A stretch of 32,515 nucleotides of DNA from Bacteroidales bacterium. GTDB taxonomy: Bacteria > Bacteroidota > Bacteroidia > Bacteroidales > FEN-979. The position numbers and the translations under genes were made by a program. This document shows, one piece after another, positions 1 to 32,515 of this stretch (positions are counted from its first letter, which is position 1; each line of letters opens with the position of its first letter). Where the stretch lies: NCBI GenBank assembly GCA_016783905.1, contig JADHVQ010000019.1, positions 1 to 32,515 on the forward strand, written 5' to 3'. Under the pieces are notes generated by a model. That model did not search any database. It saw nothing but the letters and a program-made list of their open reading frames with translations, and had not been told where the DNA came from.

Positions 1-44
1 AAAGCGATGATGGTGACCACATGTGCCAGGGCATCCAACCTCGT

Positions 45-1268
45 CTATTCTAATTCCTTAAGCGATCTCCTGATGATCCCAACCGCTTCGTGGATCTGTT
101 CTTCATTGATGATCAAAGGAGGTGCGAACCGGATGATATGATCATGGGTTGGTTTGGCCAGGAGACCATTTTCTTTCATCCGGATGCAAACATCCCAGGC
201 TGTTTTTCCGTTGTGTGGCCGGATGACAATGGCGTTCAGTAATCCTTTGCCACGAACCAGTTCTATGAAAGGAGAATCGATTTTGCTACACTCTTCCCGG
301 AAGATCTTTCCCATAGCCTCAGCATTTTCCGCCAGTCTCTCCTCTTTGACCACCTGCAGAGCTGCGATGGCCACTTTACATGCCACCGGATTCCCTCCAA
401 AGGTGGAACCATGTTCTCCCGGATGGATAGTGAGCATGATGTCATCGTTAGCCAGCACAGCTGACACCGGGTATACACCTCCGGAAAGCGCTTTCCCAAG
501 GATCAGGATATCGGGTTTGAACCCTTCCCAATCGCAGGCCAGCAACTTCCCTGTACGGGCAATACCGGTCTGAACCTCATCGGCGATGAAGAGTACATTT
601 TTCTCCTTGCAGAGTTCGTAAGCTCTCTTCATATATCCATCATCAGGGACAAAAACGCCCGCCTCCCCCTGGATAGGCTCAACTATGAAACCTGCAACGG
701 TAGGATCTTCCAATGCGTTGGCCAAGGCATCAAGGTCGTTGTATGGTATGGTGATAAAACCCGGTGTAAAGGGGCCGAAATCCTTCCGGGCCACGGGATC
801 GGTCGACATGGAAACGACGCTGATCGTCCGTCCATGAAAATTATTTTCGCAGCAGATGATCTTCGCCTGGTTTTCAGGGATCCCTTTCACCTTGTAAGCC
901 CACTTGCGGGTAAGTTTAATTGCGGTTTCATCCCCCTCTGCTCCCGTGTTCATTGGGAGTACCCGGTCGTAGCCGAAATATTCCGTGATAAACTTCTCGT
1001 AAGCGCCCAGTACATTGTTGTAGAATGCACGGGAGGTCAATTCAAGGGTTTTTGCCTGTTCAATCAAGGCGTTGACGATCCGGGGGTGGCAATGTCCCTG
1101 GTTTACAGCCGAGTAGGCAGATAAGAAATCAAAATATTGTTTTCCCTCCACGTCCCACATATAAACGCCCTGGCCTTTTGCCAGGACAACAGGAAGCGGA
1201 TGGTAATTGTGAGCTCCGTACCTGTCTTCGAGCTCCATGGCCATCTGTGAACTTTTTACATCCATCAT
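45..1268 (-). CDS. rocD: Ornithine--oxo-acid aminotransferase
   Basis: A PLP-dependent class III aminotransferase of 407 residues, the usual length for ornithine aminotransferase. It transfers the delta-amino group of ornithine to 2-oxoglutarate, giving glutamate semialdehyde, and links arginine/ornithine breakdown to proline and glutamate; it is cytosolic. Visible landmarks are the N-terminal [13 protein letters not shown] block, [11 protein letters not shown] (cofactor phosphate region), NNFHGRT, the cofactor-binding aspartate in FIADEVQTG (about residue 230) and the Schiff-base lysine in ILGKALSGG (K259). The [10 protein letters not shown] start and the RAFYNN segment point to ornithine rather than acetylornithine or GABA as substrate. 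Translation may begin at the first or second of two adjacent Met codons. Its start lies 21 bases from the end of the upstream T9SS-sorted gene, so read-through is possible; I see no clear promoter in the gap. The 44 bases beyond its stop hold nothing I can call. Confidence 0.93.
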
Positions 1269-1289
1269 AGTCTGGTAGAATAAATGAGA

Positions 1290-2237
1290 TTATTTCGCAA
1301 TGATAAACGAGCCTGTATTCAGTGTTCTGGTCCCATCCGTCACGTTGTAATAGTACATGCCATTCGTCAGGGAGCTGACATCCAGGGTTTCGGAGATGGA
1401 GTTCACCGGGTACTGCCTGATCTTCTTGCCCTGTGTATTGTATACTTCGAAAAGGCCGTTCTTGATCACTTCGCTCACTGTTACCGTCATTCTGTCGGAA
1501 GCCGGATTGGGGGCAAGCAACACATCCACATCGGGCATCAGCAGCATCTCAATCCCGGCAATGTTTGTTAACGTCACATCATCGAAGTAAGCCTGACTAC
1601 CTATCTGTCCTACTGATCCCATCATGTTTACAGCATTATAACCGGCGCAGGATAGTAACAATATGGTGATGGAGTCGGGCATGGTGGTGTTATTCCAATA
1701 GGTGATGGGGGCATCAAATTCTGTGTACGTATCAACCGTGCCATGGAAAACCAGCCTAGTATAGGCAATCGTGTCACGCTGATGGGTGCTGTTGTTCCAT
1801 TTGGAAAGGAGCAGAATGGCGGCTATTGAGTCGCCGTTAAGCGGAAACGCCATGTAATAGCCCTGAAACCGCTCGGCTTTGGTGGCCCAGGTATAGGGGG
1901 TTCCCAGGGTGGCATCTTCGGTAAGCATATTGACCTTTAGTGTTCCGATAACTCCCGGGATAAGGATATGGACGGGGGCAATGACAATTTCCCGGGTAAT
2001 CAGGCGGACGGCTTTGTTTCCCGCATGTGCCGAATCCGTTGGATAAGCTGAGACTCCAGAGGGAGTGGGAACGGTATCCAGGGAGTTCAGGGTCTTGAAA
2101 AATCCACCGTCCGGCTCATAATAACCAAAGGCGGGGAAATAGGTCCATGATTCAAAATTGCCGTTTGGCAAGGAGGATTGACTCATTCCGGCATGGGCCA
2201 GAAAGAGGACGACGATAAGGGTACATAGTTTTTTCAT
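1290..2237 (-). CDS. T9SS-sorted secreted protein, possible PCMD/jelly-roll type
   Basis: 315 residues. The N-terminus MKKLCTLIVVLFLAHAGMSQ is a classical signal peptide with cleavage near residue 19. The mature start LPNGNFESW and the GYYEPDGGFF segment resemble the putative carbohydrate-metabolism (PCMD) or carbohydrate-binding jelly-roll domains common in Bacteroidota; YFDDVTL near residue 215 is typical of the last strand of such a domain. From about residue 238 a T9SS type A sorting domain follows (LLAPNPASDRMTV, GLFEVYNTQGKKI, LTNGMYYYNV), so the protein should cross the outer membrane by T9SS and be attached or released at the surface. It lies 35 bases downstream of the TonB receptor on the same strand and may be its co-expressed surface partner. 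The substrate is unknown and the PCMD assignment is inferred from motif flavour only. Confidence 0.72.
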   Translation of the reverse strand: MKKLCTLIVVLFLAHAGMSQSSLPNGNFESWTYFPAFGYYEPDGGFFKTLNSLDTVPTPSGVSAYPTDSAHAGNKAVRLITREIVIAPVHILIPGVIGTLKVNMLTEDATLGTPYTWATKAERFQGYYMAFPLNGDSIAAILLLSKWNNSTHQRDTIAYTRLVFHGTVDTYTEFDAPITYWNNTTMPDSITILLLSCAGYNAVNMMGSVGQIGSQAYFDDVTLTNIAGIEMLLMPDVDVLLAPNPASDRMTVTVSEVIKNGLFEVYNTQGKKIRQYPVNSISETLDVSSLTNGMYYYNVTDGTRTLNTGSFIIAK

Positions 2238-2272
2238 AATGGTTTTCTTTTTACGGTTGATGATTCACTTGG

Positions 2273-4684
2273 TTAAATGGTCATGACAACCTGCAGGGAG
2301 GTTGTCCGGGGCGCTTCGATGATAATCGGGCGCAGCGAATATTCAGTATTGAACAAGTTAGTAATTAGCAGGGAGAATTTAAAGTCACGGAGTAAAAAAC
2401 TAACACGGCAGTCGAGGATGAAGTTCCCTTTGTTGTGCTCTTCCCTGAATTTCTCAATTCCTGAATGCATGAGTGCGGGTTTATCCAGGTCATAGAGAAA
2501 AATGTCAATGTTTTTCATGTATCCGTAGTAACGTCCGGTAATCCCTGCAGAGATCCGCTTTTTAAAGGTAAACTGCAGGTCGGCTTTACCCAGGTGCTGA
2601 ATCCTGTATTTCAGAATGTAATTGCTCGTATCGCTGGAGGTATTGATGTAGGTATATTCCAACTCTTTTCCGGTACTATGTTCATAATTTACATAATAGA
2701 CCAGGTTCGGTTTGGTAGCTTGCGGAACCGAGTAGGTATATCCCGCCAGAAGGTAAAGTTCCAGGTTACGGGCTAACTTGCCATCCCCGGCCACCGTAAA
2801 GTCAACTCCATAGATCCGGGCAGGGCCTGTATTGAGGAATTTAAATCCAAGGCTTTTACTCAGGATTGAGTTCCCCCAGATGCCAAAGTTAAACTCCACG
2901 TAATTGTTGTAGTACTCCAGGAATCCGGCCAGGTCGGCCATACCTGCAAACTTTCCGAACTTGAATAACTGTTTGACTCCCAATTCATATGAAATGCTGT
3001 TCTCCGAGGCGAGCTTGGGATTCGGATAAAAGCCGAACCCACCCGAATTGGTGGTGATGTACCGCTCACCGATACTGGGAGCGCGATACCCCTGACCGAC
3101 TGATCCCCTGACAAAGGTGCCCCTGGCTGCCTGGAGGTTAAACCCTGCCCTGAAAATAGGTTTGTTTTCAAAGAAGTTGGCAATCTGGTAATATTCCCAA
3201 CGACCGCCCACAAGAATAGTGATCCGGTTGAGGAACCTCTTCTCAAACTGCATGTATACTGCCAGATTCTCAGATTCATATGATCCAAACTCGCCTGCAG
3301 TGGTGGTGCTGTCAGCGGCCAGAATTCCGGAGAATACCTGGCCGTAAGACTGCGAATAAGAGTTCATTATACCAGCAATCAGTACCATCCCCCAGAACTT
3401 CTTGAAAGTTTTGGTGTACTGGTATTCGCTGTATATCGTCAGGTAGCGGTTCGACTGGTCATTATTGGCTTTTGTATTGCCATAATAGATTCGGTTTTTA
3501 AAGCTGTGGCTGTTCCCGTTATTGTTGAAATATTTGATGTAGGGATCAACGTAGAAGCTGAACTCCTTAAAATGCGATAAAGCCCCAGGGTAGGCCCGGT
3601 AGATGTTGGTATCGGCATCATACCAGAAGAATGTCTGGGCATTGTCGTTGTACATGAAGTTACCGTTCAGGCCGTATGTCAGCCCTTCGATCTTCTTATT
3701 CCTTATGCGGGTATTGAAGTACACCTTTGCCCGCCTTTCAAACTCCCCTTCATTAAATACCGAATCCGGCAATAACTCAGGGGTGCCTCCGATATATCCC
3801 TGATCAGTGTAATAATTGGCTCCCACACCTAAATCGAAGTTATCAAACTTCTGAAGATGAGAGAGTGAGATGCCATAGATCAGGGGATTCAGTCCTGACC
3901 ACGGAGTCGCATAGCTCCGTGATGGTGTGCTGTAGATCCCGAGAAACGTATTTAACCTGGTAATTGGCTTGTCTTTGGGATAGGCTGTCAGGATGTTGAT
4001 TGCCCCGGTGATGGCTGAAGAGCCGTACACCACAGATGCGGCGCCTTTCACCACCTCGATCTGCTCCACATCGTCCACCGGAAGAAATCCCCAGCTTGGC
4101 CGGCCTGCATCCCCACGGAGGATGGGCATTCCGTCTACCATCACCATTACCCGGCTACCCATACCGGAGCTGAAACCGCTCCCTGCCCGGATCTGAGGTT
4201 CATTATCGATGATCGTTATACCCGGGATCTTATCGATGGCTTTATCGATGCTCATTGGGTTGGAAGCATGAATGGCATGGGCTTTCAGCACCTCGATTGA
4301 GGCGATAGACTCTTCGATCTTCTGCTCGTATTTGGAGCCGGTAACCACCACGGTATTCAACTCCTGGGTCCCGGGCGAAAGGACGAAATCAATCAATATC
4401 TCCTTTTGTCCGTGCACAACCACATGCCTCTCCTGCCGGTCGTAGCCCACACAGGTAACCACCAGGGTATGATCTCCCCTGGGGATCTCCAGTTGGTAAT
4501 GGCCACTACTGTCGCTGTATGTTCCAGCAGAGGATCCCTTGATACCGATGTTGACAAAAGGCATCAACTCCGAGGTATTCTCATCCGTGACCTTCCCTCT
4601 AATCACACAATTCTGGGCGAAAAGATTTATGGAAACAAAATACCCTGCAATCAAGATGAAGAAGAAGGGTAAACGTTTTCTCAT
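2273..4684 (-). CDS. TonB-dependent outer-membrane receptor
   Basis: 803 residues. A signal peptide (residues 1-23, ending near LFAQ) is followed by a carboxypeptidase-regulatory-like beta-sandwich (about 25-110: RGKVTDENTSELMPFVNIGI, then TYSDSSGHYQLEIPRGDHTL). Next comes a plug domain (about 113-225: TVVVTGSKYEQ, MVMVDGMPI, DDVEQIEVVKGAASVVYGSS, GAINILT) and a 22-strand-type barrel ending in TSLQVVMTI. Such receptors use TonB-ExbBD energy to import siderophores, cobalamin, metals or oligomers. At about 800 residues it is shorter than SusC proteins and has no SusD beside it, so a cofactor or metal receptor is more likely than a glycan importer; the ligand cannot be read from sequence. A TATTTTTG box lies 18 bases upstream of the start codon. 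The T9SS-sorted gene follows closely downstream. Confidence 0.9.
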   Translation of the reverse strand: MRKRLPFFFILIAGYFVSINLFAQNCVIRGKVTDENTSELMPFVNIGIKGSSAGTYSDSSGHYQLEIPRGDHTLVVTCVGYDRQERHVVVHGQKEILIDFVLSPGTQELNTVVVTGSKYEQKIEESIASIEVLKAHAIHASNPMSIDKAIDKIPGITIIDNEPQIRAGSGFSSGMGSRVMVMVDGMPILRGDAGRPSWGFLPVDDVEQIEVVKGAASVVYGSSAITGAINILTAYPKDKPITRLNTFLGIYSTPSRSYATPWSGLNPLIYGISLSHLQKFDNFDLGVGANYYTDQGYIGGTPELLPDSVFNEGEFERRAKVYFNTRIRNKKIEGLTYGLNGNFMYNDNAQTFFWYDADTNIYRAYPGALSHFKEFSFYVDPYIKYFNNNGNSHSFKNRIYYGNTKANNDQSNRYLTIYSEYQYTKTFKKFWGMVLIAGIMNSYSQSYGQVFSGILAADSTTTAGEFGSYESENLAVYMQFEKRFLNRITILVGGRWEYYQIANFFENKPIFRAGFNLQAARGTFVRGSVGQGYRAPSIGERYITTNSGGFGFYPNPKLASENSISYELGVKQLFKFGKFAGMADLAGFLEYYNNYVEFNFGIWGNSILSKSLGFKFLNTGPARIYGVDFTVAGDGKLARNLELYLLAGYTYSVPQATKPNLVYYVNYEHSTGKELEYTYINTSSDTSNYILKYRIQHLGKADLQFTFKKRISAGITGRYYGYMKNIDIFLYDLDKPALMHSGIEKFREEHNKGNFILDCRVSFLLRDFKFSLLITNLFNTEYSLRPIIIEAPRTTSLQVVMTI

Positions 4685-4701
4685 AAAGAAAGTTTAATCA
4701 G

Positions 4702-4709
4702 CAAAAATA
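4702..4709 (-). promoter_or_regulatory. -7 promoter box of the TonB receptor gene
   Basis: On the minus strand the bases read TATTTTTG, matching the Bacteroidota TAnnTTTG element. It lies about 18 bases before the ATG at 4684. A TTTG sits only 11 bases further upstream, so no well-spaced -33 element is visible. Confidence 0.5.
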
Positions 4710-4741
4710 TACATTTCTTTCAAACAGTATGTTAAAGAAAG

Positions 4742-6664
4742 TTAATAGATGGGTCCCTCCCTGGAGACCAATGGTTTATATCGGATTGAAGGAGATGGAA
4801 TGTTAGGGCCCAGTTCTAACGATGGCCACTTCTCATCTACCAACCTGATCGTCTCATCATCCATTACAATCACATTGGGCCACTCCCGGCGAAAGTGATC
4901 CAGTTCAAGGTTTTTGCGTGTGGCATCGATAAAGAGGGTGCATATCTTCTCTCCATCCTTCTCCGGAAAGAAACAGTCCCGTACCGGATCAATGTTGTTG
5001 GCCCCCAACCAGACTACCGTTTGGAGATCCAATGGATCTACCTGCTCATCCACCAACACAACAAACCGTATCTGCTCAAGGAGCTCCTTCTCAATAAGAG
5101 TATTGGCTAATAGTCTGGCATGCTTTGGCAAGCTTTTCTTGAATGCAATGATCAACATATGAATTCCATCCCGGATCAGTGAATCGTTGATCGCTACTAC
5201 CTCCGGCAGTCGTGAAATCCATACATCCCGGTCCGATCCGGGATCACTTCGACTGGCTCCACCTGTTTTGCGTGTGGCATCAATACCGATCTTGCTACCC
5301 GAAGCATATTCGGTGCTCGAGTGGTCGAGGATGTCTACCGGTCCCCGGGAAAAGAGGATATGGTTCAGGGGATTTACGTTACCGGATATAACCCTGGCTA
5401 CCTCCAGGTAGTTGGTCAGATCCACATCGGGATCGGTCAACACCATGATCTTGTTGAACATCATCTGCCCGGCTCCCCACAGGGCGTTCATCACCTTTTC
5501 AGCCTGTCGGGGATACGTTTTCTCTATGCTGGCAAGCACGATGTTGTGGAAAACACCCTCCACGGGCATGTGCATATCTGTTAGCTCCGGCACCACGCCC
5601 ATCTTCAGTGGTTTGATAAAGATCCGCTCGGTGGCTTTCCCAATCCAGCCATCCTCCTGGGGAGGAATTCCCACGATGGTGGCCGGGTATACCGCTTCTT
5701 TCCGGTGGGTGACACAGGTAACATGAAACCTGGGAAAATAGTCTGCAAGTGAATAAAATCCTGTATGATCGCCAAAAGGCCCCTCCAGGATCAGCTCTTC
5801 GGCCGGATCCACATACCCCTCGATCACGAAATCGGCATCAGCCGGCACCTCCAGGTCATTGGTCAGGCATTTGACCAGTTCCACCTTCCGCTTCCGCAGA
5901 AAACCTGCGAGCAGGTACTCATCCAGGTTCTCCGGCAATGGCGCGGTAGCTACATAGGTATAAACCGGATCGCCGCCCAGGGTCACTGAAACAGGCATCC
6001 GTATGCCCAGCTTCTTATATTTCAGGTAGTGGTGCGCCGAGCCTTTGTGTAAATGCCAGTGCATGCCCGTCAGATCAGGGCCGAACACCTGCATGCGGTA
6101 CATGCCGAGGTTTCTGGAAGATGGTGCCGGGGTGCCGTGGTGCAATGGTGATTGCCAACTGCCCACTGCCAACTGCGGACTGATTGTATGCACACACGGT
6201 AAAGTAATAAACGGCCCGCCGTCGAATGGCCAGCAGGTCAGTACGGGAAGCTTTGTCAGGTCAGGTTTCTCCATGATCACCTCCTGGCAAGCGCCTCTCC
6301 CTTTCTTACGTTTTGGCAACCAGGAAGCCAGCTCCCGGAGCAAAGGGAGTGTCCGCATTTTATCCAGGAAACGTTGTTTGGGTGAGAGGAATGCCTGCAG
6401 GATCCCATCTATGTCACGACCGATATCATCGAGCTGGTCCACTCCTAAAGCCATGCATATCCGTTTCTCTGATCCCATGGCATTGATCAACACGGGAAAT
6501 CCGGTACCGGTATTCTCGAACAAGAGTGCCGGGCCGTTTTGCTTGGAGATCCGGTCGGTGATCTCGGTGATCTCCAGGTGTGGGGAGACAAACTCCTTTA
6601 CCCTTACCAGTTCTCCGGCCTTTTCCAGGGCTTCAATAAAGTGAGTGAGGTTTTTATAGGGCAT
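4742..6664 (-). CDS. UbiD-family prenylated-FMN decarboxylase
   Basis: 640 residues from the chosen ATG. UbiD enzymes use prenylated FMN to decarboxylate aromatic or unsaturated acids, best known in ubiquinone and menaquinone synthesis. Signatures are NLGMYRMQV with the cofactor-binding arginine (R190), HWHLHKGSAHHY, GGDPVYTYVATAPLPE, and EGPFGDHTGFYS (E294) with VTCVTHRKEAVYPATIVG. The frame stays open to 6718, but family similarity begins at MPYKNLTHFIEALEKAGELV, so I place the start at 6664; this leaves only 4 bases after the ccmE stop and implies co-translation. Just before NLGMYR, residues about 160-183 form a Pro/Ser/His-rich stretch (SPQLAVGSWQSPLHHGTPAP) that replaces a short linker in the family. 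The DNA of this stretch is a short-period repeat array seen elsewhere in the window. The true substrate (a quinone precursor or another acid) is not decidable here. Confidence 0.88.
   Translation of the reverse strand: MPYKNLTHFIEALEKAGELVRVKEFVSPHLEITEITDRISKQNGPALLFENTGTGFPVLINAMGSEKRICMALGVDQLDDIGRDIDGILQAFLSPKQRFLDKMRTLPLLRELASWLPKRKKGRGACQEVIMEKPDLTKLPVLTCWPFDGGPFITLPCVHTISPQLAVGSWQSPLHHGTPAPSSRNLGMYRMQVFGPDLTGMHWHLHKGSAHHYLKYKKLGIRMPVSVTLGGDPVYTYVATAPLPENLDEYLLAGFLRKRKVELVKCLTNDLEVPADADFVIEGYVDPAEELILEGPFGDHTGFYSLADYFPRFHVTCVTHRKEAVYPATIVGIPPQEDGWIGKATERIFIKPLKMGVVPELTDMHMPVEGVFHNIVLASIEKTYPRQAEKVMNALWGAGQMMFNKIMVLTDPDVDLTNYLEVARVISGNVNPLNHILFSRGPVDILDHSSTEYASGSKIGIDATRKTGGASRSDPGSDRDVWISRLPEVVAINDSLIRDGIHMLIIAFKKSLPKHARLLANTLIEKELLEQIRFVVLVDEQVDPLDLQTVVWLGANNIDPVRDCFFPEKDGEKICTLFIDATRKNLELDHFRREWPNVIVMDDETIRLVDEKWPSLELGPNIPSPSIRYKPLVSREGPIY
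6113..6187 (-). repeat. Short-period repeat inserted in frame in the UbiD gene
   Basis: On the coding strand the segment runs as CAGTTGG-like 7-base units (CAGTTGGCAGTGGGCAGTTG) followed by CACCACGGCACC-type 8-base units. The same two unit families occur at 7983-8034 and at 21806-21843. It encodes about 24 low-complexity residues without breaking the reading frame and lies directly before the conserved prFMN-site motif. Confidence 0.75.
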
Positions 6665-6668
6665 ACCT

Positions 6669-7085
6669 TTAAAAAGCACCAAACTGCTTCTCGCCGAACT
6701 TTTCGGGCTGATCCTCATCGTTGTATTTCGAGGGGCATTTGAGAAGCAGGCTCCTGGCTTCGAACACTGAATCGTTCTTCATGGAGCCAATGATGACCAC
6801 CTGCTCCGAGCGTTCGAAATCCTGGGGTTTGGCGTTGTGGTAGATCACCTGCCGCTCCGCACCCTCCTGATCCATCATATAGAAGATAAATTCGTTGGGA
6901 TTGTTCTCCGCATCATAAATCAGCTCTTTGTCCGGACTGAGTGTTCCGATCACATGGAACTCCTTGTTCGGTTGCTCAGAAGCCTGTGTAAAATTCACGT
7001 ATGTGCTGGAGTCGGAGATGGTGGAGATAACCACTCCCACCACAACCACTACCAGGATGATGATCACAATGTGGATTGTCTTCAT
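6669..7085 (-). CDS. ccmE: Cytochrome c maturation heme chaperone CcmE, CxxxY type
   Basis: 138 residues. One N-terminal membrane anchor (about residues 5-24, very Ile/Val-rich) is followed by a periplasmic OB-fold (VNFTQASEQPNKEFHVIGTL, then FYMMDQEGAERQVIYHNAKP, then VVIIGSMKNDSVFEARSLLL). CcmE takes heme from CcmC and hands it to the cytochrome ligase. The heme-attachment site of the classical family is His in HxxxY; here the aligned segment is KCPSKYND, giving C117-x3-Y121. This matches the variant group described for Desulfovibrio-type and archaeal Ccm systems, where Cys replaces His. The ATG overlaps the stop of the ccmD-like gene by 4 bases (ATGA). The acidic/Lys-rich tail after Y121 is short. 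Identification is firm; the mode of heme attachment is inferred from the variant family. Confidence 0.9.
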   Translation of the reverse strand: MKTIHIVIIILVVVVVGVVISTISDSSTYVNFTQASEQPNKEFHVIGTLSPDKELIYDAENNPNEFIFYMMDQEGAERQVIYHNAKPQDFERSEQVVIIGSMKNDSVFEARSLLLKCPSKYNDEDQPEKFGEKQFGAF

Positions 7086-7258
7086 ACGATCTCTCCTCTG
7101 TCATGGTGTATCCCTTCATGCTGTTTCTCTTCATGCTCCTTCAACTCTTTCTCGATCTTGCTGATCTTCCTGTCCATGACGAACAGGTAAACAAAGATGC
7201 CCACCAGGATCACTGCCAACACGGCAACTACGATGTATATTTTGCTGTCTGGTTCCAT
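7082..7258 (-). CDS. ccmD: Small CcmD-like membrane protein
   Basis: A 58-residue frame on the minus strand, starting MEPDSKIYIVVAVLAVILVG and ending HHDRGEIV. One hydrophobic segment (about residues 7-27) is followed by a basic and then Glu/Lys/His-rich cytoplasmic tail with coiled-coil character (DRKISKIEKELKEHEEKQ). This is the size and topology of CcmD, the small subunit that helps release holo-CcmE from the CcmABC complex. Its place between ccmC and ccmE is the canonical one, and its stop overlaps the ccmE start (ATGA). CcmD is poorly conserved in sequence, so the name rests on position, size and topology. Confidence 0.8.
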   Translation of the reverse strand: MEPDSKIYIVVAVLAVILVGIFVYLFVMDRKISKIEKELKEHEEKQHEGIHHDRGEIV

Positions 7259-7270
7259 ATCTAATTAATT

Positions 7271-7323
7271 CGTAAATTGTAAATCGTAAATCGTAATGCC
7301 TCATGCCTCATTCCTCATTCCCA
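7271..7323. repeat. Two 7-base tandem repeat blocks at the ccmC 3' end
   Basis: Block one (7271-7295) is made of CGTAAAT units: CGTAAAT, TGTAAAT, CGTAAAT, CGTA. Block two (7296-7323) reads ATGCCTC, ATGCCTC, ATTCCTC, ATTCCCA. The second block runs into the coding end of ccmC; on the minus strand it encodes the last residues (GMRNEA) and the stop. Confidence 0.75.
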
Positions 7324-7975
7324 ATTTTCTAATTCTGACTCTCAGGTTCATGATCCAGAAGCCAAGCAGGATCCATCCAACCATAGCAGGATAGAAAACG
7401 ATCCGGGTGGTGGCCGAGAGATCCAGGGCCATGATAGGGGCGCCGTCCTGGTCGGGATGAATCGTGGAGCCCGACATCCGTGGTAGTACAAGTACAAAGA
7501 CAATCCAAAGGATGAAGGCAAAGATGTTGAACACGGCCGATACTTTGGCCCGTTTGTGTGTGTCATCAATCGATCCCCGAAGCACCATGTAAGCGAGATA
7601 GATGAACATGCCAACCGCAGCGCCATCCAGCTTCGGGTCTCTGACCCAGAATGCTCCCCAGGTGTTCTTCGCCCAGATCATCCCGGTAATCAGTCCCAGG
7701 AACCCGAACAGAATCCCCACATTTGCGGCTTCCACCGCAACCACGTCTTCTTTCTCTCTGAATCCCCTCAGGTACCGGAGGCTGAAGATGAATGATGTGG
7801 TGAGCATTGCAAACATGCCGAACCACATGCCCACGTGGTAGAAGACATTCCGTAGCGATCCACTGATCATTGTCTCTGGTATCGGGACAATAAATCCATA
7901 AATCACCGCATAGAGCAGAAGCAGAAAACCAAGTAGCTTCCACCAGAGACCCTTGATCAGGTTTTCTTTTGTCAT
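7301..7975 (-). CDS. ccmC: Cytochrome c biogenesis heme-handling protein CcmC
   Basis: 224 residues with six predicted membrane segments (about 11-31, 46-67, 87-107, 121-136, 147-165, 190-208). The tryptophan-rich heme-handling motif is WGAFWVRDPKLDG (about residues 106-118), between hydrophobic helices 3 and 4 as in the CcmC/CcmF/CcsA superfamily; candidate axial histidines are in FYHVGMWF (H47) and STIHPDQDGAP. CcmC loads heme onto CcmE at the periplasmic face of the inner membrane. It follows ccmB after a gap of about 130 bases filled with short-period repeats, and precedes the ccmD-like gene. The last six residues come from a repeat block, so the native C-terminus may have been altered. 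At this length CcmC is preferred over a full-length CcmF/CcsA ligase. Confidence 0.9.
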   Translation of the reverse strand: MTKENLIKGLWWKLLGFLLLLYAVIYGFIVPIPETMISGSLRNVFYHVGMWFGMFAMLTTSFIFSLRYLRGFREKEDVVAVEAANVGILFGFLGLITGMIWAKNTWGAFWVRDPKLDGAAVGMFIYLAYMVLRGSIDDTHKRAKVSAVFNIFAFILWIVFVLVLPRMSGSTIHPDQDGAPIMALDLSATTRIVFYPAMVGWILLGFWIMNLRVRIRKLGMRNEA

Positions 7976-7982
7976 ATTTTTT

Positions 7983-8100
7983 CAGTCTTCAGTCCGCAGT
8001 CTACAGTCTTCAGTTGGCAATTGGCAGTTGGCAGAATTGTACTTTGTACTTCTACCTTCGTACTTCCAGTTCTAACTTTGTACTTCGTACTTCTAACTTT
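7983..8100. repeat. Composite 7-base tandem repeat between ccmB and ccmC
   Basis: The first part (7983-8034) is a run of CAGTCTT, CAGTCCG, CAGTCTA, CAGTCTT, CAGTTGG, CAATTGG, CAGTTGG units. The second (about 8036-8100) is a looser run of TACTTCG/TACTTCT/TACTTTG units. Together they fill nearly all of the gap between the ccmB stop and the ccmC start. Confidence 0.85.
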
Positions 8101-8103
8101 CCC

Positions 8104-8763
8104 TTAATCCCGCCAAAGATACGGAAATAATAAATAGGCGAGGATGATCACGGCCAAATTGATGGTGAGGAGGATGACGAGAGGACCTGCGGTTCCGGGC
8201 CATTCAGGGCTGGTGAGGGCCAGCCTGGAGATCTTCATCAGGGTGAGCAGCAGAGGCAGGATGATGGGGAAGCTGAGGACCGCCATCAGGGAAAAGTTGT
8301 TGCTGGCACGCGAGGCGATGGCAGCCACCATGGTGAGGATGGAGGAGAGGCCGAAACTGCCCAGGATCAGGGCCAGGATAAACAACCCGGTATTGACCAC
8401 CTGGTTCCCCATCAGCAGCAGGAACATCCCAAAAGAGAGCAGGGAGAGGATCGCCATCAGCAGAAGGTTGTAAAGGATCTTGGAAAGTACCACCGCCTGC
8501 GGACTGGCAATCGTATAATAGTAGATATAGCGGGCAGGACTCTCCTGGACGAAGCTTTTGCTGATGCCATTCACCCCTACGAACAACAGAATGATCCAGA
8601 AGAGCGAGTTCCAGGTTTCGGTGGTGATTACCTCTTCAAAGGCAAGGTAGGTAACAAAAACGGTAGAAAGGAGATAAAGCAAAATGCCATTCAGAACGTA
8701 CTTCTGCTTTAACTCCAGTTTAATATCCTTGCCAATGAGGGCTTTGACCTCTTTTACTAACAT
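8104..8763 (-). CDS. ccmB: Heme exporter membrane subunit CcmB
   Basis: 219 residues from the ATG at 8763, with six hydrophobic segments (about 24-41, 50-67, 90-118, 125-150, 157-177, 191-212). The order KEVKALIGKDIKLELKQKY, then FVQESPARYIYYYTIASPQA, then SNNFSLMAVLSFPIILPLLL is characteristic of the CcmB family. CcmB pairs with the CcmA ATPase in the ABC complex that drives release of holo-CcmE. The frame extends 12 codons upstream to a TTG, but a TATTTTTG promoter box lies inside that extension, so the ATG is the better start. No ccmA is present in the window; in many Bacteroidota it lies elsewhere. This is the first gene of the ccmB-ccmC-ccmD-ccmE-ubiD run. Confidence 0.87.
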   Translation of the reverse strand: MLVKEVKALIGKDIKLELKQKYVLNGILLYLLSTVFVTYLAFEEVITTETWNSLFWIILLFVGVNGISKSFVQESPARYIYYYTIASPQAVVLSKILYNLLLMAILSLLSFGMFLLLMGNQVVNTGLFILALILGSFGLSSILTMVAAIASRASNNFSLMAVLSFPIILPLLLTLMKISRLALTSPEWPGTAGPLVILLTINLAVIILAYLLFPYLWRD

Positions 8764-8781
8764 ACTTCGTCTTTGCTTCGG

Positions 8782-8789
8782 CAAAAATA
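8782..8789 (-). promoter_or_regulatory. -7 promoter box of the ccm operon
   Basis: The minus strand reads TATTTTTG, a TAnnTTTG match, 18 bases before the ccmB ATG. It implies a short leader and decides in favour of the ATG start over the upstream TTG. Confidence 0.5.
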
Positions 8790-8809
8790 CAAAGAACAAA
8801 GTATATGTA

Positions 8810-10666
8810 CTACTCTACGATCATCTTCTTCGTCACCTTCCCGTTGTTGAAGGTTACCGTGTAGAAGTAGATTCCGGGAGTGAGCCCTTTTGTGTTGACG
8901 GTAAAATAGTAGTTTCCAGCAGTGCAGTTTCCTTTAGAAATGACCTCCACCTGCTGTCCCATCAGGTTAGTCACCTCCAGGCCCAGCGTCCCGGGCTGCG
9001 TCAGGTTCACACTAACAGTGGTGTAGCCGGCCGCCGGGTTCGGGAAGTTCTGGGATACGTGGAAGCTTTGTTTCTGCTCTTTTTCTGTTCCAACCGGGAA
9101 GAGAATATCCATCTTTGACGGCTTCATGAACCTGATGTTGTTATCTCCGATAGCCACCTGGCCCTGGGCCCCCTGTGCGCCGTTGAGAGATACGCCGGCG
9201 TAATCATCTTCCTGGAAAACCAGGTAGAGATAGTCGTCGGTGTTCCAGGAAACACTGGGGTAAACACATTCACTCCAATTATATTGAATGAAGTCGCTAG
9301 TGAGATCAATCAGGCTGGTGGTCCATGAAGCCCCGTAATCGCTGGATCCCCGTGCATAAATGTGACGCAGAAGATAGTCGTCGGGATCTGGATTCATCGT
9401 CACTCCCGACCACATCACAAACACGAAGTCATCATCATCAACGGTAATGGTGGGTTGGCTGGTCATGGAGTTATAATACCAGGCAATATGGGTCGGATCT
9501 ACATTATACACATTGGTATCGGTCACCCAGCCAATCAGGTTACCGCTGGCCAGCAGCTCGTCCCTGTCCAGGACTTCCGGAAGCTGAGGCATATCCTCAT
9601 TCCAGTATAAGACTCCGTCTGTCTGTGGAGCCCATTGTTTTACACCTGCATCGTTTGCGGCAGATATCATCATTCCGGTAGCCACATGTGCTTTCCCGTA
9701 TTTGTCGAGAGCCAGCGCAACCGTGCCATCAGGAGCGTAAAAGTCATCCACGGTTCCGGTGGTCGGAGTTGTATTCCACTGACTGGGCCAGGCAACAATT
9801 TTTTCCCAGTCCAGTCCATTATTATAGGATTTCATGATGGCCAGATCCATCCAGGGATCACAGAAGGCAAAAGCCAGCGTATCGCCTCTGGGTTGTGCCC
9901 AGCCATACATATCGGCAGTAAAGCCGAGGTAATCAGCGGAGGTCATCCCTGGGATTACCTCGTGCTGGATATCCCAGGTAACGCCACCATCCATGGAACG
10001 ATAATAGAGCAGGGCATAAGGTTCCAGTCCCTGATATGATGTATAGGTTGTGGCGATAACATGAACATACATATTATCCGGACCGTTGGTGACCACGCGT
10101 GGCCAGGATATGTCAACGGCTCCTGCCGGGCCGGGCAGGATGGCCTCAGTCCAGTCCCCTGTTCCTTTCGTAGCCCTTCTCATAATGAAAAGCCCGTCAA
10201 GCATATGGTGAGTAACCACAATTTCGCCGTTGGGCCCCCAGGGGGCATAGGATGGCCAGCCCGATTTGGAGGATTCAATTCGTGCCGAGGGTTGCGGCCC
10301 CCAGGCAGTGCCATCGTAAAAGTTGGTTCCTGTCCCCCGATCAGTAAAAGCATCGGTATGCGACATCATGGTGACTGCTCCAACGGTTCCATCCGTGAAA
10401 AGATGGATCCTGTTTTCACTGGAGGCATTGGATTGCAGATCGTACCGGGTGATCATCAATACGGGATCATCCAATACAGCCTTGGTGACGACAGTTGGAT
10501 TAACCGGCAACTGGCCGATTCCGTTCTCTCCCTTCTGGTTCAGAATGGGTTTCTCTACTTTGAATCGTTTCGCCTGTTCCCGCGCCCCCGATGAGAGCTG
10601 AGCCTGCAATCCGCCTGTCAGAAGCAGAAAGCTTAATAGAACAGATAAAAGTGTAATTTTTTTCAT
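8810..10666 (-). CDS. T9SS-sorted secreted protein with Asp-box-like motifs (paralogue 1)
   Basis: 618 residues. A signal peptide (MKKITLLSVLLSFLLLTGGLQAQ) precedes a large extracellular region. BNR/Asp-box-like motifs occur in YRSMDGGVTWD, KSYNNGLDWE and GSSDYGASWT, spaced as in a sialidase-like beta-propeller. Other blocks are TDRGTGTNFYDGTAWGPQPS, GWPSYAPWGPNGEIVVTHH and WNEDMPQLPE. The end is a T9SS type A sorting domain (QNFPNPAAGYTTVSVNLTQP, then GLTPGIYFYTVTF, then KKMIVE). The blocks DRGTG.N.YDG.AW.PQPSARIE, GWPSYAP.G.NGEIVV.H and WNEDMP.LPE recur in the next two genes, so the three are tandem duplicates. I see no sialidase catalytic residues (for example the RIP/FRIP Arg) that I can place, so an enzymatic role is not claimed; a binding or surface-structure role is equally possible. 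Confidence 0.8.
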   Translation of the reverse strand: MKKITLLSVLLSFLLLTGGLQAQLSSGAREQAKRFKVEKPILNQKGENGIGQLPVNPTVVTKAVLDDPVLMITRYDLQSNASSENRIHLFTDGTVGAVTMMSHTDAFTDRGTGTNFYDGTAWGPQPSARIESSKSGWPSYAPWGPNGEIVVTHHMLDGLFIMRRATKGTGDWTEAILPGPAGAVDISWPRVVTNGPDNMYVHVIATTYTSYQGLEPYALLYYRSMDGGVTWDIQHEVIPGMTSADYLGFTADMYGWAQPRGDTLAFAFCDPWMDLAIMKSYNNGLDWEKIVAWPSQWNTTPTTGTVDDFYAPDGTVALALDKYGKAHVATGMMISAANDAGVKQWAPQTDGVLYWNEDMPQLPEVLDRDELLASGNLIGWVTDTNVYNVDPTHIAWYYNSMTSQPTITVDDDDFVFVMWSGVTMNPDPDDYLLRHIYARGSSDYGASWTTSLIDLTSDFIQYNWSECVYPSVSWNTDDYLYLVFQEDDYAGVSLNGAQGAQGQVAIGDNNIRFMKPSKMDILFPVGTEKEQKQSFHVSQNFPNPAAGYTTVSVNLTQPGTLGLEVTNLMGQQVEVISKGNCTAGNYYFTVNTKGLTPGIYFYTVTFNNGKVTKKMIVE

Positions 10667-10685
10667 GGTTTTTAGTTTAATTATA

Positions 10686-10693
10686 CAAACTTA
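10686..10693 (-). promoter_or_regulatory. -7 promoter box of T9SS paralogue 1
   Basis: The minus strand reads TAAGTTTG, a TAnnTTTG match, 19 bases before the start codon. It suggests this copy is transcribed separately although only 39 bases separate it from the neighbouring paralogue. Confidence 0.45.
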
Positions 10694-10705
10694 GTGTATC
10701 TGCGA

Positions 10706-12559
10706 TTATTCCACGATCATTTTCTTTGTTATCGAATGACCGTTTACCTGTACTGTATAGAAATAGATGCCCGGTTTGAAATACGATACATCTATGATGA
10801 ACTCATTTGGACCTGGGCCGGTTCTCCCTTTGCTGGTTTCCAGGATCTTTTGTCCTGTTAAGGAGCAAATCTCGAGTGCCAGATTTCCGGGCTGTGACAT
10901 GTAAACGTTTATTGTAGTTGTTTCGCGGGCCGGATTGGGATAATTCTGCGAAACCCGGAGGTTGTCATTTGTCGCTTCATCAACACCAATCGGATAGAAT
11001 AGGGCTTTGTCTCTCGTCAGTACAGTCTGGTTGTTTTGTGTGATGGACACCTGTCCCTGGAATCCCTGGGAGCCGTAAAACTCCAGTCCGGCCTCCTCAT
11101 CATCCTGCATAATGAGGAACAGGTCTGTGGAACTCATTTTGGCAACATAGGGGAAGACACACTCACTCCAGGTATAGAGAAAATCATCGGTCAGCCCAAT
11201 GATCTCCTGCCAGGTTACACCACCGTCGAAAGAGGCCGTACCATACAGGTGTCGCAGCATGTAGTTGTAAATATCGGGCAGGGTGGTTACCTGGTCCCAG
11301 ATACAAAAGATATCACCGGCATCATCAATGATTAAATTCGGATGGCTGGTCATTGAGTTAAAATAATAGGCAAGCGAATCTGCTGGTTTTTCCCATACCA
11401 GGGGATCGGTCACCCAGCCAATAAGGTTTCCGTTTGCATAAAGGGAATCCCAGTTCATCATTTCGGGCAATGCCGGCATGTCCTCATTCCAGTATACTAC
11501 CCCATCCGTAAATGGATACCAGTACTTAAGACCGGCCTCATCTCCGCTGGCACGCTGTAATCCAAATACTACGTATGCATTTCCGGAGTTATCCAGGGCA
11601 ACCGAACAGGTTCCATCCGGACAGAAAAAGGCCCCTGTGGTATCTCCTCCGGCCCACATAGGAAAGGGGCAGGGCCAAATCATTATTTTCGTCCATATAT
11701 CGCCGTTATCGGTCGATTTCATGATGAATTGATCTAACCAATTATCACCGGTGGTAAAACATAGTGTGTCCCCAAGAGGTTCAGCCCAGGAATAAGAATC
11801 AGCGGCAAAGCCCAGATATTCGGCAGAGGTCATTCCGTCAAGCAGCTGCCAGCCATCCCAGTTTGTTCCGCCATCCAGGGAACGGTTATAAACGAGAGCG
11901 CCGTCCAGGTCGTTCCACACCACCCCTCCGTTACCGGTAGGTGCTGTCATACAGATGATGTGGATGTTCATGTGATCGGGGCCGTTGGTAATCATCCTTG
12001 GCCATAACATCCCGCTGGCGCCTGCTGGTGGATATAGCTCAGTTTGTGTCCAGGATCCGGTACCTTTCGTCTCCCGGGTGCTGATGATCAGAGGCGTTGT
12101 CCCACTCTGGTGCGCCACAACAATCTCACCGTTGGCACCATAGGGGGCATAGGAGGGCCAGCCGGTCCTGACAGTTTCAATCCGGGCTGAGGGTTGCGGG
12201 TCCCAGGCAGAGCCGTCATAATGGTTGTACCCGGTTCCTCTGTCGGTAAAGGTATTCTGGTGCGCCATGGTGGCTATGGCTCCCATGTTTCCGTCACCGG
12301 GATAGTAGTAGAGCCGGTTCTCCACCGATGAGTTCGTTTGGAGATCATATACAGATATCATGGTAACGGCATCATCCAGGGTAGCTTTGGGGGAGACCGT
12401 TGCATTGGGATTTTGCTGACCGATCAGGGTGCCATCGCCCTGCACCATGGTCTGAGCTGATTTTACACCCCAGTTCGGGCTGTTCAGGTGGCTTTTCACC
12501 TGGGCAACCATACTGAATGTCAGGAAAGTTGCCGTTACAAAACATAGAACTCTTTTCAT
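10706..12559 (-). CDS. T9SS-sorted secreted protein with Asp-box-like motifs (paralogue 2)
   Basis: 617 residues with a signal peptide ending at SMVAQ. It parallels its neighbours throughout: TDRGTGYNHYDGSAWDPQPS, TGWPSYAPYGANGEIVVAHQ, YNRSLDGGTNWDGW, GMTSAEYLGFAADSYSWAEP, MKSTDNGDIWTK, WNEDMPALPE, YNYMLRHLYGTASFDGGVTW. The Asp-box pattern (S-x-D-x-G-x-x-W) is seen three times, consistent with a propeller. The C-terminal sorting domain is QNYPNPARETTTINVYMSQP, then FKPGIYFYTVQVN, ending KKMIVE like both neighbours. It is closer to the 12714-14579 copy (shared NRSLDGG, MKSTDNGD, PTGNGG.VWND.DGAL) than to the 8810-10666 copy. The function is unknown; surface display or release through T9SS is the supported part. 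Confidence 0.8.
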   Translation of the reverse strand: MKRVLCFVTATFLTFSMVAQVKSHLNSPNWGVKSAQTMVQGDGTLIGQQNPNATVSPKATLDDAVTMISVYDLQTNSSVENRLYYYPGDGNMGAIATMAHQNTFTDRGTGYNHYDGSAWDPQPSARIETVRTGWPSYAPYGANGEIVVAHQSGTTPLIISTRETKGTGSWTQTELYPPAGASGMLWPRMITNGPDHMNIHIICMTAPTGNGGVVWNDLDGALVYNRSLDGGTNWDGWQLLDGMTSAEYLGFAADSYSWAEPLGDTLCFTTGDNWLDQFIMKSTDNGDIWTKIMIWPCPFPMWAGGDTTGAFFCPDGTCSVALDNSGNAYVVFGLQRASGDEAGLKYWYPFTDGVVYWNEDMPALPEMMNWDSLYANGNLIGWVTDPLVWEKPADSLAYYFNSMTSHPNLIIDDAGDIFCIWDQVTTLPDIYNYMLRHLYGTASFDGGVTWQEIIGLTDDFLYTWSECVFPYVAKMSSTDLFLIMQDDEEAGLEFYGSQGFQGQVSITQNNQTVLTRDKALFYPIGVDEATNDNLRVSQNYPNPARETTTINVYMSQPGNLALEICSLTGQKILETSKGRTGPGPNEFIIDVSYFKPGIYFYTVQVNGHSITKKMIVE

Positions 12560-12636
12560 GTGTCTAATTTTTCGATAAAAATAGAAAAAAAAGCTTCTTA
12601 TTCAAAATCAATCAATAAATGAAATAAAGATCATAG

Positions 12637-12670
12637 AAAAAGAGACTGCCTGTATAACCAGACAGTCTCT
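12637..12670 (-). terminator. Rho-independent terminator after T9SS paralogue 3
   Basis: A 12-base stem with one mismatch (12641-12652 pairing with 12659-12670, outer arms AGAGACTG/CAGTCTCT) has a 6-base loop. On the minus strand it is followed by a run of five T. It lies 44 bases downstream of the 12714 stop. Confidence 0.75.
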
Positions 12671-12713
12671 TCATAAAATGGTCCCGGATGACCAGGAAAT
12701 GTTGATTCCCGGA

Positions 12714-14579
12714 TTATTCCACAATCATTCTTTTGGTGATGGATTGGTTATCCACAGTTACAGTATAAAAGTAGATCCCGGCAGGAAGACCGGAACCGTC
12801 GATGCTGAACTGATGGCTGCCAGCATGAACAGCTCCCTTATTGAGGTTCATCACCTGCTGTCCAATCACATTGTGGAGGGTCATGGAGAGGTTACCCGGT
12901 TGTGTGAGTCTGACATGGATCACCGAGCGTCCGGTTACCGGATTGGGAGAGTTTTGTGCTACTGTAAAGGTTTCCGCCGGTTTATCATTGACTCCCACAC
13001 CCCACTGAATAATATCAGCCTTGGCAATCTCCATACAGGTGATGTTGTTGTTAGTGATCTCCATCTGTCCCTGGTAACCTGAATTACTGCTTTGAAGATA
13101 ATTCCCGGCCAGATCATCATCCTGGTCGATCAAATAGATCATATCAGTCGTTTGGTTTGCTACTGATGTAAAAACAAACTCTGTCCACTGTTGAATAACG
13201 TCGCCGGTAACATCAACAATGGTATCCCGCCAGGTGGCTCCACCATCCACCGATGCCCGGGCATAGATATGACGAAAGAAGAAGCCGTAGGGGTCTTCAT
13301 TTTCAGTCATACTCGACCAAAAGGCAAATACCTGGTCATAATCATCCACAACCAGGGCCGGCATGCTGCTCATTGAATTGTAATAAAAAGCATAATGAGA
13401 GATATCCTCATTGAATATACTTGTATCCTGCACCCAGCCAATGTAGTTTCCATGGGCGTCTAGGGTATCAGGATTCAGATCCTGGGGAAGTTCAGGCATA
13501 TCTTCATTCCAGTAGATCAGGCCATCCATGTTGATGGTCCAGTAGGTAGCTCCGCCTATGTCTCCAAATGAATATTGCAAACCAAACAGGACATGAACTT
13601 TGCCATCCGGTCCGATAGCTGCAGCAGAGCAACCATCAGAACTATAAAAGTGTCCGTCTGTTGAATCCACACCGGTCCAAAGATCATAGGGACAATCCCA
13701 GATGATTGTTTTGGTCCAGGTATCCCCATTGTCTGTCGATTTCATGATAAACTGGTCGTTGAAGCTATCGCCAACAACAAAGGCAAGGGTTTCGCCCCTG
13801 GGTCGTGCCCATGCATAGGCATCACCGCCAAATTTAAGATATTCGGCTGAAGTCATACCGTCCATCTGCACCCATCCATCCCAGGTGTCACCCCCATCCA
13901 GGGAGCGGTTGTAAATGAGGGCTCCGTCCATGTCATTCCACACAGTACCACCATTGCCCGTAGGGGATGTCAGTGCAAAGATATGTACATTCATGTGGTC
14001 AGTACCATTGGTCACCATGCGGCACCAGAGCAGCCCGGCGGCATCAACGGGTCCAAACAGTTCCGTTTGGGTCCAGTCACCAGTACCACGGGTGTCTCTT
14101 CTGTTAATGTACAATGGTGTTGTGGCGGATGAGTGTGCTACAACAATTTCACCATTGGGTCCGAGAGGAGCGTAAGCAGGCCAACCCGTTCTGTTGGCCT
14201 CAATCCCGGCGGTAGGTTGAGGGCCCCAGGCTGTACCGTCATAGTAATTGTAACCGGTTCCTCTTGTAGTATAGGTATTGTCATGTGAGAAGGTCGCTAC
14301 ACCAGCCATTGCCCCGTCATCATACCGGTAAAAACGTTGTTGCATGGCGGCGTTTGTTTGCAGGTCATACAAAGTCATCATGATGGCCACATCTTCCAGT
14401 GTGGCATCGGAAGCAACCGTTGTGTTGGGTGTTTGTAATCCCACTACCTGACCGTCAATCTGAGCGGCAGGTTTCAGGGATTGCACATCGTTTTTAGGAT
14501 GATTCAGAAATGGCTTAATCTGAGCCATGGCTGAAAAAGCAAAGCCTGCAACGATGAATAAAAGTAGAATTCTTTTCAT
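12714..14579 (-). CDS. T9SS-sorted secreted protein with Asp-box-like motifs (paralogue 3)
   Basis: 621 residues from the ATG at 14579, where a proper signal peptide begins (MKRILLLFIVAGFAFSAMAQ). The open frame extends 15 codons further upstream, but that part is not signal-like and comes close to the promoter box, so it is excluded. The layout matches its two tandem relatives: TTRGTGYNYYDGTAWGPQPT, TGWPAYAPLGPNGEIVVAHS, YNRSLDGGDTWDGW, MKSTDNGDTWTK, YWNEDMPELPQ, RASVDGGATWRD, then a T9SS type A sorting domain (QNSPNPVTGRSVIHVRLTQP, LPAGIYFYTV, KRMIVE). Three Asp-box motifs are seen. It has its own promoter box upstream and a strong terminator downstream, so it is likely monocistronic. Function unknown. 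Confidence 0.8.
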   Translation of the reverse strand: MKRILLLFIVAGFAFSAMAQIKPFLNHPKNDVQSLKPAAQIDGQVVGLQTPNTTVASDATLEDVAIMMTLYDLQTNAAMQQRFYRYDDGAMAGVATFSHDNTYTTRGTGYNYYDGTAWGPQPTAGIEANRTGWPAYAPLGPNGEIVVAHSSATTPLYINRRDTRGTGDWTQTELFGPVDAAGLLWCRMVTNGTDHMNVHIFALTSPTGNGGTVWNDMDGALIYNRSLDGGDTWDGWVQMDGMTSAEYLKFGGDAYAWARPRGETLAFVVGDSFNDQFIMKSTDNGDTWTKTIIWDCPYDLWTGVDSTDGHFYSSDGCSAAAIGPDGKVHVLFGLQYSFGDIGGATYWTINMDGLIYWNEDMPELPQDLNPDTLDAHGNYIGWVQDTSIFNEDISHYAFYYNSMSSMPALVVDDYDQVFAFWSSMTENEDPYGFFFRHIYARASVDGGATWRDTIVDVTGDVIQQWTEFVFTSVANQTTDMIYLIDQDDDLAGNYLQSSNSGYQGQMEITNNNITCMEIAKADIIQWGVGVNDKPAETFTVAQNSPNPVTGRSVIHVRLTQPGNLSMTLHNVIGQQVMNLNKGAVHAGSHQFSIDGSGLPAGIYFYTVTVDNQSITKRMIVE

Positions 14580-14621
14580 GGGTGTTGGTTTTAAAGGGTG
14601 AAACATTAATGAATCCGGGTA

Positions 14622-14629
14622 CAAATATA
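14622..14629 (-). promoter_or_regulatory. -7 promoter box of T9SS paralogue 3
   Basis: The minus strand reads TATATTTG, matching TAnnTTTG, 42 bases before the chosen ATG at 14579. Its position supports the shorter start, since a frame starting at 14624 would overlap it. Confidence 0.45.
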
Positions 14630-14650
14630 TAAAAAAATGAGAAAACAGGT

Positions 14651-14680
14651 AAAAAAAGAGCCCGGAAGTTTTCCGGGCTC
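14651..14680 (-). terminator. Rho-independent terminator after the fourth T9SS-sorted gene
   Basis: A perfect 10-base GC-rich stem (GAGCCCGGAA at 14658-14667 with TTCCGGGCTC at 14671-14680) and a 3-base loop are followed on the minus strand by seven T. It ends transcription of the 14705-16717 gene and isolates it from paralogue 3. Confidence 0.88.
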
Positions 14681-14704
14681 TTCATTCAAATTATGGAAGT
14701 TCTA

Positions 14705-16717
14705 TTATTCAACCACCACTTTTCGGGTATATTTCTCGCCGTTTATTTGCAGGGTGGCAAAATAGACACCGGGATTCACATGGCTGGCATCGAATGTGAA
14801 TTCCTGGATTCCGGCAGTTACATATCCTTCGTCAAGGGTCATCACGGTTTGTCCGAGCATGTTGGTCAGGCTGATCTCAACATTTCCGTTCCGGATCATG
14901 TTCACTTTCATCACGGCGATGTCGGTCACCGGATTCGGATAGAGAGAGATCTCCAGTTCAGCTTTCCTGTTGTCCACAGCAATCGGGAATGGCACGGAGC
15001 AATCCGGACGGTCAATGGTATAGTCTCCGGGAGCGTAACTGAAATCAGGGATATACTTGAAAGTAACCATTGCAGCAGGATCGTTAGGATCAGAGAGCAA
15101 TTCGGTGACGATGGGAATGAATTCGAACTCATCCACGGTGAAGGTGTAATAAGATGTCGCTTCAAAATAGGCCTGTGATGTAACATCCGACAGGAACGTC
15201 ACATTGTTCGGCTGGTCGTCACCGTTCACACTGGTAATCATATTTGTAACCAGGTCGAATCCACGGGCAAACACATCCGGGTTGATGTTATCGGCCCCAC
15301 CATCCTGGGTATCGAGCCAGGTGAAAAAGACTTTGTCGCCGGCATAGTTGACAGCGGCATTCACACGGTTGTCTTCGGTAAGGTCTCCGAACGTACCGCG
15401 GAAAGTCCAGGGATGTCCCAGAAGCACAGCGCACCAGGTTGCTCCTCTGTCGGGAGAATAGATGTCAAACACGGCTAAGATGCTGTCAAGTCCCGTGCTG
15501 ATGGCATATCCGTCGGCAGCGATGCCAACTACTACGCCGAGGTGTGGGTTCCCCCAGGCATCCACAACCAGGTCGCAGTCAAAGGCAGTGGTGTAGGGGA
15601 TCTCATCACGGGTTGGGAGAGGAGGATTGTAGAGTTGCGCAATGCGATAGTCGCTCAGGAAGTTTTTAATGGGATCGAGCCCATCTGTTCCATCAAGTTG
15701 TACACTGATCGGATCATTCCAGTTCATCCCGTAGTCGTTGGAGTAGAACATCACCGGGAAGAACCGGTCCTGAATACCACCTACCGGAGGCAGATCACCT
15801 GTGTTGGCCAGGGAGGCGATCCAAACATGCTGTCCGTTTGGAGAAGCAGCCACACGCTCATTGGCAGGGCGCTGGTTGTCCAGGGTCGGATGCTCAATCA
15901 GGCTCATGGTGTATTCATAATCCATGTCAGTTGTATTCCATACACCGGTGTTGAGGATGATGTTGCCCTGATATACCAAACCACTTACCCAGTCCTGGTC
16001 GAGGTCGGTAACCAGGATCTTGCCGTCACCCAGCAGCATCATCCCATCGGGGATGTAGGTATAGGGCGGAGGATCGTACCAGTAAAGATGCTTGGTTGTG
16101 TCGGCAAGATCGCTTAACTTGCCCCGTCCCCAGCTGAGACCACCCCAGGTGGTAGCGGTACTGGAGAGGTTCGGTGCGAAAAATACGCAGTAGGATTCAT
16201 CCACACCGTCGGCCGTGGGATCATAGATCACAGCCTGCGGGTAACGGGCGGCATCCAGGTAATAGTCTCCCCCGGCATTGAGGGTGGCGTTATACACCTC
16301 GTTATTGACCGTCCAGTCACCGGCAGTCATCCCTTTGTTCACACCCAGATCATAGGCGAGGTATCCGGAAAGACTGGGAGGGGTGGTACCGGGTCCCATC
16401 CGGTGGAAATTGGTCACAGCGCCCAGTATCGGGTCTGCCCAAACCAGGGTTTTCTGACCTCCGGCATAGCCGTAACCGTAAGCATTGGCTGCGGTACCGA
16501 TGGTGATCACACTTACTACATCCACGCCGTCACCGTTGACCATAACCGGCCCCGGAGTAACCGTTGGAGCATTGGCGCTGACAGGCTCCACACCAACTGC
16601 CTCAACCGAAACTTTGTAGAGCGGTTTTACTGAATTTTTCAGCTGAAAAGTTTGAGCTGATACAGCGAGGCCGAGAATGAGAGCCACGCTGAAGAGTAGA
16701 ATTTTCTTCATTTTCAA
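14705..16717 (-). CDS. T9SS-sorted secreted protein, divergent fourth member
   Basis: 670 residues; a signal peptide (KKILLFSVALILGLAVSAQ) starts at Met1 or Met3. The extracellular region has propeller-like motifs, FYSNDYGMNWNDP and IYSPDRGATWCAV, and a segment RVAASPNGQHVWIASLAN. The C-terminal T9SS type A domain reads SLYPNPVTDIAVMKVNMIRN, then EISLTNMLGQTVMTLDEGYV, then VNPGVYFATLQIN, ending RKVVVE. It belongs to the same general class as the three genes beside it but shares little beyond the sorting domain and Asp-box-like motifs, so it is either an old duplicate or an independent arrival. A well-formed promoter (TTG, 20-base spacer, TATTTTTG) and a strong terminator make it a single-gene unit. 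Function unknown. Confidence 0.78.
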   Translation of the reverse strand: MKMKKILLFSVALILGLAVSAQTFQLKNSVKPLYKVSVEAVGVEPVSANAPTVTPGPVMVNGDGVDVVSVITIGTAANAYGYGYAGGQKTLVWADPILGAVTNFHRMGPGTTPPSLSGYLAYDLGVNKGMTAGDWTVNNEVYNATLNAGGDYYLDAARYPQAVIYDPTADGVDESYCVFFAPNLSSTATTWGGLSWGRGKLSDLADTTKHLYWYDPPPYTYIPDGMMLLGDGKILVTDLDQDWVSGLVYQGNIILNTGVWNTTDMDYEYTMSLIEHPTLDNQRPANERVAASPNGQHVWIASLANTGDLPPVGGIQDRFFPVMFYSNDYGMNWNDPISVQLDGTDGLDPIKNFLSDYRIAQLYNPPLPTRDEIPYTTAFDCDLVVDAWGNPHLGVVVGIAADGYAISTGLDSILAVFDIYSPDRGATWCAVLLGHPWTFRGTFGDLTEDNRVNAAVNYAGDKVFFTWLDTQDGGADNINPDVFARGFDLVTNMITSVNGDDQPNNVTFLSDVTSQAYFEATSYYTFTVDEFEFIPIVTELLSDPNDPAAMVTFKYIPDFSYAPGDYTIDRPDCSVPFPIAVDNRKAELEISLYPNPVTDIAVMKVNMIRNGNVEISLTNMLGQTVMTLDEGYVTAGIQEFTFDASHVNPGVYFATLQINGEKYTRKVVVE

Positions 16718-16773
16718 AGATTTTGGTTAAACAATTATTAGATTATCGAATTCAATCCAACGTTACTAAAAAA

Positions 16774-16804
16774 CAAAAATAGAGCAATAAATTCGTTTTT
16801 GCAA
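16774..16804 (-). promoter_or_regulatory. Bacteroidota-type promoter of the fourth T9SS-sorted gene
   Basis: On the minus strand TTG (16804-16802), a 20-base spacer and TATTTTTG (16781-16774) match the -33/-7 layout. It is the best-spaced promoter in the window, leaving a leader of about 50 bases. Confidence 0.6.
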
Positions 16805-16828
16805 TATTTTACGCAAAAAATCGACGTC

Positions 16829-16975
16829 TTGCCCCTAAATCCCCTACTGTTTCTCTGCCCCATCCCCCATACCCCCTTCCCCAACACTTTACTACCCCAT
16901 CCCCCGGCCCCCTTCCCCAGCAAGGGAAGGGGGAGGTAAGCCTCTCCCTTGTTGGGGAGGGATTCAGGGTGGGGT
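16829..16975. repeat. C-rich/G-rich repeat with inverted arms upstream of lptG
   Basis: A run of CCCCATCCCCC and CCCCTTCCCCA-like units (from about 16857) leads into an inverted repeat. Arm 16912-16927 pairs with arm 16945-16960 (14 of 16 positions) around a GGGGGAGGTAAGCC centre, and the block ends in GATTCAGGGTGGGGT. It stops 8 bases short of the lptG promoter box. The flavour is that of dispersed intergenic repeats seen in several bacterial phyla; it encodes no convincing protein. Confidence 0.7.
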
Positions 16976-16983
16976 AAAATAAT

Positions 16984-16991
16984 TATCTTTG
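16984..16991 (+). promoter_or_regulatory. -7 promoter box of lptG
   Basis: TATCTTTG matches TAnnTTTG, 20 bases before the lptG ATG and just after the C/G-rich repeat. The same octamer serves hisS and the 24714 gene, each also directly behind a repeat array. Confidence 0.55.
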
Positions 16992-17011
16992 CATAGAATT
17001 CTGCAATATTC

Positions 17012-18448
17012 ATGAAAAAACTCGACTGGTTCATCCTCAAAACCTACCTGGGCCCCCTCGTTCTCACTTTCTTTATCGCCCTCTTTATCCTGCTGATGCA
17101 GTTTCTGTGGAAGTATGTCGACGACCTGGTAGGAAAGGGGCTGGAGTGGTACATCATCTTTAAACTGCTCTTCTACGCCTCCTCCACCTTCGTCCCCCTG
17201 GCCCTCCCTCTGGCCATCCTGCTCTCCTCCCTGATGATGTTCGGAAACCTGGGGGAGCATTACGAACTGGTCTCCATGAAAGCTGCCGGGATCTCCCTCC
17301 GCCGTATCATGCTGCCACTGGTAATTGTATCGTTTCTCATCAGCGGACTGGCGTTCTATTTTTCCAATGATATCCTTCCGAAAGCCAACCTTAAGTTCCT
17401 CTCCCTGCTCTACGATGTCAGGTCGAAAAAGCTGGCTTTCAACCTGAAGAACGGGGTGTTTTACGACGGCATCGAAGGGTATGTGATCCGGGTCGGAAAA
17501 AAGGAGAAAGATGGCAACACCATCCGCGATGTGATGATCTACGACCATACCAAGCATATGGGGAATGTCTCTGTAACCACTGCCAAATGGGGAAAGATGG
17601 AGCTGTCGCCGGATAAGAAGTACCTGATCTTCCTCCTCTACGATGGCATGAACTACGAGGAGCGGACCGACCTGCGCCGGCACGAGGTTACCCGGCCTTT
17701 CCAGCGAACGAAATTCAAAGAACAACACCAGCTCTTTGATCTTTCGGCATTCCAGCTTACACGTACTGACGAGGCCCTCTTCAAAAAGAACTACGAGATG
17801 CTGAACCTCCGGAACCTGATGGCCTCCATCGATTCCATGCACAATGAAGTGAAACGCCAGCGGGATATCTATCACAATTCGCTTCAGACCAATTACACCT
17901 TCTTCTGCCGGCTCGACTCTGTACTGACGGTCCCGGCCGATACCCTGCAGGCGTTCAACCCTGCCGTCCTGCTGAACTTTGATTGCAGCGACTGGTACTC
18001 GATCTTTCAGTCGGCCAAAGCCAACTCTTTGTCCATGAAAGAGAACATAGAGATGCATGAACGGAACCTCTACGGGAAATCGAAACTCCTCCACAAGCAC
18101 GAGATCGTGCTTCAGAAAAAGTTCACCTTCTCCATTGCCTGTTTTCTCCTCTTTTTCATCGGTGCCCCTCTGGGTGCCATCATACGGAAAGGGGGGCTGG
18201 GGATGCCGGCGGTGGTGGCCACCCTCTTTTTCGTGCTCTTCTGGATCGTCTCTTTCACCGGGGAGAAATATACCGCCGAAGGCGTATTGCCAGCCTGGCA
18301 GGGAATGTGGATCGCCCCTCTGCTGCTGCTTCCCATCGGCATCTTTCTGACCTATAAAGCAACCATCGATGCCTCGTTGCTCGATGTGGACGCGTGGCTC
18401 AGATTTTTCCAGAAACTGTTGAAGATCCCAACCAAACCGGCCTCATGA
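17012..18448 (+). CDS. lptG: LptF/LptG-type LPS export permease (YjgP/YjgQ family)
   Basis: 478 residues. Three membrane helices at the N-terminus (about 14-36, 58-78, 98-117), a long periplasmic beta-jellyroll region (about 120-365) and three at the C-terminus (about 373-393, 400-420, 429-449) give the LptF/G topology. GNLGEHYELVSMKAAGISLR is the cytoplasmic coupling segment that contacts the LptB ATPase, and IGAPLGAIIRKGGLGMPAVV is the second conserved motif. It extracts LPS from the inner membrane for transfer to LptA/C. LptF and LptG cannot be separated safely from sequence alone, so the symbol is tentative. The periplasmic part is longer than in enterobacteria, as is common in Bacteroidota. 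Its stop overlaps the start of the next glycosyltransferase (ATGA), tying LPS export to sugar transfer. Confidence 0.9.
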   Translation: MKKLDWFILKTYLGPLVLTFFIALFILLMQFLWKYVDDLVGKGLEWYIIFKLLFYASSTFVPLALPLAILLSSLMMFGNLGEHYELVSMKAAGISLRRIMLPLVIVSFLISGLAFYFSNDILPKANLKFLSLLYDVRSKKLAFNLKNGVFYDGIEGYVIRVGKKEKDGNTIRDVMIYDHTKHMGNVSVTTAKWGKMELSPDKKYLIFLLYDGMNYEERTDLRRHEVTRPFQRTKFKEQHQLFDLSAFQLTRTDEALFKKNYEMLNLRNLMASIDSMHNEVKRQRDIYHNSLQTNYTFFCRLDSVLTVPADTLQAFNPAVLLNFDCSDWYSIFQSAKANSLSMKENIEMHERNLYGKSKLLHKHEIVLQKKFTFSIACFLLFFIGAPLGAIIRKGGLGMPAVVATLFFVLFWIVSFTGEKYTAEGVLPAWQGMWIAPLLLLPIGIFLTYKATIDASLLDVDAWLRFFQKLLKIPTKPAS

Positions 18449-19671
18449 AGATCCTGGTGATTTGTAACAAATCCCCCTATCCTCCCCGCGAAGGAGGTCC
18501 CATCGCGATGAACATGATCGTGGAGGGACTGATCAGCGAAGAGCATCAGGTGAAAATACTGGCGGTCAACTCCTTTAAATATAATATAAGTGCTGATGAC
18601 ATCCCCGGCTCTTACCGGGAAAAAACAGGCATTGAATTAATCGATGTCGATCTTCGGATCAAACCGGTTGCAGCCTTTTTGAATCTCTTCACGGGCCGCT
18701 CCTATCACGTGGAACGCTTCATCTCCACCGGCTTCCGGAAGCGGTTGATCGAAGTCCTCCGTTCAGACCGGTATGATATCGTACAGATGGAGACCATCTT
18801 TGTGGCGCCTTACCTCGCTGCAGTGAGAGCCCACTCGGAAGCGAAGGTGGTGCTACGGGCCCATAACATCGAACACCTGATCTGGTGGCGTGTGGCAGAA
18901 ACCACTCAAAATCCACTGAAGCGCCTCTACATCCGCCACCTGGCAACCACGTTGAAACGATACGAACTGGCTATGATTCAGCAGTTTGATGGAGTGGCTG
19001 CGATTACCGAGAAAGACGCAGACTATTTCAGGCAGTTGGCAAAAAAAAGTCCTTCGTCCCTCGTTCCTCGTCCTTCGTCCATCATCTCCATTCCCTTCGG
19101 CATCGACCTCGATAACTTCCCTCTTCCCGTTGCTTCTCCCGATCCAGTTTCGCTCTTCACCATCGGAGCGATGAACTGGATCCCCAACGCGGAAGGGGTC
19201 AAGTGGTTCCTGCAGCATGTATGGCCAGAGGTGCATAAGGAGTTTCCCTCCCTGAAATACTACCTTGCAGGAAGGGAGATGCCCGACTGGATGATGCGGA
19301 CGGCGTTTCCGAACGTAGAGGTGCTCGGGGAGGTGCCGGATGCACGGGAATTCATCGACGCTCATGGGATCATGATCGTTCCATTGCTTTCAGGTAGCGG
19401 GATCCGGATCAAGATCATCGAAGGGATGGCTGCCGGGAAACCGGTCCTCTCCACCCTGATCGGAGCTGAAGGAATCGATTGTACCCACGGGAAAAATATC
19501 CTCATCGCCAATGCCCCCTGCGAATTCATCGATATGATCTCCCTCTGCATCAACGATATGGACCGTTGCATGAAGGTAGGCGAAGAGGCCAGAAAACTGA
19601 TTGAGAGCACCTATGACCGGCGTCTGATCATCCGGAAGCTGATCACATTTTATAAAGAACTGGCCGGGTAA
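18445..19671 (+). CDS. Family-4-type (GT-B) glycosyltransferase
   Basis: 408 residues from the ATG that overlaps the lptG stop (ATGA); the frame opens 17 codons earlier, but family similarity begins at MKILVICNKSPYPPREGGPI, the usual N-terminal strand and glycine loop. The C-terminal nucleotide-sugar domain has FTIGAMNWIPNAEGVKWFL, EVLGEVPDAREFI and the E-x7-E-like GSGIRIKIIEGMAAGKPVLS. It should transfer a sugar in envelope polysaccharide synthesis at the cytoplasmic face; donor and acceptor are unknown. In the interdomain linker, residues 202-212 ([11 protein letters not shown]) are encoded by a CCTTCGT/CCCTCGT 7-base repeat immediately before IPFGID. The same heptapeptide LVPRPSS occurs inside HisRS, encoded by the same repeat family in the same frame. 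Confidence 0.87.
   Translation: MKILVICNKSPYPPREGGPIAMNMIVEGLISEEHQVKILAVNSFKYNISADDIPGSYREKTGIELIDVDLRIKPVAAFLNLFTGRSYHVERFISTGFRKRLIEVLRSDRYDIVQMETIFVAPYLAAVRAHSEAKVVLRAHNIEHLIWWRVAETTQNPLKRLYIRHLATTLKRYELAMIQQFDGVAAITEKDADYFRQLAKKSPSSLVPRPSSIISIPFGIDLDNFPLPVASPDPVSLFTIGAMNWIPNAEGVKWFLQHVWPEVHKEFPSLKYYLAGREMPDWMMRTAFPNVEVLGEVPDAREFIDAHGIMIVPLLSGSGIRIKIIEGMAAGKPVLSTLIGAEGIDCTHGKNILIANAPCEFIDMISLCINDMDRCMKVGEEARKLIESTYDRRLIIRKLITFYKELAG
19049..19080 (+). repeat. 7-base repeat inserted in frame in the glycosyltransferase gene
   Basis: The units read CCTTCGT, CCCTCGT, TCCTCGT, CCTTCGT. They encode [11 protein letters not shown] with no frame break. The same unit family is at 21846-21876 within hisS. 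Confidence 0.8.
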
Positions 19672-19683
19672 TCCACTTTTTTT

Positions 19684-19691
19684 TATTTTTG
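19684..19691 (+). promoter_or_regulatory. -7 promoter box of the second glycosyltransferase
   Basis: TATTTTTG, a TAnnTTTG match, 19 bases before the ATG at 19711 in a 39-base gap. Confidence 0.45.
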
Positions 19692-19710
19692 TCCGGTTGA
19701 AGCCATCCGC

Positions 19711-20874
19711 ATGAAGTTATTTTTTCTTTTAGCACGAGTTCCATACCCTACCGAGAAAGGCGATAAGCTGCGGGCATTTCACCAGATCACCCACCTTGCG
19801 AAACACCATGAGATCATCATCTGCGCCCTCAACGAGGGAGTGTTACACGAAGATGCCGTTCCGGTACTGAGTAAATACGCCAGCGCCATACACATCATCC
19901 CGATCTCCAAATCGACCATCATCAGCAACATTGCACAGGCGCTCTTCACCGGGAAACCACTCCAGGTGGGATATTATTATAACAAGTCCACAAAAAAGAT
20001 CATCCATGCGCTGATCAAGAAATACAAACCTGACCATATCTTTTGTCAGCTGATACGCATGGCTGAATATGTAAAAGAGCTTCCGGTTCCCAAAACCCTC
20101 GATTACCAGGATGTCTTTTCAAAAGGGGTAGAACGGAGATTGGCGAGCTCATCGCTCTTCCTCCGTCCATTCCTGAAACTGGAGTACCAGCGGATGCTCG
20201 ACTCGGAACGGAAGGCCTTCGACCTGTTCGACAACAAGATCATCATCTCCTACCCCGACCGCGATCTCATCCCTCATCCGGAAAAGGAAAAGATCGTGGT
20301 GGTGGCCAACGGGGTCGACACCTCCTTTTTTCACCCGCTTGAGCGCGACAAGGAGTATGACCTGGTCTTCACCGGCAACATGAGCTATCCGCCAAACGTG
20401 CATAGCTGCGAATTCCTGGTGAACAAGATTATTCCGCGGGTGCTGGAGAAGAAACCCGATCTCAACGTGCTCATCGCAGGCGCCAACCCCACCATGCGGG
20501 TCATGGTGCTGCGCTCCCCCCAGATAGAGGTCAGCGGTTGGGTTCCCGACATCCGGGAAGCCTATGCCCGGGCGAAGATCTTCATCGCCCCCATGCAGCT
20601 TGGTACCGGATTACAGAATAAACTCCTGGAAGCGATGGCCATGAAGATTCCCTGTATCACCTCTCCCCTGGCCAACGAAGCACTCACGGCCAGAGTCGGG
20701 GAAGAGATCCTGGTAGGCGAAACCCCGCAAGATTACGCAGATCACATCATCGAATTGCTGGATAATGAAAAATTAGCTGCTGGCATTGCCGAACAAGGCT
20801 ATCAGTTCGTCCTGAAGAACTACTCCTGGGAAGCTGAAACAGACAAGATAGAGGCGCTGATCTCTGGGAAATAG
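19711..20874 (+). CDS. Glycosyltransferase, GT4-like sugar transferase
   Basis: 387 residues. The start MKLFFLLARVPYPTEKGDKL with RAFHQITHLAKHHEI is typical of the sugar transferases associated with exopolysaccharide systems (stp1-like, TIGR03087 flavour). The donor-binding half has LVFTGNMSYPPNVHSCEFLV, EVSGWVPDIREAYARAKIFI and the E-x7-E region GTGLQNKLLEAMAMKIPCIT. A GT-B fold acting on a lipid-linked or LPS acceptor is expected; the sugar is unknown. No repeat-derived insertion is seen, unlike its neighbour. The WbuC-like gene follows 14 bases after its stop, so the two are probably one transcript starting at the box at 19684. Confidence 0.87.
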   Translation: MKLFFLLARVPYPTEKGDKLRAFHQITHLAKHHEIIICALNEGVLHEDAVPVLSKYASAIHIIPISKSTIISNIAQALFTGKPLQVGYYYNKSTKKIIHALIKKYKPDHIFCQLIRMAEYVKELPVPKTLDYQDVFSKGVERRLASSSLFLRPFLKLEYQRMLDSERKAFDLFDNKIIISYPDRDLIPHPEKEKIVVVANGVDTSFFHPLERDKEYDLVFTGNMSYPPNVHSCEFLVNKIIPRVLEKKPDLNVLIAGANPTMRVMVLRSPQIEVSGWVPDIREAYARAKIFIAPMQLGTGLQNKLLEAMAMKIPCITSPLANEALTARVGEEILVGETPQDYADHIIELLDNEKLAAGIAEQGYQFVLKNYSWEAETDKIEALISGK

Positions 20875-20888
20875 TGTTTGAAGTCATT

Positions 20889-21368
20889 ATGATCAAAATA
20901 GATAGTACCCTCCTGGATCACGTCAGCCAGCTCGCCAAAGAGTCTCCCCGCAGGCGGAAAAACTACAATTTCCACAAAACATACGCTGACACCCTTCAGC
21001 GGCTGCTAAACGCTATTGAACCCTATAGCTACATTCAGCCTCACAAGCACGAGAATCCTGATAAACGGGAAATCTTCACCGTGCTTCGCGGGCGGTTGCT
21101 TGTAGTGGAATTTGACAACCAGGGAACGATCGCCGAACACATGATCATCGATCCGCGGGAAGGCACCTGTGGCGCCGAGATCCCGGAACGGATCTATCAC
21201 GCCATCTACGCACTGGAACCGGGAACCATTGTTTATGAAGTCAAAGACGGACCCTACAGCCCTATCGACGACAAAAACTTTGCTTCCTGGGCACCGAAGG
21301 AGGGAGAGGATGGGACAAAGGAATACATTGACAGGGTGTTTAACTGCTTAGGAATACCGTTGCCCTGA
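20889..21368 (+). CDS. WbuC-type cupin-fold metalloprotein
   Basis: 159 residues from the ATG. The N-terminal segment MIKIDSTLLDHVSQLAKESP, followed by RRRKNYNFHKTYAD, and the cupin metal site PHKHENPDKREIFTVLRGRL (two His and one Glu visible) fit the WbuC family, found in O-antigen and other surface-polysaccharide clusters. The second cupin motif is around IPERIYHAIYALEPGT, where a further His ligand is present. The biochemical activity of WbuC proteins is not established as far as I know; a sugar-modifying role is inferred from context. A GTG five codons upstream is in frame, but family similarity starts at the ATG. The gene sits behind two glycosyltransferases and ends 5 bases before a repeat array. 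Confidence 0.83.
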   Translation: MIKIDSTLLDHVSQLAKESPRRRKNYNFHKTYADTLQRLLNAIEPYSYIQPHKHENPDKREIFTVLRGRLLVVEFDNQGTIAEHMIIDPREGTCGAEIPERIYHAIYALEPGTIVYEVKDGPYSPIDDKNFASWAPKEGEDGTKEYIDRVFNCLGIPLP

Positions 21369-21373
21369 AATCT

Positions 21374-21483
21374 GTGGTGCAGTGATGCCGTGGTGCCGTG
21401 GTGAGGTGGTGAGATGGTGAAAGTAGTGGAAGTAGTGAAATAATCCATGGCAATCCATGTGCAATCCATGGCAATTTATGGCA
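21374..21483. repeat. Composite 8-base and 10-base tandem repeat upstream of hisS
   Basis: The first part (21374-21440) is GTGGTGCC-like 8-base units (GTGGTGCA, GTGATGCC, GTGGTGCC, GTGGTGAG and variants). The second (21443-21483) is four ATCCATGGCA-like 10- to 11-base units. It begins 5 bases after the WbuC stop and ends 8 bases before the hisS promoter box. The junction GTGAAATAATCCATGGCAAT is identical at 24647-24666. Confidence 0.85.
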
Positions 21484-21491
21484 ATAACTAC

Positions 21492-21499
21492 TATCTTTG
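21492..21499 (+). promoter_or_regulatory. -7 promoter box of hisS
   Basis: TATCTTTG, a TAnnTTTG match, 15 bases before the hisS ATG and just behind the repeat array. No -33 TTTG is evident because the repeats occupy that position. Confidence 0.5.
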
Positions 21500-21514
21500 C
21501 CCAAAATAGTTTGA

Positions 21515-22981
21515 ATGGCCAACCAGAAGCCTTCAATACCCAAAGGAACCAGGGATTTCCTCCCGGAAGAGATGGTGCGGAGAAATTACATTTTCGATAC
21601 CATCCGTGCCGTTTTTGAGTTGTACGGCTACCAGCCGGTTGAAACCCCGGCGATGGAGAACCTTACCACGTTGCTGGGAAAATACGGAGAAGAGGGAGAC
21701 AAGCTGCTCTTTCGAATCCTCAACTCGGGAGACTACCTGAAAGGAGTCACCGAGTCAACAAGTCAACAAGTCACCGGTCACCAGTCACCAATCGCCAGTT
21801 CACCACAGCACCACAGCACCACAGCACCACGGCACCACGGCACTCCATCCCTCGTCCCTCGTCCCTCGTCCTTCGATCTCTCCCGGTTCACCCAGCAGAT
21901 CTCCGAAAAAGGCCTCCGCTACGACCTTACCGTTCCCCTGGCCCGCTTCGTGGTACAGCATCAGCACAAGCTGACATTCCCCTTCAAGCGATACCAGATC
22001 CAGCCTGTCTGGCGTGCCGACCGCCCGCAAAAAGGGAGGTACCGTGAATTTTTTCAGTGCGATGTGGACGTGATCGGGAGCGATTCCCTCCTCTATGAAG
22101 TGGAGATGATCCAGATCATCGATGAGATCTTTACCCGGTTGAATCTCCCCGTGGTAATCCGGGTGAACAACCGGAAGATCTTGGCCGGTATTGCCGAAGC
22201 GATCGGGGTATCCGAAAAGCTGACTGACATCACCACGGCTATTGACAAATTCGATAAGATCGGGTTGGATAAGGTCAATGAAGAGTTATCGGAACGAGGC
22301 CTCTCCGCCGAATCGATTGAACGGCTGCAATCCGTCCTCACACTGGAAGGGAAGATCAAGGAGAAGAAAGGGTTCCTGGAGCAGCTTCTGACCGGGTCAG
22401 AAACCGGTATACAGGGGCTTGAGGAGCTGTGCCACGTGCTGAAATACCTGAAAAGCCTTGACGTCAGGAACAAATTCGAGTTTGATGTGCGGTTGGCCCG
22501 CGGACTCACTTACTATACCGGGATCATCATTGAAGTGATGGCCAGGGACATCTCCATCGGCAGTCTCTGCGGGGGCGGCCGGTACGATGACCTGACGGGG
22601 ATCTTTGGCGTGCCGGGTCTTTTCGCTACCGGAGTCTCCTTTGGTGCCGACCGGATTTACGATGTGCTGCTGAAACAGAAACTCTTCCCGGATGCCATTC
22701 AGTCGACTACCCGGTTGCTTTTTGTGAATTTCGGTGACGAAGAGGAGCGTTTCAGCATGAAATTACTGGGTGAGGTCAGGAAAGCCGGGATCCCGGCCGA
22801 GATCTACCCGGAGGCCGTCAAGCTGAAGAAACAGCTCGATTATGCCAACCGCAAGGAGGTCCCGTTTGTGGCCCTGGCCGGGAAAGAGGAGATCCTCTCC
22901 GGGAAGGTTACCCTGAAGAATATGAAAACCGGCGAACAGCGATCTGTTCCCGCCAACAGGTTAATTGAATATATCCAATGA
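21515..22981 (+). CDS. hisS: Histidyl-tRNA synthetase with repeat-derived insertion
   Basis: 488 residues, longer than typical bacterial HisRS. It charges tRNA-His in the cytosol. The class II core is intact: [15 protein letters not shown], the motif 2 region [20 protein letters not shown], the histidine-A signatures [10 protein letters not shown] and [13 protein letters not shown], and a C-terminal anticodon domain ending [13 protein letters not shown]. Between NSGDYLKGV and [17 protein letters not shown], where relatives have a short segment, residues about 80-121 are Ser/His/Pro/Thr-rich ([30 protein letters not shown]) and are encoded by a chain of short-period repeats. The insertion precedes the GLRYDLTVP strand of the catalytic domain and keeps the frame, so the protein is presumably functional with a disordered loop. 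Repeat arrays also flank the gene on both sides. Confidence 0.95.
21753..21876 (+). repeat. Multi-family short-period repeat inserted in frame in hisS
   Basis: Four unit families are strung together. They are AGTCAACA (two copies), CACCAGT/CACCAAT-like units, CAGCACCA/CGGCACCA 8-base units (about five copies) and CCCTCGT 7-base units (about four). The stretch adds about 41 low-complexity codons with no stop. Confidence 0.9.
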
Positions 22982-23071
22982 CATGGATTGCCATGGATTG
23001 CCATGGATTGCCATGGATTGCACATGAATTGCCATATTTCGTATTTCGTATGACTGTATGACCTAATGACC
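22982..23071. repeat. 10-base and 7-base tandem repeat downstream of hisS
   Basis: Four exact CATGGATTGC units (22982-23021) start on the base after the hisS stop. A degenerate unit, TTTCGTA units and TGACCTA-like units follow, reaching within 20 bases of the ammonia-lyase start. CATGGATTGC is the reverse complement of the GCAATCCATG unit upstream of hisS, so the two arrays are inverted relative to each other. Confidence 0.88.
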
Positions 23072-23090
23072 AATCAATAACTTTTTCCCC

Positions 23091-24614
23091 ATGACCTATA
23101 TAATTTCCGGCTCAGGCCTCACTATCGAAGATGTAGTAAATGTAGCCCGCCACAACCAGACCGTAGAATTACACCCTGATGCCATGGATCGAATCCGTAA
23201 ATGTCGTGCGATGCTTGAAAAGAAGATCGAAGCCCGTGAGATCATGTATGGTGTCAATACCGGGATCGGAGAGTTTTCCGAGATAGTGCTCAATGACGAA
23301 CAGGTAAAAGATTTTCAGAAGTACCTGATATACAACCATGCCGCGGGGATCGGGGATCCCATGCCCCTGGAGTGGGTGCGGGGAGCCATGCTTGGCCGGA
23401 TCAATGTACATGCCCACGGAAATTCAGGGTGCAGACTGGAGATTACCCAGACCTTAGTGGATATGCTCAATAAAGGGGTCACTCCCTATGTATGCCAGAA
23501 AGGATCAGTAGGCGCCTGTGGCGACCTGGCTCCCATGTCCCAGATTGCCCTGCTGATGATGGGCGAGGGACATGCCTACTACAAGGGTGAATTCCTGGAC
23601 GGGAAGGAGGCCCTCGACCGTGCCGGTATTCCTGTTCCAGGATTGAAAGCCCGCGACGGCCTGGCAACGATCAACGGGTCGAATGTGCTGACGGCCATGA
23701 GTGCGATTTTCCTTTACGACGCTAATAAATGGCTGAAACAGGCGGAGATCGCTGCATCCATGTCGCTGGAGGCCTTGAAGGCCAACATGCGGCCATACAA
23801 CCCGAAACTACATGAGGTTCGCGGATTCAAAGGAGCTGTCAGGAGCGCGGCTGCCATCGTGAAATGTGTGAAGGGTGGCGACCTCTATGAAGGAACGGTC
23901 AAGTGCAAAGTCCAGGATGCCTACTCCATGCGCTCCACCCCGCAGGTGATCGGAGCTGCCCATGATGCCATGGCCTATGCCCGCTCCCAGGTAGAGATTG
24001 AGCTGAACGGGGTGGGCGACAATCCCGTCTTCTTCCCCGAAGAGAACCTGCAACTTTCGGGAGCTAATTTCCAGGGATCACCGGTATCTGTCCCTATGGA
24101 TATGGCCGGCATAGTGATCACCATGGTGAGCGTCATGTCAGAACGGAGAATGAACAGGTTGAATAACCCTGCACTCAGTGTAGGTCTGCCTGCTTTCCTG
24201 ACCAAAGGCGCCGGCATGTTCAGCGGCCTGATGCTGAGCCAGTATACCGCCGCTATGCAGATCGTCGAGCAACGGATCCTCTCCATGCCTGCCTCTATCC
24301 AGTCGATTCCGGCAGCGGCCGACCAGGAGGATTTTGTCTCCATGGGGATGAATACCGCACTGAAAAACTTTCAGATCCTGGATAACGCCTATGGGATACT
24401 GGGAATCGAGTTCATGGCTGCCGCCCAGGCCCTTGATTTCAGGGAATACAGTTTCGGCACCGGAACCACCAAAGCCAAAGAGGTGGTAAGAAGACATGTG
24501 GAGTTCCTCGACATCGACCGCCCCCTGTACCCCGACCACAACAAGATGAAAGAGCTGGTGAAGTCGTGCGAGATCCTCGACGAGGTGGAGGCGCTGGTGG
24601 GAAGTCTGGGGTAA
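23091..24614 (+). CDS. MIO-type histidine/aromatic amino acid ammonia-lyase (Ala-Cys-Gly variant)
   Basis: 507 residues, the length of bacterial histidine ammonia-lyase. These enzymes remove ammonia from His (to urocanate), Phe or Tyr, or act as 2,3-aminomutases, using the autocatalytic MIO cofactor. Positions equivalent to Pseudomonas HAL are present: Y53 in MYGVNTGIGE, H83 in YNHAAGIG, N195 in ATINGSN, Q275/Y278/R281 in VQDAYSMRSTPQ, and Glu in DQEDFVSMG. The MIO precursor region is GSVGACGDLAP: Ala142-Cys143-Gly144 where the family has Ala-Ser-Gly. H83 and the QED glutamate favour histidine, but Phe after QED and NFQGSPVSVP instead of the usual NFH block are atypical, so the substrate stays open. 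No hutU, hutI or hutF lies nearby. Repeat arrays flank it on both sides. Confidence 0.82.
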   Translation: MTYIISGSGLTIEDVVNVARHNQTVELHPDAMDRIRKCRAMLEKKIEAREIMYGVNTGIGEFSEIVLNDEQVKDFQKYLIYNHAAGIGDPMPLEWVRGAMLGRINVHAHGNSGCRLEITQTLVDMLNKGVTPYVCQKGSVGACGDLAPMSQIALLMMGEGHAYYKGEFLDGKEALDRAGIPVPGLKARDGLATINGSNVLTAMSAIFLYDANKWLKQAEIAASMSLEALKANMRPYNPKLHEVRGFKGAVRSAAAIVKCVKGGDLYEGTVKCKVQDAYSMRSTPQVIGAAHDAMAYARSQVEIELNGVGDNPVFFPEENLQLSGANFQGSPVSVPMDMAGIVITMVSVMSERRMNRLNNPALSVGLPAFLTKGAGMFSGLMLSQYTAAMQIVEQRILSMPASIQSIPAAADQEDFVSMGMNTALKNFQILDNAYGILGIEFMAAAQALDFREYSFGTGTTKAKEVVRRHVEFLDIDRPLYPDHNKMKELVKSCEILDEVEALVGSLG

Positions 24615-24619
24615 AATCC

Positions 24620-24674
24620 GTGGTGCCATGGTGCGGTGGTGCAGTGGTGAAATAATCCATGGCAATAAATGGCA
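24620..24674. repeat. Composite 8-base and 10-base tandem repeat after the ammonia-lyase gene
   Basis: Four GTGGTGCC-like 8-base units (24620-24651) are followed by two ATCCATGGCA-like 10-base units (24655-24674). The order, orientation and 20-base junction are the same as in the array upstream of hisS. It starts 5 bases after the stop codon and ends one base before the next promoter box. Confidence 0.85.
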
Positions 24675-24675
24675 A

Positions 24676-24683
24676 TATCTTTG
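24676..24683 (+). promoter_or_regulatory. -7 promoter box of the 24714 gene
   Basis: TATCTTTG, matching TAnnTTTG, 30 bases before the ATG and abutting the end of the repeat array. Confidence 0.5.
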
Positions 24684-24713
24684 TATATTTGATCAATTTT
24701 AATTCCAACAATC

Positions 24714-25109
24714 ATGGAAACATCAGTAGAAGCATGTTCCTGGATCGCCCTGACCCTTGCGATCCTAATTCCGATCATCATCATTTGCCTCTCCATCATG
24801 GTCCTGGAGATCGTAGCCCTGTGGTTTGTGCTGGAAAAAGCGGGTGAACCCGGTTGGGCCGCTATCATTCCGATATACAACTATCTGATGGTAATAAAGA
24901 TAGCCGGAAAGCCCTGGTGGTTTATCCTGTTGATGCTGATTCCCATTGTGAACCTGGTGATCTACATCATTATCCTGAACGGCCTCTCTAAAAATTTCGG
25001 GAAAGATGAAGGTTTTACTGTTGGGCTCTTTTTTCTCCGTTTCATCTTTTTGCCGATTCTGGGTTTCGGGAAGTCAACCTATTCGGGAGATAAGTCCAAC
25101 TTTTCCTAA
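24714..25109 (+). CDS. Small DUF5684-like membrane protein
   Basis: 131 residues with about four hydrophobic segments (10-38, 46-60, 67-90, 100-117). The pattern VLEKAGEPGWAAIIPIYNYL, then KIAGKPWWFILLMLIPIVNL, then LNGLSKNFGKDEGFTVGLFF is the hallmark of the DUF5684 family, inner-membrane proteins of unknown role often encoded near signal peptidase or other envelope genes. It ends LGFGKSTYSGDK, also typical. It is the first gene of a likely three-gene unit, 15 bases ahead of the next. The function is unknown. Confidence 0.75.
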   Translation: METSVEACSWIALTLAILIPIIIICLSIMVLEIVALWFVLEKAGEPGWAAIIPIYNYLMVIKIAGKPWWFILLMLIPIVNLVIYIIILNGLSKNFGKDEGFTVGLFFLRFIFLPILGFGKSTYSGDKSNFS

Positions 25110-25124
25110 ACGAACCGCGTTTTA

Positions 25125-25565
25125 ATGGACGAACCTCCTCAACCGCCAGGTATCCCGGCCGGACCCATCAGGCCCAGGTTATTGACCATCCTTTGCATCC
25201 TTACCTTTATCGGAAGCGGATTGAATACCTTTTCCAGCCTCTTCATTGCAGGTTTTTTCGACACATTCCTGGTGGTTGCCGAAGAGTTCGGGGAGCGGTT
25301 CAACCTGCCCGGCATGGAGATCCTGATGAATGCAACGCCCGGTTTTTTCCTGATCACCGGACTATTGTATGTCGGATCCATCACCGGAGCCATCCTGATG
25401 TGGAGGTTGCTGAAAATGGGATTCCATCTTTATACCATTTCACAGATTCTGTTGTTGATCGCACCCATGTATTTCCTGAAGTTGTCCGGTCCTTCGGTCC
25501 TTGACCTGCTTTTTTCCGGACTCTTCATCATATTATATAGTACCCAGTTGAAACAGATGCATTGA
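25125..25565 (+). CDS. Hypothetical four-helix membrane protein
   Basis: 146 residues. A Pro-rich N-terminus (MDEPPQPPGIPAGPIRPRLL) precedes about four membrane segments (19-45, 70-92, 97-115, 121-140). I do not recognise a named family with confidence. Its arrangement (short soluble N-terminus, first helix, extracytoplasmic loop of about 25 residues, then three helices) matches the gene that follows 3 bases later, and both contain RPxLLxxLC and a GxxLxWxxxxxG segment, so the two may be diverged duplicates. Co-transcription with the DUF5684-like gene is likely. Function unknown. Confidence 0.65.
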   Translation: MDEPPQPPGIPAGPIRPRLLTILCILTFIGSGLNTFSSLFIAGFFDTFLVVAEEFGERFNLPGMEILMNATPGFFLITGLLYVGSITGAILMWRLLKMGFHLYTISQILLLIAPMYFLKLSGPSVLDLLFSGLFIILYSTQLKQMH

Positions 25566-25568
25566 AAG

Positions 25569-25982
25569 ATGACGCCATCCAACAAAAACCGACCCATTCT
25601 TCTGTCAATGCTCTGCCTCTTTGCCTGGGTCTACTATAGCATCCTGGCAGCTCTTTTTTTACTGGCCCTCTTCTATGCGGGATGGATCACAGAGATCATC
25701 CACCAGTATATCCCGGATCAAAGCTGGTCAAACGTTCAGGTATCCCTGTTATTCCTGGGGATGTTTGTGCTTCATGCCATGGCCTTTTCCGGCGTTATCC
25801 TTCTATGGAAAGGCCGTCGTACAGGTTACTACCTCTTCTCGGTTCCTACCATCCTGATTATCGTTTTTCACCTCTTCCGGCCGGAAATATCCTGGCTCTC
25901 CACTGCAGTTTATGCAATTTTGGTGATTCTTTTCGGCTTCCTTTACCGGCAGATGAAGAAATTATCGGATGTAAGTAATTGA
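25569..25982 (+). CDS. Hypothetical four-helix membrane protein, possible paralogue of its neighbour
   Basis: 137 residues. MTPSNKNRPILLSMLCLFAW begins the first helix (about 10-38). An extracytoplasmic loop with WITEIIHQYIPDQSW follows, then three further helices (about 57-78, 86-102, 107-126) and a basic C-terminus (YRQMKKLSDVSN). Size, topology and the RPILLSMLC start parallel the preceding gene, suggesting duplication and divergence, but identity is low. It is the last of the three-gene membrane cluster. The 225 bases downstream hold no gene, only an AT-rich susC leader. Function unknown. Confidence 0.62.
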   Translation: MTPSNKNRPILLSMLCLFAWVYYSILAALFLLALFYAGWITEIIHQYIPDQSWSNVQVSLLFLGMFVLHAMAFSGVILLWKGRRTGYYLFSVPTILIIVFHLFRPEISWLSTAVYAILVILFGFLYRQMKKLSDVSN

Positions 25983-26022
25983 TTCTGTTGTTAAAAGAAA
26001 AATTTTTTCTGATTAGCTAAAT

Positions 26023-26207
26023 TTTTTTTATAAAAATTTGCTTTTAATCCTATTTATTAAGTAAATTGCAGCGGATTCAAGCAAAACCTGATAAAGTAAG
26101 TTTAACTTATCATTATATTGTATGGTATAGGTAAGAAACCTTGCAATGGTGTTATTATCTTCTTTATCGCTGATTCGTAAATCATTTACAAACCAAAATC
26201 AACAGTT
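26023..26207 (+). promoter_or_regulatory. Conserved leader of susC copy 1
   Basis: This AT-rich leader shares ordered words with the region ahead of the second susC: a TAAATTTTTTTT-like tract, AAATTGCA, GGATTCA, GTAA, CATTATATTGT/CATATTGT, AACCTTGCAAT versus AACCTTACAAT, and CGCTGATT before the start. The shared AACCTTnCAAT followed by a TAT-rich stretch about 15 bases later could be a promoter, possibly for an extracytoplasmic-function sigma factor. That last step is inference. Confidence 0.45.
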
Positions 26208-26272
26208 ATGAGAAAATTTACAATGATCCTTGCCCTGCTGTTCTTTGTAGGATTGCAAGGAGTTCTTGCGCA
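26191..26272 (+). repeat. 82-base direct repeat spanning the susC start (copy 1)
   Basis: By eye 77 of 82 bases match 31237-31318. It covers the last 17 leader bases, the ATG and nearly all of the signal peptide (MRKFTMILALLFFVGLQGVL). The similarity continues more weakly into the carboxypeptidase-regulatory-like domain. Confidence 0.85.
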
Positions 26273-29200
26273 ACCGCGTGTCATAACCGGGGTGGTGACC
26301 TCTGCAGAGGATAACGTACCGATTCCGGGGGTGACCGTGCTGGTAAAGGGGACTACCCTGGGTACCGTAACAGATGTGGATGGGAAATACTCTCTTTCTG
26401 TACCTGAAAAGTACAAAGTGATTGTTTTCTCCTATGTGGGGATGAAGCCGCTGGAGATTACCCTGGGTGAATCCAATACCATCAACATAACAATGGAGAC
26501 GGATGTCCTGTTTATGGATGAAGTGGTGGTCACCGCTCTTGGTATTCCCCGTGAAAAAAAGTCCCTTGGATACGCAACACAGGAAGTATCAAGTGCCGAG
26601 ATTAACTTAGTCAAAACAGATAATTTTGTGAATTCTCTGGCAGGACAAGTCGCGGGGCTTCTCGTTACAACAAACACGAATATGGGTGGTTCTACCAATG
26701 TCCTGTTAAGGGGTAGCAAATCGTTGACAGGCAACAACCAGGCCCTGTTTATTATCGATGGTGTTCCTGTAAATAATGAAGTAACGAACACACGTGCTCA
26801 GGAACAGGCCAGCGGGGGCAACTACGACTTTGGCAATGCCGCTTCGGATATTAATCCGGAAGACATCGAGTCTATTAACGTGTTGAAAGGTGCTGCTGCA
26901 ACTGCATTGTACGGTTCGAGGGCTGCCAACGGCGTGATCATGATCACAACGAAGAAAGGAAAAAAGACGTTGGGAGTTGGCGAAAGAAGAGGTGTTGGAG
27001 TTACCTTCAACACCAGTGCATCTATTGGTTTTGTTGATAAAAAAACATTTATTGAGTATCAACAAGATTACGGCGCAGGTTATGGAACGTACTATGATGG
27101 GCCGGGAGGCTATTGGTATATGCGATATATCAATCCCGATGGAACGATCACAGTGGATCCGACAGATCCAGCCAGTATCGAAACACAATGGGTTGTGACC
27201 TCCGAAGATGCTTCTTATGGCGCCCCATTTGATCCTAACCTGATGGTTTATCAATGGGACGCTGTCGACCCTGAATCTCCGAATTACCTCAAAGCCACTC
27301 CATGGATGAATGCTGAAAACGGCCCCATCACCTTTTTTGAGAAACCGTTGACTTTTACCAATACGCTTTCCATCGAGAATACGTTCAAAAGCGGTAATTA
27401 CAGATTATCCTATACAAACTTTACACAATCGGGATTGCTGCCTAACAGCAAGCTGGATAAAAACAATGTCATGCTGAGTGGAAGCTGGAACGTAAACGAC
27501 CGGTTAACTGTTTCAGGATACGGGAATTATTCTATTCTCTCGGCGAAAGGGCGTAATTCAACAGGTTATACTGATAACATCATGGGAATGTTCCGTCAAT
27601 GGTGGCAAACCAACGTGGATGTTCAACAGCAGAAGGATATGTACGATCTTACCACACGGAATGTAACCTGGAATTATGCCGACCCGTCCAGTGCGGTTCC
27701 GATCTACTGGGATAACCCCTATTGGACTCGTTATCAGAACTATGAAACCGATAAAAGAAATCGTTTTATCGGCAATATGGCTGTCACGTATAAAATCGCT
27801 GACTGGCTGAACATTTTTGGCCGGTTTTCGGTTGACACATACTCAGAACTTCAGGAAGAGAGAAGAGCAGTGGGTAGTGTGCCCAGTTCGTTTGGCATTG
27901 GCACCGGACCTGATGGCAGTATAGGCAGAAGCTCTCAGGAATCTGGCTACATGAGAAGGGATATCTCCTTCAGTGAGTATAATTATGATGTAATGGCTAA
28001 TTTTAATAAAAATTTGTCGGAATCCTTTAACCTGAAAGCTATATTGGGGATGAACATCAGGCAGACAAAGTATGACCGTTTGATTTCATCCACCAGTGGG
28101 GGGTTGGCCGTTCCTGAGCTCTATTCATTGCAGAACAGCGCGGGACCGCTACCCCTTCCAAAGGAACTTGCTTCCACCGTGAGGGTGTACGGAATTTATG
28201 CAAGCGCATCGTTAGGATTTAAAAACTACCTCTATCTGGATGCTACGATCAGACGAGACCAATCTTCGACGTTGCCTGCTGACAATAATTCGTATTATTA
28301 TCCGTCAGTTGCCGGAAGTTTCATCTTTTCTCAAGTTATACCAAATGCAAAATGGCTCTCCTTCGGGAAAATCAGGTTAAATTATGCCATGGTCGGTAAT
28401 AGCCCGGGATTTGATCAGCTTATTGATAATTACCTTGTATTATCGCCATTTAACAGTTTGACGACAGCGGTTCCAACTACACAGAAAAACCCTGATCTGA
28501 AACCTGAAAACACCAAAAGTATAGAAGGTGGTCTTGAAATGTACTTCCTCGGCAGAAGGCTTGGTTTTGATCTGGCGCTATATAAAACCAATACGATTAA
28601 TCAAATTCTGCCACTTCCGGTTTCCACCAGCACCGGTTATAACATCAAAATAATCAATGCAGGTGAAATTCAAAATCAAGGAATCGAACTTGTCCTCCGT
28701 GCAACACCGTTGAAAAGTAAAAACTTCAAATGGGATGTCGCGTTGAACTGGGCCAAGAACTACAATGAAGTGGTTAGCCTACTGGAAGGTGTTGATAACC
28801 TGCAGTTAGGAAGATTCCAGGGAGGAGTTACCATCAATGCAATGGTTGGAGAACCGTATGGTGTGATCTACGGAACAGATTACACTTATCATGCTGCGTC
28901 CGGAGAAAAATTAATCAATCCAGCAAACGGGCAATATCTGCCTACATTAACGTCTGATTATGTGATCGGAAACGTAAACCCCGATTGGCAAGGTGGTTTC
29001 TTAAATACCCTGACCTATAAAAACTGGGCATTCGGCTTTTTGATCGATTTTCAAAAAGGTGGAGACGTCTTTTCGCTTGACATGTATTATGGATCGGCAA
29101 CCGGTTTGCCTGCAGAGACTTCCTATACGAACGATCTCGGCAATCCAGTCAGGGATCCCATTACATATAATACACCTGGTGACCCAACAAGTGGGTATGC

Positions 29201-29576
29201 TCCAAACAGCGGTGGATTTATCAATGAAGGTGTTAACCCGGATGGTTCAGTCAATACAACCAGGATAGCCGCCTCCAATTATGGCGCTTTCGGGTATAGA
29301 AGAGGGCTTCCGAATAAAGCCTTTGTGTATGACGCAAGTTATGTCAAATTGCGGAATATCTCTTTATCTTATACCATTCCTCCCAAGGTATTGGAAAATA
29401 CTTTCATTACGGGTATCACCCTGACAGCTGTGGCCTCAAACGTTTGGATCCTCTTTAAGAACTTCCCTCATGCCGATCCTGAATCAGGACTGGGAGCAGG
29501 AAACCTGCAAGGATATTCAACAGGGCCACTGCCATCAACACGTGATTTTAGTCTGAACTTAAAATTCACCTTCTAA
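26208..29576 (+). CDS. SusC/RagA-type TonB-linked outer-membrane transporter
   Basis: 1122 residues, full SusC length. A signal peptide ends near GVLAQ. A carboxypeptidase-regulatory-like domain spans about 25-100 (ITGVVTSAEDNVPIPGVTVL, then GTVTDVDGKYSLSVPEKYKV, then SYVGMKPLEITLG). The TonB-box-like DEVVVTALGIPREKKSLGYA and a plug (LLRGSKSLTGNNQALFIIDG, INVLKGAAATALYGSRAANG, IMITTKKGK) follow, then a long barrel ending FSLNLKFTF. SusC barrels pair with a SusD lid to import glycans or peptides. The cognate SusD-like gene lies 11 bases downstream. No glycoside hydrolase, peptidase or sensor is nearby in the window, so the ligand is open. Its leader and signal peptide are nearly duplicated at the second susC. 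Confidence 0.95.
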   Translation: MRKFTMILALLFFVGLQGVLAQPRVITGVVTSAEDNVPIPGVTVLVKGTTLGTVTDVDGKYSLSVPEKYKVIVFSYVGMKPLEITLGESNTINITMETDVLFMDEVVVTALGIPREKKSLGYATQEVSSAEINLVKTDNFVNSLAGQVAGLLVTTNTNMGGSTNVLLRGSKSLTGNNQALFIIDGVPVNNEVTNTRAQEQASGGNYDFGNAASDINPEDIESINVLKGAAATALYGSRAANGVIMITTKKGKKTLGVGERRGVGVTFNTSASIGFVDKKTFIEYQQDYGAGYGTYYDGPGGYWYMRYINPDGTITVDPTDPASIETQWVVTSEDASYGAPFDPNLMVYQWDAVDPESPNYLKATPWMNAENGPITFFEKPLTFTNTLSIENTFKSGNYRLSYTNFTQSGLLPNSKLDKNNVMLSGSWNVNDRLTVSGYGNYSILSAKGRNSTGYTDNIMGMFRQWWQTNVDVQQQKDMYDLTTRNVTWNYADPSSAVPIYWDNPYWTRYQNYETDKRNRFIGNMAVTYKIADWLNIFGRFSVDTYSELQEERRAVGSVPSSFGIGTGPDGSIGRSSQESGYMRRDISFSEYNYDVMANFNKNLSESFNLKAILGMNIRQTKYDRLISSTSGGLAVPELYSLQNSAGPLPLPKELASTVRVYGIYASASLGFKNYLYLDATIRRDQSSTLPADNNSYYYPSVAGSFIFSQVIPNAKWLSFGKIRLNYAMVGNSPGFDQLIDNYLVLSPFNSLTTAVPTTQKNPDLKPENTKSIEGGLEMYFLGRRLGFDLALYKTNTINQILPLPVSTSTGYNIKIINAGEIQNQGIELVLRATPLKSKNFKWDVALNWAKNYNEVVSLLEGVDNLQLGRFQGGVTINAMVGEPYGVIYGTDYTYHAASGEKLINPANGQYLPTLTSDYVIGNVNPDWQGGFLNTLTYKNWAFGFLIDFQKGGDVFSLDMYYGSATGLPAETSYTNDLGNPVRDPITYNTPGDPTSGYAPNSGGFINEGVNPDGSVNTTRIAASNYGAFGYRRGLPNKAFVYDASYVKLRNISLSYTIPPKVLENTFITGITLTAVASNVWILFKNFPHADPESGLGAGNLQGYSTGPLPSTRDFSLNLKFTF

Positions 29577-29587
29577 TATAAAAAGAT

Positions 29588-31021
29588 ATGAAAAATATAT
29601 TAGCAATTCTATTGATCCTCCTGCTGGTTTCGTCCTGTAAGAAACTCGAGGATTTAAATGTGAACATCAAAGATCCAACGACCGTTCCCGGAGAATCATT
29701 ATTTACAGGAGCCCAGTTGTCTCTTTCCAACATCATGGTTACGCCCAATGTGAACCAAAACATTTTCCGTATGTTTGTTCAGCAATGGACTGAATGTACC
29801 TATACTGATGAAGCCAACTATGATATCGGTGGCCGGACAATTCCTGGTAATTTTTGGAATGTTCTCTACAGAGATGTTCTGATGAATTTGAAGGAATCTG
29901 CAAAAGTGCTTCAAGAAACAGGGACCCTTCCAGGCGATGCTCCCTCTGTCTTAACAAATAAACTTGCTATTATTGAGATCCTGAATGTTTACACTTATAG
30001 TGTGCTTGTTGAAACGTTTGGGGATGTCCCTTATACCGAGGCATTGGATCCGGATATTCTGTTGCCCAAATATGATGATGGCCTTACCATCTACAAGAAA
30101 CTGATTGTCAGACTTAATACAGCAATTGGATCGATGGATCAGGCACAGGGTAGTTTTGGTGGTACAGATAATATGTATTACGGCGATGTTGGAAAGTGGT
30201 ATAAATTTGCCAATTCCCTGAAATTAAGGATGGGCATGCTTCTTGCTGATGTCGACAACGCTCTGGCCTCCACTACGGTTGCTGAGGCAGTTCCGAACGT
30301 AATTATGTCCAATGCAGATAACGCGTTGCTCACCTATATGAGTTCTCAGCCCAATACTAACCCCATTAATGAGAATCTGGTTCTCAGCGGCAGAAAGGAT
30401 TTTGTGGGTGCCAACACGTTTATTGACGTGCTGAACGATTTAAATGATCCCAGAAGGCCATTGTATTTTACCACGGTTGGCGATCCTCCAGCGTATATCG
30501 GAGGAATTTATGGTGTACAGAACGATTACACTCTATTTTCGCATGTTGCTGATCCAATCACAGAGGCTACTTTCCCGATGGACTTTTTTGATCTGGCTGA
30601 GGTTGAATTCTTATTGGCAGAAGGAGCTGAGAGAGGTTTCAGCGTGGGTGGGTCTGCTGAAGAACATTATAATCATGCCATTACAGCTTCCATTGAGTTC
30701 TGGGGAGGTACTGCAGATGAAATTGCCGCTTACCTGGCAGATCCCAAAGTTGCTTATTCAACTGCTACCGGAACCTGGCAACAAAAAATCGGAATGCAAA
30801 AATGGATCGCACTCTATAATCGCGGATTTGAGGGTTGGACTTCTTACCGGATGTTAGACTTTCCCGTTCTTCTTCCTCCTCCTGATGCCGTGAGCGTGCT
30901 TCCATTGCGTTTAACCTATCCCATTGCAGAACAAACCTTAAATGGTGCAAACCGTGCTGCTGCAGCTGCCGCTATTGGTGGAGACGATGTGGCGACAAAA
31001 CTGTTCTGGGATAAAAACTAG
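29588..31021 (+). CDS. SusD/RagB-type nutrient-binding outer-membrane lipoprotein
   Basis: 477 residues. The signal MKNILAILLILLLVSSCKK carries a lipobox with Cys17 as the lipidated residue. The mature protein opens LEDLNVNIKDPTTVPGESLF, has NIFRMFVQQWTECTYTDEAN, LVETFGDVPYTEALDPDI, YYGDVGKWYKFANSLKLRMG, and closes with GMQKWIALYNRGFEGWTSYR and TKLFWDKN. These match the SusD-like group with TPR-like helical repeats (SusD-like_2 flavour) rather than classical glycan SusD. It caps the preceding SusC barrel and delivers the ligand, which cannot be named here. Spacing and orientation make it co-transcribed with susC, and a strong terminator follows 21 bases after the stop. Confidence 0.93.
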   Translation: MKNILAILLILLLVSSCKKLEDLNVNIKDPTTVPGESLFTGAQLSLSNIMVTPNVNQNIFRMFVQQWTECTYTDEANYDIGGRTIPGNFWNVLYRDVLMNLKESAKVLQETGTLPGDAPSVLTNKLAIIEILNVYTYSVLVETFGDVPYTEALDPDILLPKYDDGLTIYKKLIVRLNTAIGSMDQAQGSFGGTDNMYYGDVGKWYKFANSLKLRMGMLLADVDNALASTTVAEAVPNVIMSNADNALLTYMSSQPNTNPINENLVLSGRKDFVGANTFIDVLNDLNDPRRPLYFTTVGDPPAYIGGIYGVQNDYTLFSHVADPITEATFPMDFFDLAEVEFLLAEGAERGFSVGGSAEEHYNHAITASIEFWGGTADEIAAYLADPKVAYSTATGTWQQKIGMQKWIALYNRGFEGWTSYRMLDFPVLLPPPDAVSVLPLRLTYPIAEQTLNGANRAAAAAAIGGDDVATKLFWDKN

Positions 31022-31042
31022 GTTTATCCTCATTTAGAAAAG

Positions 31043-31072
31043 GAGGCTGCCGGGTGGTAGCCTCTTTTTTTT
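31043..31072 (+). terminator. Rho-independent terminator of the susC-susD unit
   Basis: A 9-base stem with one mismatch (31043-31051 with 31056-31064, GAGGCTGCC/GGTAGCCTC) and a 4-base loop is followed by eight T. It separates the first pair from the second susC, which therefore needs its own promoter. Confidence 0.85.
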
Positions 31073-31253
31073 CGTCTAAAAAATTTTTTTTACAAGCAAT
31101 TAATTATTAAAATTGCATTTGGATTCATGCATGAACAGCATAAGTAAACTCAACATATGGCCATATTGTTTGGTTAGGTCAGGAACCTTACAATATTTTA
31201 TATTTTTTCAATTCGCTGATTATTAAACCGTTTACTAACCAAAATCAACAGTT
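31073..31253 (+). promoter_or_regulatory. Conserved leader of susC copy 2
   Basis: The gap after the terminator is the counterpart of 26023-26207: a TAAAAAATTTTTTTT tract, AAATTGCA, GGATTCATGC, TAAGTAAAC, CATATTGTTTGG, GGAACCTTACAAT, then CGCTGATT and AACCAAAATCAACAGTT before the ATG. The order of shared words suggests a common promoter and 5' leader for both operons. Confidence 0.45.
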
Positions 31254-31318
31254 ATGAGAAAATTTATGATGATCCTTGCCCTGCTTTTATTCGTAGGATT
31301 GCAAGGAGTTCTTGCGCA
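31237..31318 (+). repeat. 82-base direct repeat spanning the susC start (copy 2)
   Basis: Partner of 26191-26272 with five differences counted by eye. Same orientation, about 5 kb apart. Confidence 0.85.
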
Positions 31319-32515
31319 GACGCGAATCATAACCGGTACGGTTACCTCCTCAGATGATGGTAGCTCGATACCGGGTGTGACCGTTCTGGTGAAAGGTACA
31401 ACGATAGGTACTACGACTGACTTGGACGGGAAGTATACGTTGACTCTTCCAACGAAGTACAACACGCTCATCTTCTCCTATGTTGGGATGAAAACCCAGG
31501 AGATCACCCTGGGTGAATCCAATACCATCAACCTTGCGATGGAGTCGGATGTCCTGAACATGGATGAAGTCGTGGTTACTGCCATCGGTATACCTCGTGA
31601 AACGAAAGCACTCAGCTATTCCGTGCAGGAAGTTAGCGGAGACGACATTGCCAAATCAGGTAGTGTTGACTTTATCAATGCCCTGCAGGGGAAGGTTTCC
31701 GACGTGCAGATTACAAGTTCATCCGGTGCTGCCGGTGCTTCATCCTACATCACTATCCGTGGGGTTCAGTCACTGACGCAGAACAACCAGCCGCTTTTTG
31801 TCATCGATGGGGTACCCATCAACAACAGCGGCGGACAGTATGGTGTCGACGGAGTAGCTACCTCTAACCGTGCTATCGATATCAACCCCGATGACATTGC
31901 CTCCATCAACGTGTTGAAAGGTGGTGCCGCTACCGCTCTCTATGGTTTGCGTGCTGCATCCGGCGCCATCATCATCACCACCAAAAAAGGAAAAGCCACA
32001 ACCGGCAGGAAAATCTCGGTGAATTTTAACACCTCTGTCACATTTAATAAGATCAGCCAGGTTATAGAGCTTCAGGATCAATATGCACAGGGTTGGGGCG
32101 GTCAATGGGTCGGCGGCAATTCTTTCACCTGGGGACCGAGGATTGATACCTGTTCCTACTATGTAGACCCAAACTACAAGTGGAGAACCTTTAATCCCGA
32201 TGGCCAGATTGTTGGGAAAAACGACCCAACGGCGAATGGTCAGTCGGTCAACACCTATGACCCTTATGATTTCTTCCAGACGGGTATCACCACCAACAAT
32301 GCCATCTCTCTTGTGGGGGGCAGTGAAGTGGCCAACTTCTACTTCAGCTTCTCCGACAACCAGTCGACAGGGATTGTTCCGAATAACAAATTCCGCCGGA
32401 ATACCTTCAAGTTGAGCGCTGAAACCAAGCTGACAGACAAGTTTAAAATTTCAGGAAATGCCAACTACATGATCTCGGCCGGTGACCGGATCCAGCAGGG
32501 TTCCAACACCTCCGG
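31254..32515 (+). CDS. Second SusC/RagA-type TonB-linked transporter, cut by the window end
   Basis: The first 420 codons of an open frame that runs off the window. The signal peptide (MRKFMMILALLLFVGLQGVL) and the carboxypeptidase-regulatory-like domain (IITGTVTSSDDGSSIPGVTV, then GTTTDLDGKYTLTLPTKYNT) closely follow the first susC. DEVVVTAIGIPRETKALSYS and a plug with ITIRGVQSLTQNNQPLFVID, INVLKGGAATALYGLRAASG and IIITTKKGK follow. Barrel strands have begun by residue 240 (VNFNTSVTFNKISQV). After the plug the two proteins diverge (QGWGGQWVGGNSFTWGPRID here), so the ligand probably differs. A SusD partner is expected beyond the window. It follows a terminator and a conserved leader, so it is a separate unit. 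Confidence 0.92.
   Translation, partial: MRKFMMILALLLFVGLQGVLAQTRIITGTVTSSDDGSSIPGVTVLVKGTTIGTTTDLDGKYTLTLPTKYNTLIFSYVGMKTQEITLGESNTINLAMESDVLNMDEVVVTAIGIPRETKALSYSVQEVSGDDIAKSGSVDFINALQGKVSDVQITSSSGAAGASSYITIRGVQSLTQNNQPLFVIDGVPINNSGGQYGVDGVATSNRAIDINPDDIASINVLKGGAATALYGLRAASGAIIITTKKGKATTGRKISVNFNTSVTFNKISQVIELQDQYAQGWGGQWVGGNSFTWGPRIDTCSYYVDPNYKWRTFNPDGQIVGKNDPTANGQSVNTYDPYDFFQTGITTNNAISLVGGSEVANFYFSFSDNQSTGIVPNNKFRRNTFKLSAETKLTDKFKISGNANYMISAGDRIQQGSNTS

Follow-up and report, generated by a model that had tools for sequence, protein, structure and literature searches.

The ccmBCDE genes of the window, i.e., the whole stretch of 32,515 nucleotides of Bacteroidales DNA analysed here, very probably belong to a cytochrome c maturation pathway of the System I* type, in which CcmABCD would load heme onto Cys117 of CcmE and CcmF would transfer it with neither CcmH nor a dedicated CcmG involved. 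System I* pathways, which feature a CcmE protein with a heme-site Cys and often lack CcmH, have been known since 2006 (Allen) and were found to work for Desulfovibrio in 2010 (Goddard), as related in the available text of PMC3601427. The genome from which the window derives (hereafter, own genome) consists of 2.47 Mb in 128 contigs and is 88.96% complete, so that a gene scored as absent could sit in a gap.

The relevant features of the window are the following.
8104..8799, minus strand: ccmB, membrane subunit of the heme ABC transporter, 231 aa from a TTG codon, start uncertain (PF03379, 42.4 bits, cut-off 24.9).
7301..7975, minus strand: ccmC, 224 aa, containing the segment WAKNTWGAFWVRD, which we take to be of the WWD type (PF01578, 54.1 bits, cut-off 29.9).
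7082..7258, minus strand: ccmD of the alternative CcmD family, 58 aa (TIGR04391, 36.3 bits, cut-off 24; PF20077, 46.1 bits, cut-off 23.5).
6669..7085, minus strand: ccmE, Cys-type heme chaperone, 138 aa from an ATG start (PF03100, 53.7 bits, cut-off 24.6).
6735..6737, minus strand (read 6737-6735): TGC codon of C117, the aligned heme-attachment position.
4742..6718, minus strand: UbiD-family menaquinone biosynthesis decarboxylase gene, directly downstream of ccmE (TIGR03701, 589 bits, cut-off 495.9).

Genes are arranged on the minus strand in the order ccmB, ccmC, ccmD, ccmE and ubiD. The CcmC protein aligns with CcmC 7F02 (E=9e-7), and CcmB matches the TIGR01190 model at E=0.07 only. ccmD and ccmE overlap by 4 bases. 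The nominal overlap of 50 bases between ccmE and the decarboxylase gene disappears if the latter starts at the second Met (residue 19); the decarboxylase is a neighbour and lies outside the Ccm machinery. Among 80 named related loci, many of which end at contig ends, the gene found downstream of ccmE is ubiD in 13 and ccmF in 39. No ccmA, ccmF, ccmG or ccmH gene was recognized by eye among the ORFs of the window, and no match of the own genome to the ccmA, CcmF and CcmH models falls on the window contig. Both the ORF list and the model searches agree with the gene set reported in a preliminary description of this DNA, which listed ccmB, C, D and E without ccmA, F, G or H. Upstream of ccmB, the interval 8810-16717 (minus strand) encodes four consecutive large secreted-looking proteins of 617-670 aa, three of which are visibly alike; by eye, they share a C-terminal segment resembling a type IX secretion sorting domain.

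In CcmE, the KCPSKY motif spans residues 116-121, with C117 set in the context LLLKCPSKY. The protein scores above the gathering threshold of PF03100, and features an OB-fold and a probable N-terminal anchor. The curated NCBIfam CcmE models score far below their cut-offs (best 35.5 bits, cut-off 126), which marks the protein as divergent. In phmmer alignments, C117 is placed on the Cys of 2KCT, the CcmE of Desulfovibrio vulgaris (E=0.00076); with 1J6Q, the Shewanella CcmE, it pairs with the His of KHDENY (E=0.89, weak when taken alone). The letters that follow KCP in 2KCT look, by eye, like a purification tag, and the native SKY is not comparable at that point. The same columns were recovered in a MAFFT alignment including 179 relatives, and the assignment of Cys117 as the aligned heme residue, proposed earlier, is upheld.

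An AlphaFold2 model of CcmE, built from a 20-row alignment (mean pLDDT 81), features an N-terminal helix (residues 3-25), which is probably the membrane anchor, and a last strand at residues 107-116. Since the strand ends at residue 116, C117 is predicted to come straight after it. The best fold match of the model in the PDB is CcmE 1J6Q, and chain E of 8CE8, 2KCT and 1SR3 match too. RPA, Ten1 and other OB-folds score about as high as CcmE structures, and the fold search by itself thus points to an OB-fold only.

The Cys form is not confined to the window. CcmE matches were found in 35 of 61 genomes (the own genome and 60 relatives) and in 264 of the 392 genomes of a phylum sample. We read 179 CcmE ORFs of Bacteroidota, picked by the Pfam CcmE model with no selection for Cys; they come from 30 of the 35 places in the 61 genomes and from 149 of 263 other genomes of the phylum sample, and 119 places were left out (5 of the 61-genome set and 114 weaker-scoring genomes). 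Every one of them carries Cys at the heme site, as KCPSKY (n=176), KCPSRY (n=2) or QCPSKY (n=1), and the HxxxY motif of classical System I is found neither in these nor in the window CcmE. Identity to the window CcmE goes down to 25% (median 33%), and Y29, F68, D72, P87, V97, G100, C117, P118, S119 and Y121 are invariant. Stop-to-stop frames contain one Cys only in 146 of the 179 cases. The 80 named loci were kept out of this count because one of the two search patterns used (LLKCPSKY) itself contains the Cys; they are mostly from Bacteroidota, and the two or three that bear other group names are probably misnamed assemblies. The Cys form looks to be the usual CcmE type in Bacteroidota, fixed there as far as the ORFs were read. 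The replacement of HxxxY by CxxxY noted in the preliminary description is real, but it is not unusual for the host.

CcmF is encoded elsewhere. The own genome has one CcmF match, a 682-aa protein specified by a lone gene located between opposite-strand genes on contig C49. It aligns with the Thermus thermophilus CcmF 6ZMQ (E=3e-39); the aligned parts include GGFWAWDPVENSSLVPW and, around it, two segments with His residues presumed to bind heme. CcmC and CcmF are the only two Cytochrom_C_asm matches in the own genome, and CcmB, CcmC and CcmF, all expected in System I*, are present. Each of the 35 CcmE-bearing genomes has a CcmF_C match, over the cut-off in 34 and under it in one (G010).

Potential substrates are also encoded. 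Three PF13442 cytochrome c matches exceed the cut-off, on contigs C122 and C50. In addition, a frame of 350 aa bearing seven CXXCH motifs occurs around C122:23634 (L315), near a monoheme cytochrome c; given this frame, a CcmH-free system would need to serve multiheme cytochromes. At C50:88910-89125 (L316), a cytochrome c match is broken by one in-frame TAG and directly precedes a second, uninterrupted match.

The CcmA protein is divergent. The curated ccmA model yields 25 matches in the own genome, none over the cut-off, and exceeds it in 15 of the 392 phylum genomes; as CcmE is matched in 264 of them, a survey relying on the ccmA model would probably call the pathway incomplete. A screen based on the SGG signature of ATPases missed a ccmA gene adjoining ccmB. 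Relaxing the signature led to the [FY]SSGMxQR motif, and the latter to a candidate in the own genome.
Contig C78, 20238-20858 (L304, 5239-5859), minus strand: putative ccmA, 206-aa ATPase with YSSGMKQR, assigned by grouping and synteny.

The best NCBIfam family of the C78 ATPase is ccmA (100.8 bits, cut-off 131.6). In one other family, ccmABCDE are consecutive in three genomes, with ccmF following in two of the three stretches, and the ccmA genes of these runs feature [FY]SSGMKQR in place of SGG. Ten of the 12 best over-cut-off ccmA loci similarly have [FY]SSGMxQR, and two (L292 and L293) have the ordinary SGG. A tree of 40 ATPases unites all 17 proteins with [FY]SSGMxQR in one group (support 100/99), which joins the C78 ATPase to 16 others, three of them from ccmABCDE runs; the 13 other own-genome ATPases in the tree fall outside. 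An earlier tree was distorted by long branches. L131, L121, L081, L083, L086, L292 (one of the over-cut-off matches devoid of the SSGM signature) and L135 (absent from both trees) were left out of the final tree, which retains three long rows from the own genome. The stretches that were read contain 17 of the 25 own-genome matches, 14 of these being the ATPases in the tree; the C78 gene is the only own-genome ATPase read that has the SSGM signature, which the three frames read outside the tree lack (252 aa on C20, 336 aa on C73, 735 aa on C29). The remaining 8 matches, long frames on C33, C91, C122 and C3, stayed outside both tree and reading.

Read by eye, the genes preceding the C78 ccmA are presumably lpxD, lpxC/fabZ and lpxA, with efp nearby. 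Synteny connects this cluster with ccmE in other Bacteroidales. In L137 and L146, an lpxD-lpxC/fabZ-lpxA-ccmA cluster adjoins ccmBCDE in opposite orientation, with ccmA less than 2 kb from ccmE; in L149, lpxA-ccmA is likewise less than 2 kb away from ccmE. In the stretches of L116 and L117, no ccmA was found, though an lpxD-like gene and efp adjoin ccmE. By grouping and synteny, we take the C78 ATPase to be CcmA, its score being below the curated cut-off, and the CcmA component of System I* is regarded as present on the same grounds. The sub-cut-off scores of the curated model had raised the idea that ccmA is missing from the genome; this was dropped upon finding the SSGM-type gene. ABC genes located beside ccmE in Saprospiraceae, Schleiferiaceae and Chitinophaga were also considered as ccmA candidates and rejected, since they carry the SGG signature and lie outside the SSGM group. 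The preliminary description had envisaged a system that may be reduced or split. The split is real: ccmBCDE reside in the window, ccmF on C49 and the putative ccmA on C78.

The set is also reduced. Model searches detected CcmH in none of the 61 genomes (the own genome and 60 relatives), which makes the loss of this gene, and of this gene only, through an assembly gap unlikely. The lack of CcmH, usual but not obligatory in System I*, sets the window system apart from classical System I, in which the protein is present. CcmH is rare in the Bacteroidota sample, with matches in 12 of 392 genomes, 5 of which are over the cut-off. Two of the 12 belong to the class of the window genome; both are sub-cut-off and cover the C-terminal part of the model only. 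Nine CcmH-like loci from other families of the phylum (L156-L164) were read. Eight encode a CxCxxC motif, and the other, from G450, is a short frame that has CxxC instead. By eye, seven of the eight CxCxxC segments (L156, L157 and L159-L164, in which L161 and L162 come from two genomes and have identical letters) are preceded by a zinc ribbon at the N terminus and by a hydrophobic stretch, and such proteins possibly represent a different CcmH type. L165, G107 and G415 are outside the nine loci read.

No dsbE/CcmG match exceeds the TIGR00385 cut-off in any of the 392 genomes, the own genome included. Weaker matches to this model occur in all 392; those of the own genome are five thioredoxin-like proteins (best E 9.5e-14), which leaves room for a CcmG-like role. 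ResB is not matched in the own genome and is matched in 28 of the 61 genomes. A System II (ResB/CcsA) pathway in place of Ccm was rejected, as the 88.96% complete own genome has no ResB/Ccs1 match. Thus, with no CcmH, no over-cut-off CcmG and no ResB, the suggestion of a reduced Ccm set holds.

By homology, CcmA, as the ATPase, would act with CcmB, CcmC and CcmD so that the membrane-anchored CcmE is loaded with heme at Cys117 on the periplasmic side, and CcmA and CcmD would account for release. Heme would be held by Cys117 most likely as a thioether, with the nearby Tyr121 as a possible axial ligand. In the available text of PMC3601427, the Cys-CcmE of Desulfovibrio is described as binding heme covalently; for the D. 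vulgaris CcmE, noncovalent binding in vitro is reported (PMC3884852, available text), which makes a covalent heme-Cys bond uncertain. Holo-CcmE would then pass its heme to CcmF, which alone would attach it to CXXCH apocytochromes, with neither CcmH nor a dedicated CcmG.

Other readings of the same data were weighed. It is most improbable that the system is a classical System I in which the Cys is incidental and heme is carried by another His of CcmE, or by a second, His-type CcmE. The incompleteness of the genome speaks for this reading, but 6669-7085 is the sole CcmE match detected in the 88.96% complete assembly. The three His residues of the window CcmE (H5, H44 and H83) lie away from the heme site in poorly conserved columns, where the commonest residue reaches 44%, 37% and 32%, respectively, over the 179 ORFs. 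C117 and Y121, by contrast, never vary in proteins that share as little as 25% identity, and the single Cys of most frames (146/179) argues against a structural disulfide. Neither a second HxxxY-type CcmE nor a His taking over the site, the two findings that the preliminary description had named as contrary to its proposal, was encountered. It is very improbable, too, that ccmBCDE serve heme export or some heme protein other than cytochrome c. This would fit the lack of linkage of ccmA and ccmF to ccmBCDE in the own genome, but CcmF_C is matched in every one of the 35 CcmE genomes, ccmF follows ccmE in about half of the named loci (39/80), and the own genome encodes c-type cytochromes and no System II.

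A functionally complete system, in which the roles of CcmH and CcmG are filled by non-orthologous proteins, such as thioredoxin-like proteins or the CcmH-like fusions found elsewhere in the phylum, is unlikely, albeit with a better claim than the preceding readings. In its favour, the dsbE model matches five thioredoxin-like proteins of the own genome, and nine CcmH-like proteins occur in other families (eight with CxCxxC, one with CxxC). Against it, neither the own genome nor any of the 60 relatives has a CcmH match, and the ccmABCEF genes of Methanosarcina were enough in M. barkeri, where the host might have supplied a replacement for CcmH (PMC9084895, available text). A System I* pathway built on Cys117 remains the reading that we prefer.

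On a wider scale, we consider it rather likely that the Ccm system of Bacteroidota is of the Cys type and mostly CcmH-free, that the Cys has long been fixed, that CcmF by itself is the synthase for multiheme cytochromes as well, and that, in part of the phylum, CcmA has moved from the ccm operon to the lpx (lipid A) cluster. In that case, Bacteroidota would be a major and largely unexplored home of System I*. The apparent fixation of Cys in the phylum, the rarity of CcmH and the location of ccmA in the lpx cluster add to what is known of System I*, and the scale of its occurrence seems new. The natural replacement of His by Cys allows one to ask why the heme bond of CcmE is covalent and whether CcmH is necessary, and the pairing of Cys-CcmE with a rare CcmH throughout the phylum would offer many more systems for such tests. 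Some Bacteroidota can be cultured and are amenable to laboratory genetics.

The best-ranked matches listed in literature searches included no work dealing with the CcmE or the Ccm system of Bacteroidota; the founding surveys may already include the phylum. System I* is ascribed to archaea, delta-proteobacteria, chloroflexi and firmicutes in PMC3601427, and no word beginning with "bacteroid" occurs in the available text of either this paper or PMC9084895. In the accessible part of PMC10620991, ccm genes are named for Methanosarcina, Peptococcaceae and Chloroflexi, not for the Bacteroidetes of that study. According to the available text of PMC3601427, CPSKY is found in 25 of 36 variant CcmEs of bacterial genomes, about one third of bacteria with Cys-CcmE keep CcmH, and the switch between His and Cys is tolerated by neither system; moreover, E. 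coli with a Desulfovibrio ccm operon devoid of CcmH and CcmG produced holocytochrome c. The likeness to Desulfovibrio-type systems suggested at the outset stands, but a Cys-CcmE alone does not imply the loss of CcmH, since about one third of such bacteria retain it. In archaea, CcmH was found in a single species, according to the available text of PMC4429474. The CcmE of M. acetivorans needs C120, and CcmABCEF is the working set, which sufficed in M. barkeri (PMC9084895, available text).

Compared with the Escherichia coli classical System I (HxxxY CcmE and CcmABCDEFGH), the window system has the same CcmABCD set, the CcmE OB-fold and CcmF, but features Cys instead of His, no CcmH match and no dsbE/CcmG over the cut-off. 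The CcmABCEF set of M. acetivorans, as described in the available text of PMC9084895, similarly combines a CxxxY CcmE with the lack of CcmH and the use of CcmF as the synthase; here, in contrast, a CcmD of the alternative family is encoded, and one chain makes up CcmF in place of the separate F1 and F2. With System I*, the window system shares the Cys that replaces the heme His within CPSKY, the retention of CcmF and the absence of CcmH; for CcmG, absent or undetected in System I*, the own genome has only matches below the cut-off. It differs in the distribution of the genes over three contigs, in the divergent CcmA encoded beside lpxA, and in a host outside the groups named in the available text of PMC3601427. 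Judged by those features that gave a clear outcome, the window system is a System I*, i.e., an already known variant.
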